DNA of 64,000 nucleotides, taken from NCBI GenBank assembly GCA_013151235.1, contig JAADIO010000033.1:1-64000 (forward strand), in the 5' to 3' direction. Each line of letters starts with the position of its first letter. Position 1 is the first letter of the stretch. The DNA is from Deltaproteobacteria bacterium. Its GTDB lineage: Bacteria; CG2-30-53-67. The position numbers and the translations under genes were made by a program. A model generated the notes under the pieces. It was given only the letters and a program-made list of their open reading frames with translations, searched no databases and was not told the DNA's origin. This document shows, one piece after another, positions 1 to 64,000 of this stretch.

Positions 1-791
1 AGAAAGAGATCTATGAGGAGAGCCGGCACGGCATCGCGTATTCCGACAACAAGACGAAGATGAACCTGGAAAGCGCAAAATGGGTGGTCGGGGAAGACTA
101 CTCCGCTGCTCCTACATGCGCCACCTGCCACATGAGCGCAACACAGACGCAAGCCGTTACCCATGACATCGGGGACCGGATCAGTTGGAACAACCGTCCT
201 CCGGTATCGATCCGGCCGGAAGTTCCGGACAAAAGACTCGGTTTGGCAAATGTTCTCCCCTGGGAGACCCGCCGAAAAAATATGAAAGAGGTGTGCGGGG
301 TCTGCCACTCGTCCGACTATGTGGACGGTTTTTATGTGCAGTATGACGGTCTTGTGAGATTGTATAACGAAAAATTCGGAGAGCCCGGTGTCCGGATCAT
401 GAAGATGTTGAAAAAAGGTAATCTCATCACGAAGCAGCCTTTCGATGAAAAGATCGAGTGGGACTGGTTCGAGATCTGGCACCACCAGGGACGTCGGGCT
501 AGAATGGGCGCCTCTATGATGGGGCCGGACTACACACACTGGCATGGCTTGTATGAAGTCGCGAAGGCTTGGTATATGAATTTTATCCCGGAGGTCAGGG
601 AACGGATCGCTCAGGGGAGGAGTGAAGGCGGAAAGAAGGCCGCCATTGCGGAGAAGCTTGATTCCTACCTGACGAAGGTATTGAACAGCGACAACCACCG
701 ATGGTTCATCGGGAAGATGACTTCCTCTGAAAAGGCGATAAGACAAAAAGAGCGGCAGTTGTTCAAGAAACGTTATCTGCGCAAACAGTAA
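1..791 (+). CDS. hydroxylamine oxidoreductase-like multihaem cytochrome c, C-terminal part
   Basis: The gene enters from the left edge; the first full codon is at 3 and the frame is open with no start, so an ATG at 60 is internal. The visible 262 residues hold two CxxCH haem c motifs (CATCH at nt 117-131, CGVCH at 294-308) and a block reading ARMGASMMGPDYTHWHG, which I recognise from the octahaem hydroxylamine oxidoreductase (HAO) family. The family oxidises hydroxylamine or hydrazine, or runs in reverse as an ammonia-forming nitrite reductase; the direction cannot be told without the missing N-terminus. It would act in the periplasm. A porin and a haem-type sensor kinase follow on the same strand. 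Family call is good, exact activity is open. Confidence 0.8.
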   Translation, partial: KEIYEESRHGIAYSDNKTKMNLESAKWVVGEDYSAAPTCATCHMSATQTQAVTHDIGDRISWNNRPPVSIRPEVPDKRLGLANVLPWETRRKNMKEVCGVCHSSDYVDGFYVQYDGLVRLYNEKFGEPGVRIMKMLKKGNLITKQPFDEKIEWDWFEIWHHQGRRARMGASMMGPDYTHWHGLYEVAKAWYMNFIPEVRERIAQGRSEGGKKAAIAEKLDSYLTKVLNSDNHRWFIGKMTSSEKAIRQKERQLFKKRYLRKQ

Positions 792-804
792 CCCCCTGGG
801 GCCG

Positions 805-829
805 CCTCCCGGTCGAGTGGACCGGGAGG
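805..829 (+). terminator. strong hairpin after the HAO-like gene
   Basis: A perfect 10-bp stem (CCTCCCGGTC with GACCGGGAGG) closes a 5-nt loop 13 bases after the stop codon. There is no U-tract behind it, so it is either a Rho-assisted terminator or an mRNA 3'-end stabiliser. Confidence 0.5.
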
Positions 830-937
830 TTGCTCCGCTTATGTGGTTTTCTGTCGGCCCCGCTTCTTCTGAACCGAGCATATTTTCGGGGCGACCCCGG
901 AATGCCGGATCGTGCAAGGGTTTTTTGTGTTCAAAAA

Positions 938-959
938 CCGGTCGGATTCGCCCGACCGG
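938..959 (+). promoter_or_regulatory. hairpin abutting the porin ribosome binding site
   Basis: CCGGTCGG pairs with CCGACCGG around a 6-nt loop. The stem ends directly before AAAGGAGG (960-967), the Shine-Dalgarno of the porin. A structure in this place can modulate translation or protect the message; the function is inferred from position only. Confidence 0.35.
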
Positions 960-972
960 AAAGGAGGCCATC

Positions 973-2232
973 ATGTGTACTGCCGGTTTGACTTCTATGA
1001 TCTCAGGTTTCAGGATGGGGCTGTGGGCTGCGATTATTGTGGTATTCACCGTTCTCGTTCCGGTTACATTCCCTGCCTCTGCCTCGACGGATTTACTCGG
1101 CTACGCAATCCGAAGCGGCAAACCCACGCTTAATCTGCGTTACCGTTTCGAGCGCGTAGACGATGACGCCTTTTCGGACAAAGGCTACGCCTCGACGCTC
1201 CGGACCGCCTTCGGTTATACCACCGCTCGTTGGCGCGGTGTCGCCGCCCGGATCGAATTTCAGGGGGTCACCAACGTCGGCGAGGCCGACAAGCACAACA
1301 ATAAGGGATCCGGATCCGCTTGGAACGGGGTGAGCAACCGTCCCGTGATCGCCGACCCCAACCAGATTGATTTCAACCAGGCGTATCTCGACTGGAAGGC
1401 GGGGGAAGGAACCCGTCTGCTCCTCGGCCGCCAGGAGATTCTGCTCGACAATGTGCGTTTCGTAGGCAACGTTGGGTGGCGCCAGTTTCACCAGTCGTTC
1501 GACGCCGTGAGGCTGACCACGACGAAGATACCGGGTATCCGGCTCACCTATGCCTATGTGCTCAACCAGAACCGGATTTTTGCCGACACCAAGAGGATGA
1601 GCAGCCATCTTCTGAACCTCCGACGCGAGTTCGGGAAGGCCGGTTCCCTTTCCGTCTACGGTTATCTGATCGACTATGACAAGCCGGACGATTCCAGGCT
1701 CTCCACTTCGACTTTCGGCGCTTACTGGCATGGTGGCGTCGGCCTTACCTCCGGTTGGAAGGGACTCTATGATCTGGAACTTGCCCATCAGGTCGACACC
1801 GGTGACAACCCCGGTAACGTGGACGCAAACTATTACCGTACCGTAATCGGAGCGGAGGTCGGTATCTGGACCTTCAAGGTCGGCTACGAACTGTTGGAAG
1901 GCAAACCGGGCGACGGCGCTTTTTCAACCCCGTTCGCGACGTTGCATGCCTGGAATGGGTGGGCTGACAAGTTCCTGAAGACTCCGGCCGATGGACTTGA
2001 GGATCTCACCTTCACTGTGAGCGCCAAGATCTCCTCGTGGAAGTTTGTAGGCGTCTACCATAAATTAAGCGCCGATACGGGCGGCGCCCATTACGGAGGG
2101 GAGATGGATCTCCTTGCCGCCTACACCTCCCCGTGGAAGCAGGTTTTCGCACTCAAGGCTGCTGCCTATAACGCCAATAAGTACTCCACCGATACGACCA
2201 AACTTTGGGTGTTCTCAACCTGGAAATTCTGA
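973..2232 (+). CDS. outer-membrane porin, alginate-export family-like
   Basis: The 419-residue product starts at ATG 973, six bases after AAGGAGG; a longer frame upstream has no ribosome binding site. A signal peptide is clear (hydrophobic run around residues 15-35, then the ASAS cleavage region). The mature part has alternating beta-strand character and features such as LNLRYRFERVDDD, LLLGRQEILLDNVRFVGNVG and FDAVRL that match the alginate_exp (PF13372) porin family, and it ends with an aromatic residue (WKF) as outer-membrane proteins do. Family members are general anion or substrate porins; few export alginate. Its place directly behind a multihaem cytochrome gene suggests entry of nitrogen compounds, but this is inference. 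Confidence 0.75.
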   Translation: MCTAGLTSMISGFRMGLWAAIIVVFTVLVPVTFPASASTDLLGYAIRSGKPTLNLRYRFERVDDDAFSDKGYASTLRTAFGYTTARWRGVAARIEFQGVTNVGEADKHNNKGSGSAWNGVSNRPVIADPNQIDFNQAYLDWKAGEGTRLLLGRQEILLDNVRFVGNVGWRQFHQSFDAVRLTTTKIPGIRLTYAYVLNQNRIFADTKRMSSHLLNLRREFGKAGSLSVYGYLIDYDKPDDSRLSTSTFGAYWHGGVGLTSGWKGLYDLELAHQVDTGDNPGNVDANYYRTVIGAEVGIWTFKVGYELLEGKPGDGAFSTPFATLHAWNGWADKFLKTPADGLEDLTFTVSAKISSWKFVGVYHKLSADTGGAHYGGEMDLLAAYTSPWKQVFALKAAAYNANKYSTDTTKLWVFSTWKF

Positions 2233-2321
2233 GTGATCCCGCTCGCAAAATGGGGGTCGGCGCAAACCGGACGCCGTTTTTACGACTCGAGTCCTACAGC
2301 CGGGGGTGGAAACAGAGTGCC

Positions 2322-2789
2322 ATGAATACCAAATTCGGCTTGGATTTTTATCAGGTTTTCGATGACTTCCCGGCTGATGCATTCAATCGGAAGCAAAAAA
2401 AGGTGATGATTCTCGAGGATGAACGTCTCCTTTGCTGGGTTTTGGCAGAAAACCTGGTGGATATGGCATGCTCTATCGTGTGCGTGGAAAATGCAGAGGA
2501 GGCGTTCCGTTTCATTGAAAAAATAAAATTTCACCTGATGATTCTGGATTATGGTTTACCGGGTATGACCGGTTTGGACCTCTTGTCCATTCTCAGGAAG
2601 AGAGGGATCACTCTCCCGGTGATTATGATGACCGCAGCGAATGATCCGGAAATTGAAGAACGGGCCACAGGACTTGATATAGTCCATTTTTTTCGGAAGC
2701 CCTTCGGCTCGTATATGCTGAAGAAAATCGTCCAGACTTATTTTGCGACCTCGTGTCGGGACAGATCTATCGGGAGACACAGACCGTAA
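2322..2789 (+). CDS. single-domain response regulator
   Basis: This 155-residue protein has one receiver domain from about residue 27: an acidic pair in ILEDE, the phospho-acceptor Asp76 in MILDYGLPG, the MMTA switch threonine/serine region and the conserved lysine in FFRKPF. No output domain follows. I chose ATG 2322 because an earlier in-frame start would lie inside the porin gene; the ATG at 2406 would cut the first strand of the receiver fold. The upstream GGGGGTGGA is a loose Shine-Dalgarno. The likely partner is the kinase encoded at 3026, though a 236-bp gap separates them. It may act as a phosphate relay or sink. Confidence 0.8.
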   Translation: MNTKFGLDFYQVFDDFPADAFNRKQKKVMILEDERLLCWVLAENLVDMACSIVCVENAEEAFRFIEKIKFHLMILDYGLPGMTGLDLLSILRKRGITLPVIMMTAANDPEIEERATGLDIVHFFRKPFGSYMLKKIVQTYFATSCRDRSIGRHRP

Positions 2790-3025
2790 TGTTATGTCTG
2801 CCCAAAATTGCAGGAAAGAAACAGACAGTAAATATTGAGGTGTGCTTGCAGATTTTTCGCGTTATGCTATCCTGAAGAACAGGAACGGCTCAGGGTGCTT
2901 CTATGTTCCTTCCGCAGGCCAAGGCGTGAGGAGCGCAGAACCGGAGGTGCATTTTCCACTGTGATGTTTTTTTTGTCCTTTCATCAGCGTTTTTCAACAA
3001 GCTTATAAAGCATGCTCTCAGTCCT

Positions 3026-4714
3026 ATGAGGTTATTTCATCCTTTTTGTACGAGCCTCAATCTCAAGGTCGTGGTAATGACGATGACGATACTGGTTTCT
3101 ACGCTCGGCACCACCTTCTATGTGATAGAGAAGCGGCAGGAGAGACTGCTCTTTGATCAAGTGACCTCACAGGCGAGGATACTCTTCAAGCAGATTATTG
3201 TGACGCGTCTTTGGGTCGCGCAACATGGCAATATCTATGTTAAACAGGTCCACCGACAGAAAAAAGGCCCGGCAGATGCAGATAGAGATGATGAAATCCA
3301 GGATCAAAGCGGGAGGCGGTATCGGAAGGAGAATCCCGCCGAGGTGACGAGAGAGCTTTCGAAATATGCCCGGAGGACGGGAGAATTCTGGTTTCATATC
3401 ACCAGTTCGAAACTGGTGAATCCCGAGAATGCACCGGATGCTTTTGAGAGAAAGGCACTCCGTAAATTCAAGACAAAGAAGACAAAGGAATGGTCTACCA
3501 TCGAGAAGCGCAAAAGGAATTCTTTTTTCCGTTATGCTGCACCGCTCTATGCCAAGCCTGCCTGTATCAAGTGTCACAAGGAGTACCATGTGGGAGATCT
3601 CCGGGGAGCGATCAGCATTACTCTTCCGATCGGAAAACTGCTCTCCCAGGTGGCCGGGAATAAGCGCACGATGGTTTTCGGGATGGTCGTGATTTCCGCC
3701 CAGCTCTTCGTGGCGCTTCTGCTGACCATGAGGGCCTTTATTATCAACCCCATTTTGAAACTGAAGAGGCTAGTGGAGGCCTATCCCGGGGGAGAGGGGG
3801 CAACATCGGATCCGGTCATTTCCTCCAGAGACGAGTTGGGCCTGTTGTACCGCGCTTTTTCGGAGATGCGGGAGACCATCAATCAGTATCAGCGTTCCCT
3901 GAAGGAGAAAATCCATGCGGCGACGCAGGAATTACAATTGACGAACAGCAAACTCATTGAGACCAATCAACGTTATCAGGAGCTCAGCAACCGGAAATCG
4001 GAGTTCATTTCCATTATTTCACATGAGTTAAGGACACCACTAACCTCCGTGAAAGGAGCCATTGACTTTATTCGTTCAAAGCTCAACATGTTGAACGAGG
4101 AACGTTCTGATCTTCAACTTGACCTCAAGGAGGTGTTGCAATTCCTGGATGTAATCGGCTCCAATGCGGATCGTCTTGTCCGGATGGTCAATGAAACGCT
4201 AGATCTTGAAAAAATTGAATCCGGCCGGGAGGAATTTTATTTTTCAGAATTTTCGATCGGGCCCTTCCTCCGAGAACTGGTATGGGAAATCGACCCCATT
4301 CTTGCCGAAAAAGAGATTGCCCTGAATACCGAGGTTGAAGAAGGGCTGATGGTGTGTGCGGATGAGGACCGGATGAAGGAGGTTATGCTCAACCTGCTTT
4401 CCAATGCCATTCAACATTCGCCGGAGCGCTCGGTCATTACCGTGGAGGGACGGTTGAACGGGCCATGGGTCGTCGTTCGCGTCTCCGATCAGGGAGACGG
4501 GATTCCCGTTGAAGAGCAACAGAAGATTTTCGAGAAGTTCTATAAACGCAGGGAAGGGGGCACGGGTCTTGGGCTGGCGCTTTGCAAGAGCATCCTGGAG
4601 GCTCACCAGGGCGAAATCGGGATTGTCAGCGACGGGGTTCGGGGAAGTACCTTTTACTTCAAGCTACCCGCAATCAAGGTGGAACATGGGAAACCGGATT
4701 CTGGCGATCGATGA
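3026..4714 (+). CDS. membrane sensor histidine kinase with Tll0287-like haem c sensor domain
   Basis: The 562 residues show a first membrane helix (about 13-33), a periplasmic domain with a single CIKCH haem-binding motif (Cys180-His184), a second helix (about 216-240), a HAMP linker, a coiled region, a HisKA dimerisation domain with phospho-acceptor His333 in SHELRTPL, and a HATPase_c domain (N-box NLLSNAIQHS, then DQGDGIP and GTGLGLAL). The periplasmic part fits the DUF3365/Tll0287-like family, proposed to sense redox state or a gaseous ligand through its haem. It overlaps the next gene by 29 bp, so kinase and regulator are translated together. The nearby multihaem cytochrome is a plausible target. 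Confidence 0.88.
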   Translation: MRLFHPFCTSLNLKVVVMTMTILVSTLGTTFYVIEKRQERLLFDQVTSQARILFKQIIVTRLWVAQHGNIYVKQVHRQKKGPADADRDDEIQDQSGRRYRKENPAEVTRELSKYARRTGEFWFHITSSKLVNPENAPDAFERKALRKFKTKKTKEWSTIEKRKRNSFFRYAAPLYAKPACIKCHKEYHVGDLRGAISITLPIGKLLSQVAGNKRTMVFGMVVISAQLFVALLLTMRAFIINPILKLKRLVEAYPGGEGATSDPVISSRDELGLLYRAFSEMRETINQYQRSLKEKIHAATQELQLTNSKLIETNQRYQELSNRKSEFISIISHELRTPLTSVKGAIDFIRSKLNMLNEERSDLQLDLKEVLQFLDVIGSNADRLVRMVNETLDLEKIESGREEFYFSEFSIGPFLRELVWEIDPILAEKEIALNTEVEEGLMVCADEDRMKEVMLNLLSNAIQHSPERSVITVEGRLNGPWVVVRVSDQGDGIPVEEQQKIFEKFYKRREGGTGLGLALCKSILEAHQGEIGIVSDGVRGSTFYFKLPAIKVEHGKPDSGDR

Positions 4715-5372
4715 CGATCCGGATATTTTGAACGTTCTGAAGGCGAATCTGGAATTTCATGATTTCCAGGTGGAGTCGGCGATGAACTGCAAAGAGGCCG
4801 AAAAGCGTCTTCAGGAAGCACTGCCCGATCTGATTCTGCTCGACCTGATGCTTCCGGATTGTGACGGTGTGATCTTCTGTAAATCACTCAAGCGGCAATA
4901 CAGTCGGATTCCGGTCATTATGTTGACGGCGCGGGATCGCGTCTCGGATAAGGTCCTGGGGCTGGAGATCGGTGCGGACGATTATCTGGTCAAACCCTTT
5001 GAGACCCTCGAGCTGATCGCCAGGATCAAGGCATGCCTTCGGAGATATAAACATCAGGAGCGGGGCGGGGAGCGGGTGGGGGAGATCGTAATCGATTATC
5101 AGGGACGAGCCGTGACCGTCCGCGGGATTCCGGTGGAATTAACGGCGAAGGAGTTTGATCTTCTCTGTTTCCTGGTGGAAAACGCCGGGCGGGTCCTGAG
5201 ACGTGACACGATCCGGAAATCGCTCTGGAAAAGCTCCAACATTTATTCCTGGTCACGGGTGATCGATGTCCATATTCAGCACTTGAGAACCAAGATTGAA
5301 AAAAATCCTTCTTCCCCTGAATATATACAGACTGTTTCGGGCGTGGGGTATAAGTTTGTCACGGTGGACTGA
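4686..5372 (+). CDS. OmpR-family response regulator
   Basis: The 228-residue product has an N-terminal receiver (acidic cluster IDDD, Asp53 in LLDLMLPD, switch region MLTAR, Lys in YLVKPF) and a C-terminal winged-helix DNA-binding domain with ELTAKEFDLLCFL and the recognition/wing region VIDVHIQHLRTKIEK. The start at ATG 4686 lies inside the 3' end of the kinase gene, and a longer reading of the same frame would run far into it. The pair is a classical two-component system. Its regulon is not visible, but the HAO-like cytochrome, porin or the molybdenum-cofactor genes beside it are candidates. Confidence 0.92.
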   Translation: MGNRILAIDDDPDILNVLKANLEFHDFQVESAMNCKEAEKRLQEALPDLILLDLMLPDCDGVIFCKSLKRQYSRIPVIMLTARDRVSDKVLGLEIGADDYLVKPFETLELIARIKACLRRYKHQERGGERVGEIVIDYQGRAVTVRGIPVELTAKEFDLLCFLVENAGRVLRRDTIRKSLWKSSNIYSWSRVIDVHIQHLRTKIEKNPSSPEYIQTVSGVGYKFVTVD

Positions 5373-5440
5373 TAAAGGGCGATATTCCCAGGTTACGGCT
5401 TGGTGTTTGTTTTGTTCTCATAGTCTGTTGATCACATTTT

Positions 5441-5525
5441 TACTCCGAGCCTTCGGGTCTAAGTCCGTAGCGGATAGGATCTTCGGCCGACAGGGTAAGG
5501 CGGGAAACGGCCTTACCTCCCGTGT
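5441..5525 (+). promoter_or_regulatory. candidate Moco (molybdenum cofactor) riboswitch
   Basis: The leader of moaA contains CTCCGAGCC at 5443-5451 followed by TTCGGGTC, a small hairpin TCCG-TAG-CGGA (5464-5474), and a perfect 8-bp stem GGTAAGGC (5494-5501) with GCCTTACC (5510-5517) around a GGGAAACG loop, then TCCCG just before the ribosome binding site. The CTCCGAGCC, purine-rich apical loop and CCTCCCG elements, and the position in front of moaA, resemble the Moco RNA motif. The match is from memory of the consensus; a covariance-model search would settle it. Confidence 0.6.
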
Positions 5526-5542
5526 TTGGAAAGGAGTTGGAA

Positions 5543-6568
5543 ATGGGGATCTCCTCCCGAAGACCGCATGTCTTTACACGATTTGTTTCCTGTTTGACCG
5601 ATAATTATGGCCGCCAAATCAACTATCTACGGCTGGCGGTGACCGATCGTTGTAACCTCCGATGCCGCTACTGCATGCCGGATGAGGGAATCCCTTTTAT
5701 TCCCCACGACCAAATCCTCCGGTTTGAAGAGATGGAGCGCCTGGTCCGCATCTTTGCCTCGATGGGGGTCCGCAAGGTCCGTCTGACTGGCGGAGAACCT
5801 TTTGTCCGTAAGGGAGTTGTCCCCTTCATCGAGCGTCTCGGAAAAGTCCCCGGCATCGAAGAGATCCATGTCACGACAAACGGTGTCGCAGCCTCAGACC
5901 ATCTTGCGAAACTGAAAGCGGTGGGCCTTTCCGGGATTAACCTGAGTCTGGATACCCTCGACCGCAAACGATACCATCGGATTTGCCGCCGGGATCTTTT
6001 CGCTTCCGTTCTGGAAACCCTTGAAGAGGCACTGAAGGTCGGGCTCTCCCTGAAAATTAACACGGTGATGCTCGATGCATCCGGTGAAGAAGACCTGCTT
6101 GCCCTGGCGGAGCTTGCTCGAACCCGCCCGGTCTCTATCCGGTTCATCGAAAGGATGCCCTTTTCCGGACAGGGGAGGGGATGTCCGCCGGTCTGGTCGG
6201 CGGGAAGGATGGTCCGCCTGTTACAGCAGAAATATTCCGGACTTTCTCTCCGCCTGACCCCGAGGTCCTCTACGTCCCTGCTCTACCGTCTGCCTGGATT
6301 TCTCGGCACCGTCGGGGTAATCGGAAGTTATTCCCGAAGTTTCTGCGCCCACTGTAACAAGGTCAGGATCACCCCCCGGGGGATCTTGAAAAACTGTCTC
6401 TACGACGATGGCACTCTGGACGTCCGGGCACTTCTCCGTACCGGGGTTGACGACCGGGAACTGGTCCGGACACTCCGAGCAGCAATCGAGAGGAAGCCCG
6501 AACACGGCCATGCCGTTGAAGGTTCTCTTGAAGAATGTACGGCCTCCATGGCCACAATCGGCGGATAA
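5543..6568 (+). CDS. moaA: GTP 3',8-cyclase MoaA
   Basis: This radical SAM enzyme carries out the first step of molybdopterin synthesis, turning GTP into 3',8-cyclo-dihydro-GTP in the cytoplasm. The 341 residues have the N-terminal CxxxCxxC cluster site (Cys37, Cys41, Cys44, in DRCNLRCRYC), the LTGGEPF SAM-binding stretch, the second C-terminal cluster site (FCAHCNK...ILKNC) and the family's C-terminal Gly-Gly (ATIGG). ATG 5543 was chosen over an in-frame ATG at 5522 because AAGGAG lies 6 bases before it. The permease gene follows after 19 bp and moeA after that, so this is a cofactor operon; moaC, moaD, moaE and moeB are not in the window. Confidence 0.95.
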   Translation: MGISSRRPHVFTRFVSCLTDNYGRQINYLRLAVTDRCNLRCRYCMPDEGIPFIPHDQILRFEEMERLVRIFASMGVRKVRLTGGEPFVRKGVVPFIERLGKVPGIEEIHVTTNGVAASDHLAKLKAVGLSGINLSLDTLDRKRYHRICRRDLFASVLETLEEALKVGLSLKINTVMLDASGEEDLLALAELARTRPVSIRFIERMPFSGQGRGCPPVWSAGRMVRLLQQKYSGLSLRLTPRSSTSLLYRLPGFLGTVGVIGSYSRSFCAHCNKVRITPRGILKNCLYDDGTLDVRALLRTGVDDRELVRTLRAAIERKPEHGHAVEGSLEECTASMATIGG

Positions 6569-6587
6569 CCGGGAGGAGGGATGTAAG

Positions 6588-7355
6588 ATGCATGGATTCA
6601 TCGTTCCGACCTGGTGCGTGGCGTTGATTTTTTCCGGTGTTGCTTTTTTTTATTCCTCCGTAGGGTTGGGGGGCGGTTCTTCCTACACCGCCTTGATGGC
6701 CGTTTTCGGTGCTGGTGTGGAGGTGATTCCGATCCTGTCGTTGACGTTGAATGTTCTCGTCTCTTCTATCGGGAGTCTTCTGTTTTTGCGTTACCGCCAC
6801 CTGCGACTGCGGCTCCTGGTCCCTTTTCTGGTCTCGTCGATTCCTATGGCATACTTCGGGGGGAAGGTGTTCCTTCCAAGGCGATGGTTCTACGGGCTTT
6901 TGCTCGTTTCGCTCCTCTTCGCTGCCGTCCGGATCTACTTCTTCCCAGGGGAAATGGACCGGGTGTTCTGGGAACCTCGGCGGAGAATTTTGATCTCGCT
7001 GGTCTCGGGCGGGATTCTGGGTTTTCTTGCCGGGGCGGTGGGGATAGGTGGCGGAATCTATCTGGTTCCCCTGATTCTGCTGGTCGGTCTCGGAACGACC
7101 AAAGAGGCGGCGGCATGCGGGGCCGTTTTTGTCTGGGTGAATTCCATCTCCGGCCTTCTGGCCCGCTTTCGGTTTCATCCGATCGACATGACACACTATC
7201 TTCCCGTCATTTTTGCGGTCCTGGTGGGCGGGAGCGCCGGGGCCTTTTTCGGGGCGGGAAGATTCTCTCCCCGAAAGATGCAGCGGATTCTGGGCATGAT
7301 CCTGATTGTCGCCGTTCTCCTGCTGGCCCGGAAAATCTTTCTCCTCTCATCGTGA
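6588..7355 (+). CDS. TauE/SafE family membrane permease
   Basis: The 255-residue product is almost wholly hydrophobic with about eight predicted helices, and it has the two glycine-rich half-repeats of the TauE/SafE family (YSSVGLGGGSSY near the N-terminus and GAVGIGGGIYLVP in the middle). Members export sulfite, sulfoacetate or related anions, but many are unassigned. GGGAGGAGGG lies just before ATG 6588, and the gene is placed between moaA and moeA, 19 bp after the first. A role in sulfur or molybdate-like oxyanion traffic is possible but unproven; the position may also reflect simple co-expression. Confidence 0.85.
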   Translation: MHGFIVPTWCVALIFSGVAFFYSSVGLGGGSSYTALMAVFGAGVEVIPILSLTLNVLVSSIGSLLFLRYRHLRLRLLVPFLVSSIPMAYFGGKVFLPRRWFYGLLLVSLLFAAVRIYFFPGEMDRVFWEPRRRILISLVSGGILGFLAGAVGIGGGIYLVPLILLVGLGTTKEAAACGAVFVWVNSISGLLARFRFHPIDMTHYLPVIFAVLVGGSAGAFFGAGRFSPRKMQRILGMILIVAVLLLARKIFLLSS

Positions 7356-7407
7356 AGAGGGGGACCCTGCAATTTGATGAAAGACCATGAACATGAAGGA
7401 GAAAAAA

Positions 7408-8649
7408 ATGATTTCCGTCCATGAAGCCTTCACCATCCTGCAACGCCATCTTCCGCCGCAACGAGTGGGGAGGGTCTCCCTCGGCGAGGCCCATGGGAGG
7501 GTCCTGGCCCGAGAGATCCGGGCGGAGGAGCCGATTCCCCGTTATACCAATTCCGCCATGGACGGCTTTGCCGTACGCTGGGCGGATGTGAAAAATGCCG
7601 GGAGGAAAACACCGGTTCTGCTGACCCTCGTAGGGGAGAGCCGGGCAGGGGTCCCCTTTTCCGGGACTTTCCAAGGAGGAGAGGCCGTCCGGATCAGTAC
7701 CGGCGCCATGCTCCCCCCCGGTGCCGACACGGTGATCCGGATGGAAGAGGCGAGAGAAACGGACGGTGTTATTTCCATTCTTTCCGCCCCACAAGCAGGG
7801 CAGGATGTGCGCCGGGAAGGGGAGGAATTCCACAAGGGGGACTGTCTGCTCCCCCGTGGGGTCCGCCTCGATGCCCGGCGGATTGCTCTGCCGGCCTCCG
7901 CCGGGATCAAGGATCTTCACGTTTATCTTCCCCCGGCGGTGACGATCCTTGTGACCGGGTCGGAACTCGCCGAAAAGGGGGTGTCCGGAATTCAGGACTG
8001 GCAGATTCACGATTCCAATTCCCTCATGCTTGCCTGTTCCGTCAAAGAGGCGGGGGGAGAGGTGGCCAGGTGCCGACGGGTGGAAGATCAGCTCGATCAG
8101 ACCATCGAAGCGATCAAGGCGGCGGCCCGTGAGGGGGCAGACCTCATTCTGACCTCGGGTGGGGTCTCCGTCGGAGAACATGACCATGTTCGCCAGGCCG
8201 CCGAAGCCGCCGGATTTGAGCAGCTCTTCTGGCGGATCCGCCAGAAGCCGGGGAAACCTCTCTACGCCGCCCGTAAAGACCAAACCCTCCTTATGGGGCT
8301 GCCGGGAAATCCCGTTTCCGCCTTCATTTGTTTTTCCTATTATATCCGCCCCATCATAGCGCATCTATCGGGAATGCCGATGGCCTGGCCCCGCATCGTC
8401 GGCAGAACAGATGAGGAGGTCCGCAATCAGGGAGGGCGAACGCAATTTGTCCGGGTTTCTCTGGACCGGAAATCGGAGAAGGATTTTCTGATCCGGAAAC
8501 TGGAGAAACAGGGGTCCCACATGATCGGCTCAATCGCTCGGGCCGATGGCTACATCCTGCTTCAGCCGGGAGAAGTTCATGCCAAGGGGAGCCCCGCCGA
8601 TGTAGTCCTTTTCGAACAACCATCGTACCAGACGAATCCGGCATTTTGA
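7408..8649 (+). CDS. moeA: molybdopterin molybdenumtransferase MoeA
   Basis: MoeA inserts molybdate into adenylylated molybdopterin. The 413 residues include the domain III entry signature IPRYTNSAMDGFA, the glycine-rich TGAMLPPGADTVIRMEE, the MoaB/MogA-like domain with SGGVSVGEHD and the LMGLPGNPVSAF motif, all typical, and the length is normal. I chose ATG 7408 because AAGGAG is 6 bases upstream; in-frame ATGs at 7387 and 7393 lack such a site. It follows the permease by 52 bp and is followed by the MOSC gene after 11 bp. Confidence 0.95.
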   Translation: MISVHEAFTILQRHLPPQRVGRVSLGEAHGRVLAREIRAEEPIPRYTNSAMDGFAVRWADVKNAGRKTPVLLTLVGESRAGVPFSGTFQGGEAVRISTGAMLPPGADTVIRMEEARETDGVISILSAPQAGQDVRREGEEFHKGDCLLPRGVRLDARRIALPASAGIKDLHVYLPPAVTILVTGSELAEKGVSGIQDWQIHDSNSLMLACSVKEAGGEVARCRRVEDQLDQTIEAIKAAAREGADLILTSGGVSVGEHDHVRQAAEAAGFEQLFWRIRQKPGKPLYAARKDQTLLMGLPGNPVSAFICFSYYIRPIIAHLSGMPMAWPRIVGRTDEEVRNQGGRTQFVRVSLDRKSEKDFLIRKLEKQGSHMIGSIARADGYILLQPGEVHAKGSPADVVLFEQPSYQTNPAF

Positions 8650-8660
8650 GAGGGGAAGAA

Positions 8661-9119
8661 ATGGCATCGATTCAGGCGGTTTGTACCAGCTCCAAGAAGG
8701 GGGTCGTGAAAAAGGAACGGGAGCGTGTTGTCCTGAAAGAGAATTGGGGCATCGACGGGGATGCCCATGCCGGGAAATGGCATCGTCAGGTTTCCATGCT
8801 CGCCGGCGAGAGTATCGAAAAGGTCCGGAAGATTCTTCCTTCACTAAAAAACGGCGCCTTTGCCGAAAATATTATTACCGAGGGAATCGACCTCAACACC
8901 TTCAAGAAAGGGGATCGACTCCATCTCGGGGAAAAAGTTGTTCTCGAGGTCACTCAGATCGGCAAGCAATGCCATAACGACGGATGTGCCATCAAAAAAG
9001 CAACCGGTGATTGCATTATGCCGAAGGAAGGAATTTTCACAAAGGTCCTTCACGGTGGCACACTCCGCAAAGGAGATCCCGTAACGCGATTGCTGACGGT
9101 ATCGGACTCGAATTCCTGA
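8661..9119 (+). CDS. MOSC domain protein
   Basis: The 152 residues correspond to a stand-alone MOSC domain: the start SIQAVCTSSKKGV, the block GIDGDAHAGKWHRQVSM and a Cys-containing stretch (GKQCHNDGCAIKK). Stand-alone MOSC proteins bind molybdenum cofactor and are thought to handle or sulfurate it. Starting at ATG 8661, behind GAGGGGAAG, fits the family; a TTG at 8646 would overlap the moeA stop. It is the last gene of the plus-strand molybdenum-cofactor run and is followed by a convergent minus-strand gene. Confidence 0.85.
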   Translation: MASIQAVCTSSKKGVVKKERERVVLKENWGIDGDAHAGKWHRQVSMLAGESIEKVRKILPSLKNGAFAENIITEGIDLNTFKKGDRLHLGEKVVLEVTQIGKQCHNDGCAIKKATGDCIMPKEGIFTKVLHGGTLRKGDPVTRLLTVSDSNS

Positions 9120-9329
9120 AAATCATGAAGAGGGCGAAAGAAGAAGCCGCAGCGACCCCCGATATTTTTTCAAAATAATAAAGTTAACATAATATATCTT
9201 ATCGGAAGTTGATTGCGGCCACATATAGAGCCGTTCCGCCGATACATTAGAAAGAACATTAACTATCCTAAGACTGTTTTTATGTTTTACCAAGGAGCGT
9301 TACAATGGATATTTAAGGTGGATTCGAGG

Positions 9330-10301
9330 TTATCTTGTTTGGAAGTTTTCGGCCTTCTCCAACTTGGATTTCGCCTCAGAGAGGAACCGGTTCAGGGCTC
9401 CCTGCGGTTTTCGGAAGCTTCCCGTATCAATCCATTCAATACGCTTCTCCGTCTGGAACCAGGTCATCTGACGCTTCGCAAAATGGCGGGTTTCTTTCTT
9501 GAGAAGATCCACGGCATTCCTGAGTTTCTCCTTCCCGATCACTACGGGGATCATTTCCTTATAACCGAGCCCCTGCATGGAGCCGGCATTCTTATCGACC
9601 CCCATGGCGAGAAGACCTCTCACCTCGTCCAGCAAGCCCTGCCGGATCATCTTGTCGATCCGTTTTTCGATAACGGGATAGAGTTTGTTGCGGCTCATGG
9701 TTAATCCGAAGAAGATAAACCGGTACTGCGATTCCAGGTTCGCTTTCTGTTCTTCCTGCAACTCCGAGATCGGTCTGCCCGTGATCCGGTAGACCTCCAG
9801 CGCCCGTATCAGGCGCCTTTCATCATTGGGATGAATCCTGCATGCTGATTTTGGATCAACCGTTTTCAGTTGATTATAGAGTGCGTTACGACCTTTTTTA
9901 GCAGCAAGTACTTTAAGGGAATTTCTGATCTCCGGATCGGCTTCCGGACCATTGAAAAGCCCGTTCGTAAGTACCCGGATGTAGAGACCGGTCCCGCCGA
10001 CAACCAGCGGGACCCGCCCGGCCGCATGCATCCGGTCGATAATTTCACCGGCCTTCCTGCGGTACTTTCCGACGCTGTAGGATTCGGACGGGTGAACGAA
10101 ATCCACGAGGTGATGTTGTATCCGGTCCCGTTCCTGCTTTGTCGGTTTTCCCGTTCCGATATCCATGTAGCGGTAAATCTGCATCGAATCGGCACCGATG
10201 ATCTCGGTGCCCAGGTTGTCCGCAAGTTCAATGGCAAAACGAGTTTTACCGACGGCTGTGGGACCGACGAGAAAGAGGATCGGTTTTCGGTGATCGGTCA
10301 T
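9330..10301 (-). CDS. miaA: tRNA dimethylallyltransferase MiaA
   Basis: MiaA adds a dimethylallyl group to A37 of tRNAs reading codons that begin with U. The 323 residues show the Walker A GPTAVGKT, the substrate-site IIGADSMQIYRYMDIGTGKP, VVGGTGLYIRVL, and the C-terminal KRQMTWFQ that touches the anticodon loop. Length is usual. It lies 105 bp downstream of mutL, the same mutL-miaA order known from many bacteria; hfq, which often follows, is absent here, and the 210 bp between this gene and the convergent MOSC gene hold nothing I recognise. Confidence 0.95.
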   Translation of the reverse strand: MTDHRKPILFLVGPTAVGKTRFAIELADNLGTEIIGADSMQIYRYMDIGTGKPTKQERDRIQHHLVDFVHPSESYSVGKYRRKAGEIIDRMHAAGRVPLVVGGTGLYIRVLTNGLFNGPEADPEIRNSLKVLAAKKGRNALYNQLKTVDPKSACRIHPNDERRLIRALEVYRITGRPISELQEEQKANLESQYRFIFFGLTMSRNKLYPVIEKRIDKMIRQGLLDEVRGLLAMGVDKNAGSMQGLGYKEMIPVVIGKEKLRNAVDLLKKETRHFAKRQMTWFQTEKRIEWIDTGSFRKPQGALNRFLSEAKSKLEKAENFQTR

Positions 10302-10406
10302 GCGAAATGCTCCAGCCCTTCGACAGGTGAACGAAGGTTTTTCCTTCGCTCAGAAATTATCGTCCCGGTTTACCCGGGGCGATTCAGAAACAACCGCCAA
10401 TGTTTG

Positions 10407-12269
10407 TCAGGTTCGTTTGAACCGCCGCAGGATTTCCGGCAGGTCGATCCGGATCATCGTCGGCCGTCCATGTTCACAGGTATGGGGGGATTCGGTCCGG
10501 CTCAAATCCTTCAGGAGTGACTCCATCTCTTCCATTTGCAACGGTTGGTGTGCCTTGATCGCTCCCCGACAGGAGAAGAGATGAATCACTTTTCCGATTT
10601 GCCGTTCCAGCTCCTCAGCCTTCCCGAGGGTGCCGATCTCCTCGATGATCGCCCGAACCAGTTCCGCAATATCGGTTTCGGACACCCAGACGGGCACACC
10701 CTTGATGGCGAACGTCCCGTGGCCCAAATCGTCGATCTCAAGACCTAACCGGCCGAGGAGGCCGGTATATTCCTGCAGAAGAAGCTCTTCCCGCTGCGAA
10801 AGAGAGAGGTTTACGGGGATTAGAAGCCGCTGAACCGGGATCTTTTGCCGCTCATATTGTTTCATGAATTTCTCATAGAGGATCCTTTCATGGGCGGCAT
10901 GCTGGTCCACGAGGAGGAGTCCTTCCCGATCCTGAGTAATGATAAAACTATTGTCGATCTGTCCCATCGGCACCAGCCGTTCCGAGAAAAGAGATTGCAC
11001 GGCGGGCGTCGAAGACGTACAGGTCGGCCGGGCCGCCGGATGCAATGACGCGAAGTTTGTCCCGGATACCCGGTTCCGTCGAGACTCTCCGGTCTGCGCG
11101 GCCTGCACGTGTAAGGGGGGATGTCCCGCTTGCTTGAAATAAGAGGCCACGGCCTCCCGGACACGCTCTTCCCGTCCCGAAGGACCCGGATCGTCCGGTT
11201 GCGCCCCGCCGGGTTGACGGCCGAAGTCCTGAACGGTTTTTCGGACGGCCTCCCGGACGAAGTTGTGGATCCGCCGGATATCGGCAAACCGGACCTCCCG
11301 CTTGGTGGGATGGACATTCACGTCGACGAAGGACGGATTGATCTCAAGAAAGAGATAGACCACGGGATGACGCCCCTTCATGAGCAGGGTCTCGTAGGCC
11401 TCGTAAACGGCATGGCGAAGGGTCGGGTCGGAGACGGGCCGCCGGTTGACGAAGAAATTCAGCGCTCGGCCGTTCGGCCGGGAATAGCCCGGAATGGAAA
11501 CGAACCCGAAGAGATGCATTCCTTCGACTCCCTCCTCGACCTCTGTGAGGTTGGCCTTTAAATCCCTGCCGAACAGATGCCCTGCCCGTTCCAGAATTGA
11601 ATCGACATCAGGCGCCTGGATGAGGGTCCGTCCGTTGTGGCGCAGGGTGAAATAGACGTCGGGATGGGCGAGTGCAGTCTCCGAAACGGTCCCGGTGATA
11701 TGGGAAAGTTCTGTGGAGTTCGATTTAAGGAATTTTTTGCGGGCCGGTATATTCAGAAAAAGATCTTGAACTTCGATGGTCGTCCCCTTCCCTCTTCCCG
11801 CTGCACGAATTTCTTTCACGGTGCCGTCCTTCAGATAGATTTCAGTTCCTTCCGGCCGGCTGCCGTCGGATGTCGTGAGATGGATATCCGAAACGGAGGC
11901 GATGCTCGGCAGCGCCTCCCCCCGGAACCCGAGAGAGGCGATCCGTTCCAGGTCCGCGAATTTCCGGATTTTGCTGGTCGCATGTCGCTCGAAGGCAAGG
12001 AGCGCATCCTCCCGGTTCATTCCGCAACCATTATCCCGGACGCGGATCAGTTTCTTTCCTCCTTCAGTGATATCGATCCGGATGTCCGATGCGCCTGCAT
12101 CGAGGGCGTTCTCCAGCAGTTCCTTGACCACGGAGGCGGGGCGTTCCACGACCTCGCCGGCGGCGATCTTGTTGATGAGATCACTGGGAAGGAGTTCTAT
12201 CTTGTGCGCCCCATTTGCGTAAGGTGCCTGCTCATGATCCCTCCCCATTTGCGTAAGGCGTCCGCTCAC
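10407..12269 (-). CDS. mutL: DNA mismatch repair protein MutL
   Basis: MutL couples mismatch recognition by MutS to strand incision. The 620 residues have the GHKL ATPase domain (NKIAAGEVVERP, DNGCGM, GFRGEAL) and a C-terminal domain with DQHAAHERILYE, the DQHA(x2)E(x4)E metal site of endonuclease-type MutL, plus CEHGRP near the end. The N-terminus is uncertain: a GTG at 12269 overlaps the stop of the YihY gene (GTGA), an ATG at 12248 is also in frame, and this stretch contains an imperfect repeat that duplicates a start-like sequence. The first conserved residues begin near codon 24. Confidence 0.95.
   Translation of the reverse strand: MSGRLTQMGRDHEQAPYANGAHKIELLPSDLINKIAAGEVVERPASVVKELLENALDAGASDIRIDITEGGKKLIRVRDNGCGMNREDALLAFERHATSKIRKFADLERIASLGFRGEALPSIASVSDIHLTTSDGSRPEGTEIYLKDGTVKEIRAAGRGKGTTIEVQDLFLNIPARKKFLKSNSTELSHITGTVSETALAHPDVYFTLRHNGRTLIQAPDVDSILERAGHLFGRDLKANLTEVEEGVEGMHLFGFVSIPGYSRPNGRALNFFVNRRPVSDPTLRHAVYEAYETLLMKGRHPVVYLFLEINPSFVDVNVHPTKREVRFADIRRIHNFVREAVRKTVQDFGRQPGGAQPDDPGPSGREERVREAVASYFKQAGHPPLHVQAAQTGESRRNRVSGTNFASLHPAARPTCTSSTPAVQSLFSERLVPMGQIDNSFIITQDREGLLLVDQHAAHERILYEKFMKQYERQKIPVQRLLIPVNLSLSQREELLLQEYTGLLGRLGLEIDDLGHGTFAIKGVPVWVSETDIAELVRAIIEEIGTLGKAEELERQIGKVIHLFSCRGAIKAHQPLQMEEMESLLKDLSRTESPHTCEHGRPTMIRIDLPEILRRFKRT
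12209..12269 (-). repeat. imperfect tandem duplication over the mutL start
   Basis: Two units of about 27 bases, at 12243-12269 and 12209-12235, share the 16-base core CCTTACGCAAATGGGG and both begin with (G/A)TGAGC. The period is 34, not a multiple of three. The second unit therefore starts an out-of-frame ATG (12235) behind a good GGGAGGG site, and its frame closes after about 11 codons. Confidence 0.8.
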
Positions 12270-13654
12270 GATTCTTCCCTTTGAGAAAGAGGGGTCGGGG
12301 GAGGTTGCTCGTTCGTGGATGCGGTACCGCCGGGTGGCCGGGCCGTCTTGTCGGCAAGTTGCATCAAGGTCACCCCCCCCAGGTGTTCGTGCAGTATCTT
12401 ACGGCTTTCCCGAAAGAGGTCCTGCAAGTATTGCTGGTCCGGGTCTTTCGGATAAGGAGCGGCCAGGAGCAGTTTGCCCCGGGCGGCTTCAACCACTTGG
12501 GATACCGTGATCCGTGCCGGATCTTGGGCCGGGACAAAGGCGTCCCGCATTCCCTCGATGCGTCGAGCCAACCCTTGCCTGACAAGAGAGGTCAGAATCT
12601 TTTCCATCATGTCATAGGTAATTCCCAGGGTTTGTGAAATCGCCAGCGTCCGGGGCGGCTCCTCCCCTGCGAGGAAGCGCCGGACGATTTCGATCATGGC
12701 ACGCAGCGCCAGATATCCCCGGAAATTCTCGGGTCGGAAGGTTCCGGTGGCTCCGGTCCGATAGATTTCCGGATATTGTAGAACATAAGAAAACTCCGCC
12801 CCGAGAAGGACGATAATCCAGATCAGAAAGAGGTAGAAGAGAAAGGCGGGGATCGCGGCCAGGGCACCGTAGATCTTGCTGTAAGCGGAAAAGTGTGTGA
12901 CGTAGAGAGCGAAGCCCCACTTGAGGACCATAAACAAGAAGGCACCAATGGCGGCACCGCCCAAGGCTGAACGCGTTCCGACCCGCGTATAGGGAAGGAG
13001 TTTATAGAGCATGAAAAAGGCCAGGAGGATCATGAGAAAGGGGATCAGATAGACGAGGGAAGCCTTGATCAGGGGGGAGGTCAAAAAGGTCCCCAGTACC
13101 GGCAGGGATTTCAGCTTGGCCGTCATGAAAAGAGAAAGACCGATCAGAATCGGCGCCAGGGTCAGGGACATCCAGAAGGAATTGATTTTGTCCCAGAGGC
13201 TTCTCTTTTCCGTGACATGCCAGATCGCATTGAAAGATTTCTCCATGGTGTTGATCATGGAATAGGCCGCGACAAAAAGGACCAATGTCCCGAGCGTACT
13301 CAGCGCTGCGGTATTGGAGGAGAATTTATCAATGTTGTCCTGGATCGTCCGAAAGAGTTGTGCATTGGGAAAGAGATAGCGGCTGAGAAAATTTTTCACT
13401 TCCTCCCGGGAGAGTTTCATCCGGCTGAACCATGAAAAGGAAACCGCCATCAGGGGGACGATGGAGAGAATCGTGGTATAGGTCAGCGAGGAGGCCCGCA
13501 AAAGACACCGGTCCTGGATAAATTCCAGTCCCACATGGTAGCAGAGCCGGAGTCGGCTCAGGAGCCAGGCGGAAAATCTGGAATAATCATCGATATCCAG
13601 GGTCAGGAGCCGGGCGAAAAAATTCTGTCTCCCCATCGTCTTTTTCTGATTCAT
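12266..13654 (-). CDS. YihY/BrkB family inner-membrane protein with C-terminal winged-helix-like domain
   Basis: The 462-residue protein has the six-helix YihY/BrkB (virulence factor BrkB, formerly called RNase BN) core, with YTTILSIVPLMAVSFSWF, the FNAIWHV region and a late membrane helix pair with FLFYLFLIWIIVLLGAEFSY. After about residue 310 comes a soluble region (LAISQTLGITYDMMEKILTS) that looks like a winged-helix domain, seen in some longer members. Biochemical function is unknown for the family. The stop codon overlaps the mutL GTG by 4 bp, and the gene starts 2 bp after pmbA ends, so pmbA-yihY-mutL-miaA looks like one transcript. Confidence 0.88.
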   Translation of the reverse strand: MNQKKTMGRQNFFARLLTLDIDDYSRFSAWLLSRLRLCYHVGLEFIQDRCLLRASSLTYTTILSIVPLMAVSFSWFSRMKLSREEVKNFLSRYLFPNAQLFRTIQDNIDKFSSNTAALSTLGTLVLFVAAYSMINTMEKSFNAIWHVTEKRSLWDKINSFWMSLTLAPILIGLSLFMTAKLKSLPVLGTFLTSPLIKASLVYLIPFLMILLAFFMLYKLLPYTRVGTRSALGGAAIGAFLFMVLKWGFALYVTHFSAYSKIYGALAAIPAFLFYLFLIWIIVLLGAEFSYVLQYPEIYRTGATGTFRPENFRGYLALRAMIEIVRRFLAGEEPPRTLAISQTLGITYDMMEKILTSLVRQGLARRIEGMRDAFVPAQDPARITVSQVVEAARGKLLLAAPYPKDPDQQYLQDLFRESRKILHEHLGGVTLMQLADKTARPPGGTASTNEQPPPTPLSQREES

Positions 13655-13656
13655 TT

Positions 13657-14997
13657 TTATGCTCCACTCAGGGAAAGGTTGCCGATGAGGAGAGTAGGGG
13701 AACCGATCGAACCGTAGAAACGAATATCGCTTCCGATCCCTTCAATTTTTTTCAACAGGTCGATCAGATTCCCGGCCATGGCACCGCCGCGTACCGGATG
13801 GGTCACCCTTCCCTTCTCCACCCAAAGGCCCGAGACTCCAACGGAGAAATCACCTGAAACCGGATTGGCCGTATGCATTCCCATGACTTCGGTCACAAGG
13901 AGCCCACGATCCATCTTCCGGAGCAGTTCCTCTTCGGTCAGATCCCCGGCTTCGATGTAAAGGTTCGTGGTCCCCACATGGGGCATTCCGGCGTAGCCGT
14001 TTCGCATGCCGTTGCCCGTAGAAGACTCTCCCGCCCGGTCGGCGGTATAACAGTTATGCAGATATCCTTGCAGAACACCGTTGCGGATCAGGTGTTTACA
14101 CTGCATCGGCACGCCTTCGTCATCAAAAGGCGCCGTGCCGGCGCCGCCCGGCAGGAGGCCGTTGTCAACCAACTGGAAGGTGGAGGCAGCGACCTTCTCC
14201 CCTACTCGGTCTTTGAACAGTGATTTTTCTTTCTGAACGGCATTCGCGGAAAAAGGTGCCGCCAGAACTTCGAGAAACCCGACGGCCGTAAGAGGCGTCA
14301 GTAAGACTTTCACATTGCAGGTCGGGACCGCCTTCGCGCCTAAAAGCTGCAGGGCATTATCCGCCCCTCTTCTTCCAATCTTCCGTACGTCCAGCCCCGA
14401 AAAGGTCCGATGAAAATCGGAGTCCCATCCCATCTCCTGATGGGTGCCGTCATCGGCCATCACCATGATACTGGCGGAGCAGGAAGTTCCGCTGAACGAA
14501 AGATCGACACCCCGGGAGTTGAGAAGGTGAACGTGATACTCCGAATCATGGGTGGCCGCCTTGCGAACGACCTTGATCCGGGAGTCCCGTTCCCGGGCCG
14601 TTTGCTCCAGCGTCATGGCCCGGGCAATCTTCTCCTCTTCAGGGACGGCGGCGATACCGGAGTCGAAGAGCTGAAGGTCGACATCCGGGATCTCCGTCGG
14701 ACCGGGGAGACAGTTATGGGAATCGGGCTCGGTAAATTTCGCTGCGGTTACGGCATGTTGAACCAGGGCATCGATCTCCGAACCGTCGGAGAGGGCCGCA
14801 AAGGCAAACCCCGCACGTCCCTCCTCGATTACCCGCAGACCGGCCCCACGGATATTCGCGGAGATAAAGGCGTCGACCTTCTGGTCCTTGACCTCGATCG
14901 TTGTCGCACGCGAGGAGAGGAGATAGACCTCTGCATTCTCGATACCCCGGTGAAGTGTACGGGAGAGGATCTCCCCGGCGGTCTCGGAAAAGTTCAT
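13657..14997 (-). CDS. pmbA: TldD/PmbA family metalloprotease subunit (TldE/PmbA)
   Basis: The 446 residues match PmbA/TldE: AEVYLLSSRATTIEVKDQKV at the start, GLRVIEEGRAGFAFA, and a glycine-rich C-terminal half with GVSGLWVEKGRVTHPVRG. The TldD-TldE heterodimer degrades unfolded peptides and matures some modified peptides; the zinc site lies in TldD. The HExxxH motif of TldD is not present, which supports the E-subunit assignment. A tldD gene is not in the window. Confidence 0.9.
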   Translation of the reverse strand: MNFSETAGEILSRTLHRGIENAEVYLLSSRATTIEVKDQKVDAFISANIRGAGLRVIEEGRAGFAFAALSDGSEIDALVQHAVTAAKFTEPDSHNCLPGPTEIPDVDLQLFDSGIAAVPEEEKIARAMTLEQTARERDSRIKVVRKAATHDSEYHVHLLNSRGVDLSFSGTSCSASIMVMADDGTHQEMGWDSDFHRTFSGLDVRKIGRRGADNALQLLGAKAVPTCNVKVLLTPLTAVGFLEVLAAPFSANAVQKEKSLFKDRVGEKVAASTFQLVDNGLLPGGAGTAPFDDEGVPMQCKHLIRNGVLQGYLHNCYTADRAGESSTGNGMRNGYAGMPHVGTTNLYIEAGDLTEEELLRKMDRGLLVTEVMGMHTANPVSGDFSVGVSGLWVEKGRVTHPVRGGAMAGNLIDLLKKIEGIGSDIRFYGSIGSPTLLIGNLSLSGA

Positions 14998-15048
14998 GTA
15001 TTCAACCTCTTTCGAATTCCCGGTTTCTCATTTTTGTCTCCCTGCTCT

Positions 15049-15537
15049 TCATGACAGCTCAAAAATCATCGCCACTTCATTGCAGTCGGGAAATTTGAAA
15101 CATTTTACGCACTCTCCCCACACCTTTTGAGGGAGGACATTCTTGTCGGCCTTTTTGAATCCGATCTTCATAAAGAACCCCTCCTTGTCCGTCAGAGTGA
15201 AAACCCGTCCGACTTTCAGCGCCTCCGCCTCCTTGAGACAGGCTCGGGCCAGGCGGCTGCCGATCCCCTGCTGCCGGAAATTCGGCAGTACGGCCAGGGA
15301 TTTGACTTCCGCAAGATCTTCCCAGACGATATGGAGGGCGCAGACCCCGACAACCTGCTTACCCGCGATGCAGACATGAAAATCCCTGATATTGTCATAC
15401 AGCTCGCTCAGGGATCGGGAGAGCATCTCCCCGTCCTGCGCCGACTGGTTGATCAGTTTCTGGAGTGCGGAGACATCACCAGGCTGTGCCTTACGAAAGA
15501 GAAAGGACTCTTTTGTCTCCAAAACCTCTTTTTTCAT
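15049..15537 (-). CDS. GNAT family N-acetyltransferase (ArgA/YjdJ-like)
   Basis: The 162-residue protein has the GNAT fold with VKSLAVLPNFRQQGIGSRLA, the acetyl-CoA pyrophosphate loop (RQQGIGSRL), and a GFFMKIGFKKADK end that resembles the short stand-alone N-acetylglutamate synthases. The start at 15537 is preferred because the upstream in-frame codon at 15621 would overlap the tRNA-Phe promoter on the other strand. An arginine-biosynthetic role is likely but not certain, since no other arg gene except argS is near. C-terminal Cys residues (GECVKCFKFPDC) are often seen in this subfamily. Confidence 0.78.
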   Translation of the reverse strand: MKKEVLETKESFLFRKAQPGDVSALQKLINQSAQDGEMLSRSLSELYDNIRDFHVCIAGKQVVGVCALHIVWEDLAEVKSLAVLPNFRQQGIGSRLARACLKEAEALKVGRVFTLTDKEGFFMKIGFKKADKNVLPQKVWGECVKCFKFPDCNEVAMIFELS

Positions 15538-15586
15538 ATCAATGATTCTCAATGTAGAAAACGTGAAAATGAACGGCTGTTTTTCC

Positions 15587-15615
15587 TTGACGGGACAGAG
15601 GAGATTCTCTATAGT
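15587..15615 (+). promoter_or_regulatory. sigma-70 promoter of tRNA-Phe
   Basis: TTGACG (15587-15592) and TATAGT (15610-15615) are separated by 17 bases. Transcription would start about 5 bases before the tRNA. Confidence 0.75.
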
Positions 15616-15626
15616 ACCCAAATCCT

Positions 15627-15702
<76 letters not shown>

Positions 15703-15720
15703 TTTCCGGAATTATACGGG

Positions 15721-15753
15721 ATAGCCGTTGAGGAAATCAACGGCTATTTTTTT
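15721..15753 (+). terminator. intrinsic terminator of tRNA-Phe
   Basis: ATAGCCGTTG (15721-15730) pairs with CAACGGCTAT (15738-15747) and runs into seven Ts, 18 bases after the tRNA. Confidence 0.85.
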
Positions 15754-15779
15754 ATCTGCCCGGTATGCCGGGCAGATAA
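15752..15779. terminator. symmetric hairpin flanked by T and A runs (bidirectional terminator)
   Basis: TTATCTGCCCGG (15752-15763) pairs with CCGGGCAGATAA (15768-15779) around TATG; T-runs lie on the left and A-runs on the right, so it can end transcription from both convergent tRNA genes. Confidence 0.75.
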
Positions 15780-15811
15780 AAAAAGGGGCGGCCCGAAAAG
15801 ACCTGCCCCTT
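15776..15811 (-). terminator. intrinsic terminator of tRNA-Gly
   Basis: On the minus strand AAGGGGC (15811-15805) pairs with GCCCCTT (15789-15783) and continues into a U-tract, nine bases after the tRNA-Gly. Confidence 0.75.
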
Positions 15812-15819
15812 GCATTTTC

Positions 15820-15894
<75 letters not shown>

Positions 15895-15907
15895 AAACGA
15901 TCTTGTT

Positions 15908-15935
15908 ATTTTATTGATCTTCCGGATGAAGTCAA
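15908..15935 (-). promoter_or_regulatory. sigma-70 promoter of tRNA-Gly
   Basis: On the minus strand TTGACT (15935-15930) and TAAAAT (15913-15908) are separated by 16 bases; the tRNA begins at 15894. Confidence 0.7.
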
Positions 15936-15952
15936 GAGTTATTTGATCCGGA

Positions 15953-16552
15953 TCAACCCCTTTCTTCCTTCCAGCGCCGATAGAGCGAATGTTCAATCCC
16001 CATCATGTCGAGAACCCGGCCGACAATGAAATCGACCAGGTCGGAAATCGTTTCCGGCCCATGATAAAAGGCCGGCATGGGGGGAAGGATCGTCACACCG
16101 AGGCGGGAGAGTTTCAGCATATTTTCCAGATGGATGGAAGAAAGCGGGGTCTCCCTGGGCAGAAGAATCAGAGGCCGTTTCTGCTTGATCATGACATCTC
16201 CGCTCCGCCGGATCAGGTTGTCGGCAAGACCGTAGGCCAGGGCCGCAAGGGTTGCCATGGAACAGGGGGCGATCACCATTCCCCGGTGCTGCGAGGAGCC
16301 GCTTGCCGCCGCAACCTCAAAGTCTTTATTGTTGTAAATACTTACACTTGATGGATCTATCTTCAGGTGATTCTTTAAATCTTCCGTATTCAGTGTCGGG
16401 GGAATCCCCACCTCTTCCCGAAGCACGATTTGAGCCGCATCCGAAAGGATCAGATCAACATGACAACCCGCCCGGTTCAGTTCCTCCAACAGCCGCGTTC
16501 CATAGACCGCTCCGCTGGCGCCGGTCATCCCCAAGATCCATCTTTTTTCCAT
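15953..16552 (-). CDS. ubiX: UbiX flavin prenyltransferase
   Basis: UbiX joins a dimethylallyl group to FMN to make the prenylated flavin needed by UbiD decarboxylases. The 199 residues show the GMTGASGAVYGTRLLE start, the SGSSQHRGMVIAPCSMATLAALA type active-site block, RPLILLPRETPLSSIHLENM and the PPMPAFY motif. The start ATG 16552 follows AAGGACGG. It lies 13 bp after ubiA, a standard pairing for 4-hydroxybenzoate-derived quinone synthesis, but no ubiD gene is seen here. Confidence 0.94.
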   Translation of the reverse strand: MEKRWILGMTGASGAVYGTRLLEELNRAGCHVDLILSDAAQIVLREEVGIPPTLNTEDLKNHLKIDPSSVSIYNNKDFEVAAASGSSQHRGMVIAPCSMATLAALAYGLADNLIRRSGDVMIKQKRPLILLPRETPLSSIHLENMLKLSRLGVTILPPMPAFYHGPETISDLVDFIVGRVLDMMGIEHSLYRRWKEERG

Positions 16553-16565
16553 GGAAAGTCCGTCC

Positions 16566-17417
16566 TTATAACCAGAGATCCAGCAGGGTAAATGCAAAGA
16601 GGGTCACGCTGATATAGCCGTTCATCTTGAAGAAGGCCATGTCGAGCCGGGAGAGATCATCTTCACGGATAATGGCATGTTCATAGAAGAGGAGGCCGCT
16701 GACAATCGCCAGCCCGGCAAGATAGTAAATTCCCAGCGACAACATCGGAATCTCCAATGTCAGGAGGACCACCGTCAGGAGATGGAAAATCCGAGCGATG
16801 ACCAGGGAAGACCCGACCCCGACCCTGCCGGGGAGGGAATAGAGTCCGGCCTTCCGGTCGAAATCGATATCCTGGATGGCATAGAGGATGTCAAAGCCGG
16901 CCACCCAGAAAAAGACGGCCAAGCCGATAAGGAGGACGGGAAGTTCCAGGTTCCCGCGCACGGCGATCCATGCGCCCACCGGAGCAATGGCCAGCGAGAG
17001 GCCGAGAACCAGGTGGGAATACGCGGTAAACCGTTTTGTAAAAGAGTACCCGAGGATGACCAGCAGGGCAAAGGGAGAGAGCATCAGGCAGAGAGGATTG
17101 AGACGAGCGCAGGCGAATACAAAGAGCAGAAGGGAGCCGACGATCATCCAAACGGCCTGCGGGAGGGTCACAATCCCTCTCGGCATCTCCCGATCGGCCG
17201 TACGGGGATTTGCGGCATCGATCTTTCGGTCCACCAGGCGGTTGAAGGTCATGGCGAGGGTTCGCGCACCGATCATGGCCATGAGAATCCAGAACAGAAC
17301 ATGACCCGAAGGAAGACCCCGTGCCGCCAGTACCGCTCCCATGAGGGCGAAAGGGAGTGCAAAGACAGTATGAGAAAACTTGATCATCCGAAGGAGATCA
17401 ACAAACGTCCGTATCAT
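16566..17417 (-). CDS. ubiA: 4-hydroxybenzoate polyprenyltransferase UbiA
   Basis: This integral membrane enzyme attaches the polyprenyl tail to an aromatic quinone precursor. The 283 residues have both aspartate-rich motifs (NRLVDRKIDAANPRTADRE and DILYAIQDIDFDRKAGLYS) and about nine membrane helices. Its pairing with ubiX suggests ubiquinone-type or futalosine-type menaquinone synthesis (MqnP is a UbiA homologue), and the sequence alone does not separate the two. Confidence 0.92.
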   Translation of the reverse strand: MIRTFVDLLRMIKFSHTVFALPFALMGAVLAARGLPSGHVLFWILMAMIGARTLAMTFNRLVDRKIDAANPRTADREMPRGIVTLPQAVWMIVGSLLLFVFACARLNPLCLMLSPFALLVILGYSFTKRFTAYSHLVLGLSLAIAPVGAWIAVRGNLELPVLLIGLAVFFWVAGFDILYAIQDIDFDRKAGLYSLPGRVGVGSSLVIARIFHLLTVVLLTLEIPMLSLGIYYLAGLAIVSGLLFYEHAIIREDDLSRLDMAFFKMNGYISVTLFAFTLLDLWL

Positions 17418-17436
17418 AGTCGGTTTCTCCCATTTC

Positions 17437-18144
17437 TCAGACGCGGGTCACCTGGACCATTCGGTTGACGTAGCGATTCAATCTTCGGTGGTCTTTCGGT
17501 TTCAGTTCCGTGAATTCCACGCCGCAGAGATAGCGCCAGAGCGGATAATCGCTGGCGGGCTGAGTATATTTGACCACGGCCTTCCCTTCGACTCGTCCGT
17601 ACCGGGGGAGTTCCACCTGGAGGTTCTGCAGGAGCGTCCCGGTTTTGAAAACCTTATTGGAGGTAAAACGGAGGCCTTTCAGTCCAATGTCAATCACGAC
17701 GCCCCGTTCCTTGTCGACATCCACCTGAATCGGTTCATCCGCACTGTTTTTGTATCGGGCCATTTTTATGTCCTGGCAAGACTCCACGATCAACGGATAG
17801 GAGAGACGGTACTCACCTTCCCCGGTCTCTCCCTTTTTCAGAAGACGTGTCTGGAACTCGTACAGGATCCCCCGTGCCGAATTGTAACGGACGAGCAGTT
17901 CCCTCCCCTCCGTCAGGCCTGGATCTGCTGCGAGACGGTTCATAACCCGAATCCGCAGAAGACCCTCCCGCTGTGAATGATTGATGGCACACAAAAAAGC
18001 GGTACAAAGTTCCGTGCCTTCTTCTCCCGCGATCCGGAGCGGAATACGATGATCCTGCGTCCAGTCAAGATGTTCCCGAATGGCGGCTGCATCGGAGATC
18101 ATTCCCCGGACGACTTTTTTCCTGCGAAAGAGATTAAAAAACAT
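17437..18144 (-). CDS. PilZ domain protein (YcgR-like flagellar brake type)
   Basis: The 235-residue protein has an N-terminal YcgR-like beta domain (about 25-100, with RGILYEFQTRLL) and a C-terminal PilZ-like domain. Conserved cyclic-di-GMP elements are only partly present: a RLSYPLIVE segment stands where the RxxxR loop is expected, and VIDIGLKGLRF stands at the usual (D/N)xSxxG motif with Gly in place of Ser. Binding of the nucleotide is therefore uncertain. The end, LCGVEFTELKPKDHRRLNRYVNRMQ-like, matches the PilZ C-terminus. No flagellar or pilus gene is adjacent. Confidence 0.72.
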   Translation of the reverse strand: MFFNLFRRKKVVRGMISDAAAIREHLDWTQDHRIPLRIAGEEGTELCTAFLCAINHSQREGLLRIRVMNRLAADPGLTEGRELLVRYNSARGILYEFQTRLLKKGETGEGEYRLSYPLIVESCQDIKMARYKNSADEPIQVDVDKERGVVIDIGLKGLRFTSNKVFKTGTLLQNLQVELPRYGRVEGKAVVKYTQPASDYPLWRYLCGVEFTELKPKDHRRLNRYVNRMVQVTRV

Positions 18145-18153
18145 CGGTGCCTC

Positions 18154-19065
18154 CTACCCTCTTCCCATTTTATGGAAAATAGCTGCCTGTACATCCCGTT
18201 TGCGGCCGGTCCATTCCGGTGCCACCAGTCGTGCAGGAGGGGCTTCCCCCATGAATCGATGGATCACCATCCGGTCGGAGATCCTCTCCACGATTCGGCA
18301 GACAATCTCAACATATTCTTCCTGCTCCAGGAGGGGGATTTGCCCGGCACGATATGCCTGTTCCAGCGGCGTCCCTTTCAGTACATGAAGATGGTGGAGT
18401 TTGATCCCTTCGACCTGAAGATCGAGCAATGCCTGAACGGTCTCGATCATATCGTTCATCGATTCGCCCGGCAGTCCCAGGATCACATGGGCGCAGAGGG
18501 GAATCTCCCGTTGATGGGCACGTTGCACGGCGTCTACGACACAGGCGAAATCATGACCTCGGCCGATTCTTTGCAGGGTCCGGTCGTGGGCTGACTGGAC
18601 GCCGATTTCAAGATCCAGATATTCAAGACGTGCCTGAAAGGCTGCGATCAGATCGAGTACCGTATCCGGCAGGCAGTCCGGCCGGGTGCCGATGGAAAGG
18701 CCGACGACCTCTTCGACACCGATCGCCTCTCCCCAAAGTCTTTGAAGGCGGGGAATCGGGGCATAAGTATTACTGAAGGGCTGAAAATAGGCTATGAACT
18801 TATCGGCCCGGAAACGCTTCTTTCCATAGGCGATACCCGAACGAAGCTGCGCCGTGATGGATTTCCCCGGATCGGACCCGGTCGCAGCGGAGCCGTTTGC
18901 ATCACAGAAGAGACAGCCTCCCGTTGCAAGAGTTCCATCACGATTGGGACAGGTCAGACCGGCATGGAGGGGAATCTTGTGGACCCGGCAGCCGAAATAC
19001 CGGCGTAGTTCCGCTCCCAACGTCCGGATCGGCACTTTCTTTTCCAGGATCTCTGCCTGCGACAT
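18154..19065 (-). CDS. radical SAM protein, TIGR01212/YhcC family
   Basis: The 303 residues match the YhcC-like radical SAM group: the cluster cysteines are spaced as in CPNRDGTLATGGCLFC, followed by FIAYFQPFSNTYAP, GLSIGTRPDCLPD and LEYLDLEIGVQSAHD. The substrate of the family is unknown. The gene lies between a PilZ and a SPOR gene with gaps of 9 and 13 bp and is likely co-transcribed with them. Confidence 0.88.
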   Translation of the reverse strand: MSQAEILEKKVPIRTLGAELRRYFGCRVHKIPLHAGLTCPNRDGTLATGGCLFCDANGSAATGSDPGKSITAQLRSGIAYGKKRFRADKFIAYFQPFSNTYAPIPRLQRLWGEAIGVEEVVGLSIGTRPDCLPDTVLDLIAAFQARLEYLDLEIGVQSAHDRTLQRIGRGHDFACVVDAVQRAHQREIPLCAHVILGLPGESMNDMIETVQALLDLQVEGIKLHHLHVLKGTPLEQAYRAGQIPLLEQEEYVEIVCRIVERISDRMVIHRFMGEAPPARLVAPEWTGRKRDVQAAIFHKMGRG

Positions 19066-19078
19066 CTTGATCGGTTTC

Positions 19079-19777
19079 CTATTTCTTTTCCGCCGGTTTT
19101 GTGTAGAGTGTAATAAACCCGGAGAGATGTTTCCGCTCGGTCAGGCGGGCCATCACATCTTCGGCCTCGTCATGACCGACGTAACGGCCGACACGGACAC
19201 GGTACCAGACCCCTTTTCCGGGAATCGTCTTGATCATGGTATAGGCCGGATATCCTTCCTGCTGAAGCTGTTGAGAGAGTTTGTCGGCCGCGTCGGCTCT
19301 TTCAAAGGCTCCGATCTGGATGGTATAGAGGGAAGGGATGGTCTGGATCGGATGGGGTACAGGTACCGGGGCCGCCGTGCCGGGCAACCCGGAGGAGGGC
19401 TCCGCGGTAAGATCATCGAGGGTGTTTTGCAGATTCTCCTCTGCGTCTCCCGTTCCCCCGGTCGGGGTCTCTCCTTGCACCACTGCCGGACTGTTCATCG
19501 TGCCGGAACCGCCCCTTGCCGGAACGGAAGGGAGTACATCCCCGGCCGACATCTTTGTCTCTGAAACAGCGGTTTGGTTTGTCGGCAGAGAGTCCGCCTC
19601 CGTCCAATGCTCCGGCCTGTCCGGTACGGGGAACAGTCTTCCGACCAGGAAACCCGCAGTGAAGATCAAAAGACCGATCACGATTGCCGCAGCGACGATC
19701 CCTTTAAACTCCCGGTTGCCGAGATGCAATTCATAATCTTCACGGATCCGATCTAAATCGATCATCTCTTTCGTCAT
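19079..19777 (-). CDS. SPOR domain membrane protein
   Basis: The 232-residue protein has a short cytoplasmic start, one membrane helix (about 27-47), a long proline/threonine/glycine-rich periplasmic linker, and a C-terminal SPOR domain (YTIQIGAFERADAADKLSQQ ... YRVRVGRYVGHDEAEDVMAR). SPOR domains bind denuded septal peptidoglycan. It directly follows argS (14 bp), an order also seen in other Gram-negative genomes, and probably serves cell division or envelope maintenance. Confidence 0.88.
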   Translation of the reverse strand: MTKEMIDLDRIREDYELHLGNREFKGIVAAAIVIGLLIFTAGFLVGRLFPVPDRPEHWTEADSLPTNQTAVSETKMSAGDVLPSVPARGGSGTMNSPAVVQGETPTGGTGDAEENLQNTLDDLTAEPSSGLPGTAAPVPVPHPIQTIPSLYTIQIGAFERADAADKLSQQLQQEGYPAYTMIKTIPGKGVWYRVRVGRYVGHDEAEDVMARLTERKHLSGFITLYTKPAEKK

Positions 19778-19791
19778 GGTTGCCTCTGCTT

Positions 19792-21462
19792 TTACATTCT
19801 CTCCGGCGCTGAAACGCCGACCAGATTCAAGGCGTTATGAATTACGGTCCGCACCGCTCCGATCAGACAGAGCCGGGCAAGACTTTTTTCCATGTCCTCG
19901 GAAAGGACCCGGTGTTTGAAATAGTAGGCATGAAGCCGGGTGGCCAGATCCTGCAGGTAGAAGGGGATCCGGTGAGGTTCCATGGTATCGGCGGCCCCTT
20001 CCACCACGTCGGGAAAGGTCCCGAGGAGCTTGATCAGTTCCCGCTCTTCGGGAAGCTCCAGCCGTTCCAGAGGCGCTTTCGCCACCCGATCAAGGGGAAA
20101 CCCCTTTTCTTCCGCCTGGCGGAAGACACTGCAGATCCGGGCATGGGCATACTGTACATAATAGACGGGGTTTTCATTGCTCTCGGTCTTCGCCAGGTCA
20201 AGATCGAAATCGAGATGGGAATCATAACGGCGGAGGAGAAAGAAGTAGCGGGCCACATCCGCACCGACCTCCTCCACCACTTCCGAGAGGGTCACGAACT
20301 CTCCGCTCCGTTTGCCCATCCGGACCGGTTTCCCCTGCCGCAGGAGATTTACCATCTGGATCAACAGGACTTGCAGACTCTTCGCATCGTACCCGAGGGC
20401 CTCGATGGCGCTCTTGATCCGTGCCACATACCCGTGATGATCGGCGCCCCAGATATTGATCAGTCGATCAAAACCGCGCTCCATTTTCTCCCGGTGATAG
20501 GCGATATCCGACGCAAAATAGGTGTGGTCGCCATTCCCCTTGATGAGGACCCGGTCTTTGTCGTCACCCAAGTCGGAAGTCCGAAGCACGCAGGCTCCGT
20601 TCTCTTCATGGAAGAGCAGGTCCTTCGCCTCCAGCACCTCCATGCATTCCCGGACCTTGCCCATCTTGTGGAGGGATCGTTCCGAGAAAAAACGGTCAAA
20701 ACGGACCCCGATCTTCTGCAGATCCTCGTTAATCCCTTCCAGAATCTCTTTCGCAGCAAGATCTGCGAACCGGGGGATGACTTCCTCTTCGGGGAGGGAG
20801 AGATACCGATCCCCCTCGCGCTCACGGATCCCCTTTGCGATTTCAATCACGTACTCACCGGGATAGACGTCTTCTCCGGGAAAGAGAACGGCCGGGTCGA
20901 AGAGACGGCGGTAACGGAGCCAGACGGAACGACCGAGGACCCGCAACTGACGGCCCGCGTCGTTGATGTAGAATTCCCGGGTGACCTTGTATCCTGAGGC
21001 ATCAAGTATCCGGGCAAGGGCATCCCCCACCACCGCCCCCCGCCCATGTCCGATATGGAGCGGACCGGTGGGATTGGCGCTGACGAATTCCAGCAGGACC
21101 AAGGCCCCTTTTCCCCGGTCCGAACGGCCGTACTTCTCCCCCAGTGTCTGAATCTCCCGCAGGGTCCTCAGCCAGTAGTCGTCCTTCAGGAAGAAGTTGA
21201 TGAAGCCCGGACCGGCGATCTCACACCGGTCGATCAGGCCGTTCGACTCGGGGATATGCTCCACCAGGACCGAAGCAATCTTTCGGGGAGATTGCTTGAG
21301 AGGCCCGGCCATAACCATGGCAAGGTTGGTTGCAATATCACCAAAACGGGGGTCTTTGGGCACATCGAGTTGAATGACAGGCAAGTGATCCAATGACAGG
21401 CTTCCGTCCCGACGGGCACTTTCAAGGGTATCCGTAAGAATTTCCGTTAAAGTTGTTTTCAC
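19792..21462 (-). CDS. argS: arginyl-tRNA synthetase
   Basis: The 556 residues contain the ArgS N-terminal tRNA-binding domain, the HIGH signature in GPLHIGHGRGAVVG, the VEFVSANPTGP-type block preceding it (LEFVSANPTG), a VRMGKRSGEFVTL region at the usual KMSK position, and the DALRM anticodon-binding domain. The canonical KMSK is replaced by MGKRSG, as in many class Ia ArgRS enzymes. Length is typical. Confidence 0.97.
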   Translation of the reverse strand: MKTTLTEILTDTLESARRDGSLSLDHLPVIQLDVPKDPRFGDIATNLAMVMAGPLKQSPRKIASVLVEHIPESNGLIDRCEIAGPGFINFFLKDDYWLRTLREIQTLGEKYGRSDRGKGALVLLEFVSANPTGPLHIGHGRGAVVGDALARILDASGYKVTREFYINDAGRQLRVLGRSVWLRYRRLFDPAVLFPGEDVYPGEYVIEIAKGIREREGDRYLSLPEEEVIPRFADLAAKEILEGINEDLQKIGVRFDRFFSERSLHKMGKVRECMEVLEAKDLLFHEENGACVLRTSDLGDDKDRVLIKGNGDHTYFASDIAYHREKMERGFDRLINIWGADHHGYVARIKSAIEALGYDAKSLQVLLIQMVNLLRQGKPVRMGKRSGEFVTLSEVVEEVGADVARYFFLLRRYDSHLDFDLDLAKTESNENPVYYVQYAHARICSVFRQAEEKGFPLDRVAKAPLERLELPEERELIKLLGTFPDVVEGAADTMEPHRIPFYLQDLATRLHAYYFKHRVLSEDMEKSLARLCLIGAVRTVIHNALNLVGVSAPERM

Positions 21463-21595
21463 GTAAATCGGCTCCGGAATAGATCGACATCCTATTGGAA
21501 AAGTTCAGGTCAACGATCGTTTTTGACCCGGCACTATTATAACAATCCCCCTCTTCCTGTCAAACCCAAAGGGAATCACACGATAGAAGTTCTTT

Positions 21596-22603
21596 TCAGG
21601 AAGATTTTTCTCCCACAAGCAACGTGGAATCGAGGGGCAGGGGCAGGGATCGGAGTCGGACAAATCCCGATTCATCCAGAAGCGCCCTTCCCTCCTGCAG
21701 AGAATAATTTCTCCCGGCCACGGTATTGACCAGCATGTTGAGAGAAAAGAGAGCACCCCAGAGAGGACGGGTCCCGTTCCCGTCGGTAAAGAAATCATTT
21801 ACGAGAAACACCCCGCCGGGCCGAAGCGTTTTCCGGACCTGCCGGAAGATGGAACGGACCTCTTCTTCGGGATAGATGTGCATCACATTGGAGAGAAGTA
21901 CCACATCGAATCGGTTATTGGGAAACGTGATCTTCCGAAAGTCCCCCGGATGCAGGACCACCCGCGCCTCCAGATCTTCCGCTTTCAGATGTCCTTCGAT
22001 GATGGGGATGACGTCATCGATATCGGCCGCTTCGGCCTGCACTTCGGCATAGGACTTCAGGTACTTTCTGAAGTAGGTTCCCGGCCCGCATCCCAAATCG
22101 AGAATCCTTTCGTCCCCCTGCAATGGAAAAAGACGCACCAACTCGTCCGCAACCACGGCGGCATAGCCCTCCATGGCAGCCATGAACTTTTCCGTACGCA
22201 GGTGGAGATCCGCATCGGGGATCTTCTCCTCATAGGAGACCGGTTTCCCCGTCCGGATCGATTCTTCCAGGCGGGACCAGTTCGCCGTCAGATGCTCCAT
22301 GTGGGCGATTGAGGCCGACATGTTCCGCCCCTTCTCCCCGGTCAGGAAGGGGCGCATCCCCGAAGGAATCAGATAAACATTCTCCGTTTTTTCGATTAAT
22401 TCCAGGGCCGTCAGGGAATCAAGCAGACGTTCCAGCGCATCGGGATCAACACCGACCTCATGGGCCAGCGTCGCGGCATCCTTCTCTTTTTTGCCGAGGA
22501 TCTCAAAAAGATTGAAGCGCAGCGCGACAAAGAGCGCCTGCGACTGCCAATAGGCGGAACTGATCTCTTTGATCTTCTGCGCCGAAGAAAAATCATCCAT
22601 CAT
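21596..22603 (-). CDS. O-methyltransferase-like SAM-dependent methyltransferase
   Basis: The 335 residues are built as in the class of small-molecule O-methyltransferases (hydroxyindole/acetylserotonin type): an N-terminal winged-helix dimerisation domain (about 10-85, with FNLFEILG and LLDSLTALELIEKTENVY), then a Rossmann domain with the SAM motif ILDLGCGPGTYF, and RKTLRPGGVFLVNDFF. Natural substrates are unknown. The DUF2284 gene lies directly upstream on the same strand, ending 10 bp before this start. Comparable methyltransferases occur in bacteriochlorophyll and antibiotic pathways, but there is no such context here. Confidence 0.75.
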   Translation of the reverse strand: MMDDFSSAQKIKEISSAYWQSQALFVALRFNLFEILGKKEKDAATLAHEVGVDPDALERLLDSLTALELIEKTENVYLIPSGMRPFLTGEKGRNMSASIAHMEHLTANWSRLEESIRTGKPVSYEEKIPDADLHLRTEKFMAAMEGYAAVVADELVRLFPLQGDERILDLGCGPGTYFRKYLKSYAEVQAEAADIDDVIPIIEGHLKAEDLEARVVLHPGDFRKITFPNNRFDVVLLSNVMHIYPEEEVRSIFRQVRKTLRPGGVFLVNDFFTDGNGTRPLWGALFSLNMLVNTVAGRNYSLQEGRALLDESGFVRLRSLPLPLDSTLLVGEKSS

Positions 22604-22613
22604 TCATCTCTTC

Positions 22614-23162
22614 TCATTGCAGCAGCACCAGACCGAAGGAATGCTGCGCTTCGTTTTCGTCTTTCAGCGGGGTCACCGCCAGCCCATGCCTCCGAACGGT
22701 GGCATAGACATCGATCCCGCAGGCCTCCATGGATGGGCGGGCTTCTTCCGGACGCCGACAGGGGGCCCGCACATCACAGGAGTCACAAAGACGACAGGGA
22801 CCTGCCCCCATTCCGAAGGCCTTGTAATAACCGGACAGGAAGGCCTCCCGTTCCAGGAAATAGGCCAGATAACGGACCCGGAAACTCCGATCCGCCTGAA
22901 TCAGGAGGGCCGTCTCATATTCCTGCAGGAGGTCGGCCGTTTCTTTCCTGGTGGGTGAATGGGGAGGACAAGTATGGGTACGACCGAAATCTTCACAGCC
23001 ATAGCGGCACTTCCAGACAACCCAGGAGGCCGTTACCACCGATGCGGCCGGGATCAGAATAGCGGCATTGGCGCCGTTTTCCCCCGCCTTTTCGATGAGG
23101 TCGGCCACGGATGCCGGTCTCTTTTCTGAACGGTCCTGCATATCCCCGGCAGGAGATTTCAT
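22614..23162 (-). CDS. DUF2284 cysteine-rich metal-binding protein
   Basis: The 182-residue protein has the DUF2284 cysteine layout: WKCRYGCEDFGRTHTCPPHSP in the first half and GAGPCRLCDSCDVRAPCRRP in the second, giving eight or more conserved cysteines, likely iron-sulfur or zinc ligands. No function is established for the family. ATG 23162 was chosen; ATG 23141 is an alternative. It lies 10 bp upstream of the methyltransferase gene and the pair may function together. Confidence 0.8.
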   Translation of the reverse strand: MKSPAGDMQDRSEKRPASVADLIEKAGENGANAAILIPAASVVTASWVVWKCRYGCEDFGRTHTCPPHSPTRKETADLLQEYETALLIQADRSFRVRYLAYFLEREAFLSGYYKAFGMGAGPCRLCDSCDVRAPCRRPEEARPSMEACGIDVYATVRRHGLAVTPLKDENEAQHSFGLVLLQ

Positions 23163-23253
23163 GACTGACCTACAGATGAAAAGTTTCAAAATACAATGGC
23201 GGATTTATACCACAGTGAGGGGAAAAGTAACAAGCTGAAAAAAAGCGGTCCGG

Positions 23254-24135
23254 CTATTTACCGATTCGTTTGATGAGATCGTCCACTTCGTTTTCCGTAT
23301 CATCGAGGAGAATGCTCGGCCGTTTTTCCAGATCGAGATCTTTGGCAATCTCTACGATCAGGTCCCGGTCGACCGTTTCTTTCTTGATCAGGAAACCTTC
23401 AAAGAGGGCATTGTCACAGAGCGTATTAATCAGGCGAGGAATCCCCCGGGAATATTCATGAATGGCATGGTAAGCCTCCGGTGTAAAGAGGTCCCGTTCA
23501 CACCCGACAATCTTCAGACGATGTTGTATATAAGCCTCCGTGGCATCGGGATCGAGGGATTTCAGCTTGTACTTGAAGGCCACTCGTTGCTCCAGAGGGG
23601 GATCCAGGGCCAGACAATCATTTAAACCGGGCATGCCGAAGAATACAAAAGAGAGCAGCTTGCCCTGGTTATCCTCGATGTTCAGTAACCCCCGGAACTC
23701 TTCCATTAACTCCCGACTGTTCAGCATCTGGGCCTCATCGATCAATACGACGGGCTTTCGCCCCTCTTCGTGGATCTCCACGAGCCGATGATAGAGTTGT
23801 CCCAGAATCTCGACTTTGCTGTCGGCAATGTTCTGCACACCTAACTGTACCGAGATTTTTTTGAGAAGCCATTCCGCCGTGACGCTTGAATGGATAATAA
23901 TCAACAACGCCGATTCGTAGGTTTCTTCGGAAAGCTCATCCAGCATCCGCCGGGCCAAGGTCGTCTTGCCCGTACCGATGTCCCCGATGAGGACGGCAAG
24001 CCCCTTCATGGAGTCGACGGCATACTCAAGACGAAGCAGGGCTTCGGCATGCTGTTCACTGCCGAAATAGAATCGATTGTCCGGGGAATTGGAAAAGGGT
24101 TGGCTCTGCAAGCCATAAAAAGAAAGGTAACTCAT
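23254..24135 (-). CDS. ExeA-like AAA+ ATPase
   Basis: The 293 residues match the ExeA/GspA-type ATPase module: MSYLSFYGLQSQPFSNSPD at the N-terminus, Walker A GDIGTGKTT, Walker B VVLIDEAQ, sensor-type LLNIEDNQGKLLSFVFFGMP, and GIPRLINTLCDNAL. Related ATPases act with peptidoglycan-binding partners in type II secretion or exopolysaccharide/PEP-CTERM systems. No peptidoglycan-binding domain is attached here, so it corresponds to the ATPase half only. It lies 36 bp after the large TPR gene, probably in one operon. Confidence 0.85.
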   Translation of the reverse strand: MSYLSFYGLQSQPFSNSPDNRFYFGSEQHAEALLRLEYAVDSMKGLAVLIGDIGTGKTTLARRMLDELSEETYESALLIIIHSSVTAEWLLKKISVQLGVQNIADSKVEILGQLYHRLVEIHEEGRKPVVLIDEAQMLNSRELMEEFRGLLNIEDNQGKLLSFVFFGMPGLNDCLALDPPLEQRVAFKYKLKSLDPDATEAYIQHRLKIVGCERDLFTPEAYHAIHEYSRGIPRLINTLCDNALFEGFLIKKETVDRDLIVEIAKDLDLEKRPSILLDDTENEVDDLIKRIGK

Positions 24136-24171
24136 AGCGGCATTCCGTGGAAATCCTTATTCTTCGGGAAG

Positions 24172-26877
24172 TTAGATGTAAGAAACCTTTTTGTCCTTTG
24201 TGGGCGCCCCCCCCACGGAGGGGACATTCAGGCTTTGGACACCGAGGCCCTTCAGTTTTTGTGCGACATCCCGGTAGCGGGGGTTGACCTCATGAATCCG
24301 GAGGAGTTCCTGCCCGGCCCGCTCAAGGTCACCGTTTAATTCACAGACTTTGGCAATCTCATACCGAACCCCGATATATTCGTCATCGGTTCTTCCCTCA
24401 AGGGCAAGCCCCTTCTCCAGTTCCGTCAACGCTTCGGGGTATTGCCCCTTCTGGATATAACAGAGACCGACCATGGTGATACAATCCATGACGCGCTTGG
24501 GATCTCCGGAAGCAATCACGAATTCTTCCGCCGCCTCATCGATCAATCCCATCTCCAGATAAGCAATTCCAAGGTTATAGTGTGTTTCGTAATCTTCGTC
24601 ACCGAGTTCTTGCTGGACCCCTTCCCGAAACTCATTGAAGACGTTCATGACATCATTTTCACCAAAGAGATGGGCGTCGGAAACGATAGACTGTTCCACT
24701 TCACGGCGGAGTTCGGCCGCAAAGTCATCTTCCCCTGAACTCCCGCTCTCTTGATCCCGCTCCTCCGTGTCAAATTCCCGCCGCAACTCTTCGGCAAAGT
24801 CGACAAAATCCGTTTCCTGAGCCGGGGGAATCTCCGTAATTTCCGGTGCAGCCTTTTCCGTACCCTCCACAACAGGTACTGCTGCGACCTCCCCGCCGGT
24901 AATCGAGGAGAGCTTTTCAGCCACATCGGCACGGGCAGGATGGGAGGCCAGAATGTTTTCATAGACGGATCGGGCTTCCTCCACCATGCCATGCTGATGA
25001 TAGAAATCGGCCTCTTCGATCAGTTCGTCAATGGAATCTTCCGTCACCTCAACGGATCCTGTTTGTGTGCCGCCGACAGGGACGGCGTCTGCTGTTTCTT
25101 CCGTTTCCAGTTCAAAGGTAAGGTCTTCCATCGGCTCCGGCACCTCTTCAGGTACGGAGGAACCGAGTGCCGTTGGACCTTGCTGTAACTTCTGCTGGGC
25201 CTCAGCGTTTTCCGGATCAAGGGTCAGCACTTCGTTCAAGACCTTATCATATTTTTCCAGATCACCGGCCGCTTGATAGAGTCTGGAAAGTGTCAGCAAG
25301 GTGTTGACCTGCTCCGGGATATCTCCCCGTTCCACATAGATCTGGAGCAACCGTTCGCGGGTCTCGATATGATCGGGCGCCTTCTCTATGTTTTTCTGCA
25401 GATGGGTAATCGCCTTTTCGAGATGACCATATTTCAGATAGACATCAGCTTCCGTAAGATTGTCGGCGAGGAAGGTCTTCTGCTCCACTCCGGCCGGGTT
25501 CGGAATGAGGTCCACGACTTCTTCATCGGACCCGGCGTCCGTTGTTTCAATCGATCCCGTCTCCTCCGCATCACAAACAAGAATCGGCCCTGCGTCTTCC
25601 TCCGACACCGGCTCATCCTCACGGCTCAGGTTGACTTCCCCATAATCCATGGGGCCGGGATCGGGCACTTCGCCGCGCAGTTCACGCAGGCGGGTCTGAA
25701 CTTCCATATCTCCCGGCGTCAACTCCAACACCTTTTCCAGGATGTTCTGCGCTTTTTCAACATCACCGGAATCGGCATAGATCCGGCTCATCTCTTTATA
25801 GTGATGCGTAACTTCATGTTTTCGGTCTAGTTTGCTCAGCAGGTCGATAATCTGCTGCCGAACCCGGAGATTATCCGGATCACGGTCCAGTATCGGCAGA
25901 TAGAGGTCGAGCAGTTCATCAAAACGTTTTGAGGCGGCATACGCATCAAAGAGATCGTTCAGAACCTGGATCGCCTGTTCAAGCTCATTTGCATCCAGAA
26001 GAAGGCGGTAGATCTTGATCCGGTCATGTTCCGTCAATGCAGAAGGTTCAATGGAACGAACCTGAGCCATCCCCTCTTCAATCTCGCCCTTGCGGACCAT
26101 GATTTCAGCTTTGAGCAGGGCGGTACGGTGATCTTCCGAGGCATCCGCCTCCAGTCTGCAGCAACATTCGTGGGCCAAGTCAATATTGCCCCGGGCCAGA
26201 TGAATCTCGGCCATGTAACGTGTGATATCCCCCGGAGCAAGGTGGTTTTCTTGTCCTTTATTGCAGAGATCTTCCGCCTCATCAAGCCGGTTCTGATTCA
26301 GGAGGGCATCAACCACTTCCCCGTAGATTCTTCCCCCCTCTTCGATCATATGCTCTTTTAGATAGAGTTCCGCGAGACCGATCTTGATCTTGAGGTTTGC
26401 GGGATCCATATCAACGATGTTCTGATAGGCCTCAAGCGCCAGGTCATGAGAACCGGTCTTGAGATGATACCCGGCAATGGAGAGATAACATTCCTTGGCG
26501 TTGTTGGCCATTCCCCGTTCCCGGTTTAGTTGAGCCATACAGGCCAAGGCATCGAGGTTCTGAGGGTCCAGTTTGAGGATTTTTTTATTGACGGCAATCG
26601 CCTTGAGAGAAAATCCGGTATTGGTGAAGATCTCCGAAGCCCGATGATAAGCATCCACAGCCTCTTCCCGTTTCCGTCCCTTCAGGTAAAGGTCTCCAAT
26701 TGTATTGTAGATCGTCGCATCATCGGCCTTGTTCTTCAACAGGCTCTTCCATTCGGCAATCGCTTTTTCAATCTGCCCCTTCCGTGCGAATTTCTGTGCC
26801 TTTTGAAGTACCTTGTTTTTCTTTTTGTCGTCTTTGTTTGTGTTGTCTTTCGGCTTGGCAAAATCAAAAAATCCCAT
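24172..26877 (-). CDS. large tetratricopeptide-repeat protein
   Basis: The 901 residues have a short basic N-terminus (MGFFDFAKPKDNTNKDDKKK) without signal peptide or membrane helix, then many TPR units through most of the length (for example GQIEKAIAEWKSLLKNKADD and GDLERAGQELLRIHEVNPRY), with acidic spacers rich in Glu between about 400 and 720. Such proteins are scaffolds. Its co-transcription with an ExeA-like ATPase suggests a shared role in secretion or envelope assembly, but this is inference. It begins a candidate transcript under the promoter at 27051-27080. Confidence 0.85.
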   Translation of the reverse strand: MGFFDFAKPKDNTNKDDKKKNKVLQKAQKFARKGQIEKAIAEWKSLLKNKADDATIYNTIGDLYLKGRKREEAVDAYHRASEIFTNTGFSLKAIAVNKKILKLDPQNLDALACMAQLNRERGMANNAKECYLSIAGYHLKTGSHDLALEAYQNIVDMDPANLKIKIGLAELYLKEHMIEEGGRIYGEVVDALLNQNRLDEAEDLCNKGQENHLAPGDITRYMAEIHLARGNIDLAHECCCRLEADASEDHRTALLKAEIMVRKGEIEEGMAQVRSIEPSALTEHDRIKIYRLLLDANELEQAIQVLNDLFDAYAASKRFDELLDLYLPILDRDPDNLRVRQQIIDLLSKLDRKHEVTHHYKEMSRIYADSGDVEKAQNILEKVLELTPGDMEVQTRLRELRGEVPDPGPMDYGEVNLSREDEPVSEEDAGPILVCDAEETGSIETTDAGSDEEVVDLIPNPAGVEQKTFLADNLTEADVYLKYGHLEKAITHLQKNIEKAPDHIETRERLLQIYVERGDIPEQVNTLLTLSRLYQAAGDLEKYDKVLNEVLTLDPENAEAQQKLQQGPTALGSSVPEEVPEPMEDLTFELETEETADAVPVGGTQTGSVEVTEDSIDELIEEADFYHQHGMVEEARSVYENILASHPARADVAEKLSSITGGEVAAVPVVEGTEKAAPEITEIPPAQETDFVDFAEELRREFDTEERDQESGSSGEDDFAAELRREVEQSIVSDAHLFGENDVMNVFNEFREGVQQELGDEDYETHYNLGIAYLEMGLIDEAAEEFVIASGDPKRVMDCITMVGLCYIQKGQYPEALTELEKGLALEGRTDDEYIGVRYEIAKVCELNGDLERAGQELLRIHEVNPRYRDVAQKLKGLGVQSLNVPSVGGAPTKDKKVSYI

Positions 26878-27050
26878 GGCAGCCTTCTTCAGGAAATGTA
26901 CCGTTTTTGTTCCCGGAAATCGATCACAAACAGTGCTGATTGACCTCGGTTCTGCTGAATGACGGAAAGATGAAAAACCGTAAAAAAAAACAAATAACGG
27001 TGAAATCTTAGAGACTTACGAATTAAAACGTCATTTTCTTCTACCTTTTA

Positions 27051-27080
27051 AAGATATCACGGTATTCCAAATTCTGTCAA
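27051..27080 (-). promoter_or_regulatory. candidate sigma-70 promoter of the TPR gene
   Basis: On the minus strand TTGACA (27080-27075) and TATCTT (27056-27051) are separated by 18 bases, in an AT-rich stretch about 170 bases before the TPR start. Confidence 0.5.
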
Positions 27081-27113
27081 GAATGATTGTTCGACAAAAA
27101 GTTCTCCAAAAAA

Positions 27114-27956
27114 TCAGGATTTCCCGTACCAGTTCCACTCCTGGGAACGGTAGCGTTCCCGGCCGAGCCGGCCGGTCTCTTTCCATTCCTTCCGGGTCAA
27201 TTTCGTCTGCAGAAACTCGACTCCCAAGGCCTTCCGAAAACCCCGGATCAGCGATTCTTTCAGCAGATCAGTCTCATGGAACCCCTTTAAAATGTCCGTG
27301 ATGGAGGTCATTCCCTCTCCGGTCTTCTTACGTTTCTTATCGGTCGATCTCTGCAAAACTTCATTAAATTCTCTTTGCCCCGCCATAGAGATCAGAATGG
27401 ACCCCTGCTGCAGGATACCGTAGGACATGCGCCGTTGGGCGCTTCCGACCAGTTTTTTCCCTCCCACGGTAATCTCATACCAGGAAGGGGAATCGAAACA
27501 GTTCGGAGAACGCCCCCCGGCCCGCTGCCGACGTTGTCTCTTTTTGTGAAAAGAAACCAGTTCGACATCGAGTCCTAAAAGTCGAAGACCGTTCAGAAGT
27601 CCGTTGCTGAGCATGCGATAACTCTCAAGGACGCTTCCCCCCGCTCCCGGGGCGGAACGGGGCAGCAGGATACTGTAGGTCAGCTCCTGATGATGGAAAA
27701 CGGCCCGGCCGCCCGTCAGGCGCCGGACAACATTCCAGCCGCGGGACTCGCAGTCCCGGAGATTAAATTCGTCAACCACCTTCTGGAAATAACCGATGGT
27801 AATGGAGGGTCTGGACCATGTATAGAAACGGAGAACCGGACGGGCATCCTGTTCCTTCATCCGGGAAAGGAGGACCTCATCGACGGCCATATTGAAAAAG
27901 GCGTCATGGGAACCTGTATCAAGGAAGGACCAAGTATTCGTTGTGCTGCTATCCAT
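27114..27956 (-). CDS. lplA: lipoate-protein ligase / octanoyltransferase family (LplA/LipM)
   Basis: The 280 residues belong to the biotin/lipoate ligase fold: WSFLDTGSHDAFFNMAVDEV, RPSITIGYFQ, VVRRLTGGRAVFHHQELTYS (the RRxxGGxxVFH signature) and GKKLVGSAQRR with the catalytic-type lysine. It attaches lipoate or octanoate to lipoyl domains of dehydrogenases or GcvH. LplA and LipM cannot be told apart with certainty from sequence by eye; no separate C-terminal LplA accessory domain is present. The gene stands behind the palindromic element and may share the transcript of the LpoA-like gene. Confidence 0.85.
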   Translation of the reverse strand: MDSSTTNTWSFLDTGSHDAFFNMAVDEVLLSRMKEQDARPVLRFYTWSRPSITIGYFQKVVDEFNLRDCESRGWNVVRRLTGGRAVFHHQELTYSILLPRSAPGAGGSVLESYRMLSNGLLNGLRLLGLDVELVSFHKKRQRRQRAGGRSPNCFDSPSWYEITVGGKKLVGSAQRRMSYGILQQGSILISMAGQREFNEVLQRSTDKKRKKTGEGMTSITDILKGFHETDLLKESLIRGFRKALGVEFLQTKLTRKEWKETGRLGRERYRSQEWNWYGKS

Positions 27957-27983
27957 GGGGAATGAGGATCACAATCTGCCGTG

Positions 27984-28113
27984 TAACGGCACAGTAAAAA
28001 GCTCCGGATGCAAGGCGCGAAGGTTTTGAGGAGTGAGGCGTACTTTTTTGTACGTCGAAATGAGCTCAAAACCTGATAAACGAAGTAGACGGAGCTTTTT
28101 TATGTGCCGTTTA
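27984..28113. repeat. 130-bp intergenic palindromic element
   Basis: Outer arms TAACGGCACAGTAAAAAGC (from 27984) and the complement of GCTTTTTTATGTGCCGTTTA (to 28113) pair; inside, AGGTTTTGAG (28021-28030) pairs with CTCAAAACCT (28064-28073), and GCGTAC with GTACGTC around a T6 tip. The element overlaps the last codon of the LpoA-like gene. I recognise this type of long imperfect palindrome as dispersed in several deltaproteobacterial genomes. Confidence 0.8.
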
Positions 28114-30051
28114 GTTGATCTGTTCGAGAGACCCTTTATGTACCTGAATCAGGAAGAGTTCTTTCTCCATTTCTCCATTGGGTAAGACTCGTGTCAGGCC
28201 GGAAATGCCGGGGTAATTCCGGAAGGACTCCAGGCCCTGACGGATGTCATCACGGGTACGCCCGCCCCGAAACAGTGCCTGTAGAATCATTTCCGCTGCA
28301 TCATAGGCCTGGGCGGTAAAAAGAGTCGGTTCCTCTCCATAGGCATGGCGGTATGCCTGCACAAATTCCGCAATATCCGTATGGTTGCTTCCTGCAAAGA
28401 AACCGTCGGTAAATACCGCTCCTTCGACAAAACGTTCTCCCCGGTGGATCAGTTCCGGTGAATCCCAGTTATGACTTCCTAATAATTGGACATGCTCGAT
28501 ATTATAAAAGGCAAGCTGCGGTGCGATCAACCCCACATCATCCGCATACCCCGGCATATAAAGAGCATCAAAACTCGGGTAATAATTTTTATGCCACTCT
28601 TCCATGGGGTATTCCGTCAGGTCGATCATGTCGGAATACCGGGAGAGGATCCCCGCAATGTCGGCATCGACGATCTTCCGGATCTCCGGTCCGAAGTCGA
28701 CAGCACCTCTCGGGTAGGAAATCCGGCAGAAGACTTCTCCCCCCAGATTGTTCACTTCCTCTTCAAACAGCTTCGCAAGTTCCCTGCCGTAATTGTCGTC
28801 CGGATAAAGAACTGCGAAAGAATGGAGATCCCGCTGTGCCACGGCAAAGCGGGCGATTGTCCGGGCCTGTGCTTCATTGGTCATGGCGTTTCGGAAGACC
28901 TCTTTTCCCAGATCCCCAATCCCTTCCGCCGTGGCCGTCGGGGTAATCATCGGCAGGCCGTTCTTGTCCGCTACCGTCGAGGCCTCGACCACGGACCGGC
29001 TCGTCACCGGCCCGATTACGGAAACGACATTCGGATCCTTTGCGAGTGAAGTCATCTCGGAAGCCGCCCGCCGGGGATCACCTTTTGAATCCCGGACGGC
29101 CAGCGAAACCTTTTCCTCCCCAAAAAGGGTATTGAAATTGTCCAGGGAAAGCCGAACCCCCTGCAGCACCTGACGGCCGACCCCTTTCAATGGCCCGGAT
29201 TGCGGGACAATGCAGCCAATGCGCAGGTTCCGGATCGATTCAAGATTTCCTTCCTGCACCACAAAACGATCCGCTTCATCCCGCAAGGGGTGCCCCGGAA
29301 AACGTTCGATAAAATTCTTGAAGATCCTTGATGCCCGGAAGTAATTCCCTTTTTTCCAAGCCCGCTTTCCCATGACATACAACGCAACACCACCCGGGAA
29401 TTCTCCGGGTGCTTCCCGGCGCATCTGCCGGAGCTGGTCATCCGTCAGCGATCGGCCCATGGCATCCGCCATCTCGTCATAAATCGTCCGTCCTGTCGGA
29501 CCTGTCCCGACCAGAAAGACTGCCTTCTTAAACTGCGACAGGGCCAGCTCCGGATCATCCCGATGCAGAAAGATCTCCCCCCGCAGCAGATATCCCCGTG
29601 CCGACAGTTCCCGGTCCTTTGCCGTACGGAGGAGGGAGCGTAATAATGCCAACGCTTCCTCATCCCGATTCGACTCCACGGCGATTTTTGCCGTCAGGAG
29701 TTTGGCCTGCCCCGCCTCGGAGGCCCCGGGGGTGGACTCCATCAGGGCCTGAAGAATACGACGAGCCTTGTCCGGTTCGTGGAGAAAATAATAGGAACGT
29801 CCGAAATTTAATGCCGCACCGGCTGGAAGTGCTTGTCCCGGATGCCGGGTAAGATAGGATTGATAAAGATGGACGACCTTCCGGTAGTGCCCCTGCTGAA
29901 AGGACGCATCCGCCCGGGCCAGTCCCTCTTCCCGGACACGATGCGTCTGCACCGGCATACATGCCGCCAGACAGAAGAACAGAAAGAAAAGGGTCCCTAC
30001 CCCTGTCCGCGTGAACTTCTCTTTTCCGGAAAGCTCGAGGGTCGTCGTCAC
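28111..30051 (-). CDS. LpoA-like lipoprotein with TPR and periplasmic-binding-protein domains
   Basis: The 646 residues begin with a lipoprotein signal (hydrophobic FFLFFCLAAC, cysteine as the lipid anchor), followed by TPR-type helices (about 40-270) and a type I periplasmic binding protein fold (IGCIVPQSGPLKGVGRQVLQ, VIGPVTSRSVVEA, FAVLYPDDNYGRELAKLF). This is the arrangement of LpoA, which activates penicillin-binding protein 1A, and of amino-acid binding proteins. It follows the fumarase beta gene by 34 bp. Whether it regulates cell-wall synthesis or binds a ligand is not decided by sequence. Confidence 0.8.
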   Translation of the reverse strand: MTTTLELSGKEKFTRTGVGTLFFLFFCLAACMPVQTHRVREEGLARADASFQQGHYRKVVHLYQSYLTRHPGQALPAGAALNFGRSYYFLHEPDKARRILQALMESTPGASEAGQAKLLTAKIAVESNRDEEALALLRSLLRTAKDRELSARGYLLRGEIFLHRDDPELALSQFKKAVFLVGTGPTGRTIYDEMADAMGRSLTDDQLRQMRREAPGEFPGGVALYVMGKRAWKKGNYFRASRIFKNFIERFPGHPLRDEADRFVVQEGNLESIRNLRIGCIVPQSGPLKGVGRQVLQGVRLSLDNFNTLFGEEKVSLAVRDSKGDPRRAASEMTSLAKDPNVVSVIGPVTSRSVVEASTVADKNGLPMITPTATAEGIGDLGKEVFRNAMTNEAQARTIARFAVAQRDLHSFAVLYPDDNYGRELAKLFEEEVNNLGGEVFCRISYPRGAVDFGPEIRKIVDADIAGILSRYSDMIDLTEYPMEEWHKNYYPSFDALYMPGYADDVGLIAPQLAFYNIEHVQLLGSHNWDSPELIHRGERFVEGAVFTDGFFAGSNHTDIAEFVQAYRHAYGEEPTLFTAQAYDAAEMILQALFRGGRTRDDIRQGLESFRNYPGISGLTRVLPNGEMEKELFLIQVHKGSLEQIN

Positions 30052-30085
30052 TTCTTCTCCCGATGACCGGTCATGACCTTAATCG

Positions 30086-30661
30086 TCACACCGTTTTGTG
30101 TTTCTTCTGTCTGCGGTAGCGCTTCCAGCCCGTTTTGAAAAGATCCCCGCCGTAAATATCATTGGCGACAATCGCAGGAAAATCTTCAAAGACAATCTGC
30201 CGGATTGCTTCCGGACCCAATTCCGGGTAGGCAATCACACGACTCTCTTTGATCTTTTCCGAAAGAAGAGCGGCCGCACCTCCGACGGCCGTGAAATAGA
30301 CAGCCCGGAACTCGACCATACTTTGTATCACTTCCCGGGAACGTTGACCTTTTCCGACCATTCCCTTCAATCCGAGTCGGAGGAGCTCCGGTGTGTAAGG
30401 ATCCATACGGCCGGCGGTTGTGGGACCGGCGGAACCGATGACCCGGCCGGGGGGTTCCGGTGCAGGTCCGACATAGTAGATCACCTGGCCGGCCGGGTCA
30501 AAGGGGAGTTCACCCCCCTCCCGGAGAGTTTTGAGTATACATTGATGGGCGGCATCCCGGGCGGTATAGGCGACGCCATTCAGAAGAACCAGGTCCCCGA
30601 TGTTCAGCTTGGCAATTTCTTCATCCTTGAGCGGCGTACTCAAGCGAATCGGTCCGGACAT
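30086..30661 (-). CDS. fumarate hydratase class I, beta subunit
   Basis: The 191 residues match the C-terminal domain of class I (iron-sulfur) fumarase: GDLVLLNGVAYTARDAAH, YYVGPAPEPPGRVIGSAGPTT, MVGKGQRS, and the end FPAIVANDIYG. The start ATG 30661 sits behind GAGGAGG; a longer frame would overlap the alpha-subunit gene. Together with the alpha subunit it hydrates fumarate to malate; two-gene versions are typical of anaerobes and archaea, single-chain versions of enterobacteria. Confidence 0.93.
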   Translation of the reverse strand: MSGPIRLSTPLKDEEIAKLNIGDLVLLNGVAYTARDAAHQCILKTLREGGELPFDPAGQVIYYVGPAPEPPGRVIGSAGPTTAGRMDPYTPELLRLGLKGMVGKGQRSREVIQSMVEFRAVYFTAVGGAAALLSEKIKESRVIAYPELGPEAIRQIVFEDFPAIVANDIYGGDLFKTGWKRYRRQKKHKTV

Positions 30662-30674
30662 GGCAATAGCCTCC

Positions 30675-33678
<3,004 letters not shown>

Positions 33679-33695
33679 CAGACAAACACTCCTTT

Positions 33696-35495
33696 CTATT
33701 CGCTCTTGATTAAATCTTCAAATCGAATGTCAACTCCCAGTATGCCGACAATCTCCTCCTTCCGAAAGATCGGAGTAGAAACGGTAATCGCGAGAACATT
33801 GGTGGTCCTCGATGTATAGAGATCGGTCACATGGGTTGACCCGTCCTTCATCGGGCCGATATACCAGGGGCGCTCGGAAAAATCCTCCTTGACGGAGAAG
33901 ATCTTGTACTTGGCTTTGTCACCGACCTGTGTGATGTTTTTTGTAACCTTGATTCCTTCCGTATCCGTCACATAACAGAACTGGATAAAAGGATTGTCGT
34001 GAACAAGCTTCTGAAGGACTTTTTCGACCTTCAGATGGTTCATGGTTCTCATGGCCGGAGATGCGGCGGCCTCCTCCACGATCTCTTGGGCGATATCCAG
34101 GGCTCTGGCCTTCAACTTGTCCAGATCGGAGATAAAATATTCGGGCAGATGTTTCCGGGCTTGGCGAAGGATCTCTTCATTCGACATGGCGGTGATCCGT
34201 CCTGCGGCATACTGTTCGGCGACCCATTTCTGGATACGGACCAATCCCGGATGGGTCTTCGGAATTTTCCGGCCGCCCGTCTGGCGCACATGGGTATTGA
34301 CCCAGTAACTGAGCCCCGCCACACCGGATTTGTCGGTAATGGTTACCCCGAGAGGACGGTTGAGAATCGATTTCGTATCAAAGATGTTATAGATCTCCTC
34401 GTTTTTTAACACGCCGTCGGCATGGATTCCGGCCTTGGTGGTATTGAACTCCTCGCCGACAAAGGGGTAGTTCGGCGGGATCGGATAGTTCAGCTCGTCC
34501 TGAAAATAGTCGGCAATCTCCGTAATTACTGTCGCATCGATCCCATCCCGCTCCCCTTTGAGGCCCATGTATTCAATAATCAAACCTTCGATCGGGGGAT
34601 TGCCGGTCCGCTCCCCGAAACCGAGCAGGGTACCGTTTGCAGCGGCACAGCCGTAGAGCCAGGCCGTCGAAGCGTTGGCAAGAACCTTATGAAAATCGTT
34701 ATGCCCATGCCACTCCAGCAGACGGGAAGGAACACCGCCGTAATGGATCAGTCCGTAGATCATCTCCCCTACCCCCCGGGGCAGGGCCGCCCCCGGATAA
34801 GGAACGCCGTATCCCATGGTGTCGCAGGCCCGGACCTTGATCGGAATCCCGCTCTCCTCGGAGAGACGCATCAGTTCATTCACGAAGGGGATGACAAATC
34901 CGTAAAAATCGGCACGGGTAACATCTTCCAGATGACAGCGGGGAATGATCCCGGCATCAAGCGAGGCCCGGACCACATCCAGATAGCCATCCAGGGCTTG
35001 TTTTCGAGATTTTTTTAACTTCAGAAAGATATGGTAGTCGGAACAGGAAGTGAGGATCCCCGTCTCCTTGAGGCCCATTTCCTTTACCAGTTGAAAGTCT
35101 TCTTTCTTCGCTCGAATCCAACCGGTTACCTCCGGAAACTCATAGCCCCGGTCCAGGCACATCCGAACGGCCTCTTTGTCCTTGTCGCTGTAAAGGAAAA
35201 ATTCGGATTGACGGATAATCCCTTTGGGCCCCCCGAGTTTGTGGAGCATATCAAAGATCCGGACGATCTGTTCCGAAGTGTAGGGAGGTCTTGCCTGCTG
35301 GCCATCCCGAAACGTCGTATCGGTAATCCAGAAATCCTCCGGCAGAGAAAGAGGGACCAGACGATTTGAAAAAGAGATCTTTGGAACCTCGCTGTAAGGA
35401 AACTGATCCCGTAACAGATTTGGCTGGTTGATATCCTTCAGCTCATAATTGTAATCCCGGGCCACCGCCCGATCATTGTTAATAGACTTTTTCAT
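33696..35495 (-). CDS. HMGL-like TIM-barrel synthase, probable (Re)-citrate synthase, with C-terminal Cache-like domain
   Basis: Residues about 50-480 form a homocitrate/2-isopropylmalate synthase-type enzyme: [17 protein letters not shown] carries the catalytic RDGxQ motif, [17 protein letters not shown] the metal-binding HxH, and a LeuA-like hinge with [12 protein letters not shown] follows. Such proteins act as Re-citrate synthase in Clostridium kluyveri, Syntrophus and other anaerobes. Leading an operon with icd, mdh and fumarase, and with no canonical gltA in the window, it most likely makes citrate from oxaloacetate and acetyl-CoA. From residue about 486 to 599 there is a second domain ([55 protein letters not shown]) with the hallmark of Cache/PDC sensor folds, normally extracytoplasmic. 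No signal or membrane helix is present. Homocitrate synthase is the alternative. Confidence 0.85.
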
Positions 35496-35838
35496 ACATG
35501 CTCTCCCATTTCATTACTGTCAGCTACTCCGTTGAGCCCCTGTCTTCCCCAAGGCACTTCTTCGACCTCTCATGGATGATACCCTGTGCAGAATCGGACA
35601 AGAAAGAGTGTTGAAGATGACGTCGGCAAGACGCTTCGGGCAACAGGAATTTGTTCGTTTCGAAACTTTTATACTAATCAATCGGTTATAAATTGTCAAA
35701 TGAAATCGAAGAGTGCAAATTACGCAGAAATCTCCTTTCGCCGGACAACACCGGAATCGGAGACCGAGGTCTTGCAGATTCGTCAGCGGGAGCTACAATG
35801 ACTGCTGAGCAGGTTATCATGTAAAGATGGCTACGCCT
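35496..35838. other. intergenic region upstream of the TCA operon
   Basis: Apart from the promoter at 35671-35699 I see nothing. The 71-codon plus-strand open frame at 35586-35801 has no ribosome binding site and no recognisable composition. Confidence 0.6.
35671..35699 (-). promoter_or_regulatory. sigma-70 promoter of the TCA operon
   Basis: On the minus strand TTGACA (35699-35694) and TAGTAT (35676-35671) are separated by 17 bases, about 170 bases before the citrate-synthase candidate. Confidence 0.7.
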
Positions 35839-35970
35839 TCAGGCCGGTTCTGCTTTTCTCAAATACCTCTTGGGGTAAACAAACCGGATACTTGTGTCCT
35901 GAGCACTAGGACTGGTCGCCCATACCGAAGTGCCTGCTGGGGCACAAAAGATAATCAGCAACTTCTTCAC
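35839..35970 (-). CDS. possible small secreted protein or gene remnant (43 aa)
   Basis: A GTG at 35970 stands 7 bases behind GAGGAGC and starts a 43-residue frame with a signal-peptide-like beginning (VKKLLIIFC) that ends early. It lies 28 bp downstream of the frameshifted NosL-barrel gene on the same strand. I do not recognise the product. It may be a truncated gene, in keeping with the broken neighbour. Confidence 0.3.
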   Translation of the reverse strand: MKKLLIIFCAPAGTSVWATSPSAQDTSIRFVYPKRYLRKAEPA

Positions 35971-35998
35971 CTTTTCTGCTCCTCGTTTTAGGCTGTCA

Positions 35999-37310
35999 TC
36001 AAAACAACGGCAAACGACGTTTATAACTGACCATGCCTTTCCATGACCAGCCTCCACCCATGCCATATTTATTCAGATCCTCATAAATAGGCGTCGCCAC
36101 GGAAAGCATCAGGTTGAAATTGCCGCCAAAAACGGTAAGAAAGCGCCAGCGTAACAGTCCGGCTACCGTGTTGCGAAAGCCACCGCTCTTGGCAATCACC
36201 TCGCTTTGATACTCGCTCTTTGCCGTCCAAATGCCGTCAATCTCAGCGCCGACCAGGAGGTTGTGGAACGGCGTATAATGAAGCGCTGCACCAACGATGG
36301 CGACGTTACCGAATGCATAGTCGTCTGAGTTCTCTGGTCTCACTGTATAGCCTGCCTGCGTATGGAGCCAGAAATCGGCAAAGCGTATGGACCCCAATAA
36401 GCCGCCGCTGATGGTGACGGTACCGGTACCGAGCTGCAGATTTGGGGTTGCAAGAAATGCTGTGTCAAAACCTCCGGCAGGCAGAGTAATCGCGCCATAA
36501 AAGGTGAAAAAACGACTGAAGATCTTATCCCGCCACAGGTTATGGCGCACGAGGATCTCCAGGTCGCTGATACCGCTGTGCGTAGTGCTGGTCATCCTCT
36601 TTCCCCCCATGACATACATATCCATGGTCTTATCCAGGTAGGACGCCTTCACCCGAACGGAAGTACGATGGGTCAGACCGTAGCTAAACATCAGCATGGT
36701 ACCATTAGTCGTCATCGCCTTGGGTCCCATCATTCTGCCCTTGATGAATTCTTCCGGAGTCTGAACCTTCGAACCGACAATCACCTCATCCATATCCATA
36801 TGCATGGAAACGGCGCCGATGGAAAATGCCCCGGCCGGTGGTGTTGTGGCGGTAAGGATGCGGACCGGCATGGCCATACCCATGGGAGAGACCGAAGATA
36901 GCACTTGATCAAAGGAAAGGACAGCACCGCCGTACCCGGCGGCAAAGGTTTTGGCCGCACCATCACCGCGAAATGCGATAATATTGGGGATCATGTCCGG
37001 GATCACCTTGCTGCCGATCACATAACGGGCTTCCCAAGCAGCAACCTCCTGGCCGGTATTAAAGTCATGGACCATTAATGCGGGAAAAGGCATTCGGGCC
37101 ACCCTTCGCATCGATCAGCCGGACGAGATCAGCCACACCGCAGGTGTGCTCGGTTTCGGTCTTGCTGACAGCCGTGGCCACAGTCCGGTGATAAACATCC
37201 AGGTACATACCGCAGATCCGGCAGCAGGAATGCGGATCGGCTGCCTGCGTGCCTGCGGCCATACAGACAACAGTAATCCCTGCAACAAACACAATGATCC
37301 TGAACTTCAT
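35999..37310 (-). pseudogene. NosL-type copper protein fused to a Met-rich outer-membrane barrel, frameshifted
   Basis: From ATG 37310 (behind GGAGGGAAC) a secreted protein begins: signal peptide ending in GTQAAD, then CCRICGMYLDVY, the Cu(I)-binding CxxCGM motif of NosL, then CGVADLVRLIDAKGG. This frame stops at 37065. The NosL domain plainly continues in the next frame with ALMVHDFNTGQEVAAWEARY and GDGAAKTFAAGYGGAVLSFDQV, followed by about 290 residues of beta-barrel character rich in Met and His (SPMGMAMPVR, VSMHMDMDEV, RMMGPKAMTTNGTMLMFSYG) ending in LPLF. Together they would make one protein of about 436 residues. The frame changes near 37080-37112, around TTTTCCCG. A true pseudogene, a sequence error or programmed frameshifting are all possible. 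Confidence 0.75.
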
Positions 37311-37392
37311 ACATGTTCCCTCCTCCCGGTTATAGTCAGCCTGTTTTACCTCGAAGTGTTGAAAAACTGAAACAAGGACTGTAACCAATGCA

Positions 37393-37764
37393 TCAGGTGT
37401 TACAGGAGGACAAGAACTTGGAGATAACACTCCTGACTTCGTTAATCATAAAGGGTTTGTTAATAAAGGTTGAGACGCCGGCCGCCTCTGCCTTGTTCTT
37501 CTCGATAGCCGAGCTGTAAGCCGTCATCATGATAATCTTGGCGCCCGGCTGCAACTCTCGAGCCATTTTTACAACCTCGATCCCATTCATGTCCGGCATA
37601 ACCAAGTCGGTGATGATTAGAACAAACCGTTCCTCCTTAATCTTTTCGATGGCTTCCAGCCCGCTTGCAACGCAAACGACCTTGCATTTCTCTCTTCCAA
37701 TCAATTTTTGGATTGACCAGCGTACCAACTTCTCATCGTCAACCACTAATATTTTCCTGCCCAT
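37393..37764 (-). CDS. single-domain response regulator
   Basis: The 123-residue protein is a lone receiver domain: KILVVDDEKLVRW, phospho-acceptor Asp in LIITDLVMPDMNG, IIMMTAY and a conserved lysine in FINKPF. ATG 37764 is preceded by GAGGAC. No kinase is adjacent; the gene lies 82 bp upstream of the NosL-barrel gene on the same strand. Its partner is unknown. Confidence 0.85.
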   Translation of the reverse strand: MGRKILVVDDEKLVRWSIQKLIGREKCKVVCVASGLEAIEKIKEERFVLIITDLVMPDMNGIEVVKMARELQPGAKIIMMTAYSSAIEKNKAEAAGVSTFINKPFMINEVRSVISKFLSSCNT

Positions 37765-38009
37765 GTTATTTGTCCTCATACACAATCGTGAATCGAAAGG
37801 AGCGAACTTATGCTCGGATCACATCTATGGAAGTTGTTGATGCAATATTGATACCTCTTACATGATCTGCGTGATGCGAACCGATCTCTATCTAACGGGA
37901 AGGACCTGAGTTGTCAATCAACAAACAGGAAACTGATTTCGCCTATCCGAGGGTGGGAATATAGGAATAATACGATGCCCCCTTCCGTCATTGTCCGAAA
38001 GGGGAAACA

Positions 38010-38038
38010 GGTGCCGGACAGTTTTTTTGTCCGGCACC
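38010..38038 (-). terminator. hairpin downstream of the DUF3034-like gene
   Basis: GGTGCCGGACA (38010-38020) pairs perfectly with TGTCCGGCACC (38028-38038) around a 7-base T/A loop, 11 bases after the stop codon. A U-tract is missing, so termination strength is uncertain. Confidence 0.55.
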
Positions 38039-38049
38039 CCGGACGATGA

Positions 38050-38928
38050 TTAGAAGTCATACTTCATGTTCATATAGAAGCCCGTATTCACATTTCGGTT
38101 CACAACATTACCGAAATTAACCACTGCCCCCGTAATTGAAAGCCCTTTGGTCGGAAAATAGGCAATAAAAAAATCGGTCCAGTTGTCTTCCCGGAAGGAC
38201 CCGATCCCGGGGACGCTCTTGTACTCGTTCGGTTTGCCCCGAAACTCAAAACCGACGGCCACGTTTGCTTCCGGAAACACTGCAAGTGAAGCTTCCGGTT
38301 CAATGTTTCCGTCCTTACTGAACCCGAGATAACCGGTCTGAACCGCCTTTGTGTAACGGCTCCCCACGTTAATAAGAACCGGCATCTTCCACCCTTTGTA
38401 GAGCTTGGTCACTGAAAGGCAGTAATCTACCCCGGAAGCGTGATCCAGACCGGCGGCCGTAAAGGCGCCTCCTCCATTTTTGTCTGCATGATCCACGTCC
38501 TGATTCTTTTTATATTCTACGGACACTGAAACAGCCGGAAGATTTTCGGTCTCTTTGAGCAGAAGGAGTTTGGCGTGATAGGTATCCATGGTTAACTCAT
38601 CAATGCCGATATTTAAACCGTTTCCCCCAAGGAGGTTGGTCGTGTCAAAGATCGTCCGGGCAAAACCTAACTCCAAACGGTCGGTGATGGTCTCATTGAA
38701 ATGATAAACATTCACGTTAAAATTTTGTGGAAAAATATATGTGGCACCCACCGTCGGTCGGCCGAAGGTCTTACCTTCTACCGGAGGGTTAGTCAGGTAG
38801 GCCCAGGGGATCAGACCTCCGCCTCCTTCTCCTTCAATATTGACAACCGGCGGACCGGCAATCGCACTTGCAGACAACAAAAAAACAAAGAGTAGAACCA
38901 GAGAAAGCAAATGAATCACTCTTTTCAT
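38050..38928 (-). CDS. DUF3034-like outer-membrane protein
   Basis: The 292 residues start with a signal peptide (LLFVFLLSASAIAG) and continue with VVNIEGEGGGGLIPWAYLTN, which resembles the N-terminal NLEGxGG...PLAY pattern of the DUF3034 family, followed by regularly alternating beta-strand segments and a C-terminal aromatic (MKYDF). It is thus likely an outer-membrane beta-barrel of unknown role; family members often occur in respiratory, denitrifying bacteria. A good AAAGGAGGGC precedes the start. A candidate sigma-54 promoter lies about 350 bp upstream, beyond which the sigma-54 activator is encoded. Confidence 0.65.
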   Translation of the reverse strand: MKRVIHLLSLVLLFVFLLSASAIAGPPVVNIEGEGGGGLIPWAYLTNPPVEGKTFGRPTVGATYIFPQNFNVNVYHFNETITDRLELGFARTIFDTTNLLGGNGLNIGIDELTMDTYHAKLLLLKETENLPAVSVSVEYKKNQDVDHADKNGGGAFTAAGLDHASGVDYCLSVTKLYKGWKMPVLINVGSRYTKAVQTGYLGFSKDGNIEPEASLAVFPEANVAVGFEFRGKPNEYKSVPGIGSFREDNWTDFFIAYFPTKGLSITGAVVNFGNVVNRNVNTGFYMNMKYDF

Positions 38929-39273
38929 GATGAATGCCCTCCTTTACGGATGATTATTGCATCTTTCGCTCTTTTTCACTCATGAGGTACTGCCTTCGGA
39001 ATTACATCAAACCGTCAAGAACCCTTGCAAGAGTTGACCCCCGCCTGCATGTTCCGTATGCCATCACCTCCTTTCCTGCAGGGCTAATCCCGGATTTGTG
39101 TAGACCGGTTGAATATATATAACATGCATGGAAAATCGCTGTTGCAGGAGAGGCTTCAAAAACGTTTTACTAACCCCGCTATCTCTGGACAATCCGTCGG
39201 AGAGTAATAAATGGAAAGTTATAGTTGTCAAACTCTGCCTTCTTCGATATTTTTCTTTTAATCTCTAATCTGT

Positions 39274-39289
39274 GCACATAATGTGCCAA
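39274..39289 (-). promoter_or_regulatory. candidate sigma-54 promoter (-24/-12)
   Basis: The minus strand reads TGGCACATTATGTGCA, matching TGGCACG-N4-TTGCW at all but two positions, with the GG and GC dinucleotides correctly spaced. It points to the DUF3034-like gene, and the gene for a sigma-54 activator lies directly upstream. Confidence 0.5.
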
Positions 39290-39320
39290 AGTGTTCAATC
39301 CACTAAAATAATTGGTTACG

Positions 39321-39467
39321 TGATCCTGTTTGTACATATTGCGACAACCGGGAGGATTGCAGGTCGGCCTCGTCAAGGCCCGAGATTGGGGTATACCCCC
39401 TGTGGGTACGGTGCAGGAAGCACAACGAAGGTCGACCGCCTGAGACACTCAAATGTCACCGTATTCA
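39321..39467 (+). repeat. dispersed repeat, copy A
   Basis: This stretch aligns over about 145 bases (roughly 70 percent identical by eye) with the reverse complement of 49922-50071. Shared blocks include CTCGTCAAGGC, CCCCCTGTGG, AACGAAG and CACCGTATTC. Confidence 0.75.
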
Positions 39468-39513
39468 CAGATAGGGCTACCTGATATACGAATATCCGGG
39501 ATGGAGAAAGACC

Positions 39514-39568
39514 GAAGTGTCTTAAATATCTCAAAAATGGAACACATTCTGGAACATTGAGACACTTC
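39514..39568. promoter_or_regulatory. inverted repeat at the 3' end of the sigma-54 activator gene
   Basis: GAAGTGTCT (39514-39522) and AGACACTTC (39560-39568) are complementary across 37 bases. It may end the activator transcript or bind the activator itself as an upstream site of the promoter at 39274-39289. Confidence 0.35.
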
Positions 39569-41315
39569 ACTTAGAGAAATAAGTGTGGAGATATCTGTAT
39601 AGTGTGGACCTTGAAATGCCCAACATGGCGGCGGCCTGTTTTTTGTTTCCTCCCGTACTCACCAGTGCGTCTCTTACCGTTTCCAGGGTGAGGGCAAGAG
39701 GTTTTCTTCCTCGCTGCCTGTCGGATGGGTGACCGATTTGGATTGTACGGCTTTTGGCCCTCAAGAGGCTTGCTGGAAGATGTTCCGGAGAAATCACTTT
39801 TGATTTGCACCGAATCAGGGCATGCTGTATAGTATTTTGGAGTTCTCTTACGTTCCCCGGCCAGTCATAGTCTCTGAGTATTGCCATTGCATCTAAGCCG
39901 AGAATGACCTCTTCCGGTTTACTCCCTCTTGATTGGAGTGACTCTTTCAGACAATGCGTGGCAAGCAGGGGAATGTCTCCTTTACGATCTCTAAGTGGCG
40001 GTACATATATCGGCAATACGCAAATCCTGTAATAAAGGTCTTCTCTGAACTCTCCTTGATTTACTGCCTTGTCCAGATCTTTATTGGTTGCAGCAATAAT
40101 TCTCACATCCGTACGGACGGTTTTTTCACCACCAACACGCTCGAAATGGCCGTTCTGTAGTACTCTGAGAAGTTTCACCTGCATAGGAAGTGGCAGGTCC
40201 CCTATCTCGTCAAGAAAGAGTGTTCCACCATCAGCAAGCTCGAAACGCCCTTTTTTCTCCCTGACCGCTCCTGTAAACGCTCCTTTCACATGTCCAAAGA
40301 GTTCGCTTTCAATGAGTTGCTCTGGAATGGCGCCACAATTCACAGGAACAAACATACGATCTTTCCTGGAACTTAGATGGTGTATGAGTGATGCAACAAG
40401 CTCTTTTCCTGTTCCTGATTCCCCAAGAATCAGCACAGGAACATTGCTTTCTGCAACATCCTCTATGAGAGCAAAGAGATCCTGCATCAGAGGATCTCTG
40501 CCAACAATGCCATGGAAGGTGGTCGTTGTTTCCAAAAACTTTCTAAGACTCAGTTCCTCTGTAATGTCTCTGAAGGCTGCTACTACACCAATGGGGTTTG
40601 AGTCTTGCCCTTCTATGGGGAAAATGTTCATGGTAATCGTACGTTCTTGACCATCTTCGGAGATCAGAGAAACTGAATACTCTTTCGATTGCTCTTGAAT
40701 TTCCATATTCCCAAGTTTGCAAAACGAGCAATTCTCTCCACAGAATTTTCCTGGAAAAACTTCATGACAGTCCTTTCCAAGGACCTCTTCTCTGCGATAA
40801 CCGGTCATGCGTTCAGCTGCTTTGTTAAAGAGAAAGAGCCGCCTTTTCAGATCATGGGCAAGAATGCCTTCATGAAGACTCTCAAGAACAAGATCTCCCT
40901 CTCTTTTGTGGGTAACAAGTGTATCTAAGTAGCCATGTGATAAGAGTTCTTCCGTCCGGATGATGATTTTCTCCCATTCCTTTTGTCCATTCTGCCCAGA
41001 ACCGCAAAATGGCCAGATGAGCATGGGAGGATTTCCGGGAAGCCTTGCACATAAATCTTGTCCATATGGACCACAAAGGCATACCACAAGATCAAAGAGG
41101 TGAAACTCTATTTCATCGAGAGGGGTTAAAGAGGGAACCTGTCCAAGTGAATGTTGCACAAAAAAAGCCATGAGCTTTTCCGGAGCTTTAATGGACTGAT
41201 CGGAAGCTGCAATTGCAACCAAAGACTCTTTCAGCATCACCGTGGCTTTCGCTGCGGCAACCAAAGATGCTTCCGGAGTATTGTTGCTTGAAAAAAGAAC
41301 TTTGACTTTTTTCAT
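39567..41315 (-). CDS. sigma-54-dependent transcriptional activator with LMW-phosphatase-like and Cys-rich PAS domains
   Basis: Of 582 residues, about 1-130 resemble a low-molecular-weight phosphatase/ArsC fold (VLFSSNNTPEASLVAAA in the place of the VLFxCxxNxCRS loop, later DLVVCLCG and LPGNPPMLIWPF), but the catalytic Cys and Arg are replaced, so it is probably a sensor. Residues 140-265 form a PAS domain with an unusual cysteine group (FCGENCSFCKLG). The AAA+ domain follows: GESGTGKE Walker A, GAFTGA sigma-54 loop, and LFLDEIGDLP Walker B. A Fis-type helix-turn-helix (NKKQAAAMLGISRSTLYRYL) closes the protein. It lies between the cbb3 operon and the DUF3034-like gene; either could be its target. 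The ligand is unknown. Confidence 0.9.
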   Translation of the reverse strand: MKKVKVLFSSNNTPEASLVAAAKATVMLKESLVAIAASDQSIKAPEKLMAFFVQHSLGQVPSLTPLDEIEFHLFDLVVCLCGPYGQDLCARLPGNPPMLIWPFCGSGQNGQKEWEKIIIRTEELLSHGYLDTLVTHKREGDLVLESLHEGILAHDLKRRLFLFNKAAERMTGYRREEVLGKDCHEVFPGKFCGENCSFCKLGNMEIQEQSKEYSVSLISEDGQERTITMNIFPIEGQDSNPIGVVAAFRDITEELSLRKFLETTTTFHGIVGRDPLMQDLFALIEDVAESNVPVLILGESGTGKELVASLIHHLSSRKDRMFVPVNCGAIPEQLIESELFGHVKGAFTGAVREKKGRFELADGGTLFLDEIGDLPLPMQVKLLRVLQNGHFERVGGEKTVRTDVRIIAATNKDLDKAVNQGEFREDLYYRICVLPIYVPPLRDRKGDIPLLATHCLKESLQSRGSKPEEVILGLDAMAILRDYDWPGNVRELQNTIQHALIRCKSKVISPEHLPASLLRAKSRTIQIGHPSDRQRGRKPLALTLETVRDALVSTGGNKKQAAAMLGISRSTLYRYLHTYFSK

Positions 41316-41419
41316 GACTTAAAAAATCCAAGGCCAGCCACATTTATTTGTCTATCAGGGCTGAACTTTATGGTCTCCTTTCAGAGGACGGCAGCCTGTC
41401 TGTATGGAACGTCCGGACA

Positions 41420-41452
41420 GATCCTTCCGGTGCGTCACAATATTTGAACACC
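41420..41452 (-). repeat. dispersed repeat, partial copy C
   Basis: CTTCCGGTGCGTCACAATAT and the following TTGAACA resemble 50036-50064 of copy B in the same orientation; only the outer end of the repeat is present. Confidence 0.45.
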
Positions 41453-41565
41453 TCAAAATGTATGAAGTCGTAAAAAGTCTAAGATTATCTTCCAAAGAGA
41501 ATCCCGCTTGCGGGATAAACAAGCTTCTTACGAAGTCATCAACTTTGGCTAAATGAATTGTTGCC

Positions 41566-41712
41566 TTATTGGTCCTCATCCTCATCAAACATTCGATGCT
41601 TCGCTCTCTCCGTATCTTCATACTGGCCGCTTTTGACCGTCCAGAGAAAGAAGAGCCATACGCCGATCCCGACGCAGAGGCTGAGAAATACAAGGAGAAG
41701 AATGCTCCACAT
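41566..41712 (-). CDS. ccoS: cbb3 oxidase maturation protein CcoS
   Basis: A 48-residue membrane protein starts at ATG 41712, two bases after the ccoI stop and behind AAGGAGC. It has one N-terminal membrane helix (SILLLVFLSLCVGIGVWLFF), WTVKSGQYED and an acidic, charged tail ending DEDEDQ. The size, the Trp-x-x-Lys-Ser-Gly-Gln-(Y/F)-(D/E)-D block and the position fit CcoS, which is needed for haem and copper incorporation into the oxidase. Confidence 0.9.
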   Translation of the reverse strand: MWSILLLVFLSLCVGIGVWLFFLWTVKSGQYEDTERAKHRMFDEDEDQ

Positions 41713-41714
41713 GA

Positions 41715-44114
41715 TTATTGCTCCTTCAGCCGGAGAGAGTTTCCGGCTACACAGAGAGAACTGACCACCATGGCCAAGGCCGAAAGAATCGGATGGAGCA
41801 GACCGGCCACAGCAACAGGGAGGGCTGCAAGGTTATAGAAAAAAGCCCAGAAGAGGTTCTGGCGAATCACGGCGAGGGTTTTCTTTGCAAGGCGGAAGGC
41901 TTCGGGGAGAAGTGTAAGATCACTTCGCATGAGGATCAGATCGGCCGTATCGAGGGCGATATCGGTACCGTCCCCCATGGCAATCCCCACGTCGGCCGTG
42001 GCAAGTGCCGGTGCGTCGTTAATCCCATCCCCCACCATGGCAACCTTTTGCCCCTTACTCTGGAGCCACCTGATGCGCTCCGCTTTATCGACAGGTGAGA
42101 GACAGGCCCGGACCTTTTCGATTCCGGCTCCGGCCGCCACTGCTTGAGCGGTTCCTGCTTCATCACCCGTCACCATCTCCAGATCAAAACCGGCACGAAG
42201 AAGCGTTTGCACCACGCTCTTCGATTCCTCCCGCAGTGGGTCGTGGATTGAGACCGCACCTTTGACCTTTCCTTCTTCGCCAAGATAGATGACGGTCGCT
42301 CCCGCCTCAACTTCCTCCATAACTTTAGTGCTCCAAGTACCGTTAAATAGGACACCTTCGCCCTCCAGAAAAGAACGACTTCCCAAGAGGAAGAATATGC
42401 CTTCTACTTCACCCGCAACCCCCATCCCCGGAAAGGCCCGGAAGTGCCGTACAGCCACCGGGCTATGCTTTTCTCCATGGAAGGCCCGTGCAAGGGAATG
42501 TTCCGATGAAGACTCCAGCAACCGGGCGATCCGTATCACATCTTCTGGATTCCGTCCATACCCTTCGACGTGACCGAGGGATGGTCGGCCCGCCGTTAAC
42601 GTCCCGGTTTTATCGAATAGCACTGTGTCGACCTTCTGGAGCCGCTCCAAGACGTCGCCTCCCTTGATTAGAATTCCCTTACCCGACGCCGTCATCGTCC
42701 CCATGAGAAGAGCAAGGGGGGTGGCAAGTCCCAAGGCACAGGGGCAGGCGACCACAAGTACCGATATGCCGTTCATCAGCGCAACAGAAAGGGGTGTTCC
42801 CATAAAGAGTCGGAACATACAGGTGAAAATGCTGAGAGAAAAGACGGCCGGGACGAAGATCCCAACCACCCGGTCGGCCATCCGCTGGACCGGGGCTCGG
42901 CGAAGCTGAGCTCCTTCAACGATCCCGATAATTTGCCCTAATAGAGTTCGTTCGCCCCGGCGTAGAACGGAAAAACGAATTGTCCCGTTTCCGTTCCGGG
43001 TCCCGCAGAAGACATCTGTCCCGGTCTTCTTGAATACCGGAAGGGCTTCTCCCGTCAACATCGACTCGTCCACCCCGGACTGTCCGGCAATAACCCTTCC
43101 ATCAAAAGGGAACTTTTCCCCAGGGCGGACCTCCACAATCTCTCCCTCCTCGACCGACGCAGTGGCCACTTGCTCCACTTTCCCCTCTTTTGTTACTCGC
43201 CGGGCCATTTTGGGAGAAAGAGAAAGGAGGCGGGTCATCGCTTCGGAGGCACGCCGCTTCGCCCCGGCCTCGATAAACCGCCCCAGCAGGATAAGAGTGA
43301 TGATCATGGCTGCTGTATCAAAATAGACTTCGCCCCCTTGGGGGATCTGGAATAGACTATAGAAGAAGGCCGTACCAGACCCCATGGCCACGAGGACATC
43401 CATGTTCCATGCCCCACGGAAAAACCCCCGCACGGCCCCCTGAAAAATCGGTCCTCCAGAATAGAAGAGTACCGGCGCTGCAAGAAGTGCCGCAATCATG
43501 GAAAAGAGCATCTTGAAGCTCGGATCTATTCCCTGGAAGTAACCGGCATAGAGGGCGGTGCTATACATGAACAACTGCATGGAGAAGAAGAAAGCCGTTC
43601 CTAAACGGATTAGATCCTCTCTGGCGTGCTCCCTCTCCTCGGAGAGGCGGTCGGCAGACAGATTGGGACGGGGCCGGTAACCGAGAGCCCGGATCTTCTC
43701 CAAAATTTCGGTAAGTTTAACCCGTTCCGGATCCCATTGAATTCTGGCATGATGAGAAACATAATTGATCTCGGCGGAAAGGACTCCGGGTGTCTTCGAG
43801 AGGATACGTTCATTGAGCCAAACACAGGAAGCACAGCGGATCCCTTCGATGGCGAGATCAATGACGTTTTCTTCACCAACATGGCGGACATTCTCCTCGA
43901 GAAGGGAGAGTTCCAGCGGATCCGCAGACGGAGGACCGGGCAGCCATCCCCGCCGGTTCGAGTAAAAATCATCCAGTCCCTCGGAGTGGATCAACCGATA
44001 GATGCCAAGACAGCCGTGACAGCAAAAGACCTTCCGCTCGCCATCGAAAACCTCGAAGAGGGCGTCCTTCTCCGCAACGGGGAGAAGGCAGTGATCACAT
44101 GCACGGAGAGACAT
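41715..44114 (-). CDS. ccoI: copper-transporting P1B-type ATPase CcoI
   Basis: The 799 residues begin with a cysteine-rich metal-binding segment ([18 protein letters not shown]), then an HMA-like domain with [12 protein letters not shown], eight membrane helices with the CPC motif in [15 protein letters not shown], the phosphorylation site DKTGTLT, and [20 protein letters not shown]. This layout is that of FixI/CcoI, the exporter that supplies copper to cbb3 oxidase. It overlaps the SafE gene by 20 bp and is followed by ccoS after 2 bp. Confidence 0.95.
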
Positions 44115-44772
44115 GGAACCCCCGCCAGAGAAAAAGGATCCCCATGAGGATCACCATCACGCCGCCAGCCCGGTAGGCCCATCCACGGAGACGCTGTCCG
44201 ACATGTCCCACCAGCACTCCGAATACGAGAAGGGAGGGAAGAGTCCCGGCACCGAAGGCGAACATGATAAAGGCACCGGAGACCGGATTTCCCGTGGCCG
44301 CCGCCGCCATGAACATCGAATAGGAAAGTCCGCAGGGGAGAAGCCCAAAGAGTGCTCCCAAAAAGAAGAAGCGAAGAAGGAAAGATCTCGTTGCAGTCTT
44401 CCCAGCGGCTGCGAGAATATATTGATTCTTCTTTTCAAACCACCGATAGAGCCCGGAACCGCGGAGGATTCCGACTCCCATAAAGAGAACGAACAACCCG
44501 GCGAAAAGGTCGACAGCATTCTGGAGACCGGTCAGTTTCCCCGCCACGTTCAGGAAGGAGCCGGTGAGTCCCATGAGGGCACCAACCCCGGCATAGGTCG
44601 CAAGCCTTCCCCCATGATAGAGAAGCTGCGGGATGAATCCTCCGGATCCTGTGCCCCCCCCCTCCTCTCGGCGGAAGGCAAAGGCACCCACCAAGGGACC
44701 GCACATTCCGATACAGTGGCCGAAACCACCCAGCAATCCGGTGCTCAGCGCCAGAAGATACCCTGTGTTCAT
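44095..44772 (-). CDS. sulfite exporter TauE/SafE-type (UreH-like) membrane protein of the cco cluster
   Basis: The 225-residue protein has about six membrane helices with cysteine-containing segments [15 protein letters not shown] and [13 protein letters not shown]. This pattern is that of the UreH/DsbD_2-like transmembrane domain, regularly found in ccoGHIS clusters as a candidate for copper or redox traffic in oxidase assembly. It overlaps the ccoH-like gene (ATGA) upstream and ccoI downstream. Confidence 0.88.
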
Positions 44773-45614
44773 GAGGCCGCCTCGAAAAAAAAGCAGACCG
44801 ACTCTTCCCGCTCACCGATCCGGATCCCGATCTTGGCACCCCATTTCTTTTTACCCATTATACATCGCGGGAGAACCCCCTCCCCTACATAGAGACCTGT
44901 CCCTACCTTTTTCAGAGAAGGACGGTTCGGTCCCATGAACATGCCTGGCATGAAGAGGGAAAGAGTCACTCCCTCCACTCTGGAGAGCTGCTCGTTACCG
45001 AGCAGCCGGATCGTAAAACGGAGGGGTTTCATCATCACCGGCGGTGCGGGCTCCACATCGAGCTGGACCTTGATTCCTCCCGTACCGGCAATCCCCACGC
45101 AGAGGTGATCAAAAAAGTTGCAGGAGATATCTTCCACCCGTCCGTCCTCCTGTTTCGGCTCTCCGTTTTCCCGTGCAAAAATTTCATGCGAAAGAGTCTG
45201 CTTTCCCTGCGGTGTTTCAATGGTGGCCCCGACAATCCAGTGACCCGGCAGTGGCAGATCGAGATTGGCCACGATCCCCCCCCCGGCCGGGTTCCTCTCG
45301 AAAGGAAGGTTCCTGTCATAGCGGGATGTCGCCGGGCGGCTCAGGTGAAGCATGATCACGGCACTGCTGTGATCCACCCCCTGACGGTCCTTGACGGAGA
45401 GGAGTGCCCGGTTCTTCCCCGTATCGAACCGACTTCCATCCACCATCAGCCGCCACCCCAGGGATCGAGCGGCCATGCGGTCGGCATCCCAACGGATTCC
45501 ATCGGCATAGGGTGAATCCGTCACCGTTCCGTCAAAGCTCCTGATTCCAACAACGATGGATACGGAAACTGAGGTCAGAACAAGAATTGTAACAAAAACA
45601 AGGAGTATCTTCAT
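44769..45614 (-). CDS. ccoH: FixH/CcoH-like protein, double-length
   Basis: The 281 residues start with a membrane anchor (about 5-23), then SPYADGIRWDADRMAARSLGW, a FixH-type block, and a beta domain with DRQGVDHSSAVIMLHLSRPA. About 110 further residues after 165 (PLRFTIRLLGNEQLSRVEGV, MFMGPNRPSLKKVGTGLYVG, VLPRCIMGKKKWGAKIGIRI) look like a second beta-sandwich of YtkA/FixH type. Usual FixH has about 160 residues, so the protein is a duplicated or fused version. FixH is required to assemble active cbb3 oxidase. It overlaps ccoG by 4 bp and the SafE gene by 4 bp. Confidence 0.8.
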   Translation of the reverse strand: MKILLVFVTILVLTSVSVSIVVGIRSFDGTVTDSPYADGIRWDADRMAARSLGWRLMVDGSRFDTGKNRALLSVKDRQGVDHSSAVIMLHLSRPATSRYDRNLPFERNPAGGGIVANLDLPLPGHWIVGATIETPQGKQTLSHEIFARENGEPKQEDGRVEDISCNFFDHLCVGIAGTGGIKVQLDVEPAPPVMMKPLRFTIRLLGNEQLSRVEGVTLSLFMPGMFMGPNRPSLKKVGTGLYVGEGVLPRCIMGKKKWGAKIGIRIGEREESVCFFFEAAS

Positions 45615-46813
45615 GGTGCCTCCGCCTTCCGGAAAGGGACCCCCTTTTCAATTCGGATAGAAAAGGGATCCGACTGCAGGACAAGATGAACGGAAAAACC
45701 GGCATGGTAACCGGCGATCGAAAGGAAAAGGGGAATCCGCAAAGTTCCTCGTTCGGGTACGGATATCGGTCCGGCAGGTTTCAACCGGACGGACCTCCCC
45801 TCGGCCAAGACCTTGATTTTGAGCGGAACCGACCTCCGTAGCCGATTCCGGATGGTCAGGTCAAATGCATTTACCGTCCAACCAGTCGCCGTTCGGCGGG
45901 GAGGAAACCCACTCTTCGCCATCAGGGTCACTTCGAGGGGAGGGCGGTTCAAGATCATAAAAAGGACCAGAATCAGAAAAAAACACGTGAGAACTCCAAG
46001 GGGCAGGACATTCGGCCGGAAGGGGTGCATCCTTCCTCCCGATTCCCCGAAACGATATTCCACGAGGGAAGGCGCTCCCTTCAGCTCCATCCGGCCGGCA
46101 CAGGCATCAACACACTCCGAACACTGAATACAGCCCCGGCTTCCCCCCTCTCGGATATCGATCCCCACAGGACAGGCGGCCACACAGGCACTGCACCGAC
46201 CGCACTCCTCCTGTCGTTCTTTATCATAGACAATCCTGAGTGTCCGGGAATCGCAAATCGTATTCTGGATCATCGAATATGGACAAACTGTGGCACAGAA
46301 ACGCTGCCGCAAGAAAAGGAGATCGCAGAAAACAAGGAGGGCCAACCCAGCCCAGATGCCGCCTGTCACCGGCCCTAAGTTCCCAGACACAAGACGGGCG
46401 GAAAACTCCTCCGGCGTCATAAAATACCAGATCAGGTCAGCCGCAACAAGGAGGCTTAAAAACACAACAATAATGATACCCGATACCCTGAAGATTAGCC
46501 GTCGGCCAGACGTAGGGGTGAGAAAGCGGGTTGCCTTCAGGAGGACCGTCTGGGGACAGGCCCATCCGCACCAAATCCGTCCGAAAAGAAGAGTCAGCAA
46601 AAGGAACAGCAGGATCAGGAAAATCAGCACCACCAGGACGATAAAGAACTCATCCATCCAGATTGTCCTGCCAAAGAAATAGAGCCGTAGACGGGGGAGG
46701 TCGAAACGCAAGGCACTCTCGCCGCCCACCTTCAGAAATGGAAGCCCCAGGAGGATGACCGGCTGGGCAAGAAGAACCCACCGTCTCAGCGTCTGAAATC
46801 GCTTATTCCTCAT
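45611..46813 (-). CDS. ccoG: cytochrome c oxidase accessory protein CcoG
   Basis: The 400-residue membrane protein has five membrane helices with FGRIWCGWACPQTVLLK early and two ferredoxin-type [4Fe-4S] motifs (CGRCSACVAACPVGIDI and CIQCSECVDACAG), then an Ig-like C-terminal domain. This is FixG/CcoG, thought to reduce Cu(II) for oxidase assembly. The ATG at 46813 lies inside the end of ccoQ, an 11-bp overlap consistent with translational coupling; an in-frame ATG at 46843 would extend further into it. Confidence 0.94.
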   Translation of the reverse strand: MRNKRFQTLRRWVLLAQPVILLGLPFLKVGGESALRFDLPRLRLYFFGRTIWMDEFFIVLVVLIFLILLFLLLTLLFGRIWCGWACPQTVLLKATRFLTPTSGRRLIFRVSGIIIVVFLSLLVAADLIWYFMTPEEFSARLVSGNLGPVTGGIWAGLALLVFCDLLFLRQRFCATVCPYSMIQNTICDSRTLRIVYDKERQEECGRCSACVAACPVGIDIREGGSRGCIQCSECVDACAGRMELKGAPSLVEYRFGESGGRMHPFRPNVLPLGVLTCFFLILVLFMILNRPPLEVTLMAKSGFPPRRTATGWTVNAFDLTIRNRLRRSVPLKIKVLAEGRSVRLKPAGPISVPERGTLRIPLFLSIAGYHAGFSVHLVLQSDPFSIRIEKGVPFRKAEAP

Positions 46814-46931
46814 CGTCCAGCATCTTGTATTTGGGTGCCTCAACTTTCCTGTGCCGTCCCCGTGAGTAGTAATAAAGTACGATTACTCCGTAGAGAATGA
46901 CCAGAAAAAAACCATACCAGAAATAGGCCAT
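46803..46931 (-). CDS. ccoQ: small cbb3 oxidase subunit CcoQ
   Basis: The 42-residue protein starts with a membrane helix (YFWYGFFLVILYGVIVLYYY) followed by SRGRHRKVEAPKYKMLDDEE, the length and topology of CcoQ/FixQ. The upstream AGGGAGTG serves as ribosome binding site, and the end overlaps ccoG. CcoQ stabilises the oxidase complex. Confidence 0.8.
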   Translation of the reverse strand: MAYFWYGFFLVILYGVIVLYYYSRGRHRKVEAPKYKMLDDEE

Positions 46932-46945
46932 CGAAAATTCACTCC

Positions 46946-47131
46946 CTACTTCTCCAGAGACTGCTCATAGGCCTTGACCTGCGTCCATCCGCTGAAGACC
47001 GGCGTATAGGATCCAACGTAATAGATTCCCCATAGAATTGTCCCGATGTAGAAGATCAGCCATCCGATCGGAAGCTTTTTCGCCGTCTTCGGGTTATCCA
47101 TGGCTTCAATGCTTTCAAATTCTTCCGTCAT
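46946..47131 (-). CDS. CcoP N-terminal-like membrane anchor protein
   Basis: The 61-residue protein has an acidic N-terminus with DNPKTAKKLPIGWLIFYIGT and one membrane helix ending YVGSYTPVFSGWTQVKAYEQ. This is the layout of the N-terminal FixP/CcoP domain (xNPxP...WW followed by a helix and a YP), but no haem domain follows. The start ATG 47131 sits behind AAGGAGAAG and overlaps the stop region of the ccoO-c gene. It probably supplies the anchor of subunit III, whose cytochrome domain is fused elsewhere. Confidence 0.7.
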   Translation of the reverse strand: MTEEFESIEAMDNPKTAKKLPIGWLIFYIGTILWGIYYVGSYTPVFSGWTQVKAYEQSLEK

Positions 47132-47132
47132 A

Positions 47133-48077
47133 TCACTTCTCCTTTTGATTTTTCTCAATCGACCGGATAAAGGCGACCAGATTCCAGATCTCCTTGTTGC
47201 TCAATGTAGAGCTGAAGGAAGGCATCCCGCCCTTTGCCTTCCGTCCGGCGATCTCCTGGTTCTCCTGTGTGCCGTTTTGAATGATGCTAAAAATCGTACC
47301 GTCCGCAATATCCCCTTCCGTGGAGAGCCAGACAAGGTCCACCAGGCTTGGACCGATTTCCCCTTGTCCCTTCTCTCCGTGGCAAAAGACACACTTCGCC
47401 TCGAATTCATCTTCTCCCGCCTCAATGGCTTTGTCGTTGCCGGCATAGGGATTGACCTCCGGGATGGTCGCTGCTTCCGCCTCCCCTTCTTTTCTTGCCT
47501 GTGCCCGAATCACAGCTCCAAGCGTCTGGACATAGGAAACAAGGGCATCAAGTTCACTCTTTCCTTTAAGCGCCTTGATTTCTTCCGGGCGGTAAGGAAA
47601 TCCGAGGACATCCATATGCCTGGCGATCTCCTCCGGAGAAAGAGGGCGATCCTTCAGCCACCCGTAGACAGGCATGTCCGATTCAGGGTACATGAACCGT
47701 GGATTCTTGAAATGCCTGTAATGCCAAGCGTCCGGATATTTCCCCCCCACCCTCGCTAAATCGGGACCGGTCCGCTTCGATCCCCAAAGAAAGGGACGGT
47801 CATACGCAAATTCCCCCGCCTTGGAGTATTCCCCGTAACGCATCACTTCGGTCTTGAGCGGCCGAACAGTCTGGGTATGACAGTTAACGCACCCCTCCCG
47901 CTGGTATATATCCCGACCGGCAAGCTGGAGCGGAGTATAGGGTTTCACCCCGTCCAGGACGGGGTGCATCTCGTCCATGAACATGGGGACAAACATGGTC
48001 ACCGTAGTTCCGATCAGAATCACAATGGTGGCCAACAGAGCAAAAATAACGGGTGATCTGTAAAGTTTTCCAGTCAT
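47133..48077 (-). CDS. ccoO: CcoO-type subunit II fused to a cytochrome c domain
   Basis: Residues 1-195 are a CcoO/FixO subunit: a membrane anchor (about 9-32), GRDIYQREGCVNCHTQTVRP with the first haem motif (Cys63-His67), the RTGPDLARVGGKYP-type block, and Met ligand in ESDMPVYGWL. After a short linker rich in Ala and Glu, residues 215-314 are a class I cytochrome c with CVFCHGEKGQGEIGP (Cys229-His233) and GGMPSFSSTLSNKEI. Classical cbb3 has a separate diheme CcoP; here one such domain is fused to CcoO. ATG 48077 follows GGGGAGG. Confidence 0.92.
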   Translation of the reverse strand: MTGKLYRSPVIFALLATIVILIGTTVTMFVPMFMDEMHPVLDGVKPYTPLQLAGRDIYQREGCVNCHTQTVRPLKTEVMRYGEYSKAGEFAYDRPFLWGSKRTGPDLARVGGKYPDAWHYRHFKNPRFMYPESDMPVYGWLKDRPLSPEEIARHMDVLGFPYRPEEIKALKGKSELDALVSYVQTLGAVIRAQARKEGEAEAATIPEVNPYAGNDKAIEAGEDEFEAKCVFCHGEKGQGEIGPSLVDLVWLSTEGDIADGTIFSIIQNGTQENQEIAGRKAKGGMPSFSSTLSNKEIWNLVAFIRSIEKNQKEK

Positions 48078-48088
48078 CTTCACCTCCC

Positions 48089-49495
48089 CTATGCTGCCGC
48101 CACCGGAACATTTTTAGCCCGGCGGACAGTCATGAAAATATTATAGAGAAAAAAGAACATGCCCAAGGTAAAGATAATTCCTCCGACGGTTCGCATCTCC
48201 CAGTAGGGATAGTTTCGGGCCAGCGTCTCCACGAAGGTGTACTGGAGGTTTCCTTCGGGAGTCGTTGCCTTCCAGAGCGCGCCCTGCTGTATTCCGGTGA
48301 TCCACATGGTTATGGAAAAGATCAATTGCCCCACGAGAACCAGCCAGAAGTGGATGTTCGCGATCCCTTCGCTGTAGATCTCGGTATTATAGATCTTGGG
48401 AAGGACATAGTAGATCGAGGCCACAGCGGTCAGGGTTACCCATCCCATGGTTCCCATGTGGACATGACCGGGAACCCAGTCGGTAAAGTGGACGAGGGAA
48501 CTCACCACGCGGATTGCTTGGGTCGGTCCCTGGATCGTCTGGAGTCCGTAGAATGTGATGGCCAAGATAAAGAACTTTGTCAGGTAGTTTGTCCGCATCT
48601 TCGACCAGTCGGCCCCTACAGTGTAGTAACCGTTCACCACTGATCCCCAAGAGGGAGCAATGAGAAAGATCGAAAAAGCAATGGCCACGGTCTGGAGCCA
48701 ATCGGGAACAGGCGTATAGACAAGATGATGCGCACCGGTCCAGACATAGGCGAAGATGAGTGACCAGAAGGCAATGATTGACAGCCGGTGGCTGAAGATT
48801 GGGATGCCCGTCGATTTGGGGAGAAAATAGTAGAACATGGCCAGAAAAGGAGTGGTGAAGAGAAAACCGACGGCATTGTGGCCGTACCACCATTCGACAT
48901 TGGCATCGTTCATCCCGGCAAAGAGGGAATAAGATTTAAACCATCCAGCGGGGACAGCCAGATTGTTGACAATATAGAGGATGGCGATGGCGACAACCGT
49001 GGCGATAATATACCAGAGGGAGACGTACATCTGCTTTTCCTTGCGTTTGATGATGGTTCCAAAAATATTGATGGCCAGCATCACCCAGAGAATCACCACC
49101 CCGATATCAAGAGGCCACTCCAACTCGGCGTATTCCTTGGACTGGGTCATCCCCAGGAGAAGCGTCACCAGAGCAAGGGCAATCGCTGCATTAAAAAGAT
49201 AGAGCTGGAAACGGGCCAGCCTAGGAAAGAGGAGCGGCCGTCTCGTCAGACGCATGGTGATATAATAGAAGAGAGCAAAGATCACCCCCACACCCAAGCC
49301 GAAAGCCATGATGTTGGTATGAACAGTCCGAATCCGGCCATAGGTAAAAAGTGGCGGGACATTGAAGGCTGGATGCCAGAGCTGAATCGAGATCCAGAGA
49401 CCGAAGACGATCCCCACGACCCCCCAGAAGATCGAGGAATAGATAAACCCCGCAACTGTCTGGTGGTCATAATCATAGGTGTCGGAAAAAGCCAT
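48089..49495 (-). CDS. ccoN: cbb3-type cytochrome c oxidase subunit I CcoN
   Basis: The 468 residues span about 12 helices with the haem-copper ligands of the cbb3 family: the CuB histidine pair in WTGAHHLVYT, GHNAVGFLFTTPF, and the haem ligands in VPGHVHMGTMGWVTL. The start ATG 49495 follows GAGGAGGG. cbb3 oxidases reduce oxygen at very low concentrations and pump protons. It is the first gene of the cco transcript; no clear sigma-70 or sigma-54 site was found in the 180 bp before it. Confidence 0.96.
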   Translation of the reverse strand: MAFSDTYDYDHQTVAGFIYSSIFWGVVGIVFGLWISIQLWHPAFNVPPLFTYGRIRTVHTNIMAFGLGVGVIFALFYYITMRLTRRPLLFPRLARFQLYLFNAAIALALVTLLLGMTQSKEYAELEWPLDIGVVILWVMLAINIFGTIIKRKEKQMYVSLWYIIATVVAIAILYIVNNLAVPAGWFKSYSLFAGMNDANVEWWYGHNAVGFLFTTPFLAMFYYFLPKSTGIPIFSHRLSIIAFWSLIFAYVWTGAHHLVYTPVPDWLQTVAIAFSIFLIAPSWGSVVNGYYTVGADWSKMRTNYLTKFFILAITFYGLQTIQGPTQAIRVVSSLVHFTDWVPGHVHMGTMGWVTLTAVASIYYVLPKIYNTEIYSEGIANIHFWLVLVGQLIFSITMWITGIQQGALWKATTPEGNLQYTFVETLARNYPYWEMRTVGGIIFTLGMFFFLYNIFMTVRRAKNVPVAAA

Positions 49496-49679
49496 GATTT
49501 CCCTCCTCTTGAATGTAATGAAATTCCCCTGTCAAGTACAGGGCCTCTAAAGTGGTGCCGGGTAAGCCCCGGTTCACTCTCCAACGGGTTTACTAAAAAG
49601 ATTTACCAACGCTCGCTTTTGTTGTTTTCGGGTTTGTTGTAAATTGTTCAGCAATATTAATCAGTTGAGAGAGGGGTCC
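49496..49679. other. upstream region of ccoN
   Basis: It should hold the cco promoter. TTGACA occurs at 49536-49531 on the minus strand but no -10 element stands at the right distance. I see no convincing regulator site. Confidence 0.4.
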
Positions 49680-49854
49680 ATGTTCTACTCCAAAGACCAC
49701 AAAACCAGCTACTTATTCGATCCTTTCGAGTTCCTGAGGGAAGCAAAGACGCAAGTTGCTTACACAATCCTGGACACATCTCTTCCGGGAGGAGATCCTT
49801 CCCGATCTATCCGTAGAGAAACTTGCTCCTTATATCTTGACCAAAAAGGTGTGA
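49680..49854 (+). pseudogene. IS1182-type transposase N-terminal remnant
   Basis: MFYSKDHKTSYLFDPFEFL starts at ATG 49680 and matches the usual IS1182-family transposase beginning. The frame then shifts: the expected continuation, KLLTQSWTHLFREEILPDL then SVEKLAPYI, is read in a different frame up to a stop at 49852-49854. Removal of one A near 49737 restores the normal reading. The rest of the transposase is missing. Confidence 0.8.
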
Positions 49855-49874
49855 ACCTCCAAACAACTTCTGTT

Positions 49875-49900
49875 GCCTGATACGCCATGGAGTATCAGGC
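49875..49900. other. perfect 9-bp inverted repeat
   Basis: GCCTGATAC and GTATCAGGC flank an 8-base loop between the transposase remnant and repeat copy B. It may be an old insertion-element end or a weak terminator. Confidence 0.5.
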
Positions 49901-49921
49901 CAAGCTTTGAAGTAAAAAACA

Positions 49922-50071
49922 AGAATACGGTGGCATTTGAGGGCCCCAGGGCGGCCTCGTCTTCGTTACGCTCCCTGCGCCGCACCACAGGGGGCACGCC
50001 TCAGTCCCATGCCTTGACGAGACCGCCCTGCAGCCCTCTCGGTACGTCACAGTATTTGCGAACAGGACCAC
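49922..50071 (-). repeat. dispersed repeat, copy B
   Basis: The reverse complement aligns with copy A (39321-39467) over its full length. The two lie in opposite orientation on either side of the sigma-54 activator and the cco genes. Confidence 0.75.
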
Positions 50072-50098
50072 TTAGGCAATACCGCGCGTATTTGGTTC

Positions 50099-50539
50099 TC
50101 ATTCAGGGAACGGGAAAGCATCCAGTCCTGTTGCTCTTGAAGAATGCAGCAGGTTGTCAAAGGTATAGGATTTCAGTTGTTCTTTCACCACTTCCTGAAT
50201 TGCCAACCAGACGGGATGGACTGTACAGAACGGGCTTCGATGGCATCCCCGCTCCTTAATGACACAGTCGTTGAGTCCCACGCCCCCATCTTCGATGCAG
50301 TTGATTACATCGTAGAGTGAGATCTCTGCCGGTTTTTTGAGGAGATGCACCCCACCACCCACGCCCCGGCTCGATTCTACCAGTTTTTCCCTCGCCAGTT
50401 TCTGGACAATCTTCGGGAGAAAACTGGAAGGAATTTCCATCGTCCCGGCGATCTCTGCGACCGAGGCTTTGGTCTCCGGCCTGCCGGAAAGGAAAAGAAC
50501 GCAACGAACTGCATAGTCTGTCTCACGTGTGATCCGCAT
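50099..50539 (-). CDS. Rrf2 family transcriptional regulator
   Basis: The 146 residues have the Rrf2 winged-helix N-terminus (MRITRETDYAVRCVLFLSG, then PSSFLPKIVQKLAREKLVES) and the typical cysteine group that holds an iron-sulfur cluster (LNDCVIKERGCHRSPFCTVH, three cysteines). Members sense nitric oxide, redox state or cluster supply. The promoter overlaps a palindrome (50547-50559) and the ATG is about 5 bases behind the predicted transcription start, so the mRNA appears leaderless. Its proximity to the cco genes and the HAO-like gene makes an NsrR- or IscR-like role possible. Confidence 0.92.
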   Translation of the reverse strand: MRITRETDYAVRCVLFLSGRPETKASVAEIAGTMEIPSSFLPKIVQKLAREKLVESSRGVGGGVHLLKKPAEISLYDVINCIEDGGVGLNDCVIKERGCHRSPFCTVHPVWLAIQEVVKEQLKSYTFDNLLHSSRATGLDAFPFPE

Positions 50540-50546
50540 AATTAAA

Positions 50547-50579
50547 GAGTAAATTACTCCTGTTTGAGGGAGGTGTCAA
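50547..50579 (-). promoter_or_regulatory. Rrf2 gene promoter with palindromic operator
   Basis: On the minus strand TTGACA (50579-50574) and TAATTT (50556-50551) are separated by 17 bases. The perfect palindrome GAGTAAATTACTC (50547-50559) covers the -10 box, a classic autorepression layout. Transcription would start within about 5 bases of the ATG. Confidence 0.75.
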
Positions 50580-50967
50580 CCCTTTTTTCAGGCGATCGTA
50601 ATAAAATCTTTAACAACAACCCAAGACCCTACGATTACAGGGAGAAAGAATATGCTTATGAAGCATACCATACGGAAAGCAGGCCTGACTCGGAGCACCG
50701 AAAGCCATTACTGCAACCGAGCACCATCATCTATTGGCCCGTATCTTTTTATAAGATGTTCAGAAGCAAAAAATGGACCTTCTGGATAATTTTAAATAGT
50801 TGAGGAATACTCGTCCAGCCATGCACAGACCTGTCGGGATAATTTCTGCAGGGATATGGAAGGTTCTTTCCGGATCCGTGTGCCGATCCGGTGTTACGCG
50901 TGTGCCAAAATCAGCTGCCCAAAGGGGGGCATCAAAGCGATGTTCTTTGGGCGTCGATTCTTTACTT
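50580..50967. other. intergenic region with nothing recognised
   Basis: No gene is supported. A 7-bp stem (CCCAAAG at about 50918 and CTTTGGG at about 50945) lies just downstream of the SAM-hydroxide gene and may be its 3' hairpin. Confidence 0.45.
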
Positions 50968-51765
50968 TCACCCGAAATAGAGGTGTACCCGGTCTCCCCG
51001 GAGGATTCCGGTCTTCTCCTGGGCGCTTCCCATGAAACAGAAGATCTCCATCAGATCAAAGCTGTTAAGGATGATTCCGGGAGCGTCGGTCCGGTTCTCC
51101 GCATAGGATTGATAGAACCCGCGAAACTTTTTGCCGCCGATCTCGACAACAAAATCCTGATTCTCGAAGGCCTCCAGATGTTGCCGCTGAATATTGGTAA
51201 TCAGGTTGCCGAAACGATCCACATGAATCACCTCTCCCCGCAACCGATCTTCGCTGATCAGCAACTGGGGGATGTTCAACTGTTTGTAGTCGGAGATTTC
51301 CGGCCCCATCTTTTCCCGGCTCACCCCTCGGGAGAGCCAGGCCGCAACGGGGGCGAAGATATCCCGGCCGTGGAACGTCCGGCTGACCGGCTTTCGCATA
51401 TACCTGTCCGCTGTAATCTCCCGTACCGTACACCTTCCAGCGTCGGCAAAAAGGAGGGAAAGCGCTCCGTTATCCGGGGCCAGAAAAATGGAATTCTCCC
51501 ATTCCACGAGAAGCGGCCGCCTTCCCGTTCCGACACCGGGATCGACCACAACGAGATGAATCGTCCCTTCGGGAAAGTATCGACAGGAACAGGAGAGTGT
51601 GTAAAGAGCCTCTTCCACATTGTGTCGCTCAATCTCATGGGTCAGGTCAACGATCCGGACCTCTGGATTGACGGCCAGGATCACTCCCTTCATGATGCCC
51701 ACAAAGGGGTCCCGGTATCCGAAATCGGTAATCAGTGTAATGGTTGGGATCGTCGTTTCCGTCAT
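50968..51765 (-). CDS. SAM hydroxide adenosyltransferase (DUF62)
   Basis: The 265 residues match the SAM-hydrolysing DUF62/SalL-related fold: ITLITDFGYRDPFVGIMKGV, the VVVDPGVGTGRRPL motif, FLAPDNGALSLL and HGRDIFAPVAAWL, and HVDRFGNLITNI. The family hydrolyses S-adenosylmethionine to adenosine and methionine, with a water-derived hydroxide; the conserved Asp in LITDFGYRD and the HGRD histidine are the signature. Length is normal. Confidence 0.92.
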   Translation of the reverse strand: MTETTIPTITLITDFGYRDPFVGIMKGVILAVNPEVRIVDLTHEIERHNVEEALYTLSCSCRYFPEGTIHLVVVDPGVGTGRRPLLVEWENSIFLAPDNGALSLLFADAGRCTVREITADRYMRKPVSRTFHGRDIFAPVAAWLSRGVSREKMGPEISDYKQLNIPQLLISEDRLRGEVIHVDRFGNLITNIQRQHLEAFENQDFVVEIGGKKFRGFYQSYAENRTDAPGIILNSFDLMEIFCFMGSAQEKTGILRGDRVHLYFG

Positions 51766-51815
51766 TCTTCCCTCCTGCGGTTTGGGGATCGAACTTACGG
51801 TGTACCATTCTCCCT

Positions 51816-52583
51816 CTACAGAGTCAAGCCGCCGATCTCTTTACGGAGTTTTTCGAGAAACACATAAGAGCGGATTTCCCGGCCGAGAAGGTTCCGGAAA
51901 TAGAGATGGAGCAACTCCCGCAGCTCCCTGTTCAACTTCCGTTCCAGTCGTATATGTCCAAGACGTTCTTCCGTCAGAGTGAGGACCTCCTCCCAGAAGC
52001 GAAGGCACCCGCGGGAGAGCGCGGTTCCCTCGTCGGTGCGCCCCCGACACTTCCGGCAGAGAATTCCCCCCTGACGGAGGGAAAACCGAAAGGGCTCCGT
52101 CCCGCCGCCGCATTGCACACAGGCATTCATCTTTGGGGCGAAACCCGCCAGCACAAGCAGCCGGATTTCGAAAATCCGGAGAATCGGTTCCGTTTCAACG
52201 ACTTCCTGCAGACGGTTCAGGGTCTGCAAAAGAAGCTGAAAAATTTCCGGTGCAGCCTCCCGTTCAGGTAAAAGGCCCAGTACAAGCTCCGCCAGATATT
52301 GACCGGAAGCAGAACGAAAAAGGTCCTCCCGGACCCTTCTGAAGGAATGGAGAATGTCGAAATGATTGATGTTGACCAGGTTTTTCTCTTCCCGGTCGAA
52401 GTAGATGAGCGTACCGTGCGTAAGCGTCTCCAGGGCGGGTCCGAAACGGCTTTTGAGGCGCCGGGCGCCCCGAGCCAGACCGGCCAGTTTGCCGTGGTCC
52501 GGTGTCAGGAAGGTTACGATCCGGTCGGCATCCCGGTAATCAATCTTCCGAAGGACAATCGATTCCGAAGAGTAGAGGGGCAT
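51816..52583 (-). CDS. recO: DNA repair protein RecO
   Basis: The 255 residues show the RecO OB-fold start (ESIVLRKIDYRDADRIVTFL, KLAGLARGARRLKSRFG) and, in the middle, the zinc-binding CxxC pairs (NACVQCGG and ILCRKCRG). RecO loads RecA with RecR at gapped DNA. The gene lies between the SAM hydrolase and mgtE, with era upstream; the neighbourhood of era and recO is common. Confidence 0.93.
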   Translation of the reverse strand: MPLYSSESIVLRKIDYRDADRIVTFLTPDHGKLAGLARGARRLKSRFGPALETLTHGTLIYFDREEKNLVNINHFDILHSFRRVREDLFRSASGQYLAELVLGLLPEREAAPEIFQLLLQTLNRLQEVVETEPILRIFEIRLLVLAGFAPKMNACVQCGGGTEPFRFSLRQGGILCRKCRGRTDEGTALSRGCLRFWEEVLTLTEERLGHIRLERKLNRELRELLHLYFRNLLGREIRSYVFLEKLRKEIGGLTL

Positions 52584-52619
52584 ATCTTCCTGTCCGTTGG
52601 GGGGGGCGATGCCGCTGTG

Positions 52620-53981
52620 CTATCCGATCGGCATCAGGGCCGTGGCAATCGAAAAATAGATCAGGATTCCCACCAGGTCGGTAGAGGTCGTCACAAAAGG
52701 ATTCGTGGCCACCGCCGGATCGATCCCTAATTTTTTAAAAATCATCGGATAAAGAACACCAATGGTTACGGCGAAGAGCATGGAGGCGCAGATCGAAAGC
52801 CCGACCACCAGTCCCAGCAATGGGGACGAATGGTAGAAAATATAGGTAAAGATCCCGAGGAGGTTGCCGTAAACAAACCCCAGAAGGAGCCCGACGCGGA
52901 CCTCCTTGAAGATCACCGGCAGGAGATTATCGAGCCCGATCCGACCGAGGGCCATTCCACGAACGACAATAACGGCGCTCTGCCCGCCGATGTTCCCTCC
53001 CATCCCGAGGATGACCGGGATAAATGCCGCCAGTGCAATGACCTTGTTCATCGAATTCTGAAAAGAGGCGATCAGATAGGAATTCACAACCCCGGCAACC
53101 AGGGTCGCCGTCAGCCAGGGAAAGCGGAGACGGGCGATCTTGAAAGAAGACTTGCTCGTAATCTCTTCATCGTCGGTCCCGGCCATTTTGTAGAGATCTT
53201 CCGTCGCCTCTTCCCGGATAACGCCAATAACGTCGTCGACGGTTACGACCCCCTGGAGCCGATGGGCCTCGTCCACCACGGGAATGGCCAGCAGATCGTA
53301 TTTTTCCACCTCCCGGGCGACCTCTTCCTGGTCGGTGTCCACCGTCACATAGACGACATCGGAATTCATAATCTCCCGCACCGTCTGATCGGGAGTCCCG
53401 ACAATCAACTGCCGAAGGGAGATGACACCCAACAGGTGCTGATGGCGGTCAACAACATAGAGGTAGAACACCATCTCGAAATCTTCCGCCCGGCGGACCT
53501 CTTCAACCGCATCGCCGACGGTCATATCTTCATAAACATGAAAAACGTCGGTCGTCATGATCCCGCCGGCGGTATCCTCGTCGTAGTCGAGGAGCTTTTT
53601 GACGTCGGCGACCCCGTCCTCGTTCTTCATGAGGTCAAGAATTTCCTGGGCCTTCTCCTCTTCAAGGGACCCGAGCAGGTCGGCGGCATCGTCCGACTCC
53701 ATCTCCTGGACAATCTCCGAAGTCTCCTGCGGATTGAGATCGGCCACAAGTTCATCCCAGAGCGCTTCTCCCATTTCACTTACCACATCGGCCGCCAGGA
53801 TCTCATTGGCCCGGACGATGTTAAAGAGCTTCTTCTTTTCCTCCAGCGAGATATGCCGGAAAAGATGGGCGATATCGGCCGGATGGGTCTGTTCAAGGAT
53901 CCGGAGGATATTCAGATTTGCATTCCGTTCCAGATAGCGCCGGATCGACCGTAATGTAATTTCAAATTTCTTCGTATGCAT
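52620..53981 (-). CDS. mgtE: magnesium transporter MgtE
   Basis: The 453 residues comprise an N-terminal superhelical domain (about 1-130), two CBS domains (about 135-255, with DTAGGIMTTDVFHV and VTVDTDQEEVAREVEKYD), and five membrane helices from about 285 with the conserved NIGGQSAVIVVRGMALG pore region. MgtE is a gated Mg2+ channel, closed when cytoplasmic Mg2+ fills its N and CBS domains. Length is usual. Confidence 0.95.
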   Translation of the reverse strand: MHTKKFEITLRSIRRYLERNANLNILRILEQTHPADIAHLFRHISLEEKKKLFNIVRANEILAADVVSEMGEALWDELVADLNPQETSEIVQEMESDDAADLLGSLEEEKAQEILDLMKNEDGVADVKKLLDYDEDTAGGIMTTDVFHVYEDMTVGDAVEEVRRAEDFEMVFYLYVVDRHQHLLGVISLRQLIVGTPDQTVREIMNSDVVYVTVDTDQEEVAREVEKYDLLAIPVVDEAHRLQGVVTVDDVIGVIREEATEDLYKMAGTDDEEITSKSSFKIARLRFPWLTATLVAGVVNSYLIASFQNSMNKVIALAAFIPVILGMGGNIGGQSAVIVVRGMALGRIGLDNLLPVIFKEVRVGLLLGFVYGNLLGIFTYIFYHSSPLLGLVVGLSICASMLFAVTIGVLYPMIFKKLGIDPAVATNPFVTTSTDLVGILIYFSIATALMPIG

Positions 53982-54008
53982 GCTCTACTCAAAAAAAAGA
54001 GATCGTCT

Positions 54009-54920
54009 CTACTCGTATCCCAGTTCCCGGAGCATCCTGACCTGACTGCGCCAGTCTTTCCGGACCTTGACCCAGAGACGCAGAAAGACCTGGGAGCCCA
54101 GGAGCGATTCGACCTCCGGACGGACGAGGGAACCGATTGCCCGCAACATCCGCCCCCCCTTCCCGATCAGAATCCCTTTCTGTGAATCCTTTTCCACATA
54201 GATGACGGCATCCACATCGACCAGTTTTCCGGAAGGACGGGCCTTGACCTGTTCAACCCGGACGGCCACGGAATGCGGGATCTCCTTCTCGGTCCGGAAA
54301 ATGATTTTCTCTCGAATCATCTCGGCGATCATAAAACGTTTGGAAACATCGGTCAGGCTCTCTTCCGGAAAATAGGGAGGTCCTTCCGGCAACGCATCCG
54401 CAATCACCTCTTCGAGACGATCGACGCCGTCCCCGGTCAGCGCCGAAATCGGCACAACCTCCTGGAAACTCAGTTTTTCCCGGTACGCGGAAATCAGGGG
54501 AAGAATCCGCTCCTTTTGTATCGTATCTATCTTGTTTATAATCAAATAGATCGGCCTACTTACCTCATGTAATCTATGCAGTATGAAATCGCCCTGTTCA
54601 AGAAACCTGATCTCCGGTTCTACGAGAAAGAAAATCAAATCCGCATCTTTCAGAGCGGCAAGAGCCGTCTGAACCATCCTCTCGTTTAAGCGACGTTTCG
54701 CCTTGTGAATTCCCGGCGTATCGAGAAAAAGAACCTGGTACCGGTCCGTCGTCCTGATCCCCAGGATACTGTTCCGCGTGGTCTGGGGTTTGTCGGTCAC
54801 GATGGAAATTTTCTCCCCGATAATCCGGTTCATCAGGGTCGATTTCCCCACATTCGGCCGCCCGATCAGGGCCACGTAGCCCGAACGGAACACATTTTTT
54901 GTTTCATACGACGCCATCAT
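54009..54920 (-). CDS. era: GTPase Era
   Basis: Era assists 16S rRNA maturation and 30S assembly. The 303 residues carry the G1 GRPNVGKST, G3 DTPG, G4 NKID motifs and the C-terminal KH domain (VIYVEKDSQKGILIGKGGRM). ATG 54920 gives the usual length; an upstream extension of about 48 residues is not part of the family and overlaps purF. Confidence 0.95.
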   Translation of the reverse strand: MMASYETKNVFRSGYVALIGRPNVGKSTLMNRIIGEKISIVTDKPQTTRNSILGIRTTDRYQVLFLDTPGIHKAKRRLNERMVQTALAALKDADLIFFLVEPEIRFLEQGDFILHRLHEVSRPIYLIINKIDTIQKERILPLISAYREKLSFQEVVPISALTGDGVDRLEEVIADALPEGPPYFPEESLTDVSKRFMIAEMIREKIIFRTEKEIPHSVAVRVEQVKARPSGKLVDVDAVIYVEKDSQKGILIGKGGRMLRAIGSLVRPEVESLLGSQVFLRLWVKVRKDWRSQVRMLRELGYE

Positions 54921-55014
54921 CACCCCGCCGTTCAGAATAATCCCTTCAGACGCACCAAGTCCGACGTGCAACAATCTAACAGATGCATCGTAAGAGGTCA
55001 ATCTCGCAAATTCT

Positions 55015-56409
55015 TCAGAAGAGTTCGAGCTGATTTCGCTGGATCTCGGGGAAGCGGATGGCATACTTCCCGGAGAAGCAGGCCAGGCAATATCCGTCCG
55101 CCTGATCAGGAACGGCCTCCATCATCTTTTCTACACTGAGGTAGCCCAGGGAATCGGCCGTAATATAGCGGCGGATGTCCTCCACGGTATGGGAGGAGGC
55201 GATCAACTCTTTCCGCGTGGGAGTGTCGATCCCGTAGAAGCAGGGATGAGTGGTCGGGGGGGAACTGACCCGCATGTGAACCTCCCGGGCCCCCGCATCC
55301 CGCACCATCTTGACGATCTTCCGGCTGGTGGTCCCCCGAACGATGGAGTCATCCACAAGGATAACCCGTTTCCCTTGCAGGGCTTCCCGGACGGGGTTCA
55401 GCTTCAGTTTGACGCCGAAATGGCGGATGGCGTGCTCCGGTTCGATAAAGGTCCGACCGACATAGTGGTTCCGGATCAGGGCCGGTTCAAAGGGAATCCC
55501 CGATTCTTCGGCATAACCGAGGGAGGGGGGCATTCCGGAATCGGGAACGGGAACCACCACGTCGGCCTCGACGGGATGTTCCCGGGCCAGCGCACGGCCG
55601 AAATTCATCCGGACGGTATTGACCGTATTTCCGAAGATTACACTGTCGGGACGGGCAAAATAGACATGCTCGAAGATGCAGGCCTTCCGTTCCTTCCGGG
55701 GAAAGGGAAAACTGGAATGAGCTCCTTCGTTATTCACGATCAGCATCTCCCCCGGTTTGATTTCCCGCAGATATTCCGCTTCGATCAGGTCGAAGGCACA
55801 GGTCTCCGAGGCAACCACATAGGCTTCATCCATCTTCCCCAGGACCAGGGGTCGAATCCCACGGGGATCCCGGACGGCGATCATCTCCTTTTCATTCATA
55901 AAAAGCATGGAATAGGCCCCTTTGACCCGGTTCAAGGCATCAACGATCCGGTCCGCGAGGGTTGCATACTTGGAGACGGCAATGAGGTGAACGACCACCT
56001 CCGTGTCGCTGGTCGTATGAAAGATGGAGCCGTAGGCCTCCAACTGGTCCTTGATATACTGCGCATTCAGCAGGTTCCCGTTATGGGCGACACTCATCTG
56101 CCCCAGGGAGTAGTTGACCAGAAGGGGTTGGACATTCTTCAGTAGGCTCTCGCCTGCGGTGGAGTAACGATTGTGCCCCATGGCAGCTCTTCCCGAAAGC
56201 CGGTTCAGGCGCTCCCGGGTAAAGATCTCGGAAACCAACCCCATCCCCCGTTCAATACGGATCTTCTTCCCATCGGAGGTGACGATGCCGGCGCCCTCCT
56301 GGCCGCGATGCTGCAGGGCATGCAGTCCAAGATAGGCCAGCTTCGAGGCTTCGGGATGATTAAAGATCCCGATGACACCGCATTCTTCGTGAAACTTGTC
56401 GAACGGCAT
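55015..56409 (-). CDS. purF: amidophosphoribosyltransferase PurF
   Basis: PurF makes phosphoribosylamine from PRPP and glutamine, the first step of purine synthesis. The 464 residues start [18 protein letters not shown], a short propeptide followed by the catalytic cysteine; [20 protein letters not shown] and the PRPP loop [13 protein letters not shown] follow. The CFYG and CLACF cysteines near the C-terminus, with KACIFEHV, are those of the [4Fe-4S] form known from Bacillus. Its start lies 13 bp after purL. Confidence 0.96.
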
Positions 56410-56422
56410 GGAGGGTTCCTTT

Positions 56423-58657
56423 TTATACGGTTGCATCATGGATCATCTGATACCGGATGGCACTACGATGGATTTTTCGGAGGGTTTCAACCGGCCATTG
56501 GAAGGTCCGTCCCTGCAGGTCGATCGAAAGGTCCACCCCTCCGACCAGCCCCAGGAAGGTCACGGGGGCGCCGATCCGGTTGGCAATCTCCTTGAAGGTA
56601 TCGAGGTACTTGTCTTCGATACTGACCACGATGCGGGACTGGCTCTCCCCGAAGAGGAGGACATCGGGACGGAGATCGTCATCCAGGGAAACCCGGGCAC
56701 CGATATGGGGTCCTGAGCCGGTCAGACAACATTCGGCCAGGGCCACGGCAAGCCCCCCTTCGGAACAGTCATGCGCGGAACGAAGCAGACCCGCTTCACA
56801 GGCCTTCAGCACCGTTTCCTGCACCGTTCGCTCTTTCTCCAGGTCGAGGACCGGCGGCGGCCCGCTGACTTGTCCATGCATGACTTCAAGATACTTCGAG
56901 CCGCCCAACTCCTCGAGGGTCTCGCCCACGAGCAGGATCGCATCTCCTTCTTGTTTGAACCATTGCGTCATGTGTCGATGCACATCCTCAATCAGCCCCA
57001 CCATCCCGACGGTCGGCGTCGGCCAGATCGCCTCTCCCTTCGTTTCATTGTAGAAACTGACGTTCCCGCTCACCACCGGCGTCCCCAGTGCCCGGCAGGC
57101 GGCGCTCATCCCCTCCACGGCCTGCACAAACTGCCACATGATCTCCGGCTTCTCGGGATTGCCGAAATTCAGGCAGTCCGTGATGGCCATCGGACGGGCC
57201 CCGGCGCAGACCACATTCCGGGCCGCTTCGGCCACGGCGGCCATCCCGCCGACATAGGGATCAAGATAGCAATAGCGACCGTTGCAGTCGGTGGAGACGG
57301 CGATCCCTTTCTTCGTCCCCTTCACCCGGATGACGGCGGCGTCGGAGCCGGGAAGGACGATGGTATTGGTCCGGACCATGTGATCGTACTGCTCGAAGAC
57401 CCACTCCTTGTCGGCGATGTCGTGGTCGCCCAGGAGGATCGGGAGGATTTCCTGAAGGTCCACGGGAACGGAGATCAAATCAAGATCGAGGATGCGCCGC
57501 TCACGCTGCGTCTCCGATTCTCCATGGGGCCGGTCGTATATCGGCGCCTGCTGCGCGATCTTAAGAGCCGGGATCTCGGCGACCTGTTTCCCGCCGTCGA
57601 GGATGCGCAGCATACCGTCATCCGTCACGCGGCCGATGGTGACGGCCTCTAGGTCCCACTTTTTGAAGATTTCATGGATCGCCTCTTCATTTTCTTTTTC
57701 GGCCACGAGGAGCATTCTCTCCTGCGATTCGGAGAGCATGATCTCGTAGGGGATCATCCCCTCTTCCCGGCGGGGCACAAGCGACAGGTCGAGTTCCACC
57801 CCCGTCCCGGCCCGGCCGGCCATCTCGCAGGAGGAACTGGTCAGACCCGCTCCTCCCATGTCCTGGATACCGACGAGGAGATCCTTTTTCATGACCTCAA
57901 GACAGGCCTCAAGGAGCAGTTTCTCCATGAAGGGGTCGCCGACCTGGACGGTCGGTTTCTTCTGTTCCGAATCATCGACGAACTCCTCCGAGGCCATGGT
58001 CACCCCGTGGATGCCGTCCCGGCCGGTCCTGGATCCGACGTAGATCACCACGTTCCCGGGTCCGGAGGCATACCCCCGGAAGATCCCGTCCGATGCGGCG
58101 ATCCCCAGCGTAAAGGCGTTGACGAGGCAGTTGCCGTTATAGCAGTCGGAGAAACAGATCTCCCCGCCGATCGTGGGAACCCCCATGCAGTTGCCATATC
58201 CGGCTATTCCGTCGACGACGCCGTCCAATAAATATTGGTTATGGGGTTCCGTCAGTTTTCCGAAACGGAGGGAATTCATGTTCGCCACGGGGCGCGCCCC
58301 CATGGTGAAGACGTCCCGCATGATCCCGCCGACACCGGTAGCGGCCCCCTGGTAAGGTTCAATGAAGGATGGGTGGTTATGGCTTTCCATTTTGAAGACC
58401 GCGGCGAGACCATCTCCGATATCGATGACGCCCGCATTCTCGCCCGGTCCTTCGATCACGTAAGGGGCTTCGGTCGGAAACTTCTTCAGGTGGAGACGGG
58501 AACTCTTGTAACTACAGTGTTCGCTCCACATCACGGAAAAAATCCCCAATTCCGTAAAGGTCGGCTTCCTTCCGAGGATCGACAGGATCCGCTCGTACTC
58601 CTCCGGAGAGAGTCCATGCTGCTGAACGATTTCTTCCGTGATGACAGGTTCCTGCAT
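56423..58657 (-). CDS. purL: phosphoribosylformylglycinamidine synthase subunit PurL
   Basis: The 744-residue small PurL works with PurQ and PurS. It has [16 protein letters not shown], the conserved [29 protein letters not shown], the AGRAGTG block and a C-terminal AIRS-like domain with [11 protein letters not shown] 58657 gives a start typical of the family; an upstream frame of 39 codons lacks similarity. The product uses ATP and the ammonia delivered by PurQ to convert FGAR to FGAM. Confidence 0.96.
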
Positions 58658-58701
58658 GACCGTTCCTTTGTTCCGGCGTTGTAAAAAGTCCGCCTGCGAT
58701 C

Positions 58702-59391
58702 TTACTGAACGTGATGGAGGATCGACTCGAAAATTCCTCTTCCGTCTTCGTTGCCGAGAATCGCTTCGGCGCACCGTTCCGGGTGCGGCATCATCCCGAG
58801 GACATTCCGCTTCTCATTAACGATCCCGGCGATGTTCTCCCTGGAACCGTTGGGGTTGGCCGATGCATCGGTTTTTCCGTACGGATCGCTGTAACGGAAA
58901 AGGACACGGTCCTCTTCGTTCAACCGGGCCAGGGTTTCCGCATCGGCGTAATAGTTGCCGTCGGCATGGGCAATGGGAATCCGGAGGACCTCACCCGCCT
59001 CAAGTTGATTCGTAAAAGGAGTTTCTGAGCTTTCCGTACGTAACCATACGTCTTTACAGATAAATTTAAGGGATTCATTTCGCTTCATTGCGCCGGGAAG
59101 AAGGCCCGACTCCAGCAGGATCTGGAATCCGTTGCAGATCCCGAAGACCAGCCCGCCCCCTTCCGCAAAGTCCCGGACCGCCTTCATGACCGGCGAAAAC
59201 TTTGCAATCGCCCCGGTACGCAGATAGTCTCCGTAGGAGAACCCTCCGGGGAGGATCAGACAGTCGATTCCGGTGATCTTCTCCTCCTTGTGCCAGATGA
59301 ATTCCGCTTCCCCGCCCAGGACGTGCCGGGTCACATGATAGCAGTCGTGATCACAGTTGGAGCCGGGAAATACCACGATGCCGAATCTCAT
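58702..59391 (-). CDS. purQ: phosphoribosylformylglycinamidine synthase glutaminase subunit PurQ
   Basis: The 229 residues have the class I glutaminase triad, with nucleophile cysteine in [15 protein letters not shown] and the C-terminal MMPHPERC, and the PurQ start [18 protein letters not shown]. It delivers ammonia to PurL, whose gene starts 44 bp downstream. Its ATG overlaps the purS stop by 4 bases. Confidence 0.96.
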
Positions 59392-59636
59392 GCCTCGATC
59401 TCCACCCGGTAATCTTCGATCACGGTATTGGCGAGAAGCTTCTCGCACATCGAGTGTACGGCCTTCTCCGCATCTGCTGCGGACATCTCCCCGAGAGAGA
59501 CCTCCATGTATTTACCGATCCGGACCTCCTGCACCCCCTCAAATCCGAGATTATCGAGGGCGTGCTTGACGGTCTTCCCCTGGGGATCAAGAACCCCCTC
59601 TTTCAGTGTCACATAGACCCTGGCCTTCAGCATCAT
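59388..59636 (-). CDS. purS: phosphoribosylformylglycinamidine synthase subunit PurS
   Basis: The 82-residue protein starts [20 protein letters not shown], shows [12 protein letters not shown], and matches the small PurS that bridges PurL and PurQ. Two ATG codons (59636 and 59633) stand in tandem; the first overlaps the purC stop by 4 bp. Confidence 0.94.
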
Positions 59637-60346
59637 TCGCCCCCTTCGCAGACAATCCCGCAGATCTCATTGTAGGCTTCTTCGACTCCGCCCAGGTCAC
59701 GACGGAAACGGTCCTTGTCCATTTTCTTCAGGGTCTCCTTCTCCCAGAGCCGCATGGTATCCTGACAGATTTCATCGCCGAGGAGGATCTCTCCATGATG
59801 GCGCCCGAACTCAATCTTGAAATCAACGAGGATAAACCCCTTTTCATCGAAAAACCCGGAGAGCGTCGCATTCACCTTTTCCGTGTAACCGATGAGAAGG
59901 TCGATCTCCTCCCGTGCAGCCCAGCCGAGGGCCAGAACATGTTCGACCGTGATCAGCGGATCCCCCAGGTCATCGTTTTTGTAGGAAAATTCGATGACCG
60001 GCTGTTTCAGGAGGGTCCCCTCCTCCAGGCCGTACCGCCTTGCCATCGTGCCGGCCACCCGGTTACGAACGATCACCTCCAGGGGGAGGATCTCGAGACG
60101 TTTGACCAGCATCTCTCGATCGTTCAGCCGTTTCACAAAGTGGGTTTTGACCCCGGCCGCCTCGACCCGGCGGAAAAGCGCCTCGGAAATTTTGTTGTTT
60201 ACGACACCTTTGTTGACGATGGTGCCCCGTTTCTGATTATTGAAGGCCGTGGCGTCATCCTTGAAATACTGGATCAGGTAATCGGGATCCTCCGTCTCGT
60301 AGAGGATCTTGGCCTTCCCTTCGTAGAGTTTCGCTCCCTTTTCCAT
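59633..60346 (-). CDS. purC: SAICAR synthase PurC
   Basis: PurC condenses CAIR with aspartate. The 237 residues show KLYEGKAKILYETEDPDYLI, the GKGVVNNKISEALF-like block (NKGVVNNKISEALFRRVEAAG), RNRVAGTMARRYGL, and LVDFKIEFGRHHGEILLGDEI. ATG 60346 lies behind a GGGAG site; two ATGs upstream are possible but less likely. It is followed directly by purS. Confidence 0.95.
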   Translation of the reverse strand: MEKGAKLYEGKAKILYETEDPDYLIQYFKDDATAFNNQKRGTIVNKGVVNNKISEALFRRVEAAGVKTHFVKRLNDREMLVKRLEILPLEVIVRNRVAGTMARRYGLEEGTLLKQPVIEFSYKNDDLGDPLITVEHVLALGWAAREEIDLLIGYTEKVNATLSGFFDEKGFILVDFKIEFGRHHGEILLGDEICQDTMRLWEKETLKKMDKDRFRRDLGGVEEAYNEICGIVCEGGE

Positions 60347-60387
60347 TTGGTCTGCTCCCATCACGGACGTCCCGGAGACCGCCTGTC

Positions 60388-61683
60388 TTACTCCCCGAAG
60401 ACCCGCTGAAAGATCGTATCCACATGGCGCAGGTAGAACTGCAGGTCGAAGCAGCCTTCGATCTCCTGCGCGTCAAGATGCTTCCTGACCCCCTCGTCGG
60501 AGAGAAGCAGGGCCTTGAAGTCCTCCCCTTCGTTCCAGGCCCGCATGGCGTTCCGCTGCACCAGGGCATAAGACTCCTCCCGCGAAACCCCCTTCGAGGC
60601 AAGGGCCAGAAGAACCCGCTGGGAAAAGACAAGCCCCCGTGTCCGCCCGATGTTCTCCTGCATCCGCTCCGGGTAGACGATCAGGTTTTCCACAACGCCG
60701 CAGAGCCGGTTCAGCATGTAATCGATCAGGATCGTACTGTCGGGGAAGATCACCCTCTCGACCGAAGAGTGGCTGATATCCCGCTCATGCCAGAGGGCGT
60801 TGTTCTCCATCGCAGCCAATGCATTGGAGCGGATCACACGGGCCAGCCCGCAGAGATTTTCCGAGGCGATCGGATTTCTCTTGTGCGGCATGGCGGAGGA
60901 CCCTTTCTGTCCCTTCGAGAAATACTCTTCCGCCTCTCCAACCTCCGTCCGCTGGAGATGCCGGATCTCGAGGGCGATTTTTTCGATCATGGTGGCGATC
61001 AGCGCAAGGGCGTTCATATATTCGGCATGACGGTCCCGCTGGATGACCTGCGTGCTGACCCCGGCCGGTTTCAGCCCCGCCTTCTCGCAGACGTAGGCCT
61101 CAACGTCCGGGTCGATCTGGGCGAAGTTCCCCACGGCGCCGGAGATCATTCCGTAGGAGATGTTTTCCACGGCATGGTCGAAACGGCGGAGATTCCGCCC
61201 CGCCTCTTCATACCAGAGCGCCGGCTTGAGGCCGAAGGAGGTCGGCTCCGCATGGATGCCGTGGGAACGTCCGATCTGGACCGTATCTTTGTGTTCCAGG
61301 GCGCGCCGCTTCAGGATGTCCCGAAGGCGTGTCAGATCCTGACGGATGATCTGCGATGCCTCCCGGATCTGAAGAGCAAACCCGGTGTCGAGGATATCCG
61401 ACGAGGTCATCCCCATGTGCATGTAGGCCGAGTCATCGCCGATATACTCGGCCACGCTGGTCAGGAAGGCGATCACGTCATGCTTGACGGTCTTCTCGAT
61501 CTCAAGGATCCGGTCGACGTCGAAGGAGGCCTTCTTCCGGATCCGTTCCATTGCCTCCTGCGGGATACGTCCCTGTTTTGCATGGGCCTCACAGGCCAGC
61601 AGCTCCACTTCCAGCCATTTGGCATATTTGTTCTGCAGTACCCAGATTTTGCTCATTTCAGGTCGTGCATATCGGTCAATCAT
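60388..61683 (-). CDS. purB: adenylosuccinate lyase PurB
   Basis: PurB cleaves SAICAR and adenylosuccinate. The 431 residues have the lyase superfamily signature SSAMPHKRNPIASENLCGLAR, GRSHGIHAEPTSFGLK and the MHMGMTSSDILDTGFALQ block. It is the first gene of the purine run and probably shares a transcript with the upstream metallophosphoesterase, which ends 17 bp before it. Confidence 0.96.
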   Translation of the reverse strand: MIDRYARPEMSKIWVLQNKYAKWLEVELLACEAHAKQGRIPQEAMERIRKKASFDVDRILEIEKTVKHDVIAFLTSVAEYIGDDSAYMHMGMTSSDILDTGFALQIREASQIIRQDLTRLRDILKRRALEHKDTVQIGRSHGIHAEPTSFGLKPALWYEEAGRNLRRFDHAVENISYGMISGAVGNFAQIDPDVEAYVCEKAGLKPAGVSTQVIQRDRHAEYMNALALIATMIEKIALEIRHLQRTEVGEAEEYFSKGQKGSSAMPHKRNPIASENLCGLARVIRSNALAAMENNALWHERDISHSSVERVIFPDSTILIDYMLNRLCGVVENLIVYPERMQENIGRTRGLVFSQRVLLALASKGVSREESYALVQRNAMRAWNEGEDFKALLLSDEGVRKHLDAQEIEGCFDLQFYLRHVDTIFQRVFGE

Positions 61684-61700
61684 CTCTTGCGTAATATCCT

Positions 61701-62426
61701 TTATCTGCCGTGAGTGAGTCGGTTAACGAAAAAAGAGGGCATATTCACTGCCCTCATCTTCTCCTGGGTGATCCGAAAGTTATATAAAACACGATGGAAG
61801 GAAAGACTCTTTTCCCGGTGATCGTAGAGTACATAGGCGGCATCGGGATTCCCGTCACGGGACTGCCCCACGCTTCCGACGTTGACAATATAGCGGAACG
61901 TTTCATGAAATGTCAACAACCTTTCTTGGGTGATCGTGACTTTTTCCCCGTCCCATACGAAAGTCATCGGCCGGTGCGTGTGACCGCAAAGACAGATCGG
62001 AGTATCGAAGAAACCGAACTGTTCCGCAGCCCCGGTTTCCTCGACAACATAGTCCCAATCCGGTGGGGTACGGGGCGCTGCATGAACGAGGAAGAGGTCC
62101 TCCTCCCGCACGGTCATCGGCATGACGGAGAGCTTTTCCCGATTCGCAGCGGTCAGGACCGATCGGGTCCACCGGATTGCCTCCTGCGCCAGGGGATTGA
62201 AGGAGGAGAGATCACTCTCATTAAGCACCCCGGAATCGTGATTCCCCATGACAACAACATCCGCCGCTTCAAAGATTCGTTCCACACACGCATTCGGATC
62301 GGGACCATACCCGACGGCATCCCCGGCAAAAAGGATCCGGTCCGGCGCCTCCCGCCGGATTGCATCCAAAACGACGGTCAGGGCTTCAAGATTGCTGTGA
62401 ACATCTGAAAAAACGGCGACACGCAA
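61701..62426 (-). CDS. metallophosphoesterase (calcineurin-like, YfcE/phosphodiesterase type)
   Basis: The 241 residues hold the metal motifs FSDVHSNLEAL, FAGDAVGYGPDP, MGNHDSG and LCGHTHRP of the calcineurin-like family; the substrate is unknown. I chose the TTG at 62426, seven bases behind AAGGAAA, because the first conserved strand (RVAVFSDVHSN) begins right after it; a longer version from ATG 62474 has 16 extra charged residues and no good ribosome site. Confidence 0.85.
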   Translation of the reverse strand: MRVAVFSDVHSNLEALTVVLDAIRREAPDRILFAGDAVGYGPDPNACVERIFEAADVVVMGNHDSGVLNESDLSSFNPLAQEAIRWTRSVLTAANREKLSVMPMTVREEDLFLVHAAPRTPPDWDYVVEETGAAEQFGFFDTPICLCGHTHRPMTFVWDGEKVTITQERLLTFHETFRYIVNVGSVGQSRDGNPDAAYVLYDHREKSLSFHRVLYNFRITQEKMRAVNMPSFFVNRLTHGR

Positions 62427-62548
62427 CGATTCTGTTTCCTTCCGCTTTGTAATGATTTTTCGGCCTGCCTGCATACATGCGTCAGCGGAAATGCCGCCGG
62501 GGGCCTGCCGGTTTCAATCGGGGCAGAACCCTTTCGGCGTGGGTGCCG

Positions 62549-62974
62549 TCACCCCCTTCGGGTCGTACCCGCCGACTTCCGAATCAGGCGGTCCAGGAGC
62601 CCGTTGACAAAGGCACCTGAATCCTCCCCGCCGTACTGTTTGGCCATCTCAATCGCCTCGTCGACGGCGACCTTGTCGGGGATGTCGTCGCGGAAAAGGA
62701 TTTCACAGACGGCAATCCGGAGAATCGACTTGTCGACCAGAGAAAGCCTGTTGATCTTCCAGTGAAGGGCCAGTTCCTCGATCGTCCCGTCGATCTCCTT
62801 TAAATGATTCAGCGTCTCCTTGAAAATCGACTCGGCATAATCGAGAATGTCGGGGTGAAGCTTCGGATGTTCCCCGCAAAACTCGGTCAAAAGTTCCGCC
62901 GCAGGCTCTTTCCGGATTTCGTACTGGTACAGCAGTTGCAGCACCAGAATGCGGCTCTTGCGTCGTTTTCCCAT
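62549..62974 (-). CDS. nusB: transcription antitermination factor NusB
   Basis: The 141 residues match NusB: RKSRILVLQLLYQYEIRKEP, the acidic mid-region and VNGLLDRLIRK near the end. NusB acts with NusE in rRNA antitermination. It follows ribH by 64 bp; ribA-ribH-nusB is a widespread order. Confidence 0.93.
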   Translation of the reverse strand: MGKRRKSRILVLQLLYQYEIRKEPAAELLTEFCGEHPKLHPDILDYAESIFKETLNHLKEIDGTIEELALHWKINRLSLVDKSILRIAVCEILFRDDIPDKVAVDEAIEMAKQYGGEDSGAFVNGLLDRLIRKSAGTTRRG

Positions 62975-63038
62975 GATGTTTTCCGTTTCCGCACGTTAAT
63001 AGATTGATCGACGGTTTTGCAGGAATTCCGACGGTTCT

Positions 63039-63509
63039 TTATTGGGTCATCCGTCGATAGAGATTCACCATCTCGATGGCACCGAGGGTCACGTCCGCCC
63101 CCTTGTTCCCGGCCTTGGTCCCGGCCCGTTCGATCGCCTGTTCAATGGAGTCGGTCGTGAGGATCCCGAACATGACCGGAATCGATGCCGACAGAGCCAC
63201 CGCTGCAACCCCTTTGCTTGCCTCCGCTGCAACATAGTCAAAATGAGGGGTCGCACCCCGGATCACCGCACCGAGACAGATCACCGCATCGTAGCGCTTT
63301 TTTTTCGCCATAATCTTCGCTGCAAAGGGGATCTCGAAGGCCCCCGGGACCTTGACGATGTCGATATCCCCATCGGCGGCACCGTGCCGTTTCAGGACAT
63401 CGAGCGCCCCCTCGACCAGTTTGGATGTAATGAAATCATTGAATCGACTGACGACGATCCCGAATTTGAACCCCTCGGCCTGCAAGGCCCCTTCAATAAT
63501 GTTCGGCAT
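63039..63509 (-). CDS. ribH: 6,7-dimethyl-8-ribityllumazine synthase RibH
   Basis: RibH makes the lumazine precursor of riboflavin. The 156 residues show [49 protein letters not shown] and the [20 protein letters not shown] end, all typical. Confidence 0.96.
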
Positions 63510-63563
63510 GGTTCCTCCTATTGTTTTGACTGAATGCCGCCGGCGGCTGCTGAGAGCCGATCT

Positions 63564-64000
63564 TCATATCTGTTCCAGGAAATGGCCCATCTTCTCTTTC
63601 TTCGTTTTCAGATATTCAACATTGCATTTCCTCGACTTCATTTCAATGGGAACACGTTCCTGAATCTCCAGGTCATACCCTTTGAGACCGATGATTTTCT
63701 TCGGGTTGTTGGTTAACAGCCGGATTTTATGGACGCCTAAATCTACGAGAATCTGGGCTCCGATTCCATAGTCCCTGAGGTCGGCTTTGAATCCGAGCTT
63801 TTCGTTGGCCTCCACCGTATCGAGTCCTTCATCCTGCAGGGCATAGGCGCGGATCTTGTTGGCCAGCCCGATCCCCCTCCCCTCCTGCCGCATATAAAGG
63901 AGCACCCCCTTCCCTTCCTCGTCGATCCGCTCCATTGCGGCATGGAGCTGATCCCCGCAGTCGCAGCGTTTAGACCCGAGCACATCGCCGGTAAGACACT
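63564..64000 (-). CDS. ribA: GTP cyclohydrolase II domain (RibA or RibBA), C-terminal part
   Basis: The gene continues beyond the right edge. The visible 145 residues begin with [18 protein letters not shown], the three-cysteine zinc site of GTP cyclohydrolase II, then [20 protein letters not shown] and [19 protein letters not shown]. Whether an N-terminal DHBP synthase (RibB) domain is fused is outside the window; this order before ribH often indicates a RibBA fusion. It opens GTP for riboflavin synthesis. Confidence 0.93.

Follow-up and report, generated by a model that had tools for sequence, protein, structure and literature searches.

A Re-citrate-synthase-type enzyme carrying a C-terminal Cache domain with a putative amino-acid-binding pocket

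One gene in the window (the whole 64,000-nucleotide stretch of DNA analysed here) encodes a protein in which a Re-citrate-synthase-type catalytic part is followed by a genuine Cache/PDC domain at about residues 486-599. On balance, we favour the reading that this is a Re-citrate synthase with its own cytoplasmic Cache domain, acting as an allosteric amino-acid-binding module in place of the regulatory domain of LeuA. The combination of the fusion with a preserved amino-acid-like pocket suggests direct control of the enzyme by one of the cell's metabolites. The enzyme family is known, and it is the regulatory architecture that is newly noticed: a literature search, with subscription journals mostly outside its coverage, found no citrate or isopropylmalate synthase described as bearing a Cache domain, nor any account of how Re-citrate synthase is regulated. 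Many sulfate reducers, syntrophs and subsurface bacteria probably use Re-citrate synthase as their TCA entry enzyme, with Desulfovibrio vulgaris and Syntrophus aciditrophicus among its reported users (PMC12016533). How it is regulated becomes a testable question through a sensor domain that is conserved and has a readable pocket. If the favoured reading is true, this Cache domain would be unusual in governing a metabolic enzyme inside the cell. An earlier note on this DNA had proposed an enzyme of the Re-citrate-synthase family with a Cache effector domain replacing that of LeuA; tests of sequence, fold, phylogeny and gene context uphold the proposal, as far as such predictions reach.

The gene and its neighbours are arranged as follows:

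33696..35495, minus strand: Re-citrate-synthase-type enzyme with C-terminal Cache domain, 599 aa, ATG start
34131..35441, minus strand: catalytic part, residues ~19-455, DRE-TIM/HMGL barrel plus post-barrel helices, with RDGQQ at 63-67 and WHGHND at 262-267
34041..34130, minus strand: helical linker, residues 456-485, whose long helix 457-477 runs into the Cache domain
33699..34040, minus strand: Cache/PDC domain, residues 486-599, putative pocket R542, W544, Y545, Y560, S562, T571, D589
32437..33678, minus strand: icd, NADP isocitrate dehydrogenase, score above the NCBIfam cut-off
31514..32440, minus strand: mdh, malate dehydrogenase
30675..31517, minus strand: fumarase alpha subunit (class I, Fe-S)
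30086..30763, minus strand: fumarase beta subunit (fumB), real start probably internal to the ORF

The reading frame, its strand and its length are exactly as first described, and the operon with icd, mdh and fumarase is real and tight. The synthase gene heads it with a gap of 17 nt to icd, the icd/mdh and mdh/fumA pairs overlap by 4 nt each, and fumB comes last. The same next gene, icd, is also seen at the relative L088. The protein was said to lack a membrane helix, which agrees with its highest 19-residue Kyte-Doolittle mean of 1.02; none of the fused homologues exceeds 1.8 on this measure. An artefact of two genes or of read-through is ruled out by 68 homologues fused in single open frames, and the sequences of unfused homologues stop near residue 455. 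Two other features of the window were observed. Downstream of the fumarase genes, at 28111-30051 on the minus strand, lies a lipoprotein-like gene with N-terminal TPR repeats, a C-terminal Peripla_BP_6 domain and a marginal LppC (LpoA-like) match, and a molybdenum/tungsten cofactor riboswitch (RF01055, 75.7 bits) is located at 5431-5552 on the plus strand.

The catalytic part had been described as a homocitrate/isopropylmalate-type synthase with RDGxQ and HGH motifs. This is borne out by an HMGL-like domain (PF00682, residues 57-329, E 1.2e-26) and by the RDGQQ and WHGHND motifs, both invariant across 52 homologues; they contain the RDG (R63, D64, G65) and HxH (H263, G264, H265) metal-binding motifs of the family. 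In Foldseek searches, the barrel matches homocitrate and isopropylmalate synthases. Among the closest unfused homologues are anammox proteins (Kuenenia/Brocadia) with 64-65% identity; as the anammox Re-citrate synthase is 55-58% identical to the Clostridium kluyveri enzyme (PMC8862662), this similarity points to a Re-citrate synthase. In the tree, LeuA and CimA lie outside the group that the synthase forms with the anammox and Bacillota copies, although the outgroup branches are very long. The gene neighbours in other phyla include aconitase (12 loci), icd (11) and mdh (4), and in Planctomycetota sucC (8) and sucD (6). It could be argued that the protein, regulatory domain included, is instead a synthase making homocitrate, isopropylmalate or citramalate, given that its annotation is generically HMGL and that its best NCBIfam score is to nifV-type homocitrate synthase. 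However, that score is 131 against a cut-off of 463, the isopropylmalate, homocitrate and citramalate models all score far under their cut-offs, and the genome has LeuA and CimA as separate genes, both over cut-off. Together with the citrate-pathway neighbours and the near-exclusion with Si-citrate synthase described below, this makes such an identity very improbable. The earlier note had also considered a genome with an ordinary citrate synthase in which the products of this enzyme are limited to homocitrate or isopropylmalate. An ordinary citrate synthase is present, but nothing points to such a limit, separate LeuA and CimA being present too. Assignment to the Re-citrate-synthase type is thus supported, at the level of sequence comparison, by identity, gene neighbours and near-exclusion with Si-citrate synthase.

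The claim that no canonical gltA is seen stands for the window and fails for the genome. A stand-alone Si-type citrate synthase (PF00285, 449 bits, 385 aa) was found on contig 50 (locus L001:1444-2601, minus strand). A family search of the genome found no PrpD, and the contig 50 enzyme is for this reason probably a true Si-citrate synthase and not a part of the methylcitrate cycle; its reading as a methylcitrate synthase is less likely on the same ground. Replacement of Si-citrate synthase, which is a usual correlate of the Re type and no strict requirement, is therefore not seen in this genome. Since both types are present, the argument from a missing gltA has to be dropped here, while it holds in most genomes bearing the fusion. 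Among 247 genomes of the Desulfovibrio phylum, 99 have the homologue only, 108 PF00285 only, 20 both and 20 neither. In other words, PF00285 is absent from 99 of the 119 genomes with the homologue and present in 108 of the 128 without it, a near-exclusion with an odds ratio of 0.037 when kinship between the genomes is ignored. In a sample of relatives, 35 of 50 are without PF00285. The fused gene without PF00285 also occurs in two genomes on complete chromosomes (L021, L054) and in the isolates Desulfocarbo indianensis and Fundidesulfovibrio agrisoli. Where both types coexist, as in this genome and the 20 above, they may divide labour.

The C-terminal domain is confirmed by profile and by fold. 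Residues 486-599 had been read as Cache/PDC, and PF22673 (MCP-like_PDC_1) matches at 491-596 with E 1.9e-16 and 60.9 bits (cut-off 27); dCache_1 matches at 474-595 with E 1.2e-9 and 38.5 bits, under its cut-off of 45. All 68 Cache parts match both families, and no LeuA dimer domain is found among the Pfam matches of the synthase. Structure prediction, which had been suggested as a check, returned a Cache fold. The AlphaFold model built on an alignment of 52 full-length homologues has a mean pLDDT of 89.9, and the C-terminal 148 residues predicted alone have a pLDDT of 90.1 and a pTM of 0.86. Foldseek matches of this part include KinD, Tlp3 with bound amino acids, PctA, Mlp24, DcuS and the cytosolic YkuI (E down to 7.5e-8, probability 1.00). 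A profile of the 68 Cache parts searched against the PDB retrieved largely the same proteins: Tlp3 (1e-11), PctA (2.5e-7), PctB, PctC, Mlp24, KinD and YkuI. Cache domains are described as extracellular relatives of PAS domains (PMC8694187). The family search found only one PF22673 protein in the genome, the fused synthase itself, so the domain was not borrowed from the organism's own present chemoreceptor set. As a single Cache module without a membrane segment, it differs from the double, extracytoplasmic domains of the dCache_1AA group; it may work like an amino-acid sensor of that group, yet it is no member of it.

An indication of the ligand comes from the predicted pocket. The amino-acid motif of the receptor PctA includes R126, W128, Y129, Y144 and D173 (PMC10104139; PMC11245519), where the carboxylate of the ligand is contacted by R126, and amine receptors have D173 too (PMC10104139). 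In the fused synthase, R542, W544, Y545, Y560 and D589 align with these residues at identical spacing, and the HMMER alignment pairs the same residues. Five of six motif positions are present; the sixth (PctA Y121) is not kept, being E537 here and variable. The five positions have an identity of 0.94, compared with 0.57 for the remaining domain; when five positions are drawn at random 100,000 times, only 5 draws do as well. Among the 52 homologues, just six residues of the Cache part are invariant (G514, W544, S562, L568, T571, D589); position 545, equivalent to PctA Y129, is mostly F, and R542 is replaced by K, H or S in five of them. A debatable issue is the nature of the ligand. With enzyme and regulatory role unchanged, the domain might, like KinD or DcuS, bind a dicarboxylic or 2-oxo acid such as pyruvate, 2-oxoglutarate, malate or oxaloacetate. 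KinD, whose crystal structure contains pyruvate (4jgp), ranks first among the fold matches and second among the sequence matches; the arginine of the KinD R131A mutant structures aligns with R542, its YSSRITG resembles the YTSxxTG stretch of the fused-synthase family, and the position of PctA D146 is an invariant serine here, as in KinD. DcuS is among the fold matches, and a signal at the level of substrate or product would be fitting for such an enzyme. However, while the arginine is kept in KinD, the tryptophan and aspartate of the pocket are not: it has F for the invariant W544 and A for the invariant D589. As the amino-acid receptors have both, an amino acid is a better guess than a keto acid, and we regard the organic-acid ligand as unlikely, though deserving serious weight. 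A further explanation is that sensing has been lost and the domain is kept for dimerisation or stability only. Cache/PDC domains are able to take part in dimerisation (PMC8694187), and whole clades of close relatives work without the domain; but W544 and D589 stay invariant while the domain drifts (median pairwise identity 0.44, compared with 0.62 for the catalytic part), and a purely structural role appears improbable.

It is proposed that the Cache domain acts as an amino-acid-binding regulator as follows. The catalytic part would form citrate from acetyl-CoA and oxaloacetate, as expected for an enzyme of the C. kluyveri type. By analogy with amino-acid chemoreceptors, R542 and W544 would hold the carboxylate of the ligand, most likely an alpha-amino acid, and D589 and Y560 its amine. 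Glutamate-family amino acids would be the first candidates, because citrate synthesis in many such anaerobes feeds 2-oxoglutarate and glutamate; aspartate, next to oxaloacetate, would be the second. In D. vulgaris, citrate synthesis serves 2-oxoglutarate/glutamate production (PMC12016533), and the role of the domain is probably end-product control of this synthesis. Ligand binding would move helix 457-477 against the barrel dimer, and this shift would turn citrate synthesis down (or, less likely, up). In LeuA the regulatory role falls to a leucine-binding domain and in Sulfolobus homocitrate synthase to a RAM domain, and by analogy the Cache domain would do the same job. Given its C-terminal place, the long helix and the guarded pocket, it is most simply seen as another regulatory domain of the superfamily.

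A survey of homologues, also suggested earlier as a check, showed the fusion to be widespread. In the Desulfovibrio phylum, the 119 matching genomes comprise 113 with the full fusion, three with unfused copies and three with fragments. Every one of the 26 complete Nitrospirota copies has the fusion, and in a Syntrophaceae-like family it is present in 26 of 27 matches. The fusion is carried by five of eight genomes of the window's own small phylum and is found in MAGs of several other phyla; it is missing from all 21 Bacillota copies and from all 12 Planctomycetota copies of near-full length. Unfused relatives, about 43% identical and annotated as pyruvate carboxyltransferase, were also noted on the Deinococcus plasmids NZ_CP031163.1 and NZ_CP097152.1. 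When the tree is built from just the catalytic part, three changes are enough to account for its 70 fused and 24 unfused sequences. One old fusion with few losses is favoured, with gain and loss not firmly separable since the root is insecure (outgroup branches of 9-10 changes per column). At 32 loci, mostly of Desulfobacterota (e.g., L006, L009, L012, L013, L016, L030), aspS lies directly upstream of the fused gene on the same strand, and in 19 of these hisS is upstream as well. The conserved aspS neighbourhood is a weak hint at aspartate as ligand, because the synteny of housekeeping genes says little about it. Quite possibly, though we stop just short of calling it probable, Re-citrate synthase acquired its allosteric domain in a single early event, when a Cache sensor of the periplasmic type was drawn into the cytoplasm, and TCA carbon entry in a large share of anaerobic bacteria is set by amino-acid binding to a chemoreceptor-like pocket.

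Among known systems, the fused enzyme can be compared with both synthases and sensors. Its catalytic family is that of the Re-citrate synthases of C. kluyveri and Syntrophus; the former type reportedly goes back to Li et al. 2007 and the S. aciditrophicus enzyme to Kim et al. 2013. Bacillota-type copies are without the Cache domain, unlike the fused enzyme. The Syntrophus enzyme may well carry it, judging by the predominance of fused copies in the Syntrophaceae-like family; it is said to be a protein of about 72 kDa, which would fit a fused copy of ~630-645 residues. If so, the domain is already present in a characterised enzyme. LeuA (2-isopropylmalate synthase) likewise joins a DRE-TIM barrel to a regulatory domain at the same C-terminal position, but that domain is the LeuA dimer domain instead of a Cache fold, and the substrate is another. 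Sulfolobus homocitrate synthase (6ktq), of the same superfamily, has likewise gained an unrelated C-terminal amino-acid-binding domain; this one has a RAM (ACT-like) fold and belongs to the lysine pathway. On the sensor side, PctA, Tlp3 (dCache_1AA) and KinD have the Cache fold, and the R-x-W-Y/F ... Y ... D spacing of the pocket is identical in PctA. Their domains are, however, periplasmic and sit on membrane receptors, whereas that of the fused enzyme is a single cytoplasmic module. YkuI, matched by both sequence and fold, is also soluble and cytoplasmic and has its Cache-like domain at the C-terminus, but it is an EAL c-di-GMP protein and no metabolic enzyme.
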